From Pseudomonas sp. JM0905a (GTDB lineage: Bacteria > Pseudomonadota > Gammaproteobacteria > Pseudomonadales > Pseudomonadaceae), in contig NZ_JACXBU010000003.1 of NCBI RefSeq assembly GCF_014700075.1, positions 1 to 64,000 of the forward strand: a DNA stretch of 64,000 nucleotides, written 5' to 3'. Shown here in pieces: positions 1-64,000 of the stretch; the first letter of the stretch is position 1; every line of letters begins with the position of its first letter. Made by a program: the position numbers and the translations under genes. The notes under the pieces were generated by a model. That model searched no databases. It worked only from the letters and a program-made list of their open reading frames with translations, and was not told the origin of the DNA.

Positions 1-41
1 AGTCTTACCTCACAAGCACCCACACGAATTGCTTGATTCAG

Positions 42-53
42 TTGTTAAAGAGC
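42..53 (-). promoter_or_regulatory. rRNA operon leader, boxA antitermination site
   Basis: Read on the minus strand this is GCTCTTTAACAA, the boxA element that loads the Nus antitermination complex on ribosomal RNA transcripts. The bases to its left (1-41) match the usual Pseudomonas sequence between boxA and mature 16S rRNA, so the 16S gene should start just outside the left edge. The whole stretch 1-434 is therefore leader and promoter DNA, not coding, although short open frames cross it. Confidence 0.85.
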
Positions 54-90
54 GTTTCGATCAAGTCTTTCGTCTCAACCGAGGCCGCGC

Positions 91-118
91 ATTCTACGCT
101 AGCCTTTCTTGCTGTCAA
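91..118 (-). promoter_or_regulatory. rRNA promoter, copy nearest the 16S gene
   Basis: On the minus strand a TTGACA -35 box (113-118) and a TAGAAT -10 box (91-96) are separated by 16 bp and followed by a GC-rich discriminator (GCGCGG). That is the form expected of a growth-rate and stringent-controlled rRNA promoter. It lies about 40 bp upstream of boxA. Confidence 0.75.
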
Positions 119-198
119 GCTGTTTTTTCGAAATTTTCGTTTCTACTCAACTGCTTGCGCTTCCGATCCGATTCACTCTTCTCGTCAGCGGGAGGCGC

Positions 199-226
199 AT
201 TCTACAGCGTTCAAACCCGCTGTCAA
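199..226 (-). promoter_or_regulatory. rRNA promoter, middle copy
   Basis: On the minus strand TTGACA (221-226) and TAGAAT (199-204) are separated by 16 bp and followed by GCGCC. The -35, -10 and spacer length are identical to the copy at 91-118, which marks these as tandem rRNA promoters. Confidence 0.75.
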
Positions 227-355
227 CACCTCCGATTCAGCTTCATTCGCCAGTGGCGAACTGTTCGAAGCGAACCCGTCCAGCACTTTCTCCAAACACT
301 TAACTCATTGATCTACAAGGAGTTTTGCTTGGCGACTGCGCCGGAAGTGGGGCGC

Positions 356-383
356 ATTATAGGGATGCAGAATCTGCCGTCAA
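356..383 (-). promoter_or_regulatory. rRNA promoter, distal copy
   Basis: On the minus strand TTGACG (378-383) and a perfect TATAAT (356-361) are separated by 16 bp and followed by the GC-rich discriminator GCGCCCC. It is the farthest upstream of three tandem promoters, and only about 50 bp separate it from the 3' end of the coding region at 435. Confidence 0.75.
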
Positions 384-434
384 CACTTTTTTGAAAGTAT
401 CTTCAGCACGCCTTTCGTACCTATATAAGAAGGG

Positions 435-1658
435 CTAGATGACTTCCGCCTTGCGCAAGGCATCCACCTGCTCCGCAGCCAGGCCCAATACGCGCTGCAG
501 CACGTCCTGGGTATGTTCGCCGAGTAGCGGCGGCGGCATGCGGTACTCCACTGGAGTCTCGGAAAGCCGCAGCGGACTGGCCACCTGCGGCACCAAGCCG
601 GCCAGGGGATGTTCCAGCTCGACGCGTAGTCCGCGTGCCTGCACCTGGGGATCGGCAAATACCGCCGCCAGGTCGTTGATCGGCCCACAGGGCACGCCGA
701 CTTCTTCCAATGCACTCACCCATTCGGCCGTGGTCTTGAAGACGGTGGCCTGGCGAATCATCGGAATCAGTTCGGCACGGTGCGCCACTCGCGCCTTGTT
801 GCTTGAAAAACGCGGGTCGTCCGCCCACTCCCGATGACCGGCGACCTCGCAAAACTTGCGGAACTGGCTGTCGTTACCCACGGTGAGGATGAAATTCCCA
901 TCCGCTGTCGGAAAATCCTGATACGGCACTATGTTCGGATGGGCATTGCCCAGACGCCGGGGCGGACTACCCGTCGTCAGGTAGTTCATCGCCTGGTTGG
1001 CCAGGCAAGCCACCTGCACGTCGAGCAGGGCCATGTCGATGTGTTGCCCCTTGCCGGTGATATCCCGCGAAGCCAGGGCAGCCAGCATGGCCACGGAGGA
1101 GTAGAGCCCGGTGAGGATGTCGGTCAGCGCCACGCCGACCTTGACCGGACCGGCCCCCTCTTCCTGATCAGCGCGGCCGGTGATGCTCATCAATCCGCCC
1201 AGCCCCTGGATCATGAAGTCGTAGCCGGCACGCTTGGCATAAGGGCCGAACTGGCCGAAGCCGGTGATGGAGCAATAGATGAGACGCGGGTTGATGGCCT
1301 TCAGCGACTCGTAGTCCAGCCCATAGGCCGCCAAGCCACCGACCTTGAAGTTCTCGATGAGGATGTCGGACTTCGCCGCCAGCTCGCGAACCAGCTTCTG
1401 GCCCTCGGGACGGGTGAAGTCGACGGTCACCGACTGCTTGTTGCGGTTAGCCGAGAGGAAATACGCGGCCTCGCTGGTATCCCGGCCATCGGCGCCCTTG
1501 AGGAAGGGCGGCCCCCAGGCACGGGTATCGTCGCCGGAGCCCGGCCGTTCGACCTTGATTACCTCGGCCCCCAGGTCCGCGAGGATCTGGCCGGACCAGG
1601 GGCCAGCCAGCACGCGCGAGAGGTCGAGCACACGGATATGGGAGAGAGCGCCAGCCAT
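435..1658 (-). CDS. gcoT: CaiB/BaiF family CoA-transferase, probable glutarate:CoA transferase
   Basis: A 407-residue class III (formyl-CoA transferase type) CoA-transferase. The N-terminus has the family sequence DLSRVLAGPWSGQILADLG followed by GAEVIKVE. The family's catalytic Asp is probably the one in ALTDILTG near residue 165. I chose the ATG at 1658 because MAGALSHIRVLDL is the normal family start and an AGGTGA site precedes it; an in-frame start 13 codons upstream lacks support. It lies 69 bp downstream of gcdH on the same strand, the arrangement known in P. putida and P. aeruginosa, where the enzyme charges glutarate with CoA for GcdH. The CoA-transferase family is certain; the substrate is inferred from the neighbour. 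Confidence 0.85.
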   Translation of the reverse strand: MAGALSHIRVLDLSRVLAGPWSGQILADLGAEVIKVERPGSGDDTRAWGPPFLKGADGRDTSEAAYFLSANRNKQSVTVDFTRPEGQKLVRELAAKSDILIENFKVGGLAAYGLDYESLKAINPRLIYCSITGFGQFGPYAKRAGYDFMIQGLGGLMSITGRADQEEGAGPVKVGVALTDILTGLYSSVAMLAALASRDITGKGQHIDMALLDVQVACLANQAMNYLTTGSPPRRLGNAHPNIVPYQDFPTADGNFILTVGNDSQFRKFCEVAGHREWADDPRFSSNKARVAHRAELIPMIRQATVFKTTAEWVSALEEVGVPCGPINDLAAVFADPQVQARGLRVELEHPLAGLVPQVASPLRLSETPVEYRMPPPLLGEHTQDVLQRVLGLAAEQVDALRKAEVI

Positions 1659-1684
1659 GGGATCACCTGGGTTCGCAAAAGGAC

Positions 1685-1720
1685 CCGGGCCTCGCACCTA
1701 TATATAGAAGAGAGGCCCGG
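1685..1720 (-). repeat. Intercistronic inverted repeat between gcdH and gcoT
   Basis: CCGGGCCTC (1685-1693) pairs with GAGGCCCGG (1712-1720) around an AT-rich loop containing CACCTATATATAG. It would form a 9-bp hairpin in the gcdH-gcoT transcript, where it could set relative mRNA stability. The loop core recurs just after the gcoT stop codon (415-432). Confidence 0.6.
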
Positions 1721-1727
1721 CGGAGGA

Positions 1728-2909
1728 TCAGAAGAACGCCTGGATGCCGGTCTGCGCGCGACCCAGGATCAGTGCGTGGACGTCGTGGGTACCCTCGTAG
1801 GTGTTCACCACTTCCAGGTTGACCAGGTGACGGGCCACGCCGAACTCGTCGGAGATGCCGTTGCCGCCCAGCATGTCGCGGGCCATGCGCGCGATATCCA
1901 GCGCCTTGCCGCACGAGTTGCGCTTCATGATCGAGGTGATTTCCACCGCGGCGGTGCCTTCATCCTTCATGCGACCCAGACGCAGGCAGCCTTGCAGCGC
2001 CAGGGTGATCTCGGTCTGCATGTCGGCCAGCTTCTTCTGGATCAGCTGGTTGGCGGCCAGCGGGCGGCCGAACTGGTTGCGGTCCAACACATACTGGCGA
2101 GCGGTGTGCCAGCAGGCTTCGGCGGCGCCCAGGGCACCCCAGGAGATGCCATAGCGCGCGGAGTTCAGGCAGGTGAACGGACCACGCAGGCCGCGCACGT
2201 CGGGGAAGGCGTTCTCTTCCGGAACGAACACGTTGTCCATCACGATCTCGCCGGTAATGGAGGCACGCAGGCCGACCTTGCCGTGGATAGCGGGGGCGGA
2301 CAGGCCCTGCCAGCCCTTCTCCAGCACGAAACCACGGATCTCGCCGGCATCGTCCTTGGCCCAGACCACAAAGACGTCGGCGATCGGGCTGTTGGTGATC
2401 CACATCTTGCTGCCGGTCAGGCGATAGCCACCGTCGACCTTCTTGGCGCGGGTGATCATCGAGCCCGGGTCGGAACCGTGGTTCGGCTCGGTCAGGCCGA
2501 AGCAGCCGATGTATTCGCCGCTGGCGAGTTTCGGCAGGTACTTCTGCTTGGTGGCTTCGTTGCCGAACTCGTAGATCGGCACCATCACCAGGGAGGACTG
2601 CACGCTCATCATCGAGCGGAAGCCGGAATCGATGCGCTCGACTTCGCGGGCGATCAGGCCGTAGCACACATAGTTCAGGCCGCTGCCGCCGTAGGCCTCC
2701 GGGATGGTCGCGCCGAGCAGGCCGGTCTCGCCCATCTCGCGGAAGATCGCCGGATCGGTCTGCTCGTGGCGGAAGGCTTCCAGGACGCGCGGAGCCAACT
2801 TGTCGGCTGCGAACTGCTGGGCACTGTCACGCACCATGCGCTCTTCTTCGGTGAGTTGCTGATCCAGCAGCAGCGGGTCGATCCAGTTGAAGCTTGCTTT
2901 GGCGGCCAT
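1728..2909 (-). CDS. gcdH: Glutaryl-CoA dehydrogenase
   Basis: A 393-residue FAD acyl-CoA dehydrogenase that oxidatively decarboxylates glutaryl-CoA to crotonyl-CoA, the last dedicated step of the glutarate branch of lysine and tryptophan breakdown. Visible landmarks are the flavin/substrate loop [17 protein letters not shown], the KMWITNSP segment, [13 protein letters not shown], and near the C-terminus [17 protein letters not shown], whose Glu is the catalytic base in this family. The ATG at 2909 ([13 protein letters not shown]) has an AGGA site a few bases upstream; an earlier in-frame codon gives an atypical Pro-rich extension. It is followed by the CoA-transferase gene and diverges from a LysR gene. 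Confidence 0.95.
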
Positions 2910-3102
2910 GGGGAGTGTCCTCGGTAAGCGGGGTTCAGGGGGCGGGCCATCGCGGGCCACTGCCTTATTAGTGTTGACGCATCCTAGACAGCCTAGGCCC
3001 TATCGGACAAACGAGGATTTCGCATGCTGTTGTGCTAATTTCTCACTCCGGAAAGCCAAACACCCCATTTTCAAGCCTTTATTTGTGAACCGGAGGTACA
3101 GC

Positions 3103-4011
3103 ATGCGCCGGAAGATCCCCAGCACCGCCGCCCTGATCGCCTTCGAATCCGCCGCCCGCCACCAGAGTTTCACCAAGGCCGCCGATGAGCTGGCACTGAC
3201 CCAGAGCGCCATCTGCCGACAGATTGCCGGCCTGGAGGAGTTTCTCGGACTGGAGCTGTTCCGCCGTTCGCGGCGCGGGGTAAAGCTGACCGAGGCTGGC
3301 CTGGCCTATTCACGGCGCATCGCCGCCCAGCTCGACGCGGTGGAGCGCGACACCCTGGCGGTGATGGGCCAGCAAGGTGCAATGACCGTAGAGCTGGCCA
3401 TCGTGCCCACCTTCGGCACCCAGTGGCTGTTGCCCCGGCTGAAGGACTTCCAGCGCCTGCATCCGGAGGTGACGGTCAACCTGACCAACCGCACCCGCCC
3501 CTTCCTCTTCGCCGACACCGACTTCGATGCCGCCCTCTACTTCGGCGATGCCGAATGGTCGGGTACTCGCGCCGACTTCCTGATGCACGAAAACTCGGTG
3601 CCGGTCTGCAGCCCCGCGCTGCTGGAGGGCCAGCGCGGCCTGGACGCCGACGCCATCGCCCGCCTGCCACTGCTGCAACAGACCACCCGCCCCTATGCCT
3701 GGCGCCAGTGGTTCAGCTCCCTCGGGATGAACGTCGCCCGCGATCTCAGCGGTCCGCGCTACGAACTCTTTTCCATGCTTGCCCAAGCGGCGATGCACGA
3801 GATGGGCGTGGCGCTGATCCCGCCATTCCTGATCCAGCGCGAACTGGCCGACGGCCGCCTGGTGATCGCCCACTCCCACAGCTTCCGCAGCGACAAGGCC
3901 TATTACCTGATCATTCCCGAACGCAAGCTCGAATCTGCTGCCCTGATCGCCTTCCGCGACTGGTTGGTAGACGCCGCGCGCGCCTACCGGAGCGAGGCCG
4001 GACTGGACTGA
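3103..4011 (+). CDS. gcdR: LysR-type regulator of the glutarate locus
   Basis: A 302-residue LysR-family activator. The N-terminal winged helix-turn-helix is clear (FESAARHQSFTKAADELALT, then FLGLELFRRSRRG). The rest is the periplasmic-binding-protein-like effector domain. I placed the start at the ATG at 3103, preceded by CGGAGG at a good distance; the open frame extends farther upstream but without LysR character. It is transcribed divergently from gcdH with a 193-bp gap, the classical layout for a LysR protein controlling its neighbour, so glutarate or glutaryl-CoA is the likely inducer. The family is certain; the name comes from the conserved gene pair. Confidence 0.85.
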   Translation: MRRKIPSTAALIAFESAARHQSFTKAADELALTQSAICRQIAGLEEFLGLELFRRSRRGVKLTEAGLAYSRRIAAQLDAVERDTLAVMGQQGAMTVELAIVPTFGTQWLLPRLKDFQRLHPEVTVNLTNRTRPFLFADTDFDAALYFGDAEWSGTRADFLMHENSVPVCSPALLEGQRGLDADAIARLPLLQQTTRPYAWRQWFSSLGMNVARDLSGPRYELFSMLAQAAMHEMGVALIPPFLIQRELADGRLVIAHSHSFRSDKAYYLIIPERKLESAALIAFRDWLVDAARAYRSEAGLD

Positions 4012-4097
4012 CCCGGCGCTGTAACCCCAGGTAGCACCACCCCACTCGCCCGCGCTCAGCGGACGGAGGAAGGCCCGTTCCAGGCACCGGCACAACG

Positions 4098-4125
4098 CAC
4101 CTATCACCCACTCGGGTGATAGGTG
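4098..4125. promoter_or_regulatory. Perfect 12-bp palindrome upstream of the DUF1302 gene
   Basis: CACCTATCACCC (4098-4109) and GGGTGATAGGTG (4114-4125) are exact inverted copies with a 4-base centre. No T-run follows, so it does not look like an intrinsic terminator for gcdR. It ends 81 bp before the DUF1302 start, an operator-like position for a regulator such as the MalT-like LuxR protein encoded two genes downstream. Confidence 0.55.
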
Positions 4126-4206
4126 AAATCGCCCGTTCAGGCAGTTATGGCGCAGGTAGCGGGCTGATTAGCATGAGGCCTCCCAAGACCCGCTCTGGAG
4201 AGCCGC

Positions 4207-5985
4207 ATGACAACAAGAACAATGCGCGGAATCTTCCGGCCGCACACGCTGGCCGCCGCCATCGCCCTGGGTTGCAGCGCCCAGGCCTTTGCCATCACGT
4301 TCAATATTGGTGAAATCGAAGCCCAGTTCGACTCCTCCCTCTCGGTCGGCGCCAGCTGGGCCGTGCGCTCGCCGGACCCGGAGTTCATTTCCACCGCCAG
4401 TGGCGGCGAAGCGCTGTCGCGTACCTCCGACGACGGACGCCTGAACTTCAAGAAGGGGGAGACCTTCTCGAAGATCTTCAAGGGCATCCACGACCTGGAG
4501 CTGAAGTACGGCGACAGCGGGGTCTTCCTGCGCGGCAAGTACTGGTACGACTTCGAACTGAAGGACGAGCACCGCCTCTTCTATGACATCGACGATCACA
4601 ACCGCAAGGAAGGCGCCAAGGCCTCCGGCGCCCAGCTGCTCGATGCCTTCCTCTATCACAACTACAACCTGGGGGACCTGCCGGGCAGCTTCCGTGTCGG
4701 CAAACAGGTGGTGAGCTGGGGCGAGAGCACCTTCATCGGCAACAGCATCAACTCGATCAACCCCATCGACGCGGCGGCCTTCCGCCGTCCGGGCGCCGAG
4801 ATCAAGGAAGGGCTGATCCCGGTGAACATGATCTACCTGTCCCAGAGCCTGACCGACAATCTCTCGGCCGAGGCCTTCTACCAGTTGGAATGGGACCAGA
4901 CGGTGGCCGATAACTGCGGCACCTTCTTCTCCACCTCGGACGTGGTGGCCGACGGTTGCGTCGACCGCCTGGTGGTCGCCGGCCCGGACCTGCCCCCCGG
5001 CGAGTCGAACAACACAGGTCCGGCCACAGGCAACAACCTGTACATTCCCCGCGCCGGCGACCGCGACGCCCGCGATAGCGGCCAGTTCGGCGTGGCCCTG
5101 CGCTGGTTCGTACCCGAATTCAACGACACCGAATTCGGCGCCTATGCGATGAACTATCACAGCCGCGGCCCGATCTTCTCCACCATCCGCACCACCACCC
5201 CGAGCCCCGCGATCATTCCGGGCGCCCCTGGCGCGCGCTACTTCATCGAGTACCCCGAAGACATCCGCCTGTATGGCCTGAGCTTCCAGACCAACATCGA
5301 AGGCACCTCGCTGGCCGGTGAAGTCAGCTTCCGCCCGAACATGCCACTGCAGCTGAACAGTACCGACCTGTCCTTCGCTGCCCTTGGCGTGCCCAACTCG
5401 CCGATCTTCGAAAGCGGCCATTCCCTCAACCGCGCTGGCGAGGACCTGCACGGCTACGAGCGCAAGCCGGTCACCCAGGCCCAGGTCACCGCCACCCAGT
5501 TCATCGACCAGGTCATGGGGGCGAGCCGCCTGACCCTGGTAGGCGAGGTCGGCTACAACCACATCGGTGGCCTGGACGACGACATCGGCGAACTGCGCTT
5601 TGGCCGCGACCCCATCTACGGCCCCGGCCAGTTGTCCGCCCAGGCCGTGTGCCTGGCACTCACCGCCGCCAGCCCGCTGCAGCGCGAGTGCAACGACGAC
5701 GGCTTCTACACCAGCAGCTCCTGGGGTTACCGCGCCCGCGCCAGCCTGGACTACAGCAACGTCTTCGCCGGCATCAACCTGACCCCGAGCATCGCCTGGT
5801 CCCATGACGTGGACGGCTACGGCCCGAACTTCAACGAAGGCTCCAAGGCCATCAGTCTCGGCCTCAACGCCGAGTACCAGAACACCTACACCGCCAGCCT
5901 GTCGTACACCGACTTCTTCGGCGGCCACTTCAACCCGACCACTGACCGCGACTTCGTCGCCCTCAGCTTCGGCCTCAACTTCTGA
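4207..5985 (+). CDS. DUF1302 outer-membrane-type protein
   Basis: A 592-residue protein with a signal peptide (Arg-containing start, then LAAAIALGCSAQAFA). Its body is rich in alternating polar and aromatic segments and ends in a C-terminal Phe (VALSFGLNF), as in outer-membrane beta-barrels. It matches DUF1302 in length and in motifs such as GKQVVSWGESTFIGNSINSI. A GGAG site precedes the ATG. The DUF1329 gene starts 17 bp downstream, and the two families almost always occur together. In P. putida such a pair next to a LuxR gene has been linked to growth on long-chain lipid or ester substrates. Export or uptake of hydrophobic compounds is inference; no catalytic motif is visible. Confidence 0.85.
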   Translation: MTTRTMRGIFRPHTLAAAIALGCSAQAFAITFNIGEIEAQFDSSLSVGASWAVRSPDPEFISTASGGEALSRTSDDGRLNFKKGETFSKIFKGIHDLELKYGDSGVFLRGKYWYDFELKDEHRLFYDIDDHNRKEGAKASGAQLLDAFLYHNYNLGDLPGSFRVGKQVVSWGESTFIGNSINSINPIDAAAFRRPGAEIKEGLIPVNMIYLSQSLTDNLSAEAFYQLEWDQTVADNCGTFFSTSDVVADGCVDRLVVAGPDLPPGESNNTGPATGNNLYIPRAGDRDARDSGQFGVALRWFVPEFNDTEFGAYAMNYHSRGPIFSTIRTTTPSPAIIPGAPGARYFIEYPEDIRLYGLSFQTNIEGTSLAGEVSFRPNMPLQLNSTDLSFAALGVPNSPIFESGHSLNRAGEDLHGYERKPVTQAQVTATQFIDQVMGASRLTLVGEVGYNHIGGLDDDIGELRFGRDPIYGPGQLSAQAVCLALTAASPLQRECNDDGFYTSSSWGYRARASLDYSNVFAGINLTPSIAWSHDVDGYGPNFNEGSKAISLGLNAEYQNTYTASLSYTDFFGGHFNPTTDRDFVALSFGLNF

Positions 5986-6002
5986 CCGCAAGGACTCCCA
6001 GA

Positions 6003-7373
6003 ATGACCCAGAGAAGATTCCTGCAAAGCAGCGTGCTGGCCCTCAGCCTGATCGCCGCCAACGTCATGGCCGCCGTCACCCAGGAGGAAGCCGCGCAGCT
6101 CGGTACCAGCCTCACCCCGCTGGGCGCGGAGAAGGTCGGTAATGCCGACGGCAGCATCCCGGCCTGGACCGGCGGGCTGCCGACCAACGCCGCGGTGGTC
6201 GACTCCAACGGCTTCGTGGGCAACCCCTACGCCAACGAACAGCCGTTGTTCACCATCACTGCCGCCAACGCGGAGCAGTACAAGGACAAGCTGTCTCCCG
6301 GGCAGATGGCGATGTTCAAGCGCTACGCCAGCACCTACAAGATCCCGGTCTACCCCAGCCACCGAAGCGCCGCCGCACCCCAGCCCATCTACGATGCGGC
6401 GAAGCAGAGCGCGCTGAGCACCCAGCCGGTGGACGGCGGCAACGGCCTGTCCAACTTCGCCGACAGCCACTACTACGCCTTCCCGATTCCCAAGGATGGT
6501 GTGCAGGTGATGTGGAACCACATCACCCGTTACCGCGGCGGCAACGCCCGGCGCCTGGTGGTCCAGGCCACCCCGCAGACCAACGGCTCCTTCACGCCGG
6601 TGCAGTTCCAGGACGAGGTGGCCTTCCCGGCGGACATGAACGAGCTGGACAAGGAGAAGTCCGCCAACGTGCTGCTCTACTTCAAGCAGCGTGTCCTGGC
6701 ACCCTCGCGCCTGGCAGGTAACGTGCTGCTGGTCCACGAGACCATCGACCAGGTCAAGGAACCGCGCCTGGCCTGGCTCTACAACGCCGGTCAGCGCCGC
6801 GTGCGCCGCGCCCCGCAGGTCGCCTACGACGGCCCGGGCACCGCCGCCGACGGCATGCGCACCGCCGACAACTTCGACATGTTCTCCGGCGCCCCGGATC
6901 GCTACGACTGGAAGCTCATCGGCAAGAAGGAGATGTACATCCCCTACAACAGCTACAAGCTGGAATCGCCCAAGCTCACCTACAAGGAGATCATCCAGCC
7001 GGGCCATCTGAACCAGGACCTGACCCGCTACGAGCTGCACCGAGTCTGGGAGGTGGTCGCCACGCTGAAACCCAACGAGCGCCACATCTATGCCAAGCGC
7101 CACTACTTCATCGATGAGGACAGCTGGCAGATCGCCTATGCCGACCACTACGACGGCCGCGGCCAGCTCTGGCGCGTCGGTGAAGGCCACGCCAGCTACC
7201 ACTACCAGCGCCAGGTGGCGACCTACGCGGTGGAAGCCCTCTACGACATCATCGCCGGTCGCTACATCGCCCTCGGCCTGAAGAACGAAGAGAAGCACGG
7301 CATCGAGTTCGGCTTTGCCGCCACCGGTGCCGACTACACCCCAGCCGCCCTGCGCAACGCCGGCATCCGCTGA
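6003..7373 (+). CDS. DUF1329 periplasmic or outer-membrane-associated protein
   Basis: A 456-residue exported protein (signal peptide about residues 1-23, ending ANVMAA) with DUF1329 landmarks: the early repeat-rich segment TSLTPLGAEKVGNADGSIPAWTGG, the central WNHITRYRGG and MYIPYNSYKLESP, and the terminal RHYFIDEDSWQIAYADHYDGRG. DUF1329 proteins are described as having a lipoprotein-carrier-like (LolA/LolB) fold, which would suit handling of hydrophobic ligands for the DUF1302 barrel encoded just upstream. The two genes form one transcription unit that ends at the hairpin immediately after this gene. Substrate unknown. Confidence 0.85.
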   Translation: MTQRRFLQSSVLALSLIAANVMAAVTQEEAAQLGTSLTPLGAEKVGNADGSIPAWTGGLPTNAAVVDSNGFVGNPYANEQPLFTITAANAEQYKDKLSPGQMAMFKRYASTYKIPVYPSHRSAAAPQPIYDAAKQSALSTQPVDGGNGLSNFADSHYYAFPIPKDGVQVMWNHITRYRGGNARRLVVQATPQTNGSFTPVQFQDEVAFPADMNELDKEKSANVLLYFKQRVLAPSRLAGNVLLVHETIDQVKEPRLAWLYNAGQRRVRRAPQVAYDGPGTAADGMRTADNFDMFSGAPDRYDWKLIGKKEMYIPYNSYKLESPKLTYKEIIQPGHLNQDLTRYELHRVWEVVATLKPNERHIYAKRHYFIDEDSWQIAYADHYDGRGQLWRVGEGHASYHYQRQVATYAVEALYDIIAGRYIALGLKNEEKHGIEFGFAATGADYTPAALRNAGIR

Positions 7374-7380
7374 CCCCTCC

Positions 7381-7410
7381 GGGCGCCCCGATCCAGGGGC
7401 GCCCCTTTCT
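7381..7410 (+). terminator. Intrinsic terminator of the DUF1302-DUF1329 operon
   Basis: GGGCGCCCC (7381-7389) and GGGGCGCCC (7396-7404) form a 9-bp GC stem with a 6-base loop, followed by CTTTCTT. It starts 7 bp after the DUF1329 stop codon. Confidence 0.8.
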
Positions 7411-7532
7411 TCCGCACCGCCGTGTTATGGCGCCCCATCAGCGCCGTGCATGCTGCTTCTAGCCCACCTGGGGCCGATCTAGTCTGCGAGGGTCCGGTTC
7501 ACCCATAACAACAACTCCGCGAGAACCGCCTC

Positions 7533-10052
7533 ATGCCCCGTCACGGCCAGACACCGCACGTCCTTCCGTCTCGCCTGCCACGCCTGCCTCCGGCCCATGT
7601 CCCGCGCCCGCGGCTGGTCGAACGCCTCGCCGCCCAGGATGCCCAGCTGCGCCTGCTCTGCGCCCCGGCCGGTTTCGGCAAGAGCGTGCTGATCAACGAA
7701 TTCCTCCGCGCCCAGACCGAGCCGGTACTGGTCATCTGGCTCAACCTCGCCGGCCAGGCGCTGACGCCGGAGCAATTGCTCGCCCAACTCGCCGCCGAAC
7801 TGGCCGAGAACGTCCCTGCCCTGCCCGCTGCCCAGGCCCTGCAGCAACTGCTGGCGCATCGCGGCGAACCGGTATGGCTGGTGCTGGACGACTACCCCGG
7901 CCATCCCCCCGCAGGACTCGACGACTGCATCGACCAGCTACTTGCGCGCGCCCTGCCCGACCTGCGCCTGCTGGTCAGCGTGCGCCAGCGTCCGGCCTGG
8001 AACCTGCCGCGCCTGCTGCTGGCCGGCGAGTTGCTGGAACTGGACGCCACCCAGCTTGCATTCGATCGCCAGCAGCACGAACAACTGGTGGAACAACTGG
8101 CGCCGCGCACCAGTGCCGCCCTGCGCGAAGAACTCTGGCAGGAAACCGAAGGCTGGTGCGCCGGCGTGCGCCTGCACCTCTCCGCCAAGGCGCCCACCAG
8201 CGCTAGCGGCAACCACTGCTGGCTCAGGGACTACCTGGACCACGAACTGCTCAACCGCCTGAGTCCTGAAGAAGCCAACTGCCTGTTCGCCCTGGCGCAC
8301 CTGCCGAAGGTGTCGGCCGAGCTCTGCCAGCACCTCTGGGAGGACAGCGACGGCGCCGGGCTCTTCGAGCGCCTGCTGGCGCGGCAGGCCTTCTGCATGC
8401 CGCTGGACGAACACGGCACCTGGTACCGTGTGCTGCCGGCCGTGGCCCGCGCCTTGCGCCACCGCATCAGCGAAGCCGCCGCCACCCGCCTGCACCTCAG
8501 CGCTTGCCGCATGTTCATCGCCGCCGGCCAGGTGGAGGACGCCATCGAGCAGGCCCTCTGTGCCGGCCAACCGGAAGCGGCGGCCAACTACCTGGAGCGC
8601 CTCGGGCAGGAATGGCTGACCGGCGAACAGCACCTGGCCCACCTCCTGGCCTGGCGCGCGCGCCTGCCCGCAGCCCTGTTGGAAAGCACGCCGCGCCTGC
8701 TCAGCCTGAATGCCTGGGGCCTGCTGATTTCCTGGCGCCTGGACGAAGCCGAAGCCTGCATTGCCAAGCTTGGCCATTTCCTGCCGCAACCGACGGCGCT
8801 ACGCAACCGCAAGCTGTTGGCCAACTGGCAGGCCCTGCACGGCGTGCTCACCGCACTGCGCGGCCAGTCCGTCGCCAACGCGCAGCTGCATTGCCGTGAG
8901 GCACTGGAGTACCTGCCCGAACACGACTGGATGCCCATCCTGTTCTGCTACTCCAGCCTGGCACGGGTGGCCATGGCCAGCGGCGCCCCCGAAGAGGCAC
9001 AGCCCCACCTGCACAAGGCACTGGAGATCGCCCGTCGCCAGGGCAGCCTGCTGTTCGAAGTGCTGCTCAACCTGGACCGCATTCGCCTGCTCCTGCTGCG
9101 TGGTGAGTTCGGCCGGGCCCAGACCCTGCTGGAGCAAAGTTTCGCGCTGATCGGCCGGCGCAAGCAGGTGGACAGCCTGATGCTCGGCCGCCTGCACCTG
9201 ATCCAGGCGGAATTGCACCTGATCGCCGATCGCCCCGACGAGGCCGAACGTGCCCTGCGCACCGGCCTGGAGCAGGCCCACGAATGCCAGGACCCTTTCG
9301 CCCTGCATGGTTTCCTCGGCCTGGCGGAACTCCGCGCCCGTCGTGGCCAATTCGACGAGGCCTACCAGGAACTGCGCGAAGCCGAACGGCAGATGCACTG
9401 CCGCCAGGTCTGGCGCTACGCCTACAGCGGTGTGCTGAACCTGCAGGGCATGCGCGTGCTGGCTCGCCAGGGACGCTGGGAGCGCATCGAGCCGGTCGCC
9501 CTGCGCATCCAGCGCTACTTCGAGGGCGATTGCCGCTGGATGGCGCCGCTGGACTACCCCACGCTACCCCTGCGCAACCAGCTGCTGCTGGCTCGCGCGC
9601 AACTGGAATCCGGGCGCGCCGAAGAGGCCGAAGTCATGCTCCAGACACTGCTGGAGCACTGCCAGGCGCTACAGTTCGTGCCCCTGGCCTGCGAAGTGCA
9701 ACTCGCCCTGGCCACCACCTGGCACGCCCTCGGCCGTGCCGAGGCCAGCCAGCTGCAACGCCAAGCCCTGGAACAGGCCGAGCGCCTGGGCATGCAATGC
9801 CTGCTGCGGGATTACCCGCGTTGCGACAGCGCCGGCTCGGTCGACAACGACCAGGGCAGCCTGCTCAGCCAGCGCGAACGTGCCGTCCTGCAATTGCTGG
9901 CCGAAGGCTTCTCCAACCAGGAAATCGGCGGCTACCTGTTCATTTCGGTGAACACGGTTAAAACCCACACCAAGAAGATCAACAGCAAGCTCGGCGTGAA
10001 ACGCCGCACCCAGGCGGTGATGCGCGCCAAGACCCTGGGGTTGCTGGTCTAG
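7533..10052 (+). CDS. MalT-like large LuxR-family transcriptional activator
   Basis: An 839-residue regulator of the LAL/MalT class. A Walker A motif (CAPAGFGKS) lies near residues 45-55, followed by an NTPase module, a long helical TPR-like region with many A-L-E-rich helices (about residues 330-740), and a C-terminal LuxR helix-turn-helix (LSQRERAVLQLLAEGFSNQEIG, then SVNTVKTHTKKINSKLGVKRR). MalT relatives bind ATP plus an inducer, oligomerise and activate transcription. It is the third member of a conserved DUF1302 / DUF1329 / LuxR set, so these two genes are the expected targets. The inducer is unknown; lipids or their breakdown products are plausible. Confidence 0.85.
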   Translation: MPRHGQTPHVLPSRLPRLPPAHVPRPRLVERLAAQDAQLRLLCAPAGFGKSVLINEFLRAQTEPVLVIWLNLAGQALTPEQLLAQLAAELAENVPALPAAQALQQLLAHRGEPVWLVLDDYPGHPPAGLDDCIDQLLARALPDLRLLVSVRQRPAWNLPRLLLAGELLELDATQLAFDRQQHEQLVEQLAPRTSAALREELWQETEGWCAGVRLHLSAKAPTSASGNHCWLRDYLDHELLNRLSPEEANCLFALAHLPKVSAELCQHLWEDSDGAGLFERLLARQAFCMPLDEHGTWYRVLPAVARALRHRISEAAATRLHLSACRMFIAAGQVEDAIEQALCAGQPEAAANYLERLGQEWLTGEQHLAHLLAWRARLPAALLESTPRLLSLNAWGLLISWRLDEAEACIAKLGHFLPQPTALRNRKLLANWQALHGVLTALRGQSVANAQLHCREALEYLPEHDWMPILFCYSSLARVAMASGAPEEAQPHLHKALEIARRQGSLLFEVLLNLDRIRLLLLRGEFGRAQTLLEQSFALIGRRKQVDSLMLGRLHLIQAELHLIADRPDEAERALRTGLEQAHECQDPFALHGFLGLAELRARRGQFDEAYQELREAERQMHCRQVWRYAYSGVLNLQGMRVLARQGRWERIEPVALRIQRYFEGDCRWMAPLDYPTLPLRNQLLLARAQLESGRAEEAEVMLQTLLEHCQALQFVPLACEVQLALATTWHALGRAEASQLQRQALEQAERLGMQCLLRDYPRCDSAGSVDNDQGSLLSQRERAVLQLLAEGFSNQEIGGYLFISVNTVKTHTKKINSKLGVKRRTQAVMRAKTLGLLV

Positions 10053-10741
10053 GGGCCTCAAGCGGCAACGCGCCTTGCATCCCCTGGCAGGGTGGAAATC
10101 CTTCCCGTGGTTTTCCGCCCTGCGTACGCAATCGCCGGAAAAAGCCGGCTCCCCCTGGTATCGCGTGCCCGAATTTCACCCGAGCGACATCGTCCGTTCC
10201 CATTACGGCACCCGCGACAAATTGGCGCAGCCCGCGAGGCGACTGGGTTGCACGCGAACTACCCTTTTCTTTGCCAATCGGCTGAAATCGCAATCCTGAC
10301 TCTGTAGTCAAACATTTTCAAAAGCTACAGAACGCCCATTTTCCGCAGCCTTATGGCAACTATTAAAAAGTCTTACTAACAGTGCGCCAGCCATTAACGG
10401 CAGGATGTCACGTACCCAAAGCCTGTACTGGCGCTGCTTTGATGGATAGTCATTCAGCCTGGGGATGGAGACCGGCACCGGATTCCTCGGTGAAGACTCG
10501 CCTCCACCAGTGATGACGGGGTCTGGGAAGAACGCCAGGGACAACAAGTCTGATCGTGACTTGTAGTTATTGTGTCGTTTTACTCCAGAACTGCTTGAAG
10601 CAGTTGAGGTTCCGATTGCAGAATGCCGCGCCACCAGGTTTCGGCTGTTGCGATACCAGGCTGTTGAAAGGCGGATCCGCCTCGCCAGAGCACCATCCGC
10701 AGTGCACTGGTTCACCAGATCGATCACGCAGGAGATTTGAA
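10053..10741. other. 689-bp intergenic region between the LuxR gene and pntAA
   Basis: I see no convincing gene here; the open frames on both strands lack start sites and family character. The segment 10300-10400 is clearly richer in A and T than its surroundings and is a likely promoter area. A palindrome lies at 10589-10605, and GGCGGATCCGCC (near 10671) is a second symmetric site. The pntAA leader and promoters must lie in the right half. Confidence 0.5.
10589..10605. promoter_or_regulatory. Palindrome upstream of pntAA
   Basis: AACTGCTT-G-AAGCAGTT is a perfect 8-1-8 inverted repeat about 137 bp before the pntAA start. It could be an operator controlling transhydrogenase expression; no regulator gene is adjacent. 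Confidence 0.4.
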
Positions 10742-11902
10742 GTGCACATCGGTGTTCCTCTCGAAAGCCATGCTGGCGAGACGCGGGTTGCCGCGACGCC
10801 CGAAACCATCAAGAAGCTGGTGAGCCAAGGCCACCGGGTGACGGTCCAAAGCGGTGCCGGCGTCAGCGCCAGCATTCCGGACAGCGCTTATGAAGCCGTT
10901 GGTGCCGTCATTGGCAACGACGCCGCCGCCTTCGGTGCCGACCTGGTGCTGAAAGTGATAGCCCCGACCGAAGGCGAACTGGCCCACATGCGTGCCGGCG
11001 CCGTGCTGGTGGGCATGCTCAACCCCTTCAGCAACGAGACCATCGCGCGCATGAACGCTCGCGGCGTCACCGCCTTCGCCCTCGAAGCGGCGCCGCGCAC
11101 CTCTCGCGCCCAGAGCCTCGACGTGCTGTCGTCCCAGGCCAACATCGCCGGATACAAGGCCGTGCTGCTGGCCGCTCACCACTACCCGCGCTTCATGCCG
11201 ATGCTGATGACCGCCGCTGGCACCGTTAAGGCCGCGCGCATCCTCATCCTCGGTGCCGGCGTAGCGGGCCTGCAGGCCATCGCCACGGCCAAGCGCCTGG
11301 GTGCGGTGATCGAGGCGTCCGACGTGCGCCCGGCGGTGAAGGAGCAGATCGAATCCCTCGGCGCCAAGTTCGTCGACGTGCCGTTCGAGACCGATGAAGA
11401 GCGCGAATGCGCCCAAGGCGTTGGCGGTTACGCCCGTCCGATGCCGGCCTCCTGGATGGAGCGTCAGGCCAAGGCCGTGCACGAGCGCGCCAAGCAGTCC
11501 GACATCGTCATCACCACCGCGCTGATCCCGGGCCGCAAGGCACCGACCCTGCTCCATGAGGCCACCGTTGCCGAAATGAAGCCGGGCTCCGTGGTCATCG
11601 ACCTGGCCGCTGCCCAGGGCGGTAACTGCCCGCTGACCGAAGCCGACCAGGTAGTGGTCAAGCACGGCGTGACCATCGTCGGCTACAGCAACCTGGCCGC
11701 CATGGTGCCGGCGGACGCCTCCGCCCTCTATGCGCGCAACCTGCTGGATTTCCTCAAGCTGATCATCGACAAGGACGGCCAGCTCAACGTCAACCTCGAA
11801 GACGACATCGTTGCCGCGTGCCTGATGTGCCGCGACGGCAATGTCGTGCGTAGCAACGGCGCTCCCGCCGGGACCGCTGCTCCGCAAAAAGTGAACGCAT
11901 AA
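10742..11902 (+). CDS. pntAA: NAD(P) transhydrogenase subunit alpha part 1
   Basis: A 386-residue soluble domain I (NAD(H)-binding) of the proton-translocating transhydrogenase, which couples NADH oxidation and NADP reduction to the proton gradient. Family motifs include [22 protein letters not shown] at the start, the Rossmann segment [22 protein letters not shown] and [21 protein letters not shown]. The start is GTG at 10742: an AGGAG site sits 10 bp upstream and the family always begins at this HIGVP sequence. The frame remains open farther upstream but without homology. It is followed at 11 bp by pntAB and then pntB, the three-gene split form found in Pseudomonas. Confidence 0.95.
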
Positions 11903-11913
11903 GGATAGAGACC

Positions 11914-12228
11914 ATGGACCTTATTTCCGACGGCATCTACAACCTGATCATCTTCGTACTGGCCATCTACGTCGGCTACCACGTGGTGTGGAACGTCACC
12001 CCGGCCCTGCACACCCCGCTGATGGCGGTAACCAACGCCATCTCGGCGATCGTGATCGTCGGCGCCATGCTGGCCGCCGCCCTCACCGTCACCCCGCTGG
12101 GCAAAGCCATGGGCACCCTGGCGGTGGCACTGGCCGCGGTGAACGTCTTTGGTGGCTTCCTGGTCACCCGTCGCATGCTGGAAATGTTCAAGAAGAAAGC
12201 GCCGAAAGCGGCTGCGGAGAAACACTGA
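11914..12228 (+). CDS. pntAB: NAD(P) transhydrogenase subunit alpha part 2
   Basis: A 104-residue membrane subunit that supplies the first transmembrane helices of domain II (in E. coli these are fused to PntA). Three or four hydrophobic segments are visible (about residues 8-28, 40-62, 66-85), followed by a short Lys-rich tail. It lies between pntAA and pntB, 2 bp ahead of pntB, so translation is probably coupled. Confidence 0.93.
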
Positions 12229-12230
12229 CC

Positions 12231-13667
12231 ATGAGCATGAACCTGATCACTGTTCTCTACCTCGTCGCCTCGGTGTGCTTCATCCAGGCGCTCAAGGGCC
12301 TGTCGCACCCGACTTCGTCGCGTCGCGGCAACCTGTTCGGCATGGTCGGCATGGCCATCGCCGTGCTTACCACCATCGGCCTCATCTACAAGCTGGGCGC
12401 GGATCTCGCCACCCAGGGTATCGGCTACGTGATCGTCGGCCTGCTGGTCGGCGGTACCGCCGGTTCGATCATGGCCAAGCGCGTCGAGATGACCAAGATG
12501 CCGGAGCTGGTCGCCTTCATGCACAGCATGATCGGCCTTGCCGCGGTGTTCATCGCCATCGCCGCCGTCGTCGAGCCGCAATCCCTGGGTATCGTTGCCA
12601 CCCTCGGTGACGCCATCCCGGCCGGTAACCGCCTGGAACTGTTCCTCGGCGCGGCCATCGGTGCGGTTACCTTCTCCGGTTCGGTCATCGCCTTCGGCAA
12701 GCTGTCCGGCAAGTACAAATTCCGCCTGTTCCAGGGTGCCCCGGTGCAGTTCGCCGGCCAGCACAAGCTGAACCTGCTGGTTGGCCTGGCGATCATCGGC
12801 CTGGGTCTGTACTTCACCTTCACCGGCAACATCGGCGCCTTCGCCCTGCTGGTCGCGCTGGCCTTTGTCATCGGCGTGCTGATCATCATCCCGATCGGTG
12901 GCGCGGACATGCCGGTGGTGGTGTCCATGCTGAACAGCTACTCGGGCTGGGCGGCGGCCGGTATCGGCTTCTCGCTGAACAACTCGATGCTGATCATCGC
13001 GGGCTCCCTGGTGGGCTCCTCGGGTGCGATCCTCTCCTACATCATGTGCAAGGCGATGAACCGCTCCTTCTTCAACGTCATCCTCGGCGGCTTCGGTGCC
13101 GAAGCGGATGCCGGTGCAGCGAGTGGTAGCAAGGAGCAGCGTCCGGTGAAGTCCGGTTCCTCCGACGACGCGGCCTTCCTGCTGACCAACGCCGACAGCG
13201 TGATCATCGTTCCCGGCTACGGCCTGGCGGTGGCCCGTGCCCAGCACGCGCTGATGGAGCTGTCCGAGAAGCTGTCCCACCGTGGCGTGAACGTGAAGTA
13301 CGCGATCCACCCGGTTGCCGGCCGTATGCCGGGCCACATGAACGTCCTGCTGGCCGAGGCCGAAGTGCCTTACGAGCAGGTGTTCGAGATGGAAGACATC
13401 AACTCCGAGTTCGGCCAGGCCGACGTGGTGCTGGTGCTCGGCGCGAACGACGTGGTCAACCCGGCCGCGAAGAACGATCCGAAGTCGCCGATTGCCGGCA
13501 TGCCGATCCTGGAAGCCTTCAAGGCCAAGACCATCATCGTGAACAAGCGCTCCATGGCCAGCGGCTACGCCGGCCTGGACAACGAACTGTTCTACATGGA
13601 CAAGACCATGATGGTGTTCGGCGACGCCAAGAAGGTGATCGAGGACATGGTCAAGGCTGTCGACTAA
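12231..13667 (+). CDS. pntB: NAD(P) transhydrogenase subunit beta
   Basis: A 478-residue subunit holding most of the membrane proton channel (about residues 1-280, nine or so helices) and the NADP(H)-binding domain III at the C-terminus. Domain III shows VIIVPGYGLAVARAQHALMEL, HPVAGRMPGHMNVLLAEAEVPYEQV and VLVLGANDVVNPAA. The ATG at 12231 begins MSMNLITVLYLVASVCFIQALKGL as in the family. It is the last gene of the transhydrogenase operon; a strong hairpin terminator follows at 13686. Confidence 0.95.
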   Translation: MSMNLITVLYLVASVCFIQALKGLSHPTSSRRGNLFGMVGMAIAVLTTIGLIYKLGADLATQGIGYVIVGLLVGGTAGSIMAKRVEMTKMPELVAFMHSMIGLAAVFIAIAAVVEPQSLGIVATLGDAIPAGNRLELFLGAAIGAVTFSGSVIAFGKLSGKYKFRLFQGAPVQFAGQHKLNLLVGLAIIGLGLYFTFTGNIGAFALLVALAFVIGVLIIIPIGGADMPVVVSMLNSYSGWAAAGIGFSLNNSMLIIAGSLVGSSGAILSYIMCKAMNRSFFNVILGGFGAEADAGAASGSKEQRPVKSGSSDDAAFLLTNADSVIIVPGYGLAVARAQHALMELSEKLSHRGVNVKYAIHPVAGRMPGHMNVLLAEAEVPYEQVFEMEDINSEFGQADVVLVLGANDVVNPAAKNDPKSPIAGMPILEAFKAKTIIVNKRSMASGYAGLDNELFYMDKTMMVFGDAKKVIEDMVKAVD

Positions 13668-13685
13668 TACCTGTCCCGCGATACC

Positions 13686-13714
13686 AAAAACCCCGGCCTG
13701 GTGCCGGGGTTTTT
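13686..13714. terminator. Intrinsic terminator after pntB
   Basis: AAAAACCCCGGC (13686-13697) and GCCGGGGTTTTT (13703-13714) form a 12-bp stem with a 5-base loop and a T-run on either strand. It should stop the pnt transcript 18 bp after the stop codon and can act in both directions. Confidence 0.9.
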
Positions 13715-13745
13715 GTTTGGGGACACGGTTTTGTCTTTGCTTTCC

Positions 13746-13846
13746 CTGTGGGAGCGAATTCATTCGCCAAGGGCTGCGCAGCGGCCCCCGAATAGATTGC
13801 GGATGGCAGACCTTCGGCCTGCTTGGCGAATGAATTCACCCCTACA
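13746..13846. repeat. GAATTCATTCGCC palindromic intergenic repeat, copy 1
   Basis: About 100 bp bounded by outward-facing copies of GCGAATTCATTCGCCAAG and its inverse CTTGGCGAATGAATTC, with two internal hairpins (GGCTGCGCAGC and GGCAGACCTTCGGCCTGC). Further copies are at 27116, 39101 and 57689, with a half copy at 44909. It fits a REP/BIME-like element. It separates pntB from the CoA-transferase gene. Confidence 0.85.
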
Positions 13847-13980
13847 GAGAAGCCGTTCTCCTCGCTGCTCCGACAAAAGACCCCAAATAGAGCCATTTCT
13901 TCGACCTTGGTATAGAAGTCGGACGTCCCTTCAGCCCCTAGACTGCGCGGCTCCTACCCCGTTGTCCGAGGTTTTCCCCC

Positions 13981-15474
13981 ATGTACTCCGAGCGCGTGCG
14001 CCTGTCCTCCCTGCTGGACAAGGTGATGAGTGCGGCCGAGGCCGCTGCCCTGATCGAAGACGGCATGACCGTCGGCATGAGCGGCTTCACTCGTGCCGGT
14101 GAGGCCAAGGCCGTGCCCCAGGCGCTGGCCGCACGCGCCAAGGAGCAGCCGCTGCAGATCAGCCTCATGACCGGCGCGAGCCTCGGCAACGACCTCGACA
14201 AGCAACTCACCGAGGCCGGTGTGCTGGCCCGCCGCATGCCCTTCCAGGTCGACAGCACCCTGCGCAAGGCGATCAACGCCGGCGAGGTGATGTTCATCGA
14301 TCAGCATCTGTCGGAAACCGTCGAGCAGCTGCGCAACCACCAGCTCAAGCTGCCCGACATCGCCGTGATCGAGGCCGTGGCCATCACCGAACAGGGCCAC
14401 ATCGTGCCGACCACTTCCGTGGGCAACTCCGCCAGCTTCGCGATCTTCGCCAAGCGCGTGATCGTCGAGATCAACCTGGCGCACAACCCCAACCTGGAAG
14501 GCCTGCACGACATCTATATCCCGACCTACCGGCCGACCCGCACGCCGATCCCGCTGACTCGCGTGGACGACCGCATCGGTGGCACCGCCATCCCGATCGA
14601 CCCGGCCAAGATCGCCGCCATCGTCATCACCGACCAGCCGGACTCCCTGTCCACCGTGCTGCCGCCGGACGACGAGACCCAGGCCATCGCCGACCACCTG
14701 ATCGACTTCTTCAAGCGTGAAGTGGAGGCCGGGCGCATGAGCAACAACCTCGCGCCGCTGCAGGCCGGTATCGGCAGTATCGCCAACGCGGTGATGTGCG
14801 GCCTGATCGAATCGCCCTTCCAGGACCTCAGCATGTACTCCGAGGTGCTGCAGGACTCCACCTTCGACCTGATCGACGCCGGCAAGCTGAGCTTCGCCTC
14901 GGGCAGCTCCATCACCCTGTCCGCCCGTCGCAACAGCGACGTCTTCAGCAACCTCGAGCGCTACAAGGACAAGCTGGTCCTGCGCCCGCAGGAAATCTCC
15001 AACCACCCCGAAGTGGTGCGGCGCCTGGGGATCATCGGCATCAACACCGCCCTGGAGTTCGACATCTACGGCAACGTCAACTCCACCCACGTGGGCGGGA
15101 CGAAAATGATGAACGGCATCGGCGGCTCCGGCGACTTCGCCCGCAACGCCCACCTGGCCATCTTCGTCACCAAGTCCATCGCCAAGGGCGGCGCCATTTC
15201 CAGCGTGGTGCCCATGGTCAGCCATGTGGACCACACCGAGCACGACGTGGACATCCTGGTCACCGAACAGGGCCTGGCCGACCTGCGTGGCCTGGCACCA
15301 CGTGAGCGCGCCCGGGCGATCATCGACAACTGTGTGCACCCGGATTACCGCCACGAACTGCTGGACTACTTCGAGCGCGCCTGCGCCAAGGGCGGCCATA
15401 CCCCGCACCTGCTGCGCGAAGCCATGTCCTGGCATATCAATCTGGAAGAAACCGGCCGGATGCTGGCCAACTGA
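13981..15474 (+). CDS. Acetyl-CoA hydrolase/transferase family protein, probable succinyl-CoA:CoA transferase
   Basis: A 497-residue class I CoA-transferase of the Ach1/AarC/Cat1 type, matching the length of the P. aeruginosa member. Visible motifs are the N-terminal GMTVGMSGFTRAGEAKAVPQAL, the central PLQAGIGSIANAVMCGL, MYSEVLQDSTFDLIDAGKL (the Glu here is the likely thioester-forming residue) and GGSGDFARNAHLAIFVTKS. Such enzymes move CoA between acetate, succinate or propionate and detoxify or salvage acyl-CoAs. It stands alone, with a repeat in front and the DUF1127 promoter region behind. The family is certain; the acid partners are not visible in the sequence. Confidence 0.88.
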   Translation: MYSERVRLSSLLDKVMSAAEAAALIEDGMTVGMSGFTRAGEAKAVPQALAARAKEQPLQISLMTGASLGNDLDKQLTEAGVLARRMPFQVDSTLRKAINAGEVMFIDQHLSETVEQLRNHQLKLPDIAVIEAVAITEQGHIVPTTSVGNSASFAIFAKRVIVEINLAHNPNLEGLHDIYIPTYRPTRTPIPLTRVDDRIGGTAIPIDPAKIAAIVITDQPDSLSTVLPPDDETQAIADHLIDFFKREVEAGRMSNNLAPLQAGIGSIANAVMCGLIESPFQDLSMYSEVLQDSTFDLIDAGKLSFASGSSITLSARRNSDVFSNLERYKDKLVLRPQEISNHPEVVRRLGIIGINTALEFDIYGNVNSTHVGGTKMMNGIGGSGDFARNAHLAIFVTKSIAKGGAISSVVPMVSHVDHTEHDVDILVTEQGLADLRGLAPRERARAIIDNCVHPDYRHELLDYFERACAKGGHTPHLLREAMSWHINLEETGRMLAN

Positions 15475-15611
15475 TCCGGTCGGAGCAAAACAGTTATGGG
15501 CTTGTAACCATTGATTCTGACGGAGAGATCAAAAAACAGCTTCTGAAAATCCAGAACTGTACTGTTCAAAAGCCCTACTGCTCGCAATTTGAACAGGAAA
15601 AACTGTGGTTT

Positions 15612-15639
15612 CCCGTTGAATCACGAGTGATTCAACGGG
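15612..15639. promoter_or_regulatory. Perfect 13-bp palindrome between the CoA-transferase and first DUF1127 gene
   Basis: CCCGTTGAATCAC (15612-15624) and GTGATTCAACGGG (15627-15639) are exact inverted copies with two central bases. No T-run follows, so a protein-binding site or an mRNA-end hairpin is more likely than a classical terminator. It lies 138 bp downstream of the CoA-transferase stop codon. Confidence 0.5.
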
Positions 15640-15716
15640 GCACCTATACAGTTGCGTGGTTTTTCAGCGAAACAGTTGATAAGCATGCTAATAAAGACCA
15701 ACACAATTTAGAGCAA

Positions 15717-15789
15717 CTGTGACTACAGAGGCGGCTGTTCCGGGTCCATCATAGGCACCAGTTGATAACCAAGCCCCGCCACAAGCGGG
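15717..15789 (+). promoter_or_regulatory. Regulatory region and leader hairpin of the first DUF1127 gene
   Basis: CTGTGACTACAGAG (15717-15730) is followed by ATAACCAAG and the hairpin CCCGC-cacaa-GCGGG (stem 15775-15789), whose 3' arm touches the Shine-Dalgarno GGAAGGA. The same three blocks precede the second DUF1127 gene. The upstream DNA (15490-15720) also holds many ACTGT/ACAGT half-sites, for example AACTGTACTGTT near 15555. Confidence 0.5.
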
Positions 15790-15803
15790 AAGGACCTGCC
15801 GCC

Positions 15804-16019
15804 ATGGAACGTACCCTCAGTTCCGACCTGATTTTCGATAGCGCCGAACAATCCCCGAAATCCTCGTGGGCCCTGCGCACTATTTCCACCCTGCTGCTGT
15901 GGCAGCGCCGCATCGCCAGCCGTCATCAACTGGCCATGCTGGACCATCGCCTGCTGGCCGACGCTGGCATCAGCGAAGCACAGCGCGAAGCCGAACTGAA
16001 CAAGCCCTTCTGGCGCTAA
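15804..16019 (+). CDS. DUF1127 small basic protein, copy 1
   Basis: A 71-residue protein. The C-terminal half carries the DUF1127 pattern (LLLWQRRIASRHQLAMLDHRLLADAGIS, ending ELNKPFWR). DUF1127 proteins are short, Arg-rich and in some alphaproteobacteria bind RNA and help stress or phosphate adaptation (CcaF1 of Rhodobacter has a similar size). An SD (GGAAGGA) sits directly behind a leader hairpin. It is paralogous to the gene 331 bp downstream and ends at an intrinsic terminator. The biochemical role in Pseudomonas is not known to me. Confidence 0.8.
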   Translation: MERTLSSDLIFDSAEQSPKSSWALRTISTLLLWQRRIASRHQLAMLDHRLLADAGISEAQREAELNKPFWR

Positions 16020-16063
16020 GCAGTTCGCCGGGCCTAGAGGCCCGAATGCAACACCCCAGACAG

Positions 16064-16089
16064 AACCCGTCGCCGCCCGCGACGGGTTT
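16064..16089 (+). terminator. Intrinsic terminator after the first DUF1127 gene
   Basis: AACCCGTCGC (16064-16073) and GCGACGGGTT (16079-16088) form a 10-bp stem with a 5-base loop, followed by a short T-rich tail. It lies 45 bp after the stop codon. Confidence 0.7.
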
Positions 16090-16125
16090 CGTCGTTTCTG
16101 GGGCCCGGAATTCTCCGGCGACTGA

Positions 16126-16182
16126 AGGGTGCGCTGCGCGCAACGAAATTCCCGGACTTCCTGGTGCGCTCGGCGCACCCTA
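16126..16182. repeat. GGTGCGC/GCGCACC repeat, copy 1
   Basis: GGGTGCGCTGCGCGCAACG at the left and GGTGCGCTCGGCGCACCCTAGG at the right form nested hairpins bounded by inverted GGGTGCGC ends. A related element lies at 19596-19659. It fits the REP-like elements common between Pseudomonas genes. Confidence 0.5.
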
Positions 16183-16266
16183 GGACGCAGCCCCAACACA
16201 GCTGCGCTGGATCAGACCAATACAGTTCAAAAGAAAACGTATCTGCTACAGCACAATTAATCCTCG

Positions 16267-16336
16267 CTGTGACTGCACAGTTTTCCTGCCGAACGAGATC
16301 ATGGCCTTCCATAACCAATCCCCGCGTTGCTGCGGG
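16267..16336 (+). promoter_or_regulatory. Regulatory region and leader hairpin of the second DUF1127 gene
   Basis: CTGTGACTGCACAG (16267-16280), then ATAACCAAT and the hairpin CCCGC-gttgct-GCGGG (16321-16336) abutting GGAAGGA, matching the blocks in front of the first DUF1127 gene in order and spacing. A TACAGTTCAAAAG element near 16217 mirrors ACTGTTCAAAAG near 15560. Confidence 0.5.
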
Positions 16337-16349
16337 AAGGAAAAGCGCC

Positions 16350-16565
16350 ATGGACCGCACCCTTACTGCCTCTGCCACTGCCCAGTTCGAATCCAGCCGC
16401 CCGCGCACCCACTGGTACCTGCGCGTCTTCGCCACCCTGGCCCAGTGGCAGCGTAATGCGCGCACGCGGCGCCAGCTCGCCCAGCTGGACACCCGCGCCC
16501 TGGCTGATGTGGGGATCAGTCCGAGCGAGCGCCACCAGGAGCTGGAGCGTCCCTTCTGGCGTTGA
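16350..16565 (+). CDS. DUF1127 small basic protein, copy 2
   Basis: 71 residues, exactly the length of copy 1 and similar along its whole extent: a MDRTL/MERTL start, LAQWQRNARTRRQLAQLDTRALADVGIS, and the end ELERPFWR. The two genes look like a tandem duplication that has kept promoter, leader hairpin and coding region. The conserved FWR end and the basic helix match DUF1127. No terminator is obvious after this copy. The next gene begins 168 bp later and is unrelated. Confidence 0.8.
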   Translation: MDRTLTASATAQFESSRPRTHWYLRVFATLAQWQRNARTRRQLAQLDTRALADVGISPSERHQELERPFWR

Positions 16566-16733
16566 GCACCGATGTGCGGCACACGCGTCGGAATGCATCA
16601 GCGCCTCCGACGCGCAGCCGCCACTCTCAGGCGCTTGGCCAGTACTGGCCTGGAACAGCCATATTGACTAGGCTTTCCCTCCAGCCGGCGGCATTTATCA
16701 CGCCGCCGGCCCGGTCAGTAAAAGGAGCCCCCC

Positions 16734-17051
16734 ATGACCTCTATTCGCCTGCTCAGCGCAGCCGCCCTGCTGGCGCTCGCCACCAGCGCCTCGGCCACCA
16801 GCTTCGTGGTTACCACTGACGCTGTGGTCAACGCCGTTGCGGCCACCTCGGATGCCACATCCGACGTCACCTCTTCGTTCAAGGACGACAAGATCGTACT
16901 CGCCGCCCGTGACGACGCCGCCAGCTTCGTCGCCAGCTCCGGCGACATCCGTGGTGCCCAGCTGGAAGCCGCGTTCAAGCACATCCGCAGCGCACAGCCG
17001 CAACTGGCGGCCAGCGACCTGCAACTGGCCCAGGCCATCCTCGCCCTCTGA
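16734..17051 (+). CDS. DUF2388 secreted protein, copy 1
   Basis: A 105-residue protein with a signal peptide (residues 1-20, ending ATSASA). The mature part has the DUF2388 block DDKIVLAARDDAASFVASSGDIRGAQLEAAF and ends in QLAQAILAL. Function unknown; the family is largely confined to Pseudomonas and relatives. It is followed by a paralogue (17218) and the DUF4105 gene (17558), a trio I recall as conserved in P. aeruginosa. A GGAG site precedes the start. Confidence 0.8.
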   Translation: MTSIRLLSAAALLALATSASATSFVVTTDAVVNAVAATSDATSDVTSSFKDDKIVLAARDDAASFVASSGDIRGAQLEAAFKHIRSAQPQLAASDLQLAQAILAL

Positions 17052-17217
17052 CGGCACCCTCCGGGCCGCGCACGTCGCGGCCCAACGGGCTGCACACCGC
17101 GTGCCGCCTGGCTCTCGTCCGCTCATTCCGCTAACCTTCGCGCCCTGCGCCCGAGGCTGAGAACTGCCGACGGGCAATTTCGTCCAATGCCTTAGAAATT
17201 TCCAACGGAGAGCTTCC

Positions 17218-17538
17218 ATGCGCCGCTCGCTGTCTGTCGCAGCCATCGCCCTTTCCCTCGTTGCCGGTGCCGCCCAGGCCCAGACCCTGGTGGCGACCAG
17301 CAACATCATCGTCCGCGCGCTGGATCGCACCCTCGATTTCACCTCCGACACCACCACTTCGATCCGCGATATGAAGGTCGTCGTGGCTGCCCGTGACGAC
17401 GCCGCCAGCTTCGTCGCCAGCGCCGGCGAGATCCGTGGCGCCCAGCTGGAAGCGGCCTTCGCCGCCCTGCGCGAACAGTTCCCGCAAGCCCGCGAGGCCA
17501 GCGACCTGGCCCTGGCGGAAACCATCGTCGCCCTCTGA
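17218..17538 (+). CDS. DUF2388 secreted protein, copy 2
   Basis: A 106-residue paralogue of the previous gene: signal peptide to about residue 21 (AGAAQA), then KVVVAARDDAASFVASAGEIRGAQLEAAF, the same ARDDAASFVAS core and the same Ala-Leu C-terminus. It ends 19 bp before the CTG-initiated DUF4105 frame, so the two are probably translated from one mRNA. Role unknown; a periplasmic or surface location follows from the signal peptide. Confidence 0.8.
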   Translation: MRRSLSVAAIALSLVAGAAQAQTLVATSNIIVRALDRTLDFTSDTTTSIRDMKVVVAARDDAASFVASAGEIRGAQLEAAFAALREQFPQAREASDLALAETIVAL

Positions 17539-17557
17539 CCCTCACGAGCATCAGCCC

Positions 17558-19516
17558 CTGAACACCTGGTTTCGCCGAATCTGCCTGGGCGGTCTGTTAC
17601 TGGCAGGCAGCGCTCAGGCCGAGTTGCGCCTGGCACTGGATGACGAAGGGCTGACCGCAGCCCAGCGTCAGGCCAGCCAGCAATTGCTGGACGAGGCCCT
17701 TGCGGCCCTGCCGCCGACCTTCATCCAGCGCCTGGATCGGGAAGTGGAAGTGGGCTGGAGCGATGACCTGCCGGAGAACGGCTACGGTCGAGCCACCCGC
17801 TTCGATGCCCTGGTGCTCAATCGAAACCTGCTGGCGAACCTCACCGACGGCAGCGCGGCGACGCAGAAGACCAATCGCGTACACGGCACGGTGCGCCGCG
17901 AACTGCTCGCCACCGTGCTCCACGAACTGACCCACCTCTACGACCGCGCGCGACTCTGGTCCGCCGCCGAGAAGACGCAACAGTTCCGCTGCCGCAACCA
18001 GGCTGGCAGCAACGGCCTGGTGGGCCTGCCCGGCGACTGCCGCGGGCAGACCGAGCGCCGCTTCACCCTGAGCGACGACCCGCGCCTGCTCGACCTCGCC
18101 GGCTGGCCGCAGTACGTCGGCAAGCGCGGCCAGCGCGAGCAGGACAACCACCAGGTGGCGCGCAGCCCGGATATCTACGAGCTGTCGAACCCCCGCGAAT
18201 TTGTCGCGGTGAACATGGAGTACTTCCTCCTCGACCCGACCTATGGCTGCCGTCGTCCGGCGCTCTACCGCTACTACCGCGAACACTTCGGCTGGGCGCC
18301 GGAACGGCAAGGCACCTGCAATGACGGTTACGCCTATCTCAACGCCGGTCGCGACTTCGGCAAGCAGCCCCTGGGCAAGCTCGACCCCGAGCGCGTCTAC
18401 GAGGTGGATTACCTGTTCGCCGAAGCCAACCAGAACTGGGTGAGCCGCTGGGGCCACAGCATGCTGCGCCTGGTGATCTGTGCCCCCGGCCGCCCGCGCG
18501 GGCCGGACTGCCGCCTCGACCTCGACCAGCACCTGGTGCTGTCCTACCGCGCCTTCGTCGGCGACGTACAGCTCTCCAGCTGGGACGGTCTCACCGGCGC
18601 CTATCCGTCGCGCCTGTTCGTGCTGCCACTGCACCAGGTGATCGAGGAATACACCAAGGTCGAGCTCCGCAGCCTGGCGTCGGTGCCGCTCAAGCTCAGC
18701 CGCGAGGAAGTGGAAACCCTGGTGGAACACGCCGCCGAGATGCACTGGAGCTACGACGGCGACTACTGGTTCCTCTCCAACAACTGCGCCGTGGAAACGC
18801 TCAAGCTATTGCGCAGCGGCACCGACCACCCGGCCCTGCGCGACCTCGACAGCATCATGCCCAACGGCCTCCTGAAGCTGTTGGAGGGTCGCGGTGTGGC
18901 CGACCCCACCCCCCTGGAAGATCCCAAGGAAGCCCTGCGCCTGGGCTATCGCTTCGACTCCTTCCGCGACCGTTACCAGGCCATGTTCAAGATCCTCCGC
19001 GAGCGCCTGAACGTGCCGCAGGAACAAGTGGAAGACTGGCTGGAACTACCCGCCGAACAGCGCCGCCCCTGGTTCGACGAGGCCGACCTGCGCGCCAGCG
19101 CCGCCCTGCTCCTGCTTGAACAAGCCGCTCAGCGCCGCCAGTTGCTGCTGGCCCAGGACGAGCTCAAGCGAAATTACCTCAGCTCCCGCGAACAGGCCGG
19201 GCAGACCCGTTTCGCCAAGGCCGGCGGCACCCTGGAACAGATGCTCGCCAACAGCGGTTTCCTCAGCCGCCCGGCAGAATTGCTGCAAGGCGGCTACGGT
19301 CTGCCGCAAAGCACCGAGTGGCAACGCCTGGAAGCTGAAAGCAGCAGCCGCCAGCAGACCATGCGCAAGCTCAACGACGACCTCGACCGCGAAGTCCGCA
19401 GCTTGCTGGAACCCCAGCGCCTGGCCGAGCTGAATGCCACCGAAGCCAACCTCAAGGCCATTGGCACGCACCTGCGCCAGTTGCACAAGCAGTCCGGCGG
19501 GTTGGTCCTTCCGTAA
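17558..19516 (+). CDS. DUF4105 protein with HExxH motif and apparent CTG start
   Basis: About 652 residues. The N-terminus NTWFRRICLGGLLLAGSAQA is a clean signal peptide, but no ATG, GTG or TTG precedes it in a sensible position; the codon where it must begin is CTG at 17558. TVLHELTHLYD (near residue 127) contains a zinc-protease-type HExxH. The DUF4105 region follows (SRWGHSMLRLVICAPG, then FLSNNCAVETLKLLR, whose His, Asn and Cys are typical of papain-like or NlpC-like folds). The C-terminal 150 residues are helical and Gln-rich. Exported, perhaps envelope-associated; enzyme activity is inferred from motifs only. It follows two DUF2388 genes. Confidence 0.8.
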   Translation: MNTWFRRICLGGLLLAGSAQAELRLALDDEGLTAAQRQASQQLLDEALAALPPTFIQRLDREVEVGWSDDLPENGYGRATRFDALVLNRNLLANLTDGSAATQKTNRVHGTVRRELLATVLHELTHLYDRARLWSAAEKTQQFRCRNQAGSNGLVGLPGDCRGQTERRFTLSDDPRLLDLAGWPQYVGKRGQREQDNHQVARSPDIYELSNPREFVAVNMEYFLLDPTYGCRRPALYRYYREHFGWAPERQGTCNDGYAYLNAGRDFGKQPLGKLDPERVYEVDYLFAEANQNWVSRWGHSMLRLVICAPGRPRGPDCRLDLDQHLVLSYRAFVGDVQLSSWDGLTGAYPSRLFVLPLHQVIEEYTKVELRSLASVPLKLSREEVETLVEHAAEMHWSYDGDYWFLSNNCAVETLKLLRSGTDHPALRDLDSIMPNGLLKLLEGRGVADPTPLEDPKEALRLGYRFDSFRDRYQAMFKILRERLNVPQEQVEDWLELPAEQRRPWFDEADLRASAALLLLEQAAQRRQLLLAQDELKRNYLSSREQAGQTRFAKAGGTLEQMLANSGFLSRPAELLQGGYGLPQSTEWQRLEAESSSRQQTMRKLNDDLDREVRSLLEPQRLAELNATEANLKAIGTHLRQLHKQSGGLVLP

Positions 19517-19595
19517 AGCACGCCATGTGCTCTCCGCACTCGGGGCCGTTGGGTTTCGCGCAGCTCTAGCCAACCTACGAAAGGCCCGCCAGTGC

Positions 19596-19659
19596 GTAAG
19601 GTGCGCCATGCGGACCGGCACCCCGTGCGGAGATTTCGGTGCGCGCAGAGCACCCTACG
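19596..19659. repeat. GGTGCGC/GCACC repeat, copy 2
   Basis: GCGTAAGGTGCGCC at the left and GGTGCGCGCAGAGCACCCTACGC at the right form inverted ends (GCGTAAGGTGC / GCACCCTACGC) around two smaller hairpins. Similar in design to 16126-16182. It lies between the convergent DUF4105 and GFA genes. Confidence 0.45.
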
Positions 19660-19669
19660 CGGTCCCGAC

Positions 19670-20071
19670 TCACAGCTGCTCCTCATCCTCCTCCGGCAAT
19701 TGCGGGTCCAGATGCAGCCAGGGAAGACGACTCTTCACCCAGATATGCCGGTTCGGCGGAGCGGTTTCGGGCCGGTCCAGGGTGGCTACCGTCAGGTCCA
19801 GGGTGTCCGGGGCGAGCTGGGTGAAGAACGCCAGCTGGCTGCCGCAGTTCGCGCAGAAGTAGCGGATGCAATCGGCGGACGAGGCGTACTCGGCCGGGGT
19901 ACCGGCGGTCCAGCGGAAGCTCGCCAGGGGTACCGTGGCCCAAGTGGTGACGATGCCGCCGGTGGTCCGCCGACAGATCGAGCAATGGCAGTGGGCAACG
20001 TCGGTCAAGGGCGCCTCGACGGTGTAGCGCAGCTGCCCACAGTGGCAGCCGCCGGTGTGCAGGTCGGTCAT
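19670..20071 (-). CDS. GFA-family (glutathione-dependent formaldehyde-activating-like) protein
   Basis: 133 residues with the zinc-binding GFA pattern: GCHCGQLRY, then HCHCSICRR, then FCANCGSQL near residue 70. These Cys residues hold the structural and catalytic zincs of the Mss4-like fold. GFA proteins are usually annotated as glutathione-dependent but most have unknown substrates. I took the ATG at 20071 (MTDLHTGGCHCG) because longer in-frame starts add an unrelated extension. Divergent from the AEC transporter gene with a 100-bp gap. Confidence 0.85.
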   Translation of the reverse strand: MTDLHTGGCHCGQLRYTVEAPLTDVAHCHCSICRRTTGGIVTTWATVPLASFRWTAGTPAEYASSADCIRYFCANCGSQLAFFTQLAPDTLDLTVATLDRPETAPPNRHIWVKSRLPWLHLDPQLPEEDEEQL

Positions 20072-20171
20072 GGCAGTCTCCGCTCGCGGGGTCCTGCTTA
20101 ACGCTAGCAGGCGGTTGCGCAGGGCCGTCTGCATACCGAAGATGAGGGCTTCCCGCTGACTGGATGTCGCC

Positions 20172-21080
20172 GTGCTCACCCTCTTCCAGGCCCTCTGGCC
20201 CCTCTTCACCCTGATCGTCGGCGGCCATCTGCTGCGTCGCTGGGACTTCCCCGGCGAAGCCTTCTGGCCCGCCGCCGAGCGTCTGAACTACTTCATTCTC
20301 TTCCCCGCCCTGCTCTTCAGCAGCCTGGCCACCGCACCGCTCGGCAACCCGGCGCTACCCCGGCTGGCGCTGGCGGTGTTCCTGGGCCTTGGCATCGGCT
20401 GGGCCGCCTTGCTGCTGGCGCGACGCCTGCTGAACTGGCCGGCCTCGCGCTTCGGCGCCATCACCCAGGGCATCCTGCGCTTCAACACCTACCTGGGCCT
20501 GGCCGCCATAGGCAGCCTCCATGGCAAGGACGGCCTGGCCATTGCGGCGCTGATGCTGGCCCTGATGGTGCCGACGGTGAACCTGATGTCGGTCTGGGCC
20601 CTGACCGCCGATCGCGGCGTGAGCCTGCGCGGCCTGTTGCTGCCGGTGGCGAAGAACCCGCTGATCCTCGCCTGCCTGGCCGGCGCCCTGGTCAACCTGG
20701 CCGGCATCGGCCTGCCCGGCGGCACCGACCGCCTGCTCAACCTGCTGGCGGTGGCCAGCCTGCCGCTGGGCCTGCTCTGCGTCGGCGCAGCGCTACGCCC
20801 CCAGGAGCTGGCCGGCGAGGCTCCCGCACTGGCCTGGAACTGCGCCGTGCGCCTGCTGGCCATGCCCGCCCTCGCCTTCCTGGTGGCCCGCGCGCTCGGC
20901 CTGCCCGCCATGGAAAGCAGCATCCTGGTGCTGTTCTTCGCCCTACCCACGGCGCCCACGGCCTATGTGCTGACCCGCCAGCTCGGCGGCGACAGCCACC
21001 TGATGGCTGGCATCATCACCCTGCAGACCCTGCTCGCCGCCGGCAGCCTGCTGCTGGTGATGCGCACACTGTCCGCCTGA
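20172..21080 (+). CDS. AEC-family (auxin efflux carrier type) transporter
   Basis: 302 residues, with about ten hydrophobic helices in two halves separated by a short polar region, the AEC/PIN-like layout. It starts at GTG 20172 (LTLFQALWPLFTLIVGG); the nearby ATG at 20164 is out of frame. Members export or import malate, malonate or similar organic anions. No regulatory gene is attached, and the substrate cannot be read from the sequence. The next gene, a citrate-type transporter, starts 261 bp downstream. Confidence 0.85.
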   Translation: MLTLFQALWPLFTLIVGGHLLRRWDFPGEAFWPAAERLNYFILFPALLFSSLATAPLGNPALPRLALAVFLGLGIGWAALLLARRLLNWPASRFGAITQGILRFNTYLGLAAIGSLHGKDGLAIAALMLALMVPTVNLMSVWALTADRGVSLRGLLLPVAKNPLILACLAGALVNLAGIGLPGGTDRLLNLLAVASLPLGLLCVGAALRPQELAGEAPALAWNCAVRLLAMPALAFLVARALGLPAMESSILVLFFALPTAPTAYVLTRQLGGDSHLMAGIITLQTLLAAGSLLLVMRTLSA

Positions 21081-21233
21081 GGCCACGGAGGCAAATCCAC
21101 CGTTCGTCGACAAATCCCTACCAGATCGGACGCGATCACCGCCGAAAGCTCGTTGAAAGGTTGGCGCCTTAGCATCCGCCTCCACTACCGGCACCAGACC
21201 GGTAACCCGACAACAACAAGATTGGTGATCGAT

Positions 21234-21302
21234 ATGCTCCGCTCCCGCTGCCTGCCCGGCATCTCTTCGTCCTCCCTCCGCACGCCTTCGGCCACGCGCT
21301 GA
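21234..21302 (+). CDS. Possible 22-codon leader peptide upstream of the CitMHS gene
   Basis: An ATG at 21234 opens a 22-residue frame (MLRSRCLPGISSSSLRTPS then ATR) ending at TGA 21300-21302, 39 bp before the transporter start. The sequence just before it (21209-21220) is CGACAACAACAAG, which resembles the A-rich Hfq/Crc catabolite-repression target (AAnAAnAA). There is no strong SD, so it may be chance. Confidence 0.25.
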   Translation: MLRSRCLPGISSSSLRTPSATR

Positions 21303-21341
21303 CCGTCCTCGCCCCACCCGAATAACGTCCGGAGAACCGCC

Positions 21342-22649
21342 ATGCTGACTCTGCTCGGCTTCGCCATGGTCATCTGCTTCATGTACCTGATCATGACCAA
21401 GCGCCTGTCTGCCCTGATCGCCCTGATCATCGTCCCCATTGTCTTCGCCCTGATCGGCGGCTTTGCCGCGGGCATCGGTCCGATGATGCTGGAAGGCATC
21501 GGCAAGCTCGCCCCCACCGGCGTGATGCTGATGTTCGCCATCCTCTACTTCGCCCTGATGATCGACTCCGGCCTGTTCGACCCGGCCGTACGCAAGATCC
21601 TCAAGCTGGTGAAGGGCGACCCGCTGAAAGTCTCGATGGGCACCGCTGCCCTGGCGCTGATCGTCTCCCTCGACGGCGACGGCGCCACCACCTACATGAT
21701 CTGCGTTGCCGCCCTGCTGCCGCTGTACAGCCGCCTGGGCATGAGCCCGCTGATCATGGCCGGCCTGATCATCCTCGCCGGCGGCATCATGAACATGACC
21801 CCCTGGGGCGGCCCTACCGCCCGCGCCGCCAGCGCCCTGCACGTGGACCCGTCGGACATCTTCGTGCCGATGATCCCGGCCATGGCCGCCGGCGCCATCG
21901 CCCTGTTCGGCCTCGCCTGGGCCTACGGCAAACGCGAGCGCGCCCGCCTCGGCGTGCTGCACCTGCCGGATGACCAGATCAATCACGACGAAATCAGCGT
22001 GTCGCAGTACCCGGAGGCCCGCCGTCCCAAGTTGCTGTGGGTGAACGGCGCGCTGACCGCCGCCCTGATGGTGACCCTGATCGCCGGGCTGCTGCCGCTG
22101 CCGGTGCTGTTCATGATCGCCTTCAGCCTGGCCATGATCATCAACTACCCCTGCCTGCAGCAGCAGAAGGAACGGGTCGCGGCCCATGCCGGCAACGTGC
22201 TGGCGGTGGTCGGCCTGATCTTCGCTGCGGGCATCTTCACCGGCATCCTCTCCGGCACCGGCATGGTGGAAGCCATGTCCAAGAGCCTGCTGACGGTCAT
22301 CCCGCCGTCCATGGGACCGTACATGGCGGTGATCACTGCGGTCGTGAGCATGCCGTTCACCTTCTTCATGTCCAACGACGCTTTTTATTACGGCGTGTTA
22401 CCGGTTCTGGCCGAGGCCGCGAGCCATTACGGCATCAGCCCGGTGGAGATGGCGCGGGCGTCTATCGTAGGCCAGCCGGTGCATCTGCTGAGCCCGCTGG
22501 TGCCCTCCACCTACCTGCTGGTGGGCCTGGCCAAGGTGGAGTTCGGCGACCACCAGCGCTTCACGTTGAAGTGGGCGGTGATGATTTGTCTGTGTATCCT
22601 CGTCGCCGCCTTGCTGCTGGGTGTGTTCCCGCTCTTCGGATCACACTGA
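21342..22649 (+). CDS. CitMHS-family Mg-citrate:proton symporter
   Basis: A 435-residue inner-membrane transporter with about twelve helices and CitMHS landmarks: the N-terminal MLTLLGFAMVICFMYLIMTKRLSA region, SLDGDGATTYMICVAALLPLY, IMNMTPWGGPTARAASAL, and MSNDAFYYGVLPVLAEAASHYGI. Family members take up citrate complexed with divalent metal using the proton gradient. GGAG precedes the ATG. The leader contains an A-rich Hfq/Crc-like stretch and a short frame, so carbon catabolite repression is plausible. It ends at a 14-bp hairpin. Confidence 0.9.
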   Translation: MLTLLGFAMVICFMYLIMTKRLSALIALIIVPIVFALIGGFAAGIGPMMLEGIGKLAPTGVMLMFAILYFALMIDSGLFDPAVRKILKLVKGDPLKVSMGTAALALIVSLDGDGATTYMICVAALLPLYSRLGMSPLIMAGLIILAGGIMNMTPWGGPTARAASALHVDPSDIFVPMIPAMAAGAIALFGLAWAYGKRERARLGVLHLPDDQINHDEISVSQYPEARRPKLLWVNGALTAALMVTLIAGLLPLPVLFMIAFSLAMIINYPCLQQQKERVAAHAGNVLAVVGLIFAAGIFTGILSGTGMVEAMSKSLLTVIPPSMGPYMAVITAVVSMPFTFFMSNDAFYYGVLPVLAEAASHYGISPVEMARASIVGQPVHLLSPLVPSTYLLVGLAKVEFGDHQRFTLKWAVMICLCILVAALLLGVFPLFGSH

Positions 22650-22667
22650 CAGTCGCTAACTGACATT

Positions 22668-22709
22668 CGAACAAGCCGGAATTTGCGTAAGCTCTTTCCG
22701 GCTTGTTCG
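22668..22709 (+). terminator. Hairpin between the CitMHS and TerC genes
   Basis: CGAACAAGCCGGAA (22668-22681) and TTCCGGCTTGTTCG (22696-22709) are perfect 14-bp inverted copies with a 14-base loop. Only a weak T-rich tail (TGTTCC) follows, so it is a transcript-end hairpin that may act as a terminator or stabiliser. Confidence 0.6.
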
Positions 22710-22752
22710 TGTTCCATCCCTAGACCAAGAAACTTGTGAGGATCAACGCATC

Positions 22753-23511
22753 ATGGAATGGCTGACCAGCCCGGAAATCTGGGTCGCCTTCTTCACCCTG
22801 ACCGCCCTGGAAATCGTCCTCGGCATCGACAACATCATCATGATCGCCATCCTCGTGGGCCGCATGCCGCCGCACATGCAGGCACGCACCCGCTTCTTCG
22901 GCCTGGCGCTGGCGATGATCACCCGCATCCTGCTGCTGCTCTCCATCACCTGGATCATGCGGCTCACCAACGACCTGTTCCAGCTGTTCGGCCAGGGCAT
23001 CTCCGGCCGTGACCTGATCCTCTTCTTCGGCGGCCTGTTCCTGCTGTGGAAGAGCACCACCGAGATGTACCACAGCCTGGAAGGCGAAGATGAATCCGAA
23101 GCCGCGCCCAACGGCGCAGCGCGCAACTTCATCGGCACCATCATCCAGATCGCCATCATCGACATCGTGTTCTCGCTGGACTCGGTGATCACCGCTGTCG
23201 GCATGGTTTCCCACGTGCCGGTAATGGTGGCTGCGATCATCGTCGCCGTGCTGGTGATGATGCTGGCCGCTGGCACCATCAGCGCCTTCATCGACAAGCA
23301 CCCGAGCCTGAAGATGCTGGCACTGGCCTTCCTGGTCGTGGTCGGTACCGTGCTGATCGCCGAGTCCTTCGAAGTCCACGTGCCGAAGGGTTACGTCTAC
23401 TTCGCCATGGCCTTCTCCCTGGCCGTGGAGGCGCTCAACATCCGCATGCGCATCGCTCGCGGTCGCAAGGAAGACCCGGTGAAACTGCGCAAGGACATTC
23501 CTGGGCAGTAA
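22753..23511 (+). CDS. TerC-family integral membrane protein
   Basis: 252 residues with seven or eight hydrophobic segments and the two TerC signature acidic motifs, LEIVLGIDNIIMI near residue 20 and IDIVFSLDSVITAVGM near residue 140; the Asp residues in them are thought to bind metal. TerC/Alx proteins are implicated in manganese export and metallation of exported proteins. No yybP-ykoY riboswitch-like sequence is apparent in the short leader. A GAGG site precedes the ATG and a strong terminator follows the stop. Confidence 0.9.
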   Translation: MEWLTSPEIWVAFFTLTALEIVLGIDNIIMIAILVGRMPPHMQARTRFFGLALAMITRILLLLSITWIMRLTNDLFQLFGQGISGRDLILFFGGLFLLWKSTTEMYHSLEGEDESEAAPNGAARNFIGTIIQIAIIDIVFSLDSVITAVGMVSHVPVMVAAIIVAVLVMMLAAGTISAFIDKHPSLKMLALAFLVVVGTVLIAESFEVHVPKGYVYFAMAFSLAVEALNIRMRIARGRKEDPVKLRKDIPGQ

Positions 23512-23522
23512 GCCGAAGCAAT

Positions 23523-23552
23523 GAAGAACGGGGCCGAATGGCCCCGTTCTTC
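23523..23552 (+). terminator. Intrinsic terminator after the TerC gene
   Basis: GAAGAACGGGGCC (23523-23535) and GGCCCCGTTCTTC (23540-23552) form a 13-bp stem with a GAAT loop, 11 bp after the stop codon. Confidence 0.85.
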
Positions 23553-23719
23553 ATTGGGCACGAACAACCCAGCGCGCCAACTCATTGATTCGAAACGCTC
23601 CGCGGAATCATTAACGGCGTTGATGTTTTCTATGCCGAGTGATCACTTTTTAATCAGAACCCCATCCGTAACATGGGCTCCAGAAGAAGTTTCCTCCCCC
23701 CTTCACGGAGCCAAAGATC

Positions 23720-24013
23720 ATGAAAACCCAAGCCTTCGCTGCCCTGTTCATCGCTGCCCTGAGCACCTCCGCCTTTGCCCTGCCGTCCGAGTCGCAGCCA
23801 GTGTTGGGTGAGTCGAAAGAAGCCACCACCCTTCAGGTCATCGACCCGGTTGCCGCCGAAGGTAGCTTCATGGTCCTGGACCGCGTGGCTGAAGGTGGCT
23901 CCGACCGCACTGGCGCCAACCGCGTCGCCGAAGGCGGCGCTGACCGAACCGGTGCCAACCGTATCGCCGAAGGCGGTGCCGACCGTCTGCTGAAAGCCCA
24001 GCGCATCAGCTGA
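23720..24013 (+). CDS. Small secreted protein with 13-residue DRTGANRxAEGGA repeats
   Basis: 97 residues. The first 20 are a signal peptide (AALFIAALSTSAFA). After an acidic linker the C-terminal 45 residues are built from repeats of AEGG(S/A)DRTGANR(V/I): RVAEGGSDRTGAN, RVAEGGADRTGAN, RIAEGGADR. The repeat is also visible in the DNA (GCCGAAGGCGGCGCTGACCG and near copies). I have seen similar Pseudomonas proteins labelled phage infection protein, without evidence I can vouch for. It has its own upstream AT-rich region and its own terminator, so it is a monocistronic gene. Function unknown. Confidence 0.75.
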   Translation: MKTQAFAALFIAALSTSAFALPSESQPVLGESKEATTLQVIDPVAAEGSFMVLDRVAEGGSDRTGANRVAEGGADRTGANRIAEGGADRLLKAQRIS

Positions 24014-24032
24014 TCGCAGCCTGCAAAACCTC

Positions 24033-24060
24033 AAAGCCCGGCGGATGCCGGGCTTTTTGT
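24033..24060 (+). terminator. Intrinsic terminator after the repeat-protein gene
   Basis: AAAGCCCGGC (24033-24042) and GCCGGGCTTT (24047-24056) form a 10-bp stem with a GGAT loop and a T-run, 20 bp after the stop codon. Confidence 0.88.
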
Positions 24061-24345
24061 TTGTGGGTAGGGTGTGACGGGCGCCCCCATCACGCGCCAC
24101 GGGATCGGGCAACCCCATGCGGAAACCACCTCAGCTTTTTGCGCCAACTTATTGATCGGCAACGAGCACAAACCCCGGAGACGGGCTTTACTTGTCAGCA
24201 GGTGAAGAAAAAGTCAGGCACGCAGCGGTAATCAGTCAGGGCCGGGACGGTCCAACGATGACAATATTGTTACAGATCGCCTGCCAGGGCCGCCGCGTTC
24301 CCGCCCACGGGCAGAGCCGCCTTCTAGATCGCCAGGAGGGCCACC
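24061..24345. other. 285-bp intergenic region before the Na/Pi transporter gene
   Basis: I see no gene. CTGTAAC-aata-TTGTCAT on the minus strand (24258-24275) resembles a reversed PhoB box (two CTGTCAT-like units with 11-bp spacing). Its orientation is opposite to the transporter gene that starts 71 bp later, so support is weak. A GTAGGGTGTGACGGGCG segment near 24066 resembles a degenerate end of the GGTGCGC repeat family. Confidence 0.3.
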
Positions 24346-26034
24346 ATGCTGACCTTGCTCAATCTCCTCTCGGCCGTCGCCCTGCTCATCTGGGGCACGC
24401 ACATCGTGCGAACGGGCATTCTTCGCGTGTACGGCTCCAACCTGCGCCGCCTGCTCAGCCACAGCGTACGCCGCCGGCCCCTGGCCTTCGCCTCGGGTAT
24501 CGGCGTCACCGCCCTGGTGCAAAGCAGCAACGCCACCGCGCTGCTGGTCAGTTCATTCGTTGCCCAGGGCCTGATGCTGCTGGCGCCGGCCCTGGCGATC
24601 ATGCTCGGCGCCGATGTCGGCACGGCGCTGATGGCCCGGGTGCTCACCCTCGACCTGTCCTGGCTGTCGCCGCTGTTGATCTTCTTCGGGGTGATCTTCT
24701 TTCTCTCCCGCAAGCAGACCCGCCTGGGGCAGTTGGGGCGCGTCGCCATCGGCCTGGGGCTGATCATCCTCGCCCTGCAACTGATCATCGCCGCCGCCGA
24801 ACCCATCACCACCGCCAAGGGCGTGAAGGTGCTGTTCTCCTCGCTGACCGGCGACGTGCTGCTGGACGCCCTGACCGGCGCGCTGTTCGCCATGGTCTCG
24901 TACTCCAGCCTGGCGGCCGTGCTACTCACCGCCACGCTGGCGGCCTCCAAGGTGATTTCCCTCAAGGTGGCGCTCTGCCTGGTGATCGGCGCCAACCTCG
25001 GCAGCGGCGTCCTCGCCCTGCTCAGCAGCACCCTGCAGAACCCCGCCGGGCGCCGCGTGGCCCTTGGCAGCCTGCTGTTCAAGCTGGCCGGCTGCATCCT
25101 GGTGCTGCCGCTGGTGGGGCCACTGGCAAACTGGATCGACAGTTGGCCGATTTCCACCGCCGAACTGGTGATCGCCTTCCACCTGCTCTACAACAGCGTG
25201 CGCTGCACCCTCTGCCTGCCGCTGACGGTACCCATGGCGCGCTTCTGCGACTGGCTGCTGCCAGACCGCCCGCAGCCCGACGATGTGGCCAAGCCTCGCC
25301 ACCTCGACCCCGCCGACCTGGAAACCCCCAGCCTGGCGCTGGCCAACGCCGTGCGCGAGACCCTGCGCATGGGCGATATCGTCGAGCAGATGCTGAACAA
25401 CCTGCTGCACCTGCTGCGCGGTGGCGACCCACTGCTGGGCAAGGACATCCACCGCCTCGACGACGACATCGACGCCCTCTACACCGCCATCAAGCTCTAC
25501 CTGGCGCGCATGCCCCGTGAGGATCTGGGTGAGCGCGACAGCCGGCGCTGGGCGGAAATCATCGAGCTGACCATCAACCTGGAGCAGGCTGGGGACATCG
25601 TCGAGCGCATGCTCGACGACGTGCAGAGCAAGAACAACGCCCAGGGCAGGGCTTTCTCCGAGGAGGGCCTGGGGGAGATCGTCAGTCTCCACGACCATCT
25701 GGTGGAGAACCTGCACCTGGCCCTCTCGGTGTTCCTCAATGGCGACGTGGAAAACGCCAAGCGCCTGCGCCGTGCCAAGCAGCGCTTCCGCATCCTTGAA
25801 CGGCGCTTTGCCCACGCCCACGTCTCGCGGCTGCACCAGCAGGTGGTGCAGAGCATCGAGACCAGCGCCCTGCACCTGGGCCTGATCGGCGACATGAAAC
25901 GTCTCAACTCGCTGTTCTGTGCCATCGCCTACGCGGTGCTGGATAACCCGGACGCCCCCGATGTGATGGAGGACGAGCACGTGTCCGTCGCGCCCCCGCG
26001 CTTCTTCGAGCCGGAGATCGGCTCGCATCGCTGA
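24346..26034 (+). CDS. Na/Pi cotransporter family protein with C-terminal PhoU-like domain
   Basis: 562 residues. The N-terminal 330 residues hold two inverted Na/Pi-cotransporter repeats, each with the family signature: GVTALVQSSNATALLVSSF near residue 65, and VSYSSLAAVLLTATLAAS followed by VIGANLGSG near residue 220. The C-terminal 200 residues are helical and PhoU-like (ETLRMGDIVEQMLNNLL, then INLEQAGDIVERML). It resembles E. coli YjbB, a phosphate exporter. A strong AGGAGG site precedes the ATG. Direction of transport is not determinable from the sequence. Confidence 0.88.
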   Translation: MLTLLNLLSAVALLIWGTHIVRTGILRVYGSNLRRLLSHSVRRRPLAFASGIGVTALVQSSNATALLVSSFVAQGLMLLAPALAIMLGADVGTALMARVLTLDLSWLSPLLIFFGVIFFLSRKQTRLGQLGRVAIGLGLIILALQLIIAAAEPITTAKGVKVLFSSLTGDVLLDALTGALFAMVSYSSLAAVLLTATLAASKVISLKVALCLVIGANLGSGVLALLSSTLQNPAGRRVALGSLLFKLAGCILVLPLVGPLANWIDSWPISTAELVIAFHLLYNSVRCTLCLPLTVPMARFCDWLLPDRPQPDDVAKPRHLDPADLETPSLALANAVRETLRMGDIVEQMLNNLLHLLRGGDPLLGKDIHRLDDDIDALYTAIKLYLARMPREDLGERDSRRWAEIIELTINLEQAGDIVERMLDDVQSKNNAQGRAFSEEGLGEIVSLHDHLVENLHLALSVFLNGDVENAKRLRRAKQRFRILERRFAHAHVSRLHQQVVQSIETSALHLGLIGDMKRLNSLFCAIAYAVLDNPDAPDVMEDEHVSVAPPRFFEPEIGSHR

Positions 26035-26079
26035 ACTGCACTCTTCACAGCGTGCGGGCCGCTTGGGCAGAATCCGGGC

Positions 26080-27099
26080 ATGACGCCTCATGACCCTTCC
26101 AGCGCCTCGGTCAGCGCCAGTCTGACCCAGGCCCTCCTGCACGCTGCCACCCAGCTCGGCCTCGCCCGGGAAGAACTGTTGCGCACCAGCAACCTCGACG
26201 AAAGCCGCCTCGCCGACCCGGACGCGCGCATCCCCTTCAGCGCCCAGGAAGCTCTCTGGGGAACCATCCACAGCCGCCTGGCGCATCCCGAACCGGGCCT
26301 GGCCATCGGCCGCGCCCTGGCGCCCGGCCAGTTCAGTGTGCTCGGCTACCTGCTGCAGAGCAGCCCGACCCTGGGCGAAGCCCTGGAGGCCGAGCTGCGC
26401 TACCAGCGGCTGGTGGGCGAGGGCGGCAGCCTGGCCCTGGAAGTGCGCGGCGATGAACTCTGGACCTTGTACCGCCCGCTGCACCCGACACTGCCGGCGA
26501 CCCGTGCGCGGGTGCTGGCGCTGATGGCGTTCTGGCTGGAGCTGATGCGTCCGCTGCTGGCGGACCTGCGTCTGCTCAAGGCCTGCTTCGTGCACGCCGC
26601 GCCGGCGGATACCACCCTCTACCAGCGGTGTTTCGCCTGCCCATTGCAGTTCGAGGCTGAGGATTACGCCCTGGTGCTGCCCCTGGCCTTGCGTACGGCC
26701 CCGCTGAAGCAGGCCAACCCGCCGCTGCAGGCGGTACTGCGCCAGCACGCCGAAGCGCTGCTGGCGCGCCTGCCCAGCGAAGGATTGCGGGCGCGGGTCG
26801 TCGCGCTGCTCGGCGCCCAGCTGGCCCGTGGCGAACCCGATCGCGGCGCTCTGGCTTCGGCCCTCGGCATCAGCGAACGGACCTTGCAACGGCGCCTGGC
26901 GGAAGAAGGCAGCAGCTATCAGCAACTGCTCAACGACACCCGCCGCCACCTGGCCGAGCGCCATCTGGAGGAGGGCCGCCTGCCGATTGCCGATATCGCC
27001 GTGCTGCTGGGTTATTCCGAGCCCAGCGTGTTCTTCCGCGCCTTCCGCCAGTGGACCGGGCTGACGCCGGGGGAGTACCGGCAGAAGCACAGCAGCTGA
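26080..27099 (+). CDS. AraC-family transcriptional regulator
   Basis: 339 residues: an N-terminal arabinose-binding-type sensor domain (PF12625 type, as in OruR and ArgR-like AraC members; SVLGYLLQSSPTLGEALEAELRYQRLV) and a C-terminal double helix-turn-helix (LASALGISERTLQRRLAEEGSSYQQLLNDTR, then IADIAVLLGYSEPSVFFRAFRQWTGLTPGEYR). The GY-SEPS-FFRAFRQW-TG-TP signature is intact. It follows the Na/Pi gene at 45 bp on the same strand and faces an SDR gene across a palindromic repeat. Target genes unknown. Confidence 0.9.
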   Translation: MTPHDPSSASVSASLTQALLHAATQLGLAREELLRTSNLDESRLADPDARIPFSAQEALWGTIHSRLAHPEPGLAIGRALAPGQFSVLGYLLQSSPTLGEALEAELRYQRLVGEGGSLALEVRGDELWTLYRPLHPTLPATRARVLALMAFWLELMRPLLADLRLLKACFVHAAPADTTLYQRCFACPLQFEAEDYALVLPLALRTAPLKQANPPLQAVLRQHAEALLARLPSEGLRARVVALLGAQLARGEPDRGALASALGISERTLQRRLAEEGSSYQQLLNDTRRHLAERHLEEGRLPIADIAVLLGYSEPSVFFRAFRQWTGLTPGEYRQKHSS

Positions 27100-27115
27100 G
27101 CGTCTCTTGCTCTTC

Positions 27116-27211
27116 GTAGGGGCGAATTCATTCGCCAAGCAGCCCGAAGGGCGGCCCTGAGGATGACCAGGGGGACGCTGCGCATCCCTTGGCGAATGAA
27201 TTCGCCCCTAC
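27116..27211. repeat. GAATTCATTCGCC palindromic intergenic repeat, copy 2
   Basis: 96 bp with GTAGGGGCGAATTCATTCGCC at the left end and its inverse, TTGGCGAATGAATTCGCCCC, at the right, enclosing two smaller hairpins. The termini match copies at 13746, 39101 and 57689. It sits between two convergent genes, where it may double as a bidirectional transcript end. Confidence 0.88.
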
Positions 27212-27217
27212 AAGGAT

Positions 27218-28183
27218 TCAGCTCAGCTTCGACGCTATTCCACGCGCCTTGAGAAACGCCAGGAACGCCTCACGACTGGAGTACTGCGGCCGATAGCCGA
27301 ACTCGTCCTTCAGGCGGCGGTTGTCCAGCACCGGTCGGTAGCGCAGGAAGTCCAGTTGTTCCGGGCCGTACCGGGTCAGGCCCAGGGGCTTGAGCAGGGC
27401 CAGGGCGGCACGCAGCAAACCCGCAGGCAGTGGTCGGTAGGGTTTGCCGAGGATGCCGGCGATCTCGGCCATGCTCAGCGCGCCGTCGCCGGCCAGGTTG
27501 TAGATGCCTTCGGCGCTGCGCTCCAGGCCTTCGCGGATGATCGCCACCACGTCCTGGTCCCAGATGAACACGAAGCGGCTGTCATGCCCCTTGATGCCCA
27601 GCACCGAGCGCTTCTGGAACAGTTCGGTGATCTGGTTATTCACCTGCTCGCCCAGGATGGTCCCGGGGCGCAGCACCAGTTGACGCAGTTGCGGATGTCG
27701 CTTGCGCGCGTCGGCCAGCAGCAGCTCCACCTCACGCTTATGGCGGGCGTAGGCGAAGCGTTCATGGCCGCGCAGTGGATGCTGCTCGTCAATCCACTCG
27801 GCGTTCTCCGGGTAATAACCGTAGGCGGCGCCCGAGCTGGTGACGATCAACTGGCCGACGCCCTGGGCCAGGGCAGCATCCAGCACAGCGCGGGTGCCGC
27901 CTACGTCGATGGCGTGCAGGCGTGCCTCGCTCATGCCCCGTGGCGGGGTCACCACGGAGGCCAGATGCACGATGGCGTCGGGCTTCCAGCGCTGAACACA
28001 AGTGGCCACTTCGCGGGGCAAGCTGATGTCCAGCGACACCGGTTCGATATTGGTATTGAGCCCCTGATGGCTCAGCGGACGGATGTCCGCGGCGACCAGG
28101 GTCCAATCCGGGTGGCGCAGGGCCAGGTCGCGCAGCAGTTGCTGGCCGATGAAGCCGGCAGCGCCAGTGATCAGGACGCGCAC
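27218..28183 (-). CDS. NAD-dependent epimerase/dehydratase (extended SDR)
   Basis: 321 residues. The N-terminal Rossmann motif is GAAGFIGQQLL (residues 7-17), an acidic cofactor-selecting position follows (ADIRPL), and the catalytic triad is visible as SSGAAYG near residue 116 and YARHK near 145. It starts at GTG 28183, preceded by GGAGGA, and overlaps the end of the upstream symporter gene by 13 bp, so the two are co-translated. Extended SDRs of this type act on nucleotide sugars or small alcohols; the substrate cannot be inferred. Confidence 0.85.
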   Translation of the reverse strand: MRVLITGAAGFIGQQLLRDLALRHPDWTLVAADIRPLSHQGLNTNIEPVSLDISLPREVATCVQRWKPDAIVHLASVVTPPRGMSEARLHAIDVGGTRAVLDAALAQGVGQLIVTSSGAAYGYYPENAEWIDEQHPLRGHERFAYARHKREVELLLADARKRHPQLRQLVLRPGTILGEQVNNQITELFQKRSVLGIKGHDSRFVFIWDQDVVAIIREGLERSAEGIYNLAGDGALSMAEIAGILGKPYRPLPAGLLRAALALLKPLGLTRYGPEQLDFLRYRPVLDNRRLKDEFGYRPQYSSREAFLAFLKARGIASKLS

Positions 28184-29085
28184 GAGAGTTCCTCCTTGCC
28201 GCGCGGCGGATTGCGCCGCCAGACAGCCACCAGCACCAGGCCGGAAACGATGTGCCAGAGCCCCCAGAAGCCGGACACCAGGGCCATGTCCACCTGGCCG
28301 CCGAACTGGGTGAGGATGAGCCCGAGGGCCAGCCCGGAGTTCTGCATGCCGACCTCGATGGTCAGGGCGCGGCGGTCCGCGTCGGCGAGACCGGCCAGGC
28401 GCGAGGCGCTCCAGCCCAGCAGCAGGGCGCCGGCGTTGTGTCCGACCACCACCAGCAGCACCAGACCGGCATTGGCGACCAGCAGTTGCCAGTTGCCCGC
28501 TGCCGCTACCACCAGGAAGAGGCCGAAGGCGAGCAGCGAGAAGCGCTTGAACCAGGGCAGCACGCGGGCGCTGAAGGCCGGCGCCAGGTTGCCCACCGCC
28601 ATGCCGGCCAGCAGTGGCAGCACCAGCAGCACAACCAGGCCGCCGATGATGCCGCTGGCGTCCACGTCCAGGCTGCTCATCTGCCCATGCAGGAAGGCGG
28701 CGGTGTCCGGGTTGAGGCTGGCGGTGGCGGCAAAGTTCAGCGGGAGGCTGAGGATCGCCAGCAGGCTCGACAGGCTGGTGACGCTCACCGACAACGCCGT
28801 ATTGCCCCGTGCCAGGTGAGTGATGACGTTGGACAGGTTGCCACCGGGGCAGGCGGCCACCAGCAGCATGCCCAGCTCAAGGCCGGGGCGCAGGTCGAGG
28901 AAGAGGGTGGCCACGAAGGTCAGCCAGGGCAGCAGCAGGCACTGGCAGAGCAGCCCAAGCAGTGCCGGCAGGGGCCGTCGCAGGACCAGGAGGAAATGGG
29001 CCAGGCGCAGCTCCAGGGCCACGCCGAAGATCAGCGCGGCGAGCACCAGCCCGAGTATCAATTGCTGACTACTGTCGTAGTTCAT
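28171..29085 (-). CDS. Bile acid:sodium symporter family protein
   Basis: 304 residues with nine or ten hydrophobic helices in the SBF/BASS fold; the segment MLLVAACPGGNLSNVITHLARGNTALSVSVT near residue 75 is the conserved sodium-site crossover. The ATG at 29085 (MNYDSSQQLILGLVL) begins the first helix; an earlier in-frame codon would add a hydrophilic stretch. Bacterial members carry diverse organic anions, rarely bile acids. It shares an operon with the SDR gene through a 13-bp overlap, suggesting a common substrate pathway. Confidence 0.85.
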   Translation of the reverse strand: MNYDSSQQLILGLVLAALIFGVALELRLAHFLLVLRRPLPALLGLLCQCLLLPWLTFVATLFLDLRPGLELGMLLVAACPGGNLSNVITHLARGNTALSVSVTSLSSLLAILSLPLNFAATASLNPDTAAFLHGQMSSLDVDASGIIGGLVVLLVLPLLAGMAVGNLAPAFSARVLPWFKRFSLLAFGLFLVVAAAGNWQLLVANAGLVLLVVVGHNAGALLLGWSASRLAGLADADRRALTIEVGMQNSGLALGLILTQFGGQVDMALVSGFWGLWHIVSGLVLVAVWRRNPPRGKEELSCAS

Positions 29086-29206
29086 CGATGGGTTCTCTTG
29101 TTGTTCTTCTGTTGCCGCTTGCGAGCGCAAGGCCAGAGCAGCTTAGTCGTCCGCCCCGGGAGCGACAGTGGCCGACATCGCCAGCGCGAGTGGCCAATCG
29201 CGACAA

Positions 29207-29220
29207 CTGATGCGGATCAA
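29207..29220. promoter_or_regulatory. ANR/FNR-like box upstream of the globin signalling genes
   Basis: CTGAT-GCGG-ATCAA differs from the ANR consensus TTGAT-N4-ATCAA at one position. It is centred about 66 bp before the start of the 103-codon ORF at 29280, and could also serve the divergent symporter gene. Oxygen control would fit the globin sensor and PAS chemoreceptor downstream. Confidence 0.45.
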
Positions 29221-29279
29221 TATTTGTCCACAGGCACGCGGATAAAGTTGATGGCTAATTGATATCAGGCTAATCCGCC

Positions 29280-29591
29280 ATGCCACGCATCCTCCCGCCC
29301 CTGTTGCTGATCAGCGATGACCGTGTGCTCGCAGACCAGGCACGCCAACTGCTGACGTACAACGCCCTGGAATGCACCGTGCTGACCACCAGCAGCGACT
29401 GCTCGAAGGCCCCGCTGTGCCGCTGGCTGAAGAACGCGCCGCTGAACCATTCCGGTCGTGTGCATGCCCTGCTGGGCGAGGCGGTGGAGGTGCTGGACCG
29501 CACCCGCCACGCCTTCCGTTCCAGTGAACTGGGCCGCCTGCGCAAACGACTCGAACAGGCACTGGGGGAGTTGCCGCCTCCCGAGGACTGA
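29280..29591 (+). CDS. Hypothetical protein, 103 residues
   Basis: I do not recognise a family. The first 45 residues resemble the start of a response-regulator-like fold (LLLISDDRVLADQARQLLTYNALECTVLTT), with a DD pair near residues 13-14. The C-terminal part is a basic helix (SELGRLRKRLEQALGELP). There is no signal peptide. It lies between an ANR-like box and a structured RNA that begins about 10 bases after its stop codon, with the c-di-GMP enzyme beyond. The codon pattern is like that of its neighbours and it appears to be a real gene. Confidence 0.55.
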   Translation: MPRILPPLLLISDDRVLADQARQLLTYNALECTVLTTSSDCSKAPLCRWLKNAPLNHSGRVHALLGEAVEVLDRTRHAFRSSELGRLRKRLEQALGELPPPED

Positions 29592-29601
29592 GGTAAAAAC
29601 G

Positions 29602-29722
29602 GGGCCGCAAGGTTCCGCCAATGCGGAAGCCGGCTTTGCCGGGCAGGACGCAAGGGGCCTGCAAGACAAAGCGCCGTGATCGGCATCTCCTCCGGGGGGA
29701 TGTCGATCACGGCGCTTTTTTT
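29602..29722 (+). ncRNA. Structured RNA with terminator upstream of the GGDEF-EAL gene (riboswitch-like leader or 3'-UTR sRNA)
   Basis: Three short hairpins are followed by a long terminator. They are TTCCGC-caat-GCGGAA (29613-29628), CCGGC-ttt-GCCGG (29630-29642) and GCAGG-N10-CCTGC (29643-29662). The terminator is a 20-bp stem with one mismatch (29668-29687 with 29699-29718) and a run of seven T. The tract GCAAG recurs in or between the hairpins at 29607, 29650 and 29661. The ATG of the c-di-GMP enzyme is 32 bp after the T-run, so transcription must read through the terminator or start inside it. GGACGCAAG recalls the GACGCAAAG of c-di-GMP-I riboswitches, but I cannot fit the rest of that aptamer. 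Confidence 0.5.
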
Positions 29723-29753
29723 ATGCCCGCAGAAAACATCCAAGGGAGGATGC

Positions 29754-32003
29754 ATGGGCCTGGAACGACAACTCGAGGGGATGCTCGGCCGCATCGGCCT
29801 GTCACGCGCGGAAGTCACGATGCGCTGCCGCTACCTGGACTGGCAGGACGAGGACGCAGCGCACCTGGCCAGCCGGGGCGCGAATCTGGACGACTGCCAC
29901 CAGGCCTTCGTCGAACGCCTGTACGACCACCTGGCGCAGTTCGAGCCCATCGCCGGCATCCTCCACGACCCGGTCACCCTGAAACGCCTCAAGCACAGCC
30001 AGCTAGACTACTACCAGCGGCTCTGGCGTGGCCCCTACGACCGTGGCTACGTGCTCGACCGGCTGCGCGTGGGCCTGGTGCACCAGCACGTGGGGGTGGA
30101 CCTCAAATGGTACCTGGGCGCCTACCGCCTGTACCTGGACCACATGCTCGGCGCACTGCTGGGCGAAGGCGCGGACCAGTCCATCTACGGCAGCCTGCTG
30201 AAGGCAGTGTTCTTCGACATGGCGCTGGCCATCGACACCTACAGCAGCGCACAACACCAGGCCCTGGAGGACAGCGAAGCGCGCTTCGCCCGGGCGCTGC
30301 GCGGGGCCAACGACGGCCTCTGGGACTGGGACCTGGAAACGGACCGGATCTACCTTTCCGAACGCTGGGCGGCAATGCTTGGCCTGGGCCGCGACAGCCT
30401 GGGCGAGGGCAGCTCCAGCTGGTTTGGCCGGGTTCATCCGGACGACCTGCCGGGCCTGCGCCAGGCGGTGGATGCCCACCTGCGCGGCGACACACCCTGG
30501 CTGAATCATGAGTACCGTATCCGCCGTCGCGACGGCGCCTACCTCTGGGTACTGGTGCGCGGCGTGGCGGAAGAAGGGCGCATGGCCGGTTCGCAGACCG
30601 ACATCAGCCAGCGTAAGCTCTCCGAACAGCAACTGCGCCACGCCGCCCGCCACGATCCCCTGACCGGCCTGGCCAACCGCCTGCGCCTGGACGAGTTGTT
30701 GCAACAGGCACTGCAACGCCGCCAGCGTCCCGGCGCCAGAGAGGCCGGGCTACTGTTCATCGACCTCGACCGCTTCAAGCTGATCAACGACAGCCTGGGC
30801 CACGCCATGGGTGACCGCGTGCTGGTGGAAGTGAGCCAGCGCCTTACCCGCTGCCTGCGTCCAGGGGACCACCTGGTACGTTTCGGCGGCGACGAGTTCG
30901 TGGTGCTGCTGGACGATCTGGCCTGCCTGGCCGACGCCGAACAGGTCGCCCAGCGCATGCTCGACAGCCTGCACCAGCCCTTGCACCTGGACGACCACAG
31001 TCTGGCGGTCAGCGCCAGCATCGGCATTACCGGGCTACTGGCCGAGGGGCAGGCGGTGGACACCCTCCAGGCCGCCGACCTGGCCCTGTACCGCGCCAAG
31101 GAAGCCGGCAAGGCCCAATTCGCCCGCTACAGCACCGAGCTGCAGGCCGCCGCCCAGAAGCGCCTCGACCTGCACAACGCACTGGCCCGCGCGCTGGCTC
31201 GCGACGAGTTCGAACTGCATTACCAGCCGATCTGCCGCATCGATGACGGCCGGCCGCAGGTCACCACGGTCGAGGCCCTGCTGCGTTGGCGCCGGAATGG
31301 CCGGCTGGAATCACCCCTGCAGTTCATTCCCGCGCTGGAGGAATCCGGCGAGATCATCGCGGTGGGCGACTGGGTACTGCGGGAGGCCTGCCGGCAGACT
31401 CGCCACTGGCAACTGTCCGGCCAGGAGGACCTGTGCTGCTCGGTGAATCTCTCCAGCCGACAGCTGCTGCAACCGGGATTCGCCCAACGGGTCGCGGCCA
31501 TCCTGCGCGAGAGCGGGCTGCGACCCACCTGCCTGATGCTGGAAATCACCGAGAGCTTGCTGATGCAGGACAGCGCCGAGACCCTGGCCTGCTTGCGCGA
31601 ACTGGCCGTGCTTGGGGTCCGCCTGGCCCTGGACGACTTCGGCACCGGCTATTCCTCCCTCGGCTACCTCAAGCGCTTTCCGCTGCAGATCCTCAAGGTG
31701 GACCGCAGCTTCATCGGCGGCGCGCCGGACGACCCCGAACTGAACGCCATCTCCCGAGCCATCATCGGCCTGGGCCGCAGCCTCGGCCTGGAAGTGGTGG
31801 CCGAGGGCGTCGAAGACCCGGCGCACCTGGACTTCCTGCTTGGCCAGGACTGCCGCTACGCGCAGGGGTACTGGTTCAGCCGCCCTCGGCCACCGGCCAT
31901 GCTCGAACCGCTGTTGCTGGGCGAAGAAGGGTTCGAGGGCGAAGGATGCCTGCCGGGACCGGCCGCCAGGCCCCGGGAAGATAGCCAGGGGAGCAGCCGA
32001 TGA
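29754..32003 (+). CDS. Globin-coupled diguanylate cyclase / phosphodiesterase (globin-PAS-GGDEF-EAL)
   Basis: 749 residues. Residues 1-160 are a protoglobin-type sensor; [20 protein letters not shown] places the heme-ligating His at about 110. A PAS domain follows (about 165-280, [19 protein letters not shown]). The GGDEF domain is intact (RFGGDEF at about 377-383) with an inhibitory RPGD site five residues before it. The EAL domain is also intact: EALLRW near 507, then [38 protein letters not shown] and AEGVED. It should sense oxygen or NO through heme and make or degrade c-di-GMP. An AGGGAGGA site precedes the ATG. It overlaps the chemoreceptor gene by 4 bp. Confidence 0.9.
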
Positions 32004-33592
32004 AGATCAACTTGCCGGTCAGCGGACGAGCGGTCGAGTTCGACGCCAATGCCAACATCCTCTCCACAACGGACCTGAAAGGGATCATCACTCACGTCAA
32101 CGACGACTTCCTGGCCATCAGCGGCTTCGATCGCGACGAACTGCTGGGGCGCAGCCACAACCTGGTGCGTCACCCGGACATGCCGCCCCAAGCCTTCACC
32201 CATCTCTGGCAGACCCTCAAGGGTGGCCGCAGCTGGATGGGGCTGGTGAAGAACCGCTGCAAGAACGGTGACCACTACTGGGTCAGCGCCTATGTCACGC
32301 CGGTGGTGCGGAACGGCAAGGTGGTGGAATACCAATCGGTGCGGACCCGTCCCGAACCCGCCCGGGCCGCGGCGGCGGAACGGCTCTACGCGAGCCTGCG
32401 GGAAGGGCGCCTGCCAGCTGCCTTGCGGCGTCCACTCCTGGGCCTGCGCTCACGCCTGCTGGCAGGTTGCGGCGCCGCCGGCCTCGCCGGCCTGGGCCTC
32501 ACCCTGACACTCGACGGCTCACTGTCGCTCGCCAGCGTTCCCGCCGCCCTCGCCAGCCTCGGGGCCTGTGGTGCCTGGATTCACTGGCAGCTGCGTCCCC
32601 TGAACGCACTGCTGGACAAGGCCAGGCGCATTGCCGACAACCCCCTCGGCCAGTGGCTCTATTGCGGCCGGACCGACGAATTCGGCGAACTCGACTTCGC
32701 CATGCGCATGCTGGAAACCGAGGCGGGCGCCGTGGTCGGGCGTATCGCTGAATCCGCCCGGCAGCTCGCTGGCCATGCCGGCCACCTGGCGTCGTCGGTG
32801 GCTAGCACCAGCGAGGCGACCCGCCGCCAGCAGCTGGATACCGAGCATGTCGCCAGTGCCATCGAGCAGATGGCCTGCAGCGTCCAGGAAGTGGCGCGCA
32901 GCGCCCAGCAAGGCGCCACCGCCGCCGACCAGACCGACGCCGCCGCGAGTGCCGGCCGGGAGGAAGTGGATGCCACCCGCCTGCACATCGCCAGCCTGGA
33001 AGAAGAGGTTCGTCAGGCCAGTAGCACCGTGCAGGCACTGCGTAGCCACAGCGGCGATATCAGCCAGATCCTGGAGGTGATCCGCAGCATTGCCGAACAG
33101 ACCAACCTGTTGGCGTTGAACGCCGCGATCGAAGCGGCCCGCGCGGGCGAGTCCGGTCGGGGATTCGCGGTGGTCGCCGACGAGGTGCGCGCCCTGGCTT
33201 CGCGAACCCGGCACTCCACGGAAGAAATCCACACGCTGATTGCCAGGCTCCAGCAGGGCGCCGGCGATGCCGTGGAAGCGATGCAGCAAAGTTGCCGGCA
33301 GGCGTCCGAAAGCCTGCAACAGGCGTTGCGCGCCAGCGATTCCCTGGCCCGGATCAATGGCCAGGTCAGCGAAATCAGCAGCATGAGCCTGCAGATCGCC
33401 AGCGCGGTGGAGCAGCAAAGCGCTGCCAGTGAGGAAATCCAGCACAGCCTGGCGAGCATCCGCATCGCCGCCGACAGCAATGCCGAAAGCGGTTGGCACA
33501 GCCAGCACAGCGCCCACCAGGTGGCGGAGCTGGCGGCGGAGCTGCAGTCGCTGGCCCAGCAATTCTGGGAGAGGCGCCACCGGCACGGTTGA
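32000..33592 (+). CDS. PAS-domain methyl-accepting chemotaxis protein (Aer-like)
   Basis: 530 residues. A PAS domain (about residues 20-115) shows the Aer-like pattern [31 protein letters not shown] and [16 protein letters not shown], typical of FAD-binding redox sensors. Two membrane segments follow (about 150-200), then a HAMP-like region and the signalling hairpin with the conserved tip [37 protein letters not shown]. The PAS is cytoplasmic, so it reports internal redox state or oxygen. It starts within the stop of the globin GGDEF-EAL gene (ATGA), so the two sensors are made together, linking aerotaxis to c-di-GMP. Confidence 0.9.
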
Positions 33593-33653
33593 GGCATTGC
33601 CAGACAACGAGCCCTGGGCGAGAGTGCCAGCATTTCCCCGGAGCAGGACGCCC

Positions 33654-34157
33654 ATGTCGATCAGGAAGCTGCGCATCAGCGATATCGAAGCCTTGCATCG
33701 CCTCTTCGCCGAGGTCTGCGCTGAGGGTGAGTTCCTGCTGCGGGGCGAGGCGCCGCCCATCGCGCAGATGCGGGCGATGCTGCTGCGCTCGCTGCCGCTG
33801 GACCTGCCTCAGTTCGTCGCCGAAGTCGAAAGCGACCTGGTGGGGTCCATCGAGGTTTTCCCCGCCAGCTTCTGCCGCATGGAGGATGGCTCCGGGGAGG
33901 ACTTCGGCGTGCTCGGCATGCAGGTGAAGAAGGCCCACCGCAACCAGGGCCTGGGCGGGGACCTGATGGAAGCGGCGCTGGAACATTGCCGCCGGCTGGA
34001 CATGCGCCGGGTGGAGCTGACGGTGCTCAAGTCCAACGCAGCGGCCATCCGCCTCTATGAGCGCTTCGCCTTTCGCTGGTTGTCGGACCTGCCACCGGTG
34101 ACCCTGCCCAACGGCCGCGCCGACCAGCCGCAGAAGATGCGCCTGCTGCTGAGCTGA
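33654..34157 (+). CDS. GNAT-family N-acetyltransferase
   Basis: 167 residues in the acetyltransferase fold: an N-terminal RKLRISDIEALHRLFAEV segment, the acetyl-CoA pyrophosphate loop in VKKAHRNQGLGGDLMEAALEHCRRL (Q/R-x-x-G-x-G/A pattern) near residue 95, and the C-terminal VLKSNAAAIRLYERFAF. The ATG at 33654 has GGAG upstream; a longer open frame to the left overlaps the chemoreceptor gene out of frame and is not used. Substrate unknown. It follows the chemoreceptor at 61 bp on the same strand. Confidence 0.85.
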   Translation: MSIRKLRISDIEALHRLFAEVCAEGEFLLRGEAPPIAQMRAMLLRSLPLDLPQFVAEVESDLVGSIEVFPASFCRMEDGSGEDFGVLGMQVKKAHRNQGLGGDLMEAALEHCRRLDMRRVELTVLKSNAAAIRLYERFAFRWLSDLPPVTLPNGRADQPQKMRLLLS

Positions 34158-34240
34158 GCCGCAGGCCGTCCGGCGCGCCTTCTCAGGGCTCCCGGTGGGC
34201 AGTATCCTGCGCGCCTCCGCCCACAGCCCAGTCGCGACCG

Positions 34241-35284
34241 ATGTTGCTGTCCACCTTCAAACCGCAAGTGCTCAAGCTCATCGAGCTGCTGCAACGCCAT
34301 CCACGTCTGATCGCCCTCTATGGCTTCTGCTCCGGCATGGCGAGCTTCTTCCTGGTGGACCGGGGCGCGCGGGTGGCCAAGGTGATCGCCATCCTGCTGC
34401 TGGTGAGCTGGGTCTGGCTGATGCTGGAAAACCTGTTCCGACGCAGCGTCGAGCGCCTCTTCGGCATCGAACTGCCGCCACCCTTGATGCGTTTCCTGAC
34501 CCAGCTGATCCACCAAGAGAGCCTGTTCTTCGTGCTGCCGTTCTTCGCCATCACCACCAGCTGGAACAGCGGCCAGGCCCTGTTCACCGGGCTACTGGGC
34601 GTGGCGGCGCTGTGCTCGATCACCGACCCGATCTACAACCGCCACCTGGCGCCGCGACGCTGGCTGTTCCTGGCCTATCACACACTGACGCTGTTCGCCG
34701 TGCTGCTGGCCGCGCTGCCGCTGATCCTCCAGCAGACTACCGCACAGAGCTATCGCTGGGCGCTGGGCACCGCCGTCGCGTTGTCCTTCGTCAGCCTGCT
34801 CGGGGTATTCCGTGGGCAGCGCTGGTGGCGGGTGCTGGGCCTGGCGGTCCTGATCCTGGCCCTGGGCGGGCTGGGCTGGGTGACGCGGGTCTGGGTACCG
34901 CCGGCGACCCTCTGGCTCACCGAAGTGGCGGTGACTCCGGACCTGGATAACCACCAGCGCACACCAGGCGATGGCGTGGAAGAAGTCAGCGCCGCCGAAC
35001 TGCGCAGCAAGGGGCTCTATGCCTACACCGCGATCAATGCGCCGCGCGGGCTGAACGAGCGCATCTACCACGTGTGGCGCTTCAATGGCCGCGAGGTGGA
35101 CCGCATCGCCCTCGGCATCCACGGCGGCCGTGAAGCCGGCTACCGCGCCTGGACCCACAAGCAGAACTTCCCTAGCAACCCGGTGGGGCGCTGGCAGGTT
35201 CAGGTCCTTACCGAGGCGGGGCAAATGATCGGCACCCTGCGCTTCAAGGTCACTCCCTCAGAGCTGCCGCCCAAACCCCACTGA
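34241..35284 (+). CDS. DUF5924/DUF2914 membrane protein
   Basis: 347 residues: six or seven membrane helices in the first 230 residues, then a soluble C-terminal domain of about 110 residues matching DUF2914 (VTPDLDNHQRTPGDG, IYHVWRFNGREVDRIALGIHGGREAGYRAWTHKQNFP, GRWQVQVLTEAGQMIG). That domain is predicted to be a periplasmic beta-sandwich. Function unknown; related proteins are widespread and conserved in Pseudomonas. A short gap separates it from the GNAT gene, but it may have its own promoter. Confidence 0.8.
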   Translation: MLLSTFKPQVLKLIELLQRHPRLIALYGFCSGMASFFLVDRGARVAKVIAILLLVSWVWLMLENLFRRSVERLFGIELPPPLMRFLTQLIHQESLFFVLPFFAITTSWNSGQALFTGLLGVAALCSITDPIYNRHLAPRRWLFLAYHTLTLFAVLLAALPLILQQTTAQSYRWALGTAVALSFVSLLGVFRGQRWWRVLGLAVLILALGGLGWVTRVWVPPATLWLTEVAVTPDLDNHQRTPGDGVEEVSAAELRSKGLYAYTAINAPRGLNERIYHVWRFNGREVDRIALGIHGGREAGYRAWTHKQNFPSNPVGRWQVQVLTEAGQMIGTLRFKVTPSELPPKPH

Positions 35285-35324
35285 GCTCCTACACAAAGCA
35301 TCACCGCCAGCGGTAACCCACCGG

Positions 35325-36551
35325 TCAGCCAAAGAACCAATAGCAGACGCCGATGGACGCGATGACGCCGGACAGGTCCGCCAGCAGGGCGCAGCCCACG
35401 GCGTGGCGCGCACGCTGGATACCCACGGAGCCGAAATACACCGCCAACACGTAGAAGGTGGTTTCGGTGCTGCCCTGCATGGTGGCGGCCACCAGCGCGG
35501 GGAAGCTGTCGACGCCCTGGGACTGGATCGTCTCGATCAACATGGCCCGCGCGGCGCTGCCGGAGAAGGGCTTGACCAGGCCGGTGGGCAGCGCCTCGAC
35601 GAAGCGGCTGTCCAGCCCCAGGCCCTCTACCGCCCAGCGGATGACGTCGAGCAACTGGTCCAGGGCTCCCGAGGCGCGCAGCGCACCTACGGCGCACAGC
35701 ATGGCGACGAGGTAGGGCAGGAGGTTCTTCGCCACCTCGAAGCCTTCCTTGGCGCCTTCCACGAAGGTCTCGTAGATCGGCACCTTCTTCAGCGCGCCCA
35801 TCACCAGGAAGCTGAGGATCAGCGCGAACAGGGTCAGGTTGCCAAGCAACGAGGACAGCGCCGTCAGCGCGGTCGCCGACAGGCCGGCCAGCACCGCCAT
35901 GAACCCGCCGAGCAGCAGCGCGGCGCCGCCGAACCACGCGAGGAGGACCGGGTCGGTCAGCTTGATCCGCTGCATGAAGGCCACCGACAGCAGCGCCGTC
36001 ATGGTGGAAATCGCGTTGGCCAGGAGGATCGGCAGGAACACCAGGGCCGGATCGGTCGCACCGGCCTGGGCGCGGTACATGAAGATGGTCACCGGCAGCA
36101 GCACGAAGGAGGAGGCGTTCATCACCATGAACAGCACCTGGGCATTGCTCGCCGAGGTGCTGCTGGGGTTCAGCTCTTGCAGCGCCTTCATCGCCTTGAG
36201 GCCAATGGGTGTGGCGGCGTTGTCCAGGCCCAGGCCGTTGGCGGTGAAGCTCAGGGTGACCAGGCCGAGGGCGTGGTGCCCCCGCGGAACCTCCGGCATC
36301 AGGCGGGCGAACAACGGGCCGAGCAGACGCGCGAGGATATCCACCAGACCGGCCTTCTCGGCGATGCGCAGGAAGCCCAGCCACAGGGTCAGGGTCCCGA
36401 ACAGCAGGACCATCACATCCACCGAGAGCTTGGCCATGGCGAACAGGCTTTCCACCATCGCCGCCCACACCCCCGGGTCCCCCCCGATCCAGCGCACCAG
36501 CGCGGCCACCGCCGCCACCAGGAAGAAGCTCAGCCACAGGCCGTTGAGCAT
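35325..36551 (-). CDS. Nucleoside-recognition (Gate) domain membrane protein, SpmA/SpmB-like
   Basis: 408 residues with two copies of the Gate fold, equivalent to Bacillus SpmA and SpmB fused. The first half has FTANGLGLDNAATPIGLKAMKALQELNPSSTSAS and MNASSFVLLPVTI; the second has VGALRASGALDQLL, LVKPFSGSAARAMLIETI and GSTETTFYVLAVYFGSVGIQ. Such proteins are integral membrane transport or gate proteins of uncertain cargo; in a non-sporulating Pseudomonas the spore-maturation label has no literal meaning. Its start is the ATG at 36551 after GGGGG-rich DNA. Convergent with the DUF2914 gene. Confidence 0.85.
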   Translation of the reverse strand: MLNGLWLSFFLVAAVAALVRWIGGDPGVWAAMVESLFAMAKLSVDVMVLLFGTLTLWLGFLRIAEKAGLVDILARLLGPLFARLMPEVPRGHHALGLVTLSFTANGLGLDNAATPIGLKAMKALQELNPSSTSASNAQVLFMVMNASSFVLLPVTIFMYRAQAGATDPALVFLPILLANAISTMTALLSVAFMQRIKLTDPVLLAWFGGAALLLGGFMAVLAGLSATALTALSSLLGNLTLFALILSFLVMGALKKVPIYETFVEGAKEGFEVAKNLLPYLVAMLCAVGALRASGALDQLLDVIRWAVEGLGLDSRFVEALPTGLVKPFSGSAARAMLIETIQSQGVDSFPALVAATMQGSTETTFYVLAVYFGSVGIQRARHAVGCALLADLSGVIASIGVCYWFFG

Positions 36552-36647
36552 TTGCAGTCCCCCAGAAATCAGTGAGGCGGATTCTAGCGGGGCAGCTCGT
36601 ACAGCGGCGAATTCAATCTGCCTTTGAGTCTGTGCAATACCAATCCT

Positions 36648-36759
36648 CCCTCACCCCCGGCCCCTCTCCCAGGGGGAGAGGGGTGACTCGCGATTGGCAA
36701 ATTCGTGTCAGCCTGCACGATCAGCTCCCTCTCCCTCTGGAAGAGGGCTGGGGTGAGGG
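36648..36759. repeat. CCCTCACCCC ... GGGGTGAGGG intergenic repeat, full copy
   Basis: CCCTCACCCC (36648-36657) and GGGGTGAGGG (36750-36759) are exact inverted ends. Inside are two CCTCTCCC / GGGAGAGG hairpins and a GTGACTCGCG tract. A partial copy sharing the left hairpin and GTGACTCGCG lies at 44537-44583. It fits a widespread class of Pseudomonas/Xanthomonas intergenic repeats. Confidence 0.75.
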
Positions 36760-36799
36760 CAGTCGAGCCCCTGCTAGTACTTGAGCCTGGGCACCCCCC

Positions 36800-36829
36800 A
36801 AAAAAAAGCCCCGACCAGGTCGGGGCTTT
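36800..36829 (-). terminator. Intrinsic terminator of gltP
   Basis: On the minus strand AAAGCCCCGAC and GTCGGGGCTTT form the stem around a 3-base loop, followed by eight T. It starts about 20 bp after the gltP stop codon. Confidence 0.9.
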
Positions 36830-36849
36830 CTCATTTGCGCGGCGCGATC

Positions 36850-38181
36850 TCAGTCGATGACCGCACGGCCCTTGGGCTGCATTTCAACGCCTCCCAGGGT
36901 GTGCAGGGAGGCCAGGTAGCGCTGGCCCTTCTCGGCGTCGTACATGCCTTCCCACTTGGCGATCACCAGCACCGCCAGGGCGTTGCCGATCACGTTCAGG
37001 GCGGTGCGCGCCATGTCCATGATGCGGTCGACGCCAGCGATGAAGGCCAGGCCTTCCAGCGGGATGCCGACGCTGCCAAGGGTGGCCAGCAGGACCACGA
37101 AGGACACGCCCGGAACGCCGGCGATGCCCTTGGAGGTGACCATCAGGGTCAACACCAGCAGCAGTTGCTGGCCAACGGACAGGTCGATGCCGTAGAGCTG
37201 GGCGATGAAGATCGCGGCGATGCTCTGGTACAGGGTCGAACCGTCGAGGTTGAAGGAGTAGCCGGTGGGCACCACGAAGCTGCTGATGGCACGTGGCGCC
37301 CCGTAGGCTTCCATCTTCTCGATGATGCGTGGCAGTACGGTCTCGGAGCTGGCGGTGGAGTAGGCGAGGATCAGCTCGTCCTTGAAAATGCGCATCAGCT
37401 TGATGATGGAGAAGCCGAACAGGCGGGCCACCAGGCCCAGCACCATGAAGGCGAAGAAGGCGATGGCGAAGTAGACCAGCACCACCAGCTTGGCCAGCGG
37501 CAGCAGGGAGGCGAAGCCGAAGTTGGCCACGGTCACCGCGATCAGCGCGAAAACACCGATGGGCGCGTAAGCCATGATCATGTGGGTGACCTTGAACATG
37601 GTCTCGGACACGCCCTGGAACACCTTCACCAGGGGTTCGCGGGTCTCGCCCGGCAGGCTGGACAGGCCAAGGCCGAACATCACCGAGAAGAAGATGATCG
37701 GCAGCATCTCGCCACGGGCCACGGCGGCGAAGATGTTGGAGGGGATCAGGTTCAGCAGGGTCGAGATCAGTGCATGGTCATGCTGCACTTCCTGGGCCGT
37801 CTGCTGGTACTTGGAGATATCCACCGTGCCCAGGGTGCTCATATCGATCCCGGAGCCGGGCTGGAAGAAGTTGGCCAGCAGCAGGCCGACCACGATCGCC
37901 ACCGTGGTGATGATCTCGAAGTAGATGATGGTCTTCAGGCCGATGCGGCCAAGCTTCTTGGCATCGCCCACGCCGGCGATACCGACGACCAGCGAGGCGA
38001 TGACGATCGGGATGACGATCATCTTGATCATGCGGATGAAGATGTCGCCCGCCGGTTGCAGGACGTTGGCAATCCACCAGGCCTTTTCTGCGCTGAAGTG
38101 GTTGAGCAGGGCGCCAATGGCGATACCCAGCACCAGCCCGATGAGAATCTGCCATGCGAGGCTCAGTCTGGCCTTGGTCAT
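36850..38181 (-). CDS. gltP: Glutamate/aspartate:proton symporter (DAACS family)
   Basis: 443 residues. Eight helices plus two re-entrant hairpins are expected; the family signatures ASSETVLPRIIEKMEAYGAPRAISSFVVPTGYSFNLDG (HP1 and TM7) and SKGIAGVPGVSFVVL (HP2) are intact. The ATG at 38181 begins MTKARLSLAWQILIGLVLGIAIGALL, a normal first helix; the longer frame upstream adds a polar segment with no family match. In P. aeruginosa the same gene sits two loci upstream of algB, supporting orthology. It diverges from wrbA across a 306-bp region holding a palindrome. Confidence 0.92.
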   Translation of the reverse strand: MTKARLSLAWQILIGLVLGIAIGALLNHFSAEKAWWIANVLQPAGDIFIRMIKMIVIPIVIASLVVGIAGVGDAKKLGRIGLKTIIYFEIITTVAIVVGLLLANFFQPGSGIDMSTLGTVDISKYQQTAQEVQHDHALISTLLNLIPSNIFAAVARGEMLPIIFFSVMFGLGLSSLPGETREPLVKVFQGVSETMFKVTHMIMAYAPIGVFALIAVTVANFGFASLLPLAKLVVLVYFAIAFFAFMVLGLVARLFGFSIIKLMRIFKDELILAYSTASSETVLPRIIEKMEAYGAPRAISSFVVPTGYSFNLDGSTLYQSIAAIFIAQLYGIDLSVGQQLLLVLTLMVTSKGIAGVPGVSFVVLLATLGSVGIPLEGLAFIAGVDRIMDMARTALNVIGNALAVLVIAKWEGMYDAEKGQRYLASLHTLGGVEMQPKGRAVID

Positions 38182-38310
38182 AGTCGTCACCCTCTGATTT
38201 CTTGTGGAAGTCGGGAGCACGGCACCGTCCGGGATGGCCGGGCGGACCGCAAAAGGGGCGACATGATTCATAGGTGGCTAATGATCGTCTAATGCCGTAA
38301 CCGCCTACCC

Positions 38311-38327
38311 CATGCCGAATCGGCATG
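38311..38327. promoter_or_regulatory. Palindrome in the gltP-wrbA divergent region
   Basis: CATGCCGA-A-TCGGCATG is a perfect 8-1-8 palindrome followed by seven A. A half-site (TTTCGGCATGGG) recurs about 50 bp to the right, near 38372. This looks like a dimer-binding operator with a secondary half-site for a regulator of gltP or wrbA. Confidence 0.5.
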
Positions 38328-38487
38328 AAAAAAACTAGATGGAACGGTGGTTCCAGAGGCCGCGAAATAGCAATTTCGGCATGGGTAATTTCCCCGAATG
38401 TGCGGCGGCAAAGTGCGTGAGCACTATCTAGGCTATCTGGGGCCGACCCGTTCGGGTCCCAGAGTTTCGATCGGATGGAGAGCTGAA

Positions 38488-39084
38488 ATGAAGAAGGTCC
38501 TGGTGCTCTATTACTCGATGTACGGTCATATCGAACGCATGGCGGAATCGGTCGCCGAAGGTGCGCGCAGCGTTCCGGGCGTCGAAGTGACCCTCAAGCG
38601 CGTGCCAGAAACCATGCCCGAGGATGTGGCCCGCAACGCCGGCGCGAAACTGGACCAGGCCGCACCCGTGGCCAGTCCGCAGGAACTGGCGAACTACGAC
38701 GCGATCCTGTTCGGCACGCCGACCCGCTTCGGCAACATGAGTGCGCAGATGCGCAGCTTCCTCGACCAGACCGGCGGGCTCTGGGTGAAAGGGGCGCTGA
38801 TCGGCAAGATCGGCAGCGTCTTCACCTCCACCGGGACCGGCGGCGGCTCGGAAACCACCATCACCTCCTTCTGGCACACCTTGGCCCACCACGGAATGCT
38901 GCTGGCCGGCCTGCCTTACTCGGCACCGGAACTCACCGACATCAGCGAACTGCGCGGCGGCTCGCCCTATGGCGCAGCCACCGTGGCCGGCGCCGACGGC
39001 TCGCGCACGCCGAGCGCCAAGGAGCTGGCCCTGGCGAAATTCCAGGGCGCGCATGTGGCGACCTTGGTAAGCAGGATGAACTGA
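38488..39084 (+). CDS. wrbA: NAD(P)H:quinone oxidoreductase type IV (WrbA)
   Basis: 198 residues, flavodoxin-like. The FMN phosphate loop is [20 protein letters not shown] (residues 6-25). Other family blocks are [55 protein letters not shown] and [20 protein letters not shown]. WrbA reduces quinones by two electrons and protects against oxidative stress. The ATG at 38488 is preceded by GGAGAGC. It stands alone, followed by a palindromic repeat. Confidence 0.95.
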
Positions 39085-39100
39085 GGGGAAGGTGAAAAAC

Positions 39101-39197
39101 CTGTAGGGGCGAATTCATTCGCCAAGGGATGCGCAGCATCCCCGATGGGCCAACAGGCAGACCTCCGGTCTGCATGGCGATTGAAATCGCCCCTACA
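39101..39197. repeat. GAATTCATTCGCC palindromic intergenic repeat, copy 3
   Basis: 97 bp beginning CTGTAGGGGCGAATTCATTC and ending with an inverse copy mutated in the middle (ATGGCGATTGAAATCGCCCC). The inner hairpins GGATGCGCAGCATCC and GGCAGACCTCCGGTCTGC match the design of the other copies. Confidence 0.85.
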
Positions 39198-39397
39198 GAG
39201 GGTGTTTACCTGCGTGGTGCTTCCGCTGCCCGCCGGGAACTGGAGGTCATCCAGCTCCCGGCAGCAGCTCTCCTGACCTGGCCCGCATGGCTGCGGAGGC
39301 ACCCCTTCTGCCCCTGGGTCACGCCGCTCCTGACGACGCGGAACAACCCGGCCCCCTGGTCCCTCGGCCCATCAGCGGGCCTTGTTCCATCTGACCT

Positions 39398-39571
39398 TCA
39401 ATACCAGTTCGGGTCCGCCTTCAATTGCTCGTCGAGGATGCGTCGGACTTCGTCATCCGGCTCGCCGAGCCAGCGGAAACTGGCATGTCGACTGGGCGAC
39501 TTACCGGACGGCAAAGCATCCGGTACCTGCACATAGAGTCCCCGGACGCCGTCCTTGTTCCGGCTCTCCAC
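39398..39571 (-). CDS. Possible 57-residue protein downstream of the DUF1328 gene
   Basis: A GTG at 39571 with AGCAGG upstream opens a 57-codon frame. It lies in the same reading frame as the DUF1328 gene, right after its TGA. The product is hydrophilic: GLYVQVPDALPSGKSPSRH in the first half, then GEPDDEVRRILDEQLKADPNWY at the end, which looks like a genuine acidic helix. I do not recognise the family. It could be a separate cistron or the tail of a longer protein in other species. A 12-bp imperfect hairpin (about 39231-39263) may end the operon. Confidence 0.4.
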   Translation of the reverse strand: MESRNKDGVRGLYVQVPDALPSGKSPSRHASFRWLGEPDDEVRRILDEQLKADPNWY

Positions 39572-39580
39572 GCAACCTGC

Positions 39581-39742
39581 TCAGGGCGCTCGTCGGCCAA
39601 TGATGAAAGACACCACGAACAACACCAGGAAGATGATGAAGAGTATCTTCGCGATGCCCGCGGCGGTCCCGGCGATGCCGCCAAACCCCAGCACAGCGGC
39701 AACAATGGCAATGACGAGAAACGTAAGTGCCCAACTCAACAT
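39581..39742 (-). CDS. DUF1328 small membrane protein
   Basis: 53 residues in two hydrophobic segments: [19 protein letters not shown] and [21 protein letters not shown], ending IIGRRAP. This is the full pattern of the DUF1328 (YtjA-like) family, which ranges from 50 to 65 residues. A strong AAGGAG site precedes the ATG. DUF1328 genes are often induced by envelope or osmotic stress; here it is probably read from the sigma-54 promoter at 40447. Function unknown. Confidence 0.85.
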
Positions 39743-39769
39743 GGCCTTTCTCCTTTTGCTTTGGCGTTT

Positions 39770-39919
39770 TCAGCGCAACGGCCTTCGGCACGACTGCCCC
39801 TGGACGATCGTCACGGCGCAGGGCGCCGCGTCGATGGGTGTTGCAAATCTGTGAAAACCGCTGCGCAACAAGGTGAGGCAGCGCAGCGAAGAGATCCGGA
39901 CGGCGGCAAGGCTCCACAT
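39770..39919 (-). CDS. Possible 49-residue protein upstream of the DUF1328 gene
   Basis: An ATG at 39919 preceded by AAGGAGCATC opens a 49-codon frame starting MWSLAAVRISSLRCLTLLR, with four Arg in the first half and a Cys/Arg-rich end (GQSCRRPLR). I do not recognise it. The good SD and its position between two membrane-peptide genes in the same orientation favour translation; codon bias is too weak at this length to decide. Confidence 0.35.
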   Translation of the reverse strand: MWSLAAVRISSLRCLTLLRSGFHRFATPIDAAPCAVTIVQGQSCRRPLR

Positions 39920-39940
39920 GGCGATGCTCCTTATGCGGAC

Positions 39941-40180
39941 TCAGAAGACCCAACGCACCTGGGTGACGACCTCGGTCTGCACGGGCTGACTCACTTCGTG
40001 CAGCGGCCCGTCAGCACCAACCGGCGACGTCCTGCTGCTATGTTCCCCTGCGGGGATCTGCAGCGGCGTAGGCTGCACGCGTTCGCGCAGGAGGTAGTCC
40101 GCGAGCATTCCGAGCACTACCACGAGCGCGATCAGCAGCACCATGAGCCACCTGGGCGACCACCACTGGAAACCTTTCAT
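39941..40180 (-). CDS. Small single-span membrane protein, 79 residues
   Basis: A short N-terminus (MKGFQWWSPRW) leads into one strongly hydrophobic helix (LMVLLIALVVVLGMLADYLL, residues 12-31), followed by a polar, Pro- and Ser-containing tail that should be periplasmic. The start at 40180 is preceded by GGGGAGGATTCGAGG; the longer frame upstream has no SD and reads through the leader. First gene behind sigma-54 promoter A (40447-40461), with about 255 bases of leader. No family recognised. Confidence 0.6.
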   Translation of the reverse strand: MKGFQWWSPRWLMVLLIALVVVLGMLADYLLRERVQPTPLQIPAGEHSSRTSPVGADGPLHEVSQPVQTEVVTQVRWVF

Positions 40181-40350
40181 CCTCGAATCCTCCCCATGGG
40201 CGGATGTTCGATCGATCTCGAGACTACAGACGCACGGCCATGCCACTCGAGGCCCTGAATACATCTGAGGTCACTCGCTTGCGCCGGCATCCCTGCCAGC
40301 CTCAACGGCAATTCCGGCCCTGCTCCCGGGCGGATCGCCGCTGACAAAAG

Positions 40351-40373
40351 GCCCGGAACCTCCCTGTTCCAGG
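40351..40373 (-). promoter_or_regulatory. Leader hairpin A with GGA-type loop
   Basis: In the minus-strand transcript GCCTGGAAC and GTTCCGGGC pair around a loop containing AGGGAG, followed by CCTTTTG. The CAGGGAGG tract is one mismatch from the RsmA consensus CANGGAYG. It could also be a weak terminator, giving a short RNA of about 95 bases from promoter A. The equivalent hairpin exists behind promoter B. Confidence 0.45.
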
Positions 40374-40446
40374 CGGAGTGGTCCTGGGGTGCGCAACGGT
40401 CACAAGAGGTAGAAAGACCGACGCGCCTTCAGGTACCAGGGATATC

Positions 40447-40461
40447 GCAAGGCCTGTGCCA
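40447..40461 (-). promoter_or_regulatory. Sigma-54 promoter A
   Basis: On the minus strand TGGCACAGGCCTTGC fits the consensus TGGCACG-N4-TTGC with one mismatch at the seventh base; the -24 GG and -12 GC are exactly placed. Transcription should begin near 40435 and run into the small membrane-protein genes at 40180-39398. Two symmetric sites lie 73-112 bp upstream. Confidence 0.7.
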
Positions 40462-40527
40462 GTCTCTCAAGTTGAAATGCTGCCTTATAAATCAGTGCCT
40501 TATCATCCGTCCCGCAGCTTTCTACGC

Positions 40528-40572
40528 TTGCATGCTGCAAGGCGCGCAGGAAAAGTGCGTGCAACTTGCACG
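40528..40572. promoter_or_regulatory. Paired upstream activator sites A
   Basis: TTGCATGCTGCAA (40528-40540) and CGTGCAACTTGCACG (40558-40572) are both perfect palindromes of the form TGCA-N3-TGCA. Their centres are 31 bp apart, three helical turns, so dimers would bind on one face of the DNA. They lie about 100 and 130 bp upstream of the predicted start from sigma-54 promoter A, as expected for an NtrC-type enhancer protein. Confidence 0.65.
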
Positions 40573-40718
40573 ATATTTCTTGATGGCTGGGCAGACTGGC
40601 AGCCAGGACCGGCTGCGGTCGAGTGACTGGAGGTGCACTGCGCGGCCTGAGCCCGATGCACAGCGCGAAGCCCGGGGTGACGGCGATGTCCCTCACCGCC
40701 CCCCGGCAGTTCCTGGAT

Positions 40719-40889
40719 TTATGGCGTCAGGCGACTGAAATCGCTCCAGGTGGATTGACCCCACTCGTACGGCAGCCATTCAGAGAGCAGACCGAGCAGA
40801 CCGAGAATCCCTATCAGGCCGAGCAAGAAGTGTGGACCCGTCAGCGGGGTTTCTGGCGTTTCGGGCGAGTACGAAAGGTAAGAGGTCAT
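40719..40889 (-). CDS. Small single-span membrane protein, 56 residues
   Basis: The ATG at 40889 has an AGGGAGGACC site upstream. The protein has a short Ser/Thr/Pro-rich N-terminus (MTSYLSYSPETPETPLTGP), one hydrophobic helix (HFLLGLIGILGLLGLLSEWL, residues 20-39) and a Trp-rich acidic/polar tail (PYEWGQSTWSDFSRLTP). It is the only gene behind sigma-54 promoter B, with a leader of about 275 bases. The longer frame to the left runs through the structured leader and lacks a start signal. No family recognised. Confidence 0.6.
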   Translation of the reverse strand: MTSYLSYSPETPETPLTGPHFLLGLIGILGLLGLLSEWLPYEWGQSTWSDFSRLTP

Positions 40890-41046
40890 TATCTGGTCCT
40901 CCCTTGGGTTGGATTTGCCGGACGAGCCGGCGCTGGATCTTCGACAGCACTTCCCCACGCCATTCAAAACCTTGAATGAACCTCCATGAACTCGATCTGG
41001 TTGTTCGCGTCTTCCAATCTGACCCGACGGAATCTGGACCGATTCG

Positions 41047-41105
41047 GCGTGATCCCTCGGGTAGATCACGCACCGCCGAAGGCCCGGAGCATCCCTGTTC
41101 CGGGC
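41047..41105 (-). promoter_or_regulatory. Leader hairpins B
   Basis: Two hairpins lie in the minus-strand transcript. GCCCGGA and TCCGGGC (41082-41105) enclose a loop containing CAGGGATG, an exact RsmA consensus (CANGGAYG). GCGTGATC and GATCACGC (41047-41071) form an 8-bp stem with a 9-base loop. The first is the counterpart of the hairpin at 40351-40373. Confidence 0.45.
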
Positions 41106-41175
41106 GGACTGCACCTGATTTGGAAACGGCCCCCACAGAAATGGACCCTCTCTGCATTCAGGTAAGGGAACAGGG

Positions 41176-41190
41176 GCAATGCCCGTGCCA
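41176..41190 (-). promoter_or_regulatory. Sigma-54 promoter B
   Basis: On the minus strand TGGCACGGGCATTGC matches the sigma-54 consensus TGGCACG-N4-TTGC at every defined position. The start should lie near 41164, feeding the 56-residue membrane-protein gene. The surrounding DNA is a diverged copy of that around promoter A. Confidence 0.8.
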
Positions 41191-41255
41191 GCCCTCCAGA
41201 TGAAAGAAATCCGCGGAAATCAGCGACCTGGACCTCCAGCCGAGTATTCCTACGC

Positions 41256-41300
41256 TTGCATACTGCAAATCCTGTAGGAAAAGCGCGTGCAACTTGCACG
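41256..41300. promoter_or_regulatory. Paired upstream activator sites B
   Basis: TTGCATACTGCAA (41256-41268) and CGTGCAACTTGCACG (41286-41300; identical to the site at 40558) again follow TGCA-N3-TGCA, with centres 31 bp apart and the same distance (79 versus 80 bp) from the sigma-54 promoter. The outer site ends 46 bp before the algB start, so the same protein might also affect algB transcription. Confidence 0.65.
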
Positions 41301-41346
41301 ATGATTCTTGGACTAACTTTCTATGACTCGGAAATGGAGCGAGATC

Positions 41347-42693
41347 ATGGAACAGGCAACCGAGAACCAGGGACGAATTCTCTTGGTGGATGACGAAGCC
41401 GCCATCCTGCGGACCTTCCGCTACTGCCTCGAAGATGAGGGCTACAGTGTTGCCACGGCGGGCGGTAAGGCCCAGGCCGAGGCGATTCTGCAACGGCAGG
41501 TGTTCGACCTGTGTTTCCTCGACTTGCGCCTGGGCGAGGACAACGGCCTGGACGTGCTGGCGCAGATGCGCGTGCAGGCTCCCTGGATGCGCGTGGTGAT
41601 CGTCACCGCGCATTCGGCGGTGGATACGGCGGTGGATGCCATGCAGGCAGGCGCCGCCGACTACCTGGTCAAACCCTGCAGCCCTGACCAGTTGCGCATG
41701 GCTGCGGCCAAGCAGCTGGAAATGTGCCAGCTCACCGCGCGCCTGGAAGCCCTGGAGGGCGAGATACGCCGCACCGGCGAAGGCCTGACCTCCGAGAGCC
41801 CGGCGATGATGACGGTGCTGGAAACTGCACGACAGGTGGCCGGCACCGACGCCAACATCCTCATCCTCGGCGAATCGGGCACGGGCAAGGGTGAGCTGGC
41901 CCGCGCCATCCACGGCTGGAGCAAGCGGGCAAAGAAATCCTTCGTCACCGTCAACTGCCCATCGCTGTCGGCCGACCTGATGGAGAGCGAGCTGTTCGGT
42001 CACAACCGCGGCGCTTTCACCGGGGCCAGCGAAAGCACCCTGGGCCGGGTCAGCCAGGCCGACGGCGGCACCCTGTTCCTCGATGAGATCGGCGACTTCC
42101 CCCTCAGCCTGCAACCCAAGCTGCTGCGCTTCATCCAGGACAAGGAATACGAGCGCGTGGGCGACCCGGTCACCCGTCATGCCGACGTGCGCATCCTCGC
42201 CGCCACCAACCTCGACCTGGAAGAGATGTCCCGCGACGGGCGCTTCCGTGAGGACCTGCTTTATCGCATCAATGTGATTGCCTTGAGCATGCCGCCGCTG
42301 CGAGAGCGCCACGAAGACATCCTCGACCTCGCCGAGCGCTTCCTCGCCCGCTTCGTTGGCGACTACGGACGCCCCGCGCGCGCCTTCAGTGAGGAGGCGA
42401 CGGCGGCGCTGCAGGGTTACCGTTGGCCGGGCAATGTGCGAGAGCTGCGCAACGTGATCGAACGCGCCAGCATCATCTGCAACCAGGAGGTGGTAGAGGT
42501 CAGCCACCTGGGGTTGGGCGACGCACCCGCCGCCAATGCGCCGCGAGTGGGCGGACCTCTGAGTCTGGAGGAACTGGAGCGGGCGCATATCGCCGGGGTG
42601 CTGGCCAGCAGCGAAACCCTGGACCAGGCCGCCCGCACCCTAGGCATCGACGCTTCGACCCTGTACCGCAAGCGAAAGCTCTACGGCCTCTGA
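41347..42693 (+). CDS. algB: Sigma-54-type response regulator AlgB
   Basis: 448 residues, one shorter than P. aeruginosa AlgB. The receiver domain carries LLVDDEAAILRTFRYCLEDEGYS and the phospho-acceptor Asp59 in FLDLRLGEDNGLDVL. The AAA+ domain has Walker A GESGTGKGE, the sigma-54 contact GAFTGA (about 222-227) and Walker B TLFLDEIGDFP. The Fis-type helix-turn-helix is at the end (LDQAARTLGIDASTLYRKRK). AlgB controls alginate and other group-behaviour genes. I start at 41347, which has GGAGCGAG upstream; another ATG lies eight codons earlier. It is 14 bp from kinB. Confidence 0.95.
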   Translation: MEQATENQGRILLVDDEAAILRTFRYCLEDEGYSVATAGGKAQAEAILQRQVFDLCFLDLRLGEDNGLDVLAQMRVQAPWMRVVIVTAHSAVDTAVDAMQAGAADYLVKPCSPDQLRMAAAKQLEMCQLTARLEALEGEIRRTGEGLTSESPAMMTVLETARQVAGTDANILILGESGTGKGELARAIHGWSKRAKKSFVTVNCPSLSADLMESELFGHNRGAFTGASESTLGRVSQADGGTLFLDEIGDFPLSLQPKLLRFIQDKEYERVGDPVTRHADVRILAATNLDLEEMSRDGRFREDLLYRINVIALSMPPLRERHEDILDLAERFLARFVGDYGRPARAFSEEATAALQGYRWPGNVRELRNVIERASIICNQEVVEVSHLGLGDAPAANAPRVGGPLSLEELERAHIAGVLASSETLDQAARTLGIDASTLYRKRKLYGL

Positions 42694-42707
42694 GCTAGGC
42701 AACGGTC

Positions 42708-44483
42708 ATGCGACTGCGCACGCGGCTGTTTCTTAGTATCTCGGCGCTGATCACCGTCGCCCTCGTGGGCCTGCTGCTGGGGCTGGTCAGCGTGACCCAG
42801 ATCGCCGACTCCCGGGAGCGGCTGATCAACCAGTCCTTCTCGACCCTCGACCTCGGCCAGCGCATGCGCCAGCACCTGGGCGACCAGATGGTCAACCTGC
42901 TGGGGGAGGAAGTGGACATCGCGGCCCTGCAGGACGCCCAGCAGAAGTTCATGGAGGCGCTGAAGGAAGGCCTGGATTCGACCTCCGACCCGCAGGCGCA
43001 CGAGTATTTCGAGAAGATTGCCGCGTCCTACCAGGTCTTCCTCGATGTCGTGCGCCAGCCTGCCAGCCTGCGCACGAGTCTGCTGGACCAGCGCGAAACC
43101 GACCGCGCCCTGGAGGCCCTGCGCGGCAACCTGACGGAGCTGCAGCGCCATTCCCTGTCCATCGTCAGGACGGCGGAAACGGCGACCCGTGACCGCGCCC
43201 AGATGATCGCCGGGCTGCTCGGACTGGTGAGCGGCGCCGTGTTGTTGATCGGCTTCATCACCGCCCAGGGCATCGCCCGTCGCTTCGGCGCGCCCATCGA
43301 CGCCCTGGCCAAGGCGGCCGACCAGGTGGGGCGCGGGGATTTCCAGGTCACCCTGCCGTTGTCGCCGGTCAACGAGATGGCTGCGCTCATCCGCCGCTTC
43401 GGCCTGATGACCGAAGCCCTGCGCATGCTCAAGGAAACCAACGTGGAGAAACTGCTGGGCGAACAACAGCGCCTGAAGGCGGTGCTCGACAGCATTGACG
43501 ATGGCTTGCTGATCCTCGATCGCCAGGGACGCATCCAGCACGCGAATCCGGTGGCCCAGCGGCAGTTGTCCTGGGAAGAGGTCCCGCACGGCCACCTCCT
43601 GTCGAAGGCACTCGGCCGACCGGAACTGGACGAGCAGGCCCAGCGCGTGCTGCGCGGCGACCCTCGGGACGACGAGCCCGAGGACCTGGTGGTCATGGCC
43701 GACGCCGAGCAGCGCCTGCTGAGCTGGCGCATGGTCCCGGTGGCGCTGGAGGACGGACGTCTGCTGGGAGGCGTGATGGTGCTGCGCGACGTGACCGAAG
43801 AGCGCGCCTTCGAACGGGTACGCAAGGAATTCGTGTTGCGCGCCTCCCACGAACTACGGACGCCGGTGACCGGCATGCAGATGGCCTTCGGGCTGCTCAA
43901 CGAGCGCCTGCGCTTCGACCCGGATAGCCGCGAGGCCGACCTGCTGACCACCGTGGACGAAGAGATGCAGCGGCTGGTGCGACTGATCAACGACCTGCTG
44001 GATTTCTCCCGCTACCAGAGCGGCGTGCAGGCCCTGAAGCGCGAACCCTGCGACCTGGAGGAGCTGCTCTGCGCCTTGCGCCAACGGTACAGCGCCCAGG
44101 CCAGCGAACGCAGCATCGAGATCGAGCTGGAACTGCACCCGCCACTGCCGCGGGTGAGGCTGGACCGCCTGCAGATCGAGCGGGCACTGGACAACCTGGT
44201 GGGCAACGCCATCCGCCACAGCCCCAACGGCGGAAACATCCGCCTGCAGGCCCGACGTCACGGCGAACGGGTGCTGGTGAGCGTGGCGGACGACGGCGAC
44301 GGCGTGCCGTACAGCCAGCAGGCGCGGATCTTCGAACCCTTCGTACAGGTCGGCCACCGCAAGGGTGGTGCCGGCCTGGGCCTGGCACTGTGCAAGGAGA
44401 TCGTGCAACTGCACGGCGGGCGCGTCGGCCTCTATTCACGGCCGGGGCAGGGGGCGCAGTTCTATATGACCTTGCCGGTGTAG
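42708..44483 (+). CDS. kinB: Sensor histidine kinase KinB
   Basis: 591 residues. A first membrane helix (LFLSISALITVALVGLLLGLVSV) is followed by the helical periplasmic KinB sensor domain (about 35-165), a second helix (MIAGLLGLVSGAVLLIGFITAQG), HAMP, a PAS domain (about 255-360), HisKA with ASHELRTPVTGMQMAFG (His at about 381) and an ATPase domain with NAIRHSPNGG and GGAGLGLALCKEIV. KinB both phosphorylates and dephosphorylates AlgB; loss favours alginate production in P. aeruginosa. It directly follows algB. In P. aeruginosa AlgB also receives phosphate from a bacteriophytochrome; no such gene is seen here. Confidence 0.95.
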   Translation: MRLRTRLFLSISALITVALVGLLLGLVSVTQIADSRERLINQSFSTLDLGQRMRQHLGDQMVNLLGEEVDIAALQDAQQKFMEALKEGLDSTSDPQAHEYFEKIAASYQVFLDVVRQPASLRTSLLDQRETDRALEALRGNLTELQRHSLSIVRTAETATRDRAQMIAGLLGLVSGAVLLIGFITAQGIARRFGAPIDALAKAADQVGRGDFQVTLPLSPVNEMAALIRRFGLMTEALRMLKETNVEKLLGEQQRLKAVLDSIDDGLLILDRQGRIQHANPVAQRQLSWEEVPHGHLLSKALGRPELDEQAQRVLRGDPRDDEPEDLVVMADAEQRLLSWRMVPVALEDGRLLGGVMVLRDVTEERAFERVRKEFVLRASHELRTPVTGMQMAFGLLNERLRFDPDSREADLLTTVDEEMQRLVRLINDLLDFSRYQSGVQALKREPCDLEELLCALRQRYSAQASERSIEIELELHPPLPRVRLDRLQIERALDNLVGNAIRHSPNGGNIRLQARRHGERVLVSVADDGDGVPYSQQARIFEPFVQVGHRKGGAGLGLALCKEIVQLHGGRVGLYSRPGQGAQFYMTLPV

Positions 44484-44933
44484 GGGATCCTTGGAGCCAC
44501 CCTACAAAACTATCCAGGTTTTCGCGCTAGCCCGCTCCCTCTCACCCCCGCCCCCTCTCCCAGAGGTAGAGGGGTGACTCGCGTCGGCGAGAGTCAATTC
44601 ATCCTGAAGCAACCAGCGCCCTGAAACCTGGCAGAAGCGGTGGGGCGGCAACTTCGCCCCTTCAAGAGGCCGAGCGGAATCGTTGCAGAGGGGGACGAGC
44701 GGCATGGATGGCCCCTTTCGCCGTGCCCCCCGGCGCAACGATGGAGCGAGGGAAGTCCGGCGAAGCCGGACCCGGATACAGGGGCAAGTTTTTTGGTTCC
44801 TTTTCAACGACTGGAAAGGGACTCGCCTGGGAAGGCGAAACCAGAAATATCCGCGGAACTCGGCAAGCGGCTTGGCTCAGGACTTTCCAGCAGCGCTCAA
44901 CGCAGACCGGGCGAATGAATTCGCCCCTACGGC
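44484..44933. other. 450-bp intergenic region between kinB and ampDh2
   Basis: It holds a partial CCCTCACCCC repeat (44537-44583: CCCTCTCACCCCCGCCCCCT, then GAGGGGTGACTCGCG), a Pseudomonas-type sequence around 44750-44850 (CGAAGCCGGACCCGGATACA, GGTTCCTTTTCAACGACTGG) that I have seen repeated near other genes and translates into Pro/Arg-rich frames, and a half copy of the GAATTCATTCGCC repeat (44909-44930). I see no gene. Confidence 0.55.
44909..44930. repeat. GAATTCATTCGCC repeat, right half only
   Basis: GGGCGAATGAATTCGCCCCTAC equals the right end of the other copies; no left end is found within 150 bp. It is therefore a truncated or solo half-element, abutting the end of the ampDh2 gene. 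Confidence 0.7.
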
Positions 44934-45713
44934 TCAGTGCCGCATCCCATTGAGCACCAGCAGCAACGCGGCGGTCTCGGCGTCGGGCTGGCCGTCGAAC
45001 AGCTTCTGCCGGTACTTCATCTGGAAGGCGGCGATGACGTTGCGGGTTTCCTTGTCCAGCACGCCGGTCTGCGGCGTGGAGTACCCCTGGCGCACCAACT
45101 GCTGCTGGAACCAGCCGACGGTGGGCAGGGCCACGGCAAAGCGTGCCTGCTCACGGGCCACCGCGTTGGCATCCGGCCAGGGCACCAGGCCGGCGTCGGC
45201 CAGGCGCTTCCAGGGGAACAGCGGGCCCGGATCGACCTTGCGCTGGGGGGCGATGTCGCTGTGGCCGATGATGCTGCCCGGCGGCAGGTTGTGGCGCTGG
45301 ACGATGTCCTTGAGGAGAAGGATCAGGGCGTCGATCTGCTCGTCGCTGAAGGGCTGGTAGACCCGGCCGCCCGGAGCATCGCGATAGCCGTCGTTGACCA
45401 GTTCGATTCCAATGGTGCTAGCGTTCAACCAGGTGCGGCCCTGCCATTCGCTTTCCCCGGCATGCCAGGCGCGGCGGGTTTCGTCCACCAGGCGATAGAT
45501 CTTCGCCGGGTGGTCGCCAATCAGGTAATGGCTGCTGACGCCGTCACGGGTCAGTAGGCGCAGGGAGCGCTCCATATCAGTGGAGGTGTAGTGCAGCACC
45601 ACGTACTGCACGCGGCTGCTCTGGCTCACCGAGCGCTGGCTGTCGTCGATTTGCAGACCGCCTGCACAGCCACCGAGTAGCAGCAAGGCGAGACTTAGAA
45701 CGAAGGTCTTCAT
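44934..45713 (-). CDS. ampDh2: N-acetylmuramoyl-L-alanine amidase AmpDh2, lipoprotein
   Basis: 259 residues. The N-terminus is a lipoprotein signal (SLALLLLGGCAGG, lipobox Cys near residue 16). The amidase_2 domain carries the zinc ligands of the family: VVLHYTST with the first His, and GHSDIAPQRKVDPGPLFPW with the second His and Asp. A C-terminal peptidoglycan-binding helical domain follows. The periplasmic, outer-membrane-anchored enzyme trims peptidoglycan and in P. aeruginosa feeds AmpC induction. It starts at ATG 45713 and overlaps the upstream marC-family gene by 4 bp, so the two are co-translated. Confidence 0.92.
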   Translation of the reverse strand: MKTFVLSLALLLLGGCAGGLQIDDSQRSVSQSSRVQYVVLHYTSTDMERSLRLLTRDGVSSHYLIGDHPAKIYRLVDETRRAWHAGESEWQGRTWLNASTIGIELVNDGYRDAPGGRVYQPFSDEQIDALILLLKDIVQRHNLPPGSIIGHSDIAPQRKVDPGPLFPWKRLADAGLVPWPDANAVAREQARFAVALPTVGWFQQQLVRQGYSTPQTGVLDKETRNVIAAFQMKYRQKLFDGQPDAETAALLLVLNGMRH

Positions 45714-46303
45714 GGGGTCAGGTGCAGGACGCTTTGCAGGTTGTCGAGCAGCATGTCGACGCTGAGCATGATCAGCAGCATACCGGTCAGACGCTCCACG
45801 GCCATCAGGCCGCGATCGCCGAGAAAGCGCTGCAGAAACGCGGCCTGCAGCAGGATCAGGGCAGTGCAAGCCCAGGCCAGGATCACCGCGACATAGAGCT
45901 CCCAAAGCTCGCCCTGGTGGGTGTTGCGCAGGGTCATCAGCACGGCGAGGGCCGAGGGGCCGGCCACGGCCGGGGTGGCCAGGGGCACCAGCATCGGCTC
46001 GCCACCGGGCAGGTCGCCGAGCACGCCTTCCGGACGCGGGAAGATCAGGCGCAGGGCGATGATGAACAGGATGATGCCGCCGGCGATGGCGATGGACTCT
46101 CGCGACAGGCCCAGCCCGCTGAGGATCTTGTCGCCGAAGGTGAGGAACAGCAGGAGCAGGGCGAGGGCGAACAGCAACTCGCGCAGCGCCACCTTGAGAC
46201 GGCGCTCGGGGGCCACGCCCTTGAGGGCAGCGATGAAGATGGCGATGTTGCCGAAGGGGTCGGTGACCAGAAAGATCAGTACGGCAATGCCGAGGATTTC
46301 CAT
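45710..46303 (-). CDS. MarC/YhgN-family integral membrane protein
   Basis: 197 residues with six hydrophobic helices and the MarC-family pattern: FLVTDPFGNIAIFIAALKGV near residue 10, LSRESIAIAGGIILFIIALRLIF in the middle and PLATPAVAGPSALAVLMTL. Function unknown; despite the historic name, no multiple antibiotic resistance role has held up. The ATG at 46303 (MEILGIAVLIF) is used because the frame upstream has no helix. It overlaps ampDh2 by 4 bp, so both are expressed together. Confidence 0.85.
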   Translation of the reverse strand: MEILGIAVLIFLVTDPFGNIAIFIAALKGVAPERRLKVALRELLFALALLLLFLTFGDKILSGLGLSRESIAIAGGIILFIIALRLIFPRPEGVLGDLPGGEPMLVPLATPAVAGPSALAVLMTLRNTHQGELWELYVAVILAWACTALILLQAAFLQRFLGDRGLMAVERLTGMLLIMLSVDMLLDNLQSVLHLTP

Positions 46304-46562
46304 GGGGGGCTCCCCTGTACCAATGGGCAGAAGTGTAATGGGCGGTTGCGCTGGCGTCTGCGCGCAGTCCCCGGGGCGGATGGTGAAGCTGTTGCGAAAT
46401 CTTCCCCGCACGCGGGCCCCGGGAGAAAAAGGGCGCGAATTATAGCCGAATGCTGCTGGGGTTATCGGACATGGGGCCTACAGGCCAGGATGAACGGCGA
46501 GTTGGAAATGGCCGCCGCAGGTAATGTTGTAGGGAAGGGAAACCTCGCCGAGGAAGACCGAC

Positions 46563-47981
46563 ATGCGCCGCGCGCTGCTCTGGTTGAAGCAGGATCTCAG
46601 GCTCGATGACCACCCGGCGCTCCAGGCGGCGCTCCAGGCTGATCGCCTGTTGCCTCTCTACGTCTTCGATCCCGCCTTGCTTCGCCCTTCGCCGTTCGGC
46701 CCGCGTCGACTCGGCGTACATCGCGCGCGCTTCCTGCTGGAAAGCCTGGCGGCGCTGGATGCTGGCCTGCGCCAGCACGGCTCGCGGTTGATGGTGGCGC
46801 AGGGCCATGCCGAACTGGTGATCCCCACTCTGGTGGAGCACCTTGGCCTGGATGAGGTGCTGACCCTGGAAGAGATGGCTCCCTACGAGCGCGACGAGCT
46901 GCGCCGGGTGCGCCATACCCTGGGTGTGCAACTGACCGAGCTGCAGGGCAATAACCTGCTGCGCGAGGAAGAGCTGCCCCGTCCTCTGAACGAGCTGCCT
47001 TCGGTCTTCAATCAATTCCGCGAGCTGCTGGAAGTGCGCCTGCATGTCTTTCAGCCACGCCCCATCCCCCAGAACCTGCCACCGCTGCCCAGTGGCGCAG
47101 CCAGCCTGATAGAGCCACTGCCGACCCTGTCCCGGCTGGGTCTAGGCGAACCCCTGGGGGTGCCGTCCACCGCCTTTCCGTTCGCAGGCGGCGAACCTGC
47201 GGCCCTGGCGCGGCTACGCGATTACCTGTGGGAAACCCAGGGCGTGCATCAGTACCAGGAGTCGCGCAATGGCATGATCGGCAGCGAGTACTCGTCCAAG
47301 CTGTCGCCCTGGCTGGCTAACGGCAGCCTGTCGCCACGCCGCGTAGCCGCCGAGCTGCACCGCCTGGAAGCGCAGCACGGCCGTAACGAGTCCACCCAGC
47401 AATTGCGGATGGAATTGCTGTGGCGCGAGTTTTTCCGCTGGACGCTGCTGCGCTACGGCAGCGCCCTGTTCCGCGCGGATGGTCTGAAAGCCACCGCTCG
47501 GGCGCCGAAGACCCTCGATGAGCGCTACTTGCATTGGTGCAACGGACGCACCGGCATGCCGCTGGTGGACGCCAACATGCGCGAACTGATGGCGACCGGC
47601 TGGATGTCCAGTCGCGGCCGCCAGATAGTCGCCGCCTACCTGGTCAACGACCTGCAGCAGGACTGGCGCTACGGCGCGGCCTGGTTCGAAGAACACCTGC
47701 TGGACTACGACCCGGCGAGCAACTGGGGCAACTGGGCCTACCTCGCCGGCGTCGCCAGCGACCCGCAACGCGCACTGGCCTTCAATGCCCTGCGCCAGGC
47801 TCGCCAGTACGATCCGGAGGCGACCTATGTCAGCCTCTGGCTACCGGAGCTGCGCGGCCTGCCGGTTGAACAGCGGCACACCCCGTTCATGCTCAGCGAA
47901 CTCCAGTTCGCCGGGCTCGACTACCCGCGCCTGGAGCACATTCCGGAAAACTGGAAGCCCTATATCTCCAGCGCGGCCTGA
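46563..47981 (+). CDS. Cryptochrome-DASH / photolyase family protein
   Basis: 472 residues. The N-terminal photolyase domain (ALLWLKQDLRLDDHPALQAAL) and the C-terminal FAD domain are complete. The FAD region has the DASH-type YQESRNGMIGSEYSSKLSPWLANGSLSPRRVAAEL, then MRELMATGWMSSRGRQIVAAYLVNDLQQDWRYGAAWFEEHLLDYDPASNWGNWAYLAGV. DASH proteins repair cyclobutane dimers in single-stranded DNA and may sense blue light. The classical P. aeruginosa phrB is elsewhere in that genome, so this gene is an insertion relative to the expected order. Its stop is 4 bp from the end of the convergent dgcH gene. Confidence 0.88.
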   Translation: MRRALLWLKQDLRLDDHPALQAALQADRLLPLYVFDPALLRPSPFGPRRLGVHRARFLLESLAALDAGLRQHGSRLMVAQGHAELVIPTLVEHLGLDEVLTLEEMAPYERDELRRVRHTLGVQLTELQGNNLLREEELPRPLNELPSVFNQFRELLEVRLHVFQPRPIPQNLPPLPSGAASLIEPLPTLSRLGLGEPLGVPSTAFPFAGGEPAALARLRDYLWETQGVHQYQESRNGMIGSEYSSKLSPWLANGSLSPRRVAAELHRLEAQHGRNESTQQLRMELLWREFFRWTLLRYGSALFRADGLKATARAPKTLDERYLHWCNGRTGMPLVDANMRELMATGWMSSRGRQIVAAYLVNDLQQDWRYGAAWFEEHLLDYDPASNWGNWAYLAGVASDPQRALAFNALRQARQYDPEATYVSLWLPELRGLPVEQRHTPFMLSELQFAGLDYPRLEHIPENWKPYISSAA

Positions 47982-47985
47982 GGGT

Positions 47986-49869
47986 TCAGACCGGCTGAGG
48001 TGCGCCCTGCGCGCCGGATTCGCCACGTCCGGAAGGCTGCACCAGCGCCAGCTCGACGCGATTGCGCCCCTCGTGCTTGGCCCGATAGAGCGCCTGGTCG
48101 GCACGCTGGAAGGCGACATCACTGGGCTCACCGGCCATCAAGGTCGTCAGCCCGGCGGAGAGGGTGATCGACACGCGCTCACCCTTGAAGTGGAAGGGGC
48201 AGGCTTCGATGGCCGCACGCAGGTTTTCCAGCAATTGCTTGCCGCCTTCCACGGGAGTGGAGGGCAATAGCAGGACGAACTCCTCACCCCCGAAGCGGGC
48301 GATGAAGTCGGTCTTGCGCAGGCGCCGGGCGAGTTCACCGGCGATGATCTTCAACACCTTGTCGCCGGCCAGGTGGCCGAAGCCATCGTTGATGCGCTTG
48401 AAGTGGTCGATATCGATCACCGCCAGCAGCAGGTCGCCGCCGTAGCGCTGCTGCCGAGCCTGTTCGATCTCCAGGCGCTCGTTCCAGGCAGCGCGGTTGG
48501 GCAGACCCGTCAGGGGGTCCTGCAGCGCCTTCTGGCGCTGGACCTCAAGGTTGTCGTGGAAGACCTTGGCTTCATCCTCCATGGTCGCCACCCGTGCCAT
48601 CAATGCCTGCAAGCGCTCGCCCACTTCCTGCTCGCGGGCCGAGCGCTGCTGCTGGTAGCGGTTCATGGTGTCGAGCAGGCCGTCGAGGCGATGCTCCAGG
48701 CTCTGCTTCAGATGGTCGAGGTCGGTGGCGTCCTGCACGCTGGCCTGCAGGCCACTGACGTGTTCGCGCAGCTGGTCGTCCAGGGCGCGGGCGCTGTCCA
48801 GCGACTCGGCATAACCTTCCTGGGCGGCGCTGAGGTGTTCGAGGAACAGCGTCAAGCGCTGGTTGAGCTGTTTCAGGTAGCCGGCGAACTCGCGGTGGCC
48901 ATTGTCGGTTACCGCCAGCACCAGCACGCCGAAGTCATCCAGCACCGGCACCAGTTCGTACCAGTTGAGCCCACCCTCCAGGCGCTGACGCAGCATTGCT
49001 GCCTGAGGTTGGTGGTGTTCGGGCAGGTCCAGCTCATCCAGCAGTGAACGCAGGCTGTCGGCCACATGGGGAGCGATGGCGCTGTAGCCAGGTTCTGGCT
49101 GGGCCGGCAGGGCGTACTCGGGGTCGCCCTCGCCGGTCAGGATGGAGGCAGCCAGCGGCAGGCTGTCGAGGGTGCTGCTGCGCGCCGGGGCAGCCGAGGC
49201 GGGCGCGGCTAGCGCGGGCTCGACGGGCGCTGTCAGCGGTCGGGTAGAGGCAGGCTCTGCTTCGGTCGGCGGGCGGTGATCAACGGGCTCGGGCAGGGCG
49301 TCTGCCTGGGGAGCAGGCGCGGCTTCGGCCGAAGGCTCGTCACGTCCGTTGCCGAACAGACGCTGCAGCAGGCCGGGCCTGGCGACCGTCACGTCTTCAT
49401 TGGTAAGCGCCTGCAGTGCCTGGCCCTGGAGCACACCCAGCTCGGCCAGCACTGCCGGCAGCTCGCGGGACTGGCGCGCACGTTCGTCGATGCGTTTGGC
49501 GAACTGTTTTAGGCCCTTGCGCACTTCCCGGGGCAAGTCGAGGGCGAGCAGGTGGCTGGTGATACCGGTCAGGGCGCTGACGTTCTGTTCAACGCGTTGC
49601 TGGCGGCGTTGCTCGGAGTCCAGCACGGCCTTTTCCAGGCGCGGAATCAGGGCCGCGAGGCCGGCATCCATCTGCTCGCCGCGGATGATTTCGCGCAGCT
49701 CCTGCATGCACTGGTCGACCGCCTTGTCGGAGCCCTCGGCCGCCAGGGAGCTGCGCACCAGGCCGCGACGCAACAGGTCGAGACGGGCATCCCAGCGCCT
49801 TTCCAGCTTCTCCTGCTGTTCAAGGTTTTCCAGGTATTTGGTTTTCCAGCGCTGGGCGTCGTCGCTCAT
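47986..49869 (-). CDS. dgcH: Diguanylate cyclase DgcH
   Basis: 627 residues with no signal peptide or membrane segments. The long N-terminal part is helical and coiled-coil-prone (about residues 1-450, with a Pro/Ala-rich linker near 175-250). The C-terminal GGDEF domain is active-looking: [16 protein letters not shown] with an RKTD inhibitory site five residues before GGEEF. It corresponds to the P. aeruginosa cyclase downstream of dsbA. It overlaps the upstream exonuclease/phosphatase-family gene by 4 bp and belongs to the dsbA operon. Confidence 0.92.
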
Positions 49870-50744
49870 GCAGGGATTCCGCGCTTGGGTTGGCTGAGGG
49901 CAAGGGGCAGGTCGGCCTGAAGCTCGACCGGCAAGCGGATGTCTACGGCCACGGGCAGGTGATCGGATATGGGCTGGCTGAGCACCGCCACCCGCTCCAA
50001 GGTCAGGCTGGGGCTGAGCAGGATGTGGTCGAGACAGCGCTGTGGTCGCCAGCTGGGAAAGGTCGCTTCGACCTGCGGGGCCAGGAGGCCGAGGTCGCGC
50101 AGGGGCGAGCGCTCCAGCAGGTCGTTGGCGTGGGTGTTCATGTCACCCATCAGCACCAGGTGGCGATAGCCGGCCACCAACTCGCGGATGTACGCCAGTT
50201 GGCGAGTGCGGGTACGGGCGCCGAGGGACAGGTGCATCATCACCACGGCGAGGGCGGCGGAACCCTTGCCGAAGCGCATCAGGATCGCGCCGCGACCGGG
50301 CGGGCCCGGCAGGGGATGGTCTTCCAGCAGGCTGGGTTGCAGGCGGCTGAGCAGGCCATTGCTGTGCTGGGCGATGCGCCCGAGATTGCGATTGAGCTGC
50401 TGGTACCAGTAGGGGAAGTCGCCAAGCTGGGCGAGATGTTCGACCTGGTTGATGAAGCCGGAGCGGATGCTGCCGCCGTCGGCTTCCTGCAGGGCGACCA
50501 GATCGTAGTCGCCGAGCAGGCTGCCAATGCGCTGGAGATTTCCGGCGCGGCCGGTGTGCGGCAGCAGGTGCTGCCAGCCACGGGTCAGGTAGTGATGGTA
50601 CCGCTCAGTGCTGATGCCAACCTGGATATTGAAGCTGAGCAAGCGCAGGCGGCCATCGGCGGGCAGCCCGCCCCTGTCGCAATGGGGGTTCACCCGTGCA
50701 TCGCACGAGCTCGCCGCCCGCTCACCCACCCAGCGTCGCAGCAT
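49866..50744 (-). CDS. Endonuclease/exonuclease/phosphatase family protein
   Basis: 292 residues of the EEP superfamily: the first strand [13 protein letters not shown], the catalytic Glu in [28 protein letters not shown] with the catalytic Asp and Asn, and the terminal [13 protein letters not shown] carrying the His. Members cleave nucleic acids or phosphoesters; the specific substrate is unknown. The start at ATG 50744 lies 16 bp after the dsbA stop and has a weak SD, so translation is probably coupled. The product lacks an obvious signal peptide. Confidence 0.85.
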
Positions 50745-50760
50745 CGGGCGAATGCGCCGC

Positions 50761-51393
50761 TTACTTCGCGGCGCGCTCCTTCTCGATCAGGTGTTCGGCG
50801 ACCTTGAGGGTCTGCTCCGGGCCGCCCGAGGAGCTGATGTCGAAACGGTACTTGCCATTGACCACCAGGGTCGGAACGCCGGTGATCTGGTAAGCCATGG
50901 CCAGCTTCTTGGCTTTCTCCATCTGGCCCTTCACGGCAAAGGAGTTGTAGGCCTTGAGGAAGGCGTCCTTGTCCACGCCCTGACCAGCGAGGAATTCAGC
51001 CATCTCTTCCGGGGTAGCCAGCTTCTTGCCTTCCTTGTGGATGGCATCGAACACGGCTTTGTGTACCTGATGCTCGACCTTCATGCTTTCGAGGGTGATG
51101 AACAGCTGGCCGTGGACGTTCCACAGGCCGCCGAACATCGCAGGAATGCGCACGAAGTTCACATCTTCCGGCAGCTTCTCGGCCCAGGGGTTGAGGGTCG
51201 GTTCGAACTGATAGCAGTGCGGGCAGCCGTACCAGAACAGCTCCACCACTTCGATCTTGCCGGGTACGGATACCGGAACCGGGCTGCTCAGCTCGACGTA
51301 CTGCTTGCCGGCCTCGATGTCGTCAGCCTGGACGGCGCTCATGCCCAGCAGGCTGGCGCCGGCAAGAACGGCGGAAAGGATCAGGTTACGCAT
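50761..51393 (-). CDS. dsbA: Thiol:disulfide interchange protein DsbA
   Basis: 210 residues. The signal peptide ends at ADD near residue 22 (SLLGMSAVQA). The thioredoxin-fold active site is CPHC at residues 57-60 within FWYGCPHCYQFEP; the cis-Pro loop is ITGVPTLVVNGKYR near residue 165. It introduces disulfides into periplasmic proteins. A GGAG site precedes the ATG. First gene of a probable dsbA / EEP / dgcH operon, and close to cytochrome c4, the arrangement found in other Pseudomonas. Confidence 0.95.
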   Translation of the reverse strand: MRNLILSAVLAGASLLGMSAVQADDIEAGKQYVELSSPVPVSVPGKIEVVELFWYGCPHCYQFEPTLNPWAEKLPEDVNFVRIPAMFGGLWNVHGQLFITLESMKVEHQVHKAVFDAIHKEGKKLATPEEMAEFLAGQGVDKDAFLKAYNSFAVKGQMEKAKKLAMAYQITGVPTLVVNGKYRFDISSSGGPEQTLKVAEHLIEKERAAK

Positions 51394-51487
51394 GCTTCAC
51401 TCCTTGAGGGGTAATGGGGCCGCGAGGGCGATGATTCGACCTGCGGCTACACAGCGGGTTCCGGCCATTGTAGCGGGCCGCAGAACG

Positions 51488-51514
51488 AAAAAGGGTGGCC
51501 GAAGCCACCCTTGT
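51488..51514 (-). terminator. Intrinsic terminator of the cytochrome c4 gene
   Basis: On the minus strand GGGTGGC and GCCACCC form a 7-bp stem (9 bp with flanking A-T pairs) with a TTCG loop followed by TTTTTCG, about 22 bp after the stop codon. Confidence 0.8.
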
Positions 51515-51535
51515 TCAGATTCCAGACAACGGGTC

Positions 51536-52141
51536 TTAGTGCAGACCCTGGATGTAGCTGGAAACCGCTTCGATATCCTTGTTGCTCAGCTTGGCCGCGA
51601 TGCTGCGCATGACCATGGTGTCACCATCGTTGGTACGGTTGCCTTCGCGGAAGTCAGTCAGCTGCTTGGCCACGTACTGGGCATGCTGGCCGCCCAGGTG
51701 CGGGAAGCCGGCAGTCGGGTTGCCGGAGCCGTCCGGAGCGTGGCAGCCGGTGCAGGCAGGCATGCCCTGGTCCAGCTTGCCGCCGCGGAAGAGGGCTTCG
51801 CCACGGGCGACCACTTTCGGGTCGGCTGCACCGACGCTGCCCTTCTGGCTGGAGAAGTAGGCGGCGATGTCGGCCATGTCCTGGTCGCTGACGTTGGTCA
51901 GCAGGCCGGTCATTTCCAGCACGGTACGGTTACCGGCCTTGATGTCCTTCATCTGCTTGAGCAGGTAGCGTTCGCCCTGGCCAGCCAGTTTCGGGAAGTT
52001 CGGGGCGGCACTGTTGCCATCCGGACCGTGGCAAGCGCCACAGACAGCGGCCTTGGCCTGGCCAGCCTTGGCGTCGCCAGCGGCGTGGGCCATGCCGGTG
52101 ATGCCCAGGGTCAACAGCAGACTCACGATTACTTTGTTCAT
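51536..52141 (-). CDS. cc4: Cytochrome c4, diheme
   Basis: 201 residues with a signal peptide (ending GMAHAA). It has two similar cytochrome c domains, each with one heme site: CGACH near residue 34 and CTGCH near 130. The axial Met residues lie in LEMTGLLTNVSDQDMADIAAYF and VMRSIAAKLSNKDIEAV. Cytochrome c4 carries electrons from the bc1 complex to cbb3 oxidases in the periplasm. It follows the c5-like cytochrome gene by 51 bp and ends at an intrinsic terminator. Confidence 0.93.
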   Translation of the reverse strand: MNKVIVSLLLTLGITGMAHAAGDAKAGQAKAAVCGACHGPDGNSAAPNFPKLAGQGERYLLKQMKDIKAGNRTVLEMTGLLTNVSDQDMADIAAYFSSQKGSVGAADPKVVARGEALFRGGKLDQGMPACTGCHAPDGSGNPTAGFPHLGGQHAQYVAKQLTDFREGNRTNDGDTMVMRSIAAKLSNKDIEAVSSYIQGLH

Positions 52142-52192
52142 CAGCTAATCCAACTACGGCTAAAGGGTAAAGGTGTTATGTGCCGGGCTACT

Positions 52193-52483
52193 TTATTGGC
52201 TCATCCACTGGATGACGGCCTTGTAGTCCTCGGCACTGCAATCCATGCACAGGCCTTTCGGCGGCATGGCGTTCAAACCATTGGTGACGCTCTGCACCAG
52301 AGTGTCCATGCCCTTGGCCAGTCGCGGTTCCCAGGCAGCCTTGTCGCCCTTTTTCGGCGCCATCGGCAGCTGACCAGAGTGACAGGCACCACAGGCCCTG
52401 TTGAAAACCGCTTCCGGATCCTGAGCCGCCTGAGCGGCGAAGGACAGCGCCGCAAGGCTAGCGACGAGCAGTACTTTCTTCAT
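52193..52483 (-). CDS. Small c-type cytochrome, c5-like
   Basis: 96 residues: signal peptide MKKVLLVASLAALSFAAQA, then one heme site FNRACGACHSGQLPMAPKKGD. Toward the end come NAMPPKGLCMDCS with the axial Met, two extra Cys that probably form a disulfide, and DYKAVIQWM. That is the c5 fold. The ATG at 52483 is chosen because the signal peptide begins there; the frame runs 30 codons farther upstream. It probably hands electrons to terminal oxidases with cytochrome c4 encoded next. Confidence 0.88.
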   Translation of the reverse strand: MKKVLLVASLAALSFAAQAAQDPEAVFNRACGACHSGQLPMAPKKGDKAAWEPRLAKGMDTLVQSVTNGLNAMPPKGLCMDCSAEDYKAVIQWMSQ

Positions 52484-52658
52484 GATCAACCTCATCGGGA
52501 GGGCATTGCCGCGCATTCTTTCGTGCGTCGGTCGTTGCCGTGGACACCAGACCCTGGGGGATAAAGCGCACACTAAATCTGCGGCATTATATACTGGCGA
52601 GGCATAAACGGAAACGAAACCGCCCTATGCGACACCGCGTCGCACCCCTGGATTCCCC

Positions 52659-53300
52659 ATGTCATCGAAGAACCCGATTCTCGGCCTGTGCCAACAGGCC
52701 CGCTTCCTCATCAGTGCCGCCAAGGTCGACCAGTGCCCGCCGGACAGCGGCCTGGAAGTGGCCTTTGCCGGACGTTCCAACGCCGGCAAGTCGAGCGCGC
52801 TGAACACCCTGACCCACGCCAGCCTGGCGCGCACCTCGAAAACCCCGGGGCGCACCCAGTTGCTGAACTTCTTCTCCCTGGACGAAGAACGTCGCCTGGT
52901 AGACCTGCCCGGTTACGGCTACGCCAAGGTGCCGATTCCCCTCAAGCAACACTGGCAGCACCACCTGGAGGCCTACCTCAGCAGCCGCGAAAGCCTCGCC
53001 GGCCTGATCCTGCTGATGGATATCCGCCACCCGCTCACCGACTTCGACCGCCTGATGCTGGACTGGTCCACTGCCGGCAACATGCCCATGCACATCCTGC
53101 TGACCAAGGCCGACAAGCTGGCCTTCGGCGCGGCGAAGAACGCCCTGCTCAAGGTGCGTCAGGAAATCCGCAAGGGCTGGGGCGAGGGCGTGAGCATCCA
53201 GCTGTTCTCTGCGCCCAAGCGCCAGGGCATCGAGGAAGCCCACGCCGTGCTGTCGCACTGGCTGCAGCTGGATCTGGAAGAAGGCGAGGCCGAAGCCTGA
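52659..53300 (+). CDS. engB: Ribosome-biogenesis GTP-binding protein EngB/YsxC
   Basis: 213 residues with the full EngB GTPase set: G1 [13 protein letters not shown]3 [12 protein letters not shown]4 TKADKL and a G5-like FSAPKRQGI. It is needed for large-subunit assembly. The start at ATG 52659 ([20 protein letters not shown]) fits the family. Divergent from the cytochrome genes and followed by the small RNA ErsA and polA, the same order as in P. aeruginosa and like yihA-spf-polA in E. coli. Confidence 0.94.
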
Positions 53301-53309
53301 ATTCCGGGC

Positions 53310-53440
53310 AAAAAAAACCCCGGACTTCGTATGGGGAGGGGGAAGTTCGGGGTCTAAGTCTGAACCGCTAGGGCGGGGTTCAGATATCTGCCAACACTAA
53401 ACACAGCAAAAGGAGCATCGAAAGGCTTCACCAGCCATTC
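53310..53440 (-). ncRNA. ersA: Small RNA ErsA
   Basis: About 131 bases on the minus strand between polA and engB, the position and length of ErsA in P. aeruginosa (Spot 42 occupies this site in E. coli). The 3' end is a terminator: ACCCCGAACTTC pairs with GAAGTCCGGGGT (53317-53353) around a C/U-rich loop (CCCCCTCCCC) and ends in eight T. Upstream is GAACTT (53468-53473) and, 17 bp on, TCACA (53446-53450), close to the AlgU/sigma-22 consensus GAACTT / TCTGA. ErsA pairs with algC, oprD and amrZ mRNAs in P. aeruginosa. The exact 5' end is inferred. Confidence 0.8.
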
Positions 53441-53577
53441 ATGTGTGTGACTCCCCCGCTTCGCAGAAAGTTCAGACCCTTCCTAAAAACAGTTTGCTAT
53501 CAAAAAAATCTGTTTATTCGATCAGGAACTAAGCATCTGTTTCATCCATGAAACAGGTACCCGCCCCTAAGGCGCAC

Positions 53578-56325
53578 TCAGTGCGCCTCATCCCAGTTGT
53601 CACCCACGCCCACTTCCACCACCAGCGGCACATCCAGCTCGGCGGCACCGCTCATGAGCGGACGAATCTGCTCGGATACCTGATCCACCAGATCCTCCCG
53701 CACTTCCAGCACCAGTTCGTCGTGCACCTGGAGGATGACGCGGACGTCCAGGCCGCTTTCCTGCAGCCAGTTATCCACAGCCACCATGGCGCGCTTCATG
53801 ATGTCGGCTGCGGTGCCCTGCATCGGCGCGTTGATCGCGGTGCGCTCGGCGCCCTTGCGCATGGCCTGGTTCTTCGAGTGGATTTCCGGCAGGTACAGGC
53901 GGCGACCGAACAGGGTTTCGACGAAGCCCTGCTGCGCAGCCTGCTCGCGGGTGCGCTCCATATAAGCCAGAACGCCCGGATAACGGGCGAAATAGCGGTC
54001 GATGTAGGCCTGGGCTTCCTTGCGCTCGACGCCGATCTGCTTGGCCAGGCCGAAGGCGCTCATGCCGTAGATCAGGCCGAAGTTGATCGCCTTGGCGCTG
54101 CGGCGCTGGTTCGAGGTGACCTCGTCCAGCGGCACGCCGAACACCTCGGAAGCGGTGGCACGGTGCACATCGCGGTCATGGCGGAAGGCATCCAGCAGAC
54201 CTTCATCCTTGGCCAGGTGCGCCATGATGCGCAGCTCGATCTGCGAGTAGTCCGCCGCCAGCAGCTTGTAGCCCTTGGGCGCGACGAAGGCCTGGCGGAT
54301 GCGCCGGCCCTCGGCGGTGCGAATCGGGATGTTCTGCAGGTTCGGGTCGGTGGACGACAGGCGCCCGGTAGCCGCTACCGCCTGGTGGTAGGAGGTGTGG
54401 ATGCGCCCGGTGCGCGGGTTGATCTGCTCCGGCAGCTTGTCGGTGTAGGTGCTCTTGAGCTTGCTCAGGGAGCGGTACTGCATGATCACCTTGGGCAGCT
54501 CGTAATCCTGTTCGGCGAGGTCGGCGAGCACATTCTCGGCCGTGGAAGGCTGGCCGGTCGCGGTCTTGGCCAGCACCGGCAGGCCGAGCTTTTCATAGAG
54601 GATGGCGCCGAGCTGCTTGGGCGAGCCGAGGTTGAACTCCTGGCCGGCCAGGTCATAGGCCTGGCGCTCCAGCGCCACCATCTTCTCGCCCAGTTCCAGG
54701 CTCTGCTGGCCCAGCAACTTGCCGTCGACGTAGGCGCCATTGCGCTCGATGCGCGCCAGCACCGGCACCAGCGGCATCTCGATTTCGCGCAGGACCTTGG
54801 CCAGGGAGGGAATGGCTTCCAGCTTCTGCCACAGGGTCTGGTGCAGGCGCAGGGTGACGTCCGCATCTTCGGCGGCGTAGGGGCCGGCCTGCTCGATGGC
54901 GATCTGGTCGAAGGTCAGCTGCTTGGCGCCCTTGCCGGCGATGTCCTCGAAACGGATGGTGCTGTGCCCCAGGTATTTGAGGGACAGGCTGTCCATGTCG
55001 TGGCGGGTGGCCGTGGCGTCCAGCACGTAGGACTCGAGCATGGTGTCGAAGGTGATGCCCTGTACGGCGATGGGCGTCGTGGCGTTGGCCAGGACGTTCA
55101 TGTCGTACTTGGCATGCTGACCGACCTTGGCCTTGTCCGGGTCTTCCAGCAGCGGCTTTAGGGCCTTGAGCACAGCGTCGCGATCGAGCTGCGCCGGTAC
55201 GCCCATATAGCTATGGGCCAGGGGCACGTAAGCGGCTTCACCGGCTTCCACGGCGAAGGACACGCCCACCACCTGCGCCTGCTGGGCATCGATGCTGGTG
55301 GTTTCGGTGTCGAAGGCGAACAGTGGGGCGGCTTCCAGCTTCTTCAGCCAGGCGTCGAATTGCGCCTGCTCCAGGACCACTTCATAGCGCGCCTCGGCCT
55401 CGGCAGGCGCGGCGTCGACGAGTTCCAGTTGCTCGCCGTCGGACTTGGCCTGGCGCTGCAGGTCGTCCAGCCAGGTCTTGAATTCCAGGGTGCGATACAG
55501 CTCAGCCAGGGCCTCGCGGTCGGGTTCACCGGGGTGCAGGGCGTCGATCTCGACGTTCAGCTCAACGTCGCACTTGATGGTCGCCAGCTTGTAGGACAGG
55601 TAGGCCATGTCCTTGTGCTCTTCGAGCTTGGCCGGCAGGCCCTTGGCGCCGCGGATCGGCAGGGCGGGCACTTTGTCCAGGCTGGCGTAGAGGACGTCCA
55701 GGCCGCCGCCCACGCCGGTGAGCAGGCCGAGGGCGGTCTTCTCGCCGACGCCGGGCACGCCGGGGATGTTGTCCACCTTGTCCCCCATCAGCGCCAGGTA
55801 GTCGATGATGAGCTCAGGACCGACACCGAATTTCTCCTTCACGCCATCCACATCCAGCGTGCTACCGGTCATGGTGTTGACCAGCGTAATGTGCCCGTCG
55901 ACCAGTTGCGCCATGTCCTTGTCGCCGGTAGAGATCACCACCGGACGCCCGCCCGCCGCACTCTGCCGGGCCAGGGTGCCGATCACGTCGTCGGCCTCCA
56001 CACCCTCCACGCAGAGCAGCGGCAACCCCAGTGCGCGCACGCTGGCATGCAACGGTTCCACCTGCACGCGCAGCTCATCCGGCATCGAAGGGCGATTGGC
56101 CTTGTACTCGGCGAACATTTCATCGCGGAAGGTGCCGCCCTTGGCGTCGAACACCACCGCGAAGGGGCTGTCCGGGAACTGCCGGCGCAGGCTCTTGAGC
56201 ATGCTCAGCACGCCTTTGACCGCGCCCGTGGGCAGGCCGGCCGAGGTGGTCAGCGGCGGCAGGGCATGGAAGGCGCGGTACAGGTAGGAGGATCCGTCCA
56301 CCAGGACGAGGGGGGCTTGGCTCAT
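53578..56325 (-). CDS. polA: DNA polymerase I
   Basis: 915 residues from ATG 56325; an alternative TTG four codons earlier is also in frame. All three domains are intact: 5'-nuclease ([20 protein letters not shown] and [18 protein letters not shown]), the 3'-5' exonuclease with catalytic acids ([14 protein letters not shown]), and polymerase ([20 protein letters not shown], the [16 protein letters not shown] finger helix and VHDELVLEV). It fills gaps in repair and removes RNA primers. Located between ErsA and a divergent DUF2782 gene. Confidence 0.96.
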
Positions 56326-56399
56326 GCGTGAATTCAACCTTTATTCACCGGACCCGAAGTAGAATGGACCGATCATTGACGAGAAGGGACAAGGTTACC

Positions 56400-56681
56400 A
56401 TGCGCGCACTGAACCGCCTTTTGCTGGCCAGCCTGCTGGCTCTCGCACCAGTCGCCACCTTCGCCGCAGACGAGCCGTCCGCCGAGCCGGACGTGACCAT
56501 CCGCCAGGAAGGCGACAAAACCATCCAGGAATACCGCGTCAACGGCATCCTCTACGCCATCAAGGTGACCCCCAAGGGTGGCAAGCCGTACTTCCTGGTC
56601 CGCGCCGACGGCGAAAACAATTTCGTCCGCTCGGACTATCCCGACATGCTCATCCCAGCCTGGGAAATCTTCAGCTGGTAG
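56400..56681 (+). CDS. DUF2782 secreted protein
   Basis: 93 residues: signal peptide to about residue 23 (LALAPVATFA), then the short DUF2782 domain with DVTIRQEGDKTIQEYRVNGILYAIKVTPKGGKPYFLVRADG and the end DMLIPAWEIFSW. Function unknown; found next to polA and thrB across Pseudomonas. The start ATG 56400 has AAGG upstream and gives a clean signal peptide, whereas an earlier in-frame ATG would add a basic stretch. Divergent from polA with about 74 bp between. Confidence 0.85.
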   Translation: MRALNRLLLASLLALAPVATFAADEPSAEPDVTIRQEGDKTIQEYRVNGILYAIKVTPKGGKPYFLVRADGENNFVRSDYPDMLIPAWEIFSW

Positions 56682-56712
56682 TGCACACGCAACCCCGTAA
56701 CAAGGTAGTCCA

Positions 56713-57663
56713 ATGTCTGTATTCACTCCGCTCGAACGTCCGGAACTGGAAGCTTTCCTCGCCCCCTACGGGCTGGGCCGGCTGAAGGACTTCCAGGGCA
56801 TCGCCGAAGGCTCCGAGAACAGCAACTTCTTCGTCAGCCTGGAAGGGGGTGAATACGTACTGACCCTGGTGGAGCGCGGCCCGGTCCACGACCTGCCGTT
56901 CTTCATCGAACTGCTGGATGTGCTCCACGACGCGGACCTGCCGGTCCCTTTTGCACTGCGCACCGGAAGCGGCGACGCCCTGCGCGAACTCGCCGGCAAG
57001 CCAGCGCTGCTGCAACCGCGCCTGCCGGGCAAGCACGTGCACCAGCCCAACGCCCACCACTGCACCGAAGTCGGCGCCCTGCTGGCGCGCCTGCACCTGG
57101 CCACCCGCGAGCGGGTACTGGAGCGCAAGAGCGATCGCGGCCTGGACTGGATGCTCGATGAAGGTCCGGCGCTGGCCCTGCAACTGGACGAGACGGCCCT
57201 GCCGCTGCTGCGTGACGCACTGAAGGAAATCGGCGAGGTGAAGGCGCGTTTCCTCGCCCTGCCGCGCGCCAACCTGCACGCCGACCTGTTCAAGGACAAC
57301 GCCCTGTTCGACGGCACCCACCTGTCCGGCGTGATCGACTTCTACAACGCCTGTTCCGGGCCGATGCTCTATGACCTGGCCATCTGCCTGAACGACTGGT
57401 GTTCGGACGCCGACGGCCGCCTCGACGGCCAGCTTGCCCGCGCCCTGCTCGGTGCCTACGCCGCGCTGCGCCCCTTCACCGCCGCCGAAGCCGAACTCTG
57501 GCCGACCGCCCTGCGCATCGCCTGCGTGCGCTTCTGGCTGTCACGCCTGATCGCCGCCAATGCCTTTGCCGGGCAGGACGTGCTGATCCACGATCCGAGT
57601 GTGTTCCAGCGGCGCCTGGCGCAGCGGCAGAAGGTCGAGCTGCCGTTGCCGTTTGCGCTCTGA
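56713..57663 (+). CDS. thrB: Homoserine kinase (APH-type ThrB)
   Basis: 316 residues of the aminoglycoside-phosphotransferase fold: GIAEGSENSNFFVSLEGGEYVLTLVE (ATP-binding strand and Lys region), LPRANLHADLFKDNALFDG with the catalytic Asp and Asn, and GVIDFYNACSGPMLYDLAI carrying the metal-binding Asp. This is the Pseudomonas/Xanthomonas form of ThrB, unrelated to the GHMP kinase of E. coli. It makes O-phosphohomoserine for threonine. It follows the DUF2782 gene by 31 bp, so both may share an mRNA. A palindromic repeat ends the unit. Confidence 0.93.
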   Translation: MSVFTPLERPELEAFLAPYGLGRLKDFQGIAEGSENSNFFVSLEGGEYVLTLVERGPVHDLPFFIELLDVLHDADLPVPFALRTGSGDALRELAGKPALLQPRLPGKHVHQPNAHHCTEVGALLARLHLATRERVLERKSDRGLDWMLDEGPALALQLDETALPLLRDALKEIGEVKARFLALPRANLHADLFKDNALFDGTHLSGVIDFYNACSGPMLYDLAICLNDWCSDADGRLDGQLARALLGAYAALRPFTAAEAELWPTALRIACVRFWLSRLIAANAFAGQDVLIHDPSVFQRRLAQRQKVELPLPFAL

Positions 57664-57688
57664 GAAGGACGCGAGTTCTTCGCTTTTC

Positions 57689-57787
57689 CTGTGGGGGCGA
57701 ATTCATTCTCGAAGGACAGCGCAGCTGTCCCGACAGCCGTCAGGGCAGACCTTCGGCCTGCTTGGCGAATGAATTCGCCCCCACAAG
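57689..57787. repeat. GAATTCATTCGCC palindromic intergenic repeat, copy 4
   Basis: 99 bp beginning CTGTGGGGGCGAATTCATTC and ending in GGCGAATGAATTCGCCCCCA, enclosing GGACAGCGCAGCTGTCC and GGCAGACCTTCGGCCTGC hairpins. The inner right hairpin is identical to copy 1. It lies between the convergent thrB and nrdJb genes. Confidence 0.88.
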
Positions 57788-57828
57788 GTTCGCTCCAGCC
57801 CGACGATATGTGTGCGTTCTGAACGAAT

Positions 57829-58515
57829 TCACCCGCACTTGGAATGGCCGCAGTTGAGGCAGGTCGCGCAGCCATCCATCTGCACCACCGCCTGAGTATT
57901 GCACTTGCCGCAGAGCTGGGCGCCGGGCGGGAAGCCCTCGCCGGGTTCGGCGGTGGTGATGCCTTGGCTGGCCTCATAGGCGGCACGCTTCTCCGCCAGG
58001 TAGAGCCGCTGCTCCTCGTCCAGCTTCTGGCCTTCCATAAGGCCGATCGCGATCAGGTGGCGCTCCAGCACGGCGCCGATCTCCGCCACCAGTGACGGCA
58101 TGTAGACCCCCCCTCGCTTGAGGTAACCGCCTCGTGGATCGAACACCGCCTTCAGCTCTTCCACCAGAAAGGTGCAGTCGCCGCCCTTGCGGAACACCGC
58201 CGACATGATGCGGGTGAGGGCAACGATCCACTGGAAGTGCTCCATGCCCTTGGAGTTGATGAAGATTTCGAAGGGCCGGCGCTGCTCGAAGGCGGTATCG
58301 GGGTTGAGCACGATGTCGTTGATGGTCACGTAGAGCGCGTGCTCGAACAGCGGCGACTTGATCTTGTAGGTCGCCCCCACCAGGGTTTCCGGACGCTGCA
58401 GGGTTTCGTCCATCTGCACCACGGCAGCCGCTTCTTCGGCGGCCTTGCGGGCCTTTTCCTGTTCCAGGTCCACCAGGCTGAAGCCCCTGATCTTCTTCTC
58501 GATCTTGATGGTCAT
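57829..58515 (-). CDS. nrdJb: Class II ribonucleotide reductase, small C-terminal part NrdJb
   Basis: 228 residues. It supplies the C-terminal region of a split adenosylcobalamin-dependent reductase: a TSCPD-type domain (SPLFEHALYVTINDIVLNPDTAFEQRRPFEIFINSKG, then VAVFRK-like GGDCTFLVEEL) and a terminal Cys cluster (LCGKCNTQAVVQMDGCATCLNC) that probably carries reducing equivalents or zinc. It starts 16 bp after nrdJa on the same strand. In P. aeruginosa nrdJa and nrdJb together support oxygen-independent dNTP synthesis. Confidence 0.93.
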   Translation of the reverse strand: MTIKIEKKIRGFSLVDLEQEKARKAAEEAAAVVQMDETLQRPETLVGATYKIKSPLFEHALYVTINDIVLNPDTAFEQRRPFEIFINSKGMEHFQWIVALTRIMSAVFRKGGDCTFLVEELKAVFDPRGGYLKRGGVYMPSLVAEIGAVLERHLIAIGLMEGQKLDEEQRLYLAEKRAAYEASQGITTAEPGEGFPPGAQLCGKCNTQAVVQMDGCATCLNCGHSKCG

Positions 58516-58531
58516 GACCGCCTCCGATCGT

Positions 58532-60679
58532 TCAGTACTTGCCGTAGTAGCCTTCCTTCAAGGCCTCGAACAGGTTGGCGGCGGTGTGCACTTCGCCGTC
58601 GTACTCCACTTCTTCGTTACCGCGCAGCTCCACCAGGGTGCCGTCCTCCAACTCGAAGCGGTAAACCGTCCTCTCCAGATCCGCGTCCTTCACCAGTACG
58701 CCCTGGAAGGCCACCGGATTGAAGCGGAAGGTGGTGCAACCCTTGAGACCCTGGCGCCAGGCGTGCAGATAGATGTCCTTGAACGCTTCGAAGGGGAAGT
58801 CGGTGGGTACGTTGGCAGTCTTGGAGATGGACGAGTCGATCCACTTTTGCGCCGCCGCCTGCATATCCACGTGCTCGGCCGGGCTGATGTCGTCAGCGCT
58901 GACGAAATAATCCGGCAAGCGCTGCGCCGGATGCTCGGCATCCGGCCGGGCCTGGCTGTTGATGAGGGAGCGGTAGGCCAGCAGCTCATAACTGCGGACC
59001 TCGATCTTCTCCTTGGTCTTGCGCCCGGGGCGGATCAGGTTGCGCGAATACTGGTGGGCGTAGCTCGGCTCGATGCCGTTGGAGGCGTTGTTCGCCAGGC
59101 TGAGGCTGATGGTGCCGGTGGGTGCGATGGAACTGTGGTGAGTGAAGCGCGCGCCCACTTCGGCCAGCTCGGCCACCAGTTCCGGGGCATGTTCGGCGAC
59201 ACGCTGCATGTAACGGGAATAGCGGGCGTGGAGAATGCGACCGGGCACGCGGTCACCCACCTTGTAGCCGTCGTCGACCATTTCCGGACGCTTGCGCAGC
59301 ATGGCGGCGGTGACCTCGTAGTCGAGCGCCAGGACAGGCGCCGGCCCTTTCTCCCGCGCCAGTTCCAAGGCCACCTGCCAGCCGGCCAGGGCCATTTCCC
59401 TCGCCACTTCCTCGGTGAATACGCAGGCCTCGGTGCTGCCGTAGCGCAACCGCAGCAGCGCAAGGGCCGAGCCCAGCCCGAGGAAGCCCATGCCGTGGCG
59501 GCGCTTGCCGAGGATTTCCTCGCGCTGCTGCGCCAACGGCAGGCCATTGATCTCCACCACGTTGTCGAGCATGCGGGTGAAGACCCGCACGACGGCGCGG
59601 AAGCGCTCCCAGTCGAAGTGTGCGTCCTCGGTGAATGGCTCTTCGACGAAGGCGGTGAGGTTGATCGAACCCAGCAGGCAGGAGCCATAAGGAGGAAGTG
59701 GCTGCTCCCCGCACGGATTGGTCGCGCGGATCGCCTCGCACCACCAGTTGTTGTTCAGCTCGTTGACCCGGTCGATGAGGATGAAACCGGGCTCGGCGAA
59801 ATCGTAGGTGGAGACCATGATCATGTCCCACAGATGCCGGGCCTGGACGCGGCCGTAGACCTTGCAGGCCACCAGGCCGTCCTCGCGGGTGATGTAGCCC
59901 TCATGCACCGGCCAGTCACGCCAGATCACCTGGGTCGAATCACCGAAGTCGAGTTCCTCGCGCTCCTTCGGGTGCACCGGGTAGAGCAACGGCCATTCGG
60001 TGTCATTCTCCACCGCGTGCATGAAGGCATCGCTCACCAGCAGACTGAGGTTGAACTGGCGCAGGCGGCCGTCCTCGCGCTTGGCGCGGATGAACTCACG
60101 CACGTCCGGATGGCAGACGTCGAAGGTGCCCATCTGCGCACCACGGCGGCCGCCGGCGGAGCTCACGGTGAAGCACATCTTGTCGTAGATATCCATGAAG
60201 GACAGCGGCCCGCTGGTCTGCGCGCCTGCCCCGGAAACATAGGCGCCATGGGGGCGCAGGGTGCTGAATTCGTAACCGATGCCGCAGCCGGCCTTGAGGG
60301 TGAGCCCGGCTTCATGGACCTTGCCGAGGATGTCGTCCATGGAGTCGAGGATGGTGCCGGAAACGGTGCAATTGATGGTGGAAGTGGCCGGCTTGATGTC
60401 CTGGGCGCCAGCGTTGGAAATGATGCGCCCGGCGGGGATAGCGCCGTTGCGCAGGGCCCAGAGGAAGCGTTCGTACCAGTGCTCGCGGGCTGCCGCATCG
60501 GACTCCACCTCCGACAGGGCGCGGGCCACGCGCTGCCAGGTGGCGTCAGGGGTGAGATCGATCGGCGTACCGTCCTTGTGCTTGAGGCGGTACTTGCTGT
60601 CCCAGATGTCTTGCGACGCCGCCTGCAAGGCGATGCCGTGGTTACCCTGGACCTGCCGGGGGGTTCCCGTCCTGGCCAT
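58532..60679 (-). CDS. nrdJa: Class II ribonucleotide reductase, catalytic part NrdJa
   Basis: 715 residues with the RNR barrel: GAQDIKPATSTINCTVSGTI with the redox-active Cys, CGIGYEFSTLRPHGA, EAIRATNPCGEQPLPPYGSCLLGSINL with the thiyl Cys and neighbouring Asn/Glu, and APTGTISLSLANNASNGIEP. The enzyme uses adenosylcobalamin to generate the radical and works with or without oxygen. The start MARTGTPRQVQGNHG at 60679 follows GGAGGGCAGCGG. It heads the nrdJa-nrdJb operon; an ANR box lies about 63 bp upstream. Confidence 0.95.
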   Translation of the reverse strand: MARTGTPRQVQGNHGIALQAASQDIWDSKYRLKHKDGTPIDLTPDATWQRVARALSEVESDAAAREHWYERFLWALRNGAIPAGRIISNAGAQDIKPATSTINCTVSGTILDSMDDILGKVHEAGLTLKAGCGIGYEFSTLRPHGAYVSGAGAQTSGPLSFMDIYDKMCFTVSSAGGRRGAQMGTFDVCHPDVREFIRAKREDGRLRQFNLSLLVSDAFMHAVENDTEWPLLYPVHPKEREELDFGDSTQVIWRDWPVHEGYITREDGLVACKVYGRVQARHLWDMIMVSTYDFAEPGFILIDRVNELNNNWWCEAIRATNPCGEQPLPPYGSCLLGSINLTAFVEEPFTEDAHFDWERFRAVVRVFTRMLDNVVEINGLPLAQQREEILGKRRHGMGFLGLGSALALLRLRYGSTEACVFTEEVAREMALAGWQVALELAREKGPAPVLALDYEVTAAMLRKRPEMVDDGYKVGDRVPGRILHARYSRYMQRVAEHAPELVAELAEVGARFTHHSSIAPTGTISLSLANNASNGIEPSYAHQYSRNLIRPGRKTKEKIEVRSYELLAYRSLINSQARPDAEHPAQRLPDYFVSADDISPAEHVDMQAAAQKWIDSSISKTANVPTDFPFEAFKDIYLHAWRQGLKGCTTFRFNPVAFQGVLVKDADLERTVYRFELEDGTLVELRGNEEVEYDGEVHTAANLFEALKEGYYGKY

Positions 60680-60734
60680 CCGCTGCCCTCCCTCGATGAA
60701 GAGTCCAGACTAGTCTGACCACGAATGCCGGCCG

Positions 60735-60748
60735 TTGATTCACATCAA
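60735..60748. promoter_or_regulatory. ANR/DNR box upstream of nrdJab
   Basis: TTGAT-TCAC-ATCAA is a perfect match to the ANR/DNR/FNR consensus TTGAT-N4-ATCAA, 56 bp before the nrdJa start codon on the minus strand. Oxygen-limited induction of nrdJab fits the enzyme's independence from oxygen and the known control of this operon in P. aeruginosa. Confidence 0.85.
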
Positions 60749-60856
60749 GACGGCCCGCGGCCCCTCTCTCACCTTAGCAGTCCGTGCGAAATGCCCTTGT
60801 AGGGTAGGCCGGGCGGCAAACCGCTTCAGCCCACCGGAGGGAAGGGCGAGCAATAC

Positions 60857-61771
60857 TCAGAGCGCCTCCAGGCACCCCGCCAGGCCGTCGCCCAGGTTCT
60901 GCAGCAGCTTCTCGTAGCCATTGGCGGCCACTGGGGCGCTCATCCCCAGGGCATCCAGTTCGGCCAGGCGCACCGAGAGGCCGGCGGTCAGGGTGTCGGC
61001 CAAGCGCGGGCGTACCGGCGGCTCGCTGAACACGCAGCTCGGGCCGGCCGCCTGCAACCGCTCCCGCATCGCGGCGACGTGGCGGGCGCCGGGCTGGACT
61101 TCGCTGGCGACGCTGAAGACGCCGGCATGGCGCAAGCCGTAAGCCGCCTCGAAATAGTCGAAGGCCTCGTGGAAGACGAAGAACGGCTTGTCGGCAACCT
61201 TGGCCATGCGCGCCTTGAGGGTGGCATCGAGTTGGTCGAGGCGGCCCTGGAACGCCGTCAGGTTGGCCTGGTAGCGTGCGGCGTTGGCCGGGTCGGCGGC
61301 AGCCAGGTCGGCGGCCATGCGCGCGGCGATCACCCGGGCGTTGGCCGGCAGCAGCCAGAGGTGGGCGTCCAGGGAGCCGGGGCGATGGTCATGGTCGTGC
61401 TCGTGTTCGTCGTGCTCGCCTTCATGCTCATCCTGCAGCGCCTCGAAGTGGCGCAGGGTCATGCCGGGTTCACTCTGCACTGCCACGCTGGGCTTGTCGC
61501 GCCCTGTCAGCACACGGGGCAGGAAGCCTTCGAGGTCGGGGCCGACCCAGTAGAACAGGTCAGCCTCACGTACCCGGCGCACGTCGGAAGGGCGCAGGGC
61601 GAACTGGTGCGGCGAGGCTCCGGGGGGCAGCAGCACATCCGGCTGGCCGGCGCCGCCCTGCACGGCTGCGGCGATCAGTTGCAGCGGCTTGATGCTGGTC
61701 AGCAGGCGTACGTCGGCCTGGGCCGACAAGGCGCAGGCGCTGAGGAACAGGGAGACGAATAGACGGAACAC
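60857..61771 (-). CDS. znuA: Zinc ABC transporter periplasmic binding protein ZnuA
   Basis: 304 residues: signal peptide (LFVSLFLSACALSAQA), a cluster A-I solute-binding fold with the metal ligands in LLPPGASPHQFALRPSD, LDAHLWLLPANARVI and FFVFHEAFDYFEAAYG, and a His/Asp/Glu-rich loop (EGEHDEHEHDHDH, about residues 117-130), which marks the zinc-specific members. It captures zinc for the ZnuBC importer. Divergent from zur across a 64-bp gap holding a Zur box. Confidence 0.93.
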   Translation of the reverse strand: MFRLFVSLFLSACALSAQADVRLLTSIKPLQLIAAAVQGGAGQPDVLLPPGASPHQFALRPSDVRRVREADLFYWVGPDLEGFLPRVLTGRDKPSVAVQSEPGMTLRHFEALQDEHEGEHDEHEHDHDHRPGSLDAHLWLLPANARVIAARMAADLAAADPANAARYQANLTAFQGRLDQLDATLKARMAKVADKPFFVFHEAFDYFEAAYGLRHAGVFSVASEVQPGARHVAAMRERLQAAGPSCVFSEPPVRPRLADTLTAGLSVRLAELDALGMSAPVAANGYEKLLQNLGDGLAGCLEAL

Positions 61772-61794
61772 GGCACAGACTCGGCGGGAAAAGA

Positions 61795-61807
61795 GTTATA
61801 GAATAAC
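61795..61807. promoter_or_regulatory. Zur box in the znuA-zur divergent promoter
   Basis: GTTAT-AGA-ATAAC is a perfect 5-3-5 palindrome fitting the gammaproteobacterial Zur consensus (GTTATAnnATAAC type). It lies midway between the znuA start (24 bp away) and the zur start (29 bp away), so bound Zur would block both directions. Confidence 0.85.
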
Positions 61808-61835
61808 GTCTCTTTCTCCAGACGTCGCCGCCGCC

Positions 61836-62336
61836 ATGCTCAAGCCGATCAGCGCAAAAGCCCCCCTGGCCTGCCGCCCCCACGACCACTCCCATTGCGT
61901 GTCCAACGCCCTGGCCGAGGCCGAAGCCATCTGCGGCCAGCAGGGCCTGCGCCTGACCGCCTTGCGCAAACGCGTGCTGGAACTGGTGTGGCAGAGCCAC
62001 AAGCCGCTGGGCGCCTACGACATCCTCGGCGTGCTGACCGAGGAAGATGGCCGCCGCGCAGCGCCGCCCACCGTCTACCGTGCCCTGGACTTTCTCCTGG
62101 AAAACGGCCTGGTGCACCGCATCGCATCGCTCAACGCCTTCGTCGGCTGCAACCATCCGGGCGAGTCCCACCAGGGCCAGTTCCTCATCTGCCGCAATTG
62201 CCAGACAGCCATCGAGCTGGAGCAATCGAGCATCAGCCAGGCCATCGTCGACAGCGCGAAATCCGTCGGCTTCGTCGTCGAAGGCCAGACCGTCGAAGTC
62301 GTCGGTCTCTGTGCCAGCTGCCAGGTGGCCGCATGA
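61836..62336 (+). CDS. zur: Zinc uptake regulator Zur (Fur family; Np20 in P. aeruginosa)
   Basis: 166 residues. A His-containing start (PHDHSHC) is followed by the Fur-type winged helix ([31 protein letters not shown], then [20 protein letters not shown]) and the metal-binding dimer domain with [22 protein letters not shown] and VVGLCASCQ, giving two CxxC zinc sites. I start at ATG 61836; the frame is open for 49 codons upstream but crosses the Zur box. It represses znuA and its own operon when zinc is bound. Overlaps znuC by 4 bp. Confidence 0.92.
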
Positions 62337-63133
62337 GCGACGTCCTGATCCGCCTCGACAAGATCGGCGTCGACTTCGCGGGCCAGCCAGTCCTGCAGGA
62401 CGTGCACCTGGCCGTGAAGGCTGGAGAGATCGTCACCCTGATCGGCCCCAACGGCGCCGGCAAGACCACCCTGGTGCGCACCGTGCTCGGCCTGCTCAAG
62501 CCGGACAAGGGCGATGTCTGGCGCAAGCCGCGCCTGCATATCGGCTACATGCCGCAGAAGCTCCAGGTAGATGCCACGCTGCCGCTCACCGTGCTGCGCT
62601 TCCTGCGCCTGGTGCCGGGTGTCGACCGCAAGGCGGCCCTCGGCGCGCTGGATGAAGTAGGGGCCGCCCAGGTAATCGACAGCCCGCTGCAGAACATCTC
62701 CGGCGGTGAGTTGCAGCGCGTGCTGCTGGCCCGCGCCCTGCTGCGCGAGCCCGAACTGCTGGTGCTGGACGAGCCGGTGCAGGGCGTCGATGTCGCCGGC
62801 CAGGCCGAGCTCTACCGCCTGATCAGCCGCCTGCGCGACCGCCACGGCTGCGGCGTACTGATGGTCTCCCACGACCTGCACCTGGTGATGAGCGCCACCG
62901 ACCAGGTGGTCTGCCTGAACCGCCACGTCTGCTGCTCCGGCCACCCGGAGCAGGTCAGCGGCGACCCGGCCTTCGTCGAGCTGTTCGGCCAGGACGCCAA
63001 GAGCCTCGCGGTCTATCACCACCACCACGATCACGCCCACGACCTGCATGGCGAAGTGGTAAAGCAACCTTTCCCCAGCGGCACCCGTTTCACTCCCGTC
63101 CACCAGCACGGCCCCGACTGCAACCATGGCTGA
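62333..63133 (+). CDS. znuC: Zinc ABC transporter ATP-binding protein ZnuC
   Basis: 266 residues. Walker [10 protein letters not shown] (residues 38-46), signature [16 protein letters not shown], Walker B LLVLDEP and switch His in VSHDLHLV are all present. The C-terminus is rich in His ([14 protein letters not shown]), a feature of zinc-uptake ATPases that probably senses or buffers zinc. It overlaps zur by 4 bp and znuB by 8 bp, so zur, znuC and znuB are translated together. Confidence 0.95.
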
Positions 63134-63911
63134 TTTCCTGCTCAACGCACTGCTCGCCGGCCTCGCCCTGGCCCTGGTGGCCGGCCCCCTCGGCTCCTTC
63201 GTGGTCTGGCGGCGCATGGCCTATTTCGGCGACACCCTGTCCCACGCCGCGCTGCTCGGCGTGGCCCTGGGCCTGATGCTGGACGTCAGCCCGACCCTGG
63301 CCGTGACCGTCGGCTGCGTCTTGCTCGCGGTGCTGCTGGTCACCCTGCAACAGCGCCAGCCGCTGGCGTCGGACACGCTGCTGGGCATCCTCGCCCACAG
63401 CACCCTGTCCCTGGGTCTCGTGGCCCTGAGCTTCATGAGCGAAGTGCGTATCGACCTGATGGGCTACCTGTTCGGCGACCTGCTGGCGGTCAGCCGCACC
63501 GACCTCGCCTGGATCCTCGGCGGCAGCGCCCTGGTGCTGCTGGTGCTGATCCCCATGTGGCGGCCGCTGCTGGCGATTACCGTGCACGAGGAACTGGCGC
63601 GGGTGGAAGGCCTGCCGGTGGCGGCCATCCGCCTCGCCCTGATGCTGCTGATCGCAGTGGTAATCGCCGTGGCGATGAAGATCGTCGGCGTGCTGCTGAT
63701 CACCTCGCTGCTGATCATTCCGGCCGCCGCCGCCCAGCGCCACGCGCGCAGCCCCGAGCAGATGGCCCTGGGCGCCAGCCTGCTGGGCCTGGTGGCGGTC
63801 TGCGCGGGCCTCGCGCTGTCCTGGTTCAAGGACACCCCGGCCGGCCCGTCCATCGTGGTTTCCGCCGCCAGCCTGTTCCTCTTCAGCTTTGCGCTGCCGC
63901 GCCGCGCCTGA
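63126..63911 (+). CDS. znuB: Zinc ABC transporter permease ZnuB
   Basis: 261 residues with about seven to eight transmembrane helices of the ABC-3 permease family: [35 protein letters not shown] near the start, [23 protein letters not shown] in the middle and [19 protein letters not shown]. It passes zinc from ZnuA across the inner membrane. It starts inside znuC. Its 3' end overlaps the last 29 bases of a convergent minus-strand gene. Confidence 0.95.
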
Positions 63912-64000
63912 GGTCGGCAAGCACCAGGGACGCGGCCTTCTCCGCGATCATCAGGGTGGGAGAGCAGGTGTTGCCGGAGACGATTTCCGGCATCACCGAG
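63883..64000 (-). CDS. GMC oxidoreductase, C-terminal end (partial)
   Basis: Only the last 38 codons are in the window; the gene continues past the right edge. The visible sequence contains [27 protein letters not shown], the conserved C-terminal FAD/substrate-site segment of GMC flavoenzymes (choline or alcohol dehydrogenase type), followed by a short Arg/Ala tail and TGA at 63883-63885. Substrate cannot be told from this fragment. The stop codon lies inside the end of znuB. Confidence 0.75.

Follow-up and report, generated by a model that had tools for sequence, protein, structure and literature searches.

A conserved sigma-54-type enhancer–promoter module beside algB in the Pseudomonadaceae and the WVF-tailed small proteins that it may control

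In the window, i.e., the whole 64,000-nt stretch of Pseudomonas DNA analysed here, two closely similar promoter modules, A (approximately 40447–40570) and B (approximately 41176–41298), were located on the minus strand beside algB. The algB gene (41347–42693, plus strand) encodes an NtrC-type response regulator consisting of a receiver, a sigma-54 activation domain with the GAFTGA motif, and a Fis-type HTH, and is the proposed activator of both modules. Its start is probably at 41347, not at 41323, because most homologues from outside the genus aligned from around residue 9 and several longer ones ran into an in-frame stop codon. The cognate sensor kinase is encoded by kinB (42708–44483, plus strand; KinB_sensor, E = 2.4e-31). 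Gene A (39941–40180, minus strand), which begins 266 nt after promoter A, encodes a protein of 79 amino acids with an N-terminal hydrophobic segment and the C-terminus RWVF (QVRWVF); it is predicted to be an AlgW-activating peptide like MucE (which we take to be PA4033), whose C-terminal WVF it shares. Gene A had no Pfam family over the cut-off and no NCBIfam match listed. A DUF1328 small membrane protein gene (39581–39742, minus strand; E = 1.5e-17), conserved behind modules, is its probable downstream operon member, and beyond it lies a remnant of the lysozyme inhibitor Ivy (39398–39571, minus strand) that covers only positions 65–117 of the 117 in the profile. The Ivy gene appears to be 5'-truncated, and the ivy-DE RNA element downstream (39266–39362) is kept. 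Gene B (40719–40889, minus strand) encodes a 56-amino-acid protein of no known family, with a hydrophobic stretch and no WVF tail; no Pfam match over the cut-off was found and no NCBIfam match was listed. Elsewhere in the window, the small RNA ErsA (Pseudomon-1) was detected at 53302–53418 (Rfam, 134.6 bits).

The initial annotation had described two regions carrying the same parts in the same order on the minus strand, and all of these parts were present when the coordinates were rechecked. Module A, as located by sequence pattern, consists of an outer enhancer palindrome (CGTGCAAGTTGCACG, 40558–40572), an inner enhancer palindrome 31 bp from it (TGCAGCATGCA, 40529–40539), and a sigma-54 promoter (TGGCACAGGCCTTGC, 40447–40461), from which transcription would be expected to start at approximately 40436. 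The corresponding elements of module B, again on the minus strand, are an outer palindrome lying 46 bp ahead of where algB probably starts (41286–41300), an inner palindrome (TGCAGTATGCA, 41257–41267), and a sigma-54 promoter (TGGCACGGGCATTGC, 41176–41190), the last two likewise located by sequence pattern; here, a start would be expected at approximately 41165. As described earlier, the outer palindromes are the same letter for letter, each module has 31 bp between its palindrome centres, and the distance between promoter and palindrome is 1 bp longer in A, the end of the inner palindrome being 67 bp from TGGC in A and 66 bp in B. The sigma-54 promoter reported for each region was confirmed as TGGC-N7-TTGC, so that both copies carry the GG and the GC of a -24/-12 element at the fixed spacing of enhancer-dependent sigma-54 promoters. 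The description of algB as an adjoining NtrC-type gene with intact GAFTGA also held, the motif being found in the translation and the activation domain by profile. Two features, the RWVF tail of gene A and an IHF-like site in each module, are additions to that description. Scored on nine positions of the IHF consensus, the site of module A (TAAGGCACTGATT, 40490–40502, minus strand) agreed at 8 of 9 and lies 41 bp before the -24 element, and that of module B (CAGGTCGCTGATT, 41218–41230, minus strand) was weak (7 of 9) and lies 40 bp before it. The modules share direct repeats of 64 nt (84% identical) and 39 nt (85%), with spacings of 728 and 731 bp, and are therefore regarded as a local duplication.

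The full pattern occurred three times in the 5.79-Mb genome from which the window derives: at A, at B, and before an OsmY-like gene (C40:380429) whose same-genus homologue contains a BON domain. A reversed control pattern gave no match in this genome, and a relaxed module score gave none in 739 kb of base-shuffled sequence. The palindrome pair was present in all 18 same-genus genomes (including that of the window), in each of which the reversed pattern was absent. A search of relatives for TGCA-N3-TGCA pairs before sigma-54 promoters, set beforehand as a check, showed that the sites are conserved, the strict full pattern being present in 44 of 79 genomes of the Pseudomonadaceae. Among 274 genomes sampled over the class, it was found in four, comprising both of those inside the family and 2 of the 272 outside. 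The two out-of-family matches, in G292 and G243 (loci L296 and L298), are counted here as raw pattern matches. Near the distant AlgB homologues of Lysobacter (two loci, L083 and L084), the module was not found. Chance similarity is ruled out by the reversed pattern, the shuffled sequence, and the rarity of the module outside the family, and a functionless duplication is unlikely because each of the 18 same-genus genomes has the palindrome pair and the module recurs in different genera.

We collected 147 distinct copies of the module (53 from named records and 94 from other genomes, including the window's own), many of which come from close relatives and are thus non-independent. The paired upstream sites were held at a constrained distance, as in sigma-54 enhancer–promoter units: the pair spacing was 31 bp in 126 copies, 32 bp in 20, and 30 bp in one, and the gap between enhancer and promoter was 65–67 bp in 134 copies (search range 58–72 bp). 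An IHF-like site was located between enhancer and promoter across the family, starting 40–41 bp ahead of the -24 element in 127 copies, and scored 8–9 of 9 in 124 copies vs approximately 7% of shuffles. As a cis-element, the module is conserved in the Pseudomonadaceae. Its combination of a TGCA-N3-TGCA pair at 31 bp, an IHF-like site, and a -24/-12 element provides a candidate AlgB box with which further Pseudomonas genomes can be screened.

AlgB orthologs (E ≤ 1e-100) were present in 52 of the 79 family genomes, and KinB sensor domains in 49. The strict module was found in 44 of the 52 AlgB-positive genomes and in none of the 27 AlgB-less ones (Fisher p = 2.3e-14, kinship ignored), the AlgB-less set having been scanned by the strict pattern only and including several small or incomplete genomes. 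All 44 strict-module genomes carried AlgB, the sole enhancer-binding protein checked for co-occurrence; that is, among the 79 family genomes the site occurred only where AlgB was present. Each of four genera (g5, g11, g16, and g17) held an AlgB-less genome that also lacked the module, and three of them (g5, g11, and g17) also contained genomes that have AlgB but not the strict module. In all, eight AlgB-positive genomes lacked it, seven of which had a relaxed match upstream of algB. G069, which carries AlgB, had no module near algB and no relaxed match genome-wide, and was the sole exception to the presence of a strict or relaxed module, which was found in 51 of the 52 AlgB-positive genomes within the stretches fetched. 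In genus g17, to which G069 (L252) belongs, no KinB sensor matches were found in the four genomes sampled, just as A. vinelandii is reported to be without KinB (PMC6979010). The module follows AlgB rather than KinB, because G033 and G058 have AlgB and the module with no KinB sensor match. The earlier suggestion of a small-protein regulon under the control of AlgB or another enhancer protein thus gains support, in that the module tracks AlgB (44 of 52 vs 0 of 27) and many of its targets are small proteins; in this putative regulon, the small proteins often combine a hydrophobic N-terminus with a MucE-type WVF tail. An HT-SELEX atlas lists AlgB among the factors with predicted targets, implying a motif (PMC8041468, in the portion available), so an AlgB SELEX motif probably exists.

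The module was repeatedly positioned just before genes for proteins with such tails. In 43 of the 52 AlgB-positive genomes, a strict or relaxed module in the fetched stretches was followed within 900 bp by an ORF ending in [WYF][VITAL]F. In the examined stretches of the other nine (G001, G002, G021, G050, G060, G069, G071, G075, and G078), two of which belong to the window's own genus, no module-driven tail ORF was found. Over the whole module collection, an ORF ending in [WYF]xF lay within 1.5 kb behind 80 of the 147 copies. We also examined 79 loci around algB-like genes (L027–L105), using the relaxed module score and a range of 1.3 kb downstream. Fifty of the 51 small ORFs ending in [WYF][VIT]F followed a module, at 33–94 nt in 48 cases and at 520–522 nt in two; at L032, a P. 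putida record, the tail gene begins 47 nt behind a relaxed module near algB. Seventy other small ORFs were likewise located within 1.3 kb downstream of modules. Elsewhere, the tail occurred in 1 of 788 small ORFs, namely a gene at L050 read from an earlier start; from a later start, the same gene lies 73 nt behind a module. A module, a tail, or both were lacking at 29 of the 79 loci. Twenty of these had no module, 19 being outside the Pseudomonadaceae by record title and one (L035) being an incomplete Pseudomonas stretch. Nine had a module and no tail, namely eight from Pseudomonadaceae or unplaced Gammaproteobacteria and L093, from a Desulfobacteraceae record, where the module match is probably due to chance. 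In the window's own genome, codons for [RS]WVF followed by a stop, the only tail variant searched genome-wide, were found once, where gene A ends.

The 114 distinct tail proteins fell into 13 BLAST clusters, with no similarity between clusters at E 1e-3. Within the [WYF][VITAL]F ends that the tail scan admitted, 105 of the proteins ended in WVF (77 of them in RWVF), the variants being WTF, WIF, YVF, and FVF. By hydropathy, all 114 had an N-terminal hydrophobic stretch, as would be expected of the membrane or export segment of a MucE-like activator, and a membrane topology is predicted from it. That the linkers vary while the tail is kept is as expected for a peptide ligand. Among the few of these small protein families that were scanned, none had a Pfam or NCBIfam model. 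In two relatives of the window's genome (G005 and G010), a second relaxed module was located 48–49 nt before the tail gene. By eye, a further TGCA-type pair is also visible ahead of the tail gene in the module A leaders of L014, L015, L021, and L025, and in the window this second, inner copy appears decayed or unrecognisable.

In genus g9, AlgB was present in 24 of 25 genomes; among 17 upstream stretches, a relaxed module was found in 16 and a tail ORF in 15, and G097 had neither in the 5 kb upstream of algB. In G096, the relaxed module beside algB precedes DUF1328–Ivy genes with no tail there, and another relaxed module elsewhere (L282) precedes a 91-amino-acid protein ending in AWTF and a 61-amino-acid membrane protein. 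The KinB sensor of G096 matched the solved structure 3kkb, which we take to be from P. aeruginosa, so that G096 is presumably a close P. aeruginosa relative. Besides the WVF-type small proteins, the genes recurrent behind the 147 modules encode DUF1328, Ivy-like, DUF2383, BON, CsbD, and DUF3509 proteins, and the BON, CsbD, DUF2383, and DUF1328 targets carry no WVF-type tail. A 61-amino-acid membrane-type protein ending in KFDPVLR, DPVLR, or RFDPSLD was encoded farther downstream at modules that also precede tail or tail-like proteins (L013, L018, L113, L204, and L282); the one such protein scanned had no Pfam family.

We consider it likely that KinB/AlgB, together with RpoN, directs the production of MucE-like peptides that switch on AlgW and thereby AlgU. 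AlgB dimers would bind the paired TGCA-N3-TGCA sites, IHF would bend the DNA between enhancer and promoter, and AlgB would act at the -24/-12 element to activate RpoN polymerase. From module A, gene A and then DUF1328 would be transcribed, and AlgW, activated by the gene A tail, would cleave MucA and free AlgU, such that KinB/AlgB could set off the envelope-stress response of AlgU even when no outer-membrane proteins are misfolded. The window's own genome encodes an AlgW candidate, so named because it aligned over residues 1–378 with the solved AlgW structure 7co2, and not for its DegS family match, which lay below the curated cut-off. With somewhat less assurance, we also think it probable on balance that AlgB–RpoN commands fast-evolving WVF-tail trigger peptides that fire AlgW–MucA–AlgU at the order of a two-component system. 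Such wiring, by which the sensing of misfolded proteins is bypassed, would be widespread in the Pseudomonadaceae and would be the missing KinB–AlgW step, with a WTF-tailed protein encoded behind another module, as seen in G096, acting as the trigger in the P. aeruginosa lineage and with the BON, CsbD, DUF2383, and DUF1328 genes placed on the same promoter type elsewhere. If true, an AlgB/RpoN-type promoter for a WVF-tailed protein is a direct answer to how AlgB reaches AlgW.

Several statements in the accessible parts of earlier publications bear on this proposal. The loss of KinB leads to proteolysis of MucA (PMC12830090, PMC6979010) and to mucoidy, the effect of a kinB mutation is RpoN-dependent (PMC12830090), the KinB phenotype runs via AlgW (PMC6979010), and a 2026 review states that AlgB activates AlgW (PMC13001231). 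The decapeptide SVRDELRWVF, with which MucE ends, activates AlgW by way of the PDZ domain of the protease (PMC8545111), and mucoidy is induced via AlgW by MucE with its WVF end as well as by a truncated pilin ending in FTF (PMC3684759). In strain PAO579, transcription from the algW promoter is driven by RpoN (PMC3684759), and RpoN control of algW is also given in PMC13001231; such control could explain the RpoN dependence without a peptide and is a competing account. Beyond RpoN control of algW, the parts of these publications available to us give nothing further on AlgB's path to AlgW. Judged by titles and the beginnings of abstracts among open-licence papers, none dealt with AlgB-driven WVF proteins, and parts of the scheme may have been reported previously. 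Mucoidy induced by MucE in P. aeruginosa is independent of RpoN, with mucE responding to AlgU and not to RpoN (PMC3819740). An algB mutant of A. vinelandii, a species without KinB, made normal alginate (PMC6979010), which we count against the peptide reading. From our own data, the 8 of 52 AlgB-positive genomes without the strict module (G069 in particular), the 9 of 52 without a tail ORF, the 29 of 79 incomplete loci, G096 and G097, and the tail-less targets also count against it.

Pseudomonas genomes hold many enhancer-binding proteins, and the module could be real and RpoN-dependent but bound by one of these other than AlgB. The binding of AlgB is predicted from the sequence only, and strict modules far from algB were found in three genomes (G087, G031, and G027). 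We nevertheless consider this reading unlikely, in view of the presence of AlgB in every strict-module genome, the AlgB-less and module-less genome in each of four genera, and the retention of AlgB and the module in G033 and G058, in which no KinB sensor was found. Furthermore, strict or relaxed modules were located upstream of algB even in lineages with different downstream genes. It is also improbable, although a shade less so, that AlgB/RpoN controls these genes but that the WVF tail has another role, such as binding another PDZ protease, e.g., MucD. The topology and the AlgW activation are predicted from a short tail, and the 13 clusters of tail proteins share no BLAST similarity with one another, points that leave room for such a role. 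Against it, peptides ending in WVF activate AlgW in vitro (PMC8545111), the FTF tail, which works in vivo (PMC3684759), is near the WTF, WIF, YVF, and FVF variants, and the KinB phenotype goes through AlgW, as noted above.

The leader offers another reading, in which the module serves mainly to produce a regulatory RNA: the leader, with its A-N-GGA hairpin, would either be the functional product itself or act as a translational switch to which RsmA/CsrA binds. The leader hairpin noted earlier in each region was found at 40352–40373 in module A (AGGGAG loop) and at 41083–41104 in module B (AGGGAU loop), both on the minus strand. Among 17 leaders aligned from the window's own genus, 13 had the hairpin and four did not, and the AGGGA loop was kept in 12 of the 13 hairpin copies, which were picked by a motif containing part of the loop. 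A-N-GGA in a hairpin loop, present in the same 12 copies, is the RsmA/CsrA site motif. The hairpin is conserved within the genus, and it fits an RsmA/CsrA site without demonstrating one. In the alignment of the 13 copies (11 distinct), 90.9% of cells paired, but no pair showed a two-sided change and shuffles scored equally; moreover, no Rfam family was found at the leader at the gathering threshold. At many other promoters, the leader is only approximately 40–110 nt before a coding gene, indicating that the module does not include a long leader. We therefore regard a mainly regulatory RNA as quite unlikely, and as less probable than either of the two alternatives above. A terminator reading of the hairpin was dropped because the U-run after the hairpin is not retained in module B, and a CCAGG/CCUGG switch seen by eye is likewise not retained in B.

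Sigma-54 promoters of the NtrC/glnAp2 type have paired upstream sites and a -24/-12 element, and several involve bending by IHF. The module resembles them in its paired upstream sites and -24/-12 promoter, but is unlike them in its TGCA-N3-TGCA palindrome, in the 31 or 32 bp that separate the paired sites (146 of the 147 copies), and in its enhancer–promoter gap of 65–67 bp (134 copies). Gene A ends in the same tail as MucE of P. aeruginosa, a small envelope protein with a C-terminal RWVF that activates AlgW (PMC8545111, PMC3819740). AlgU drives mucE (PMC3819740), whereas gene A lies behind a sigma-54/AlgB-type module beside algB, the two proteins having been compared by their tails (the MucE decapeptide) only. 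Finally, the algB–kinB pair in the window is the same two-component system as KinB–AlgB of P. aeruginosa, which is known for alginate and for the control of AlgW. The accounts of that system, in the parts of the literature available, invoke RpoN control of algW or the binding of AlgB at algD, whereas the arrangement described here points to AlgW-activating peptides that would be driven by AlgB itself.
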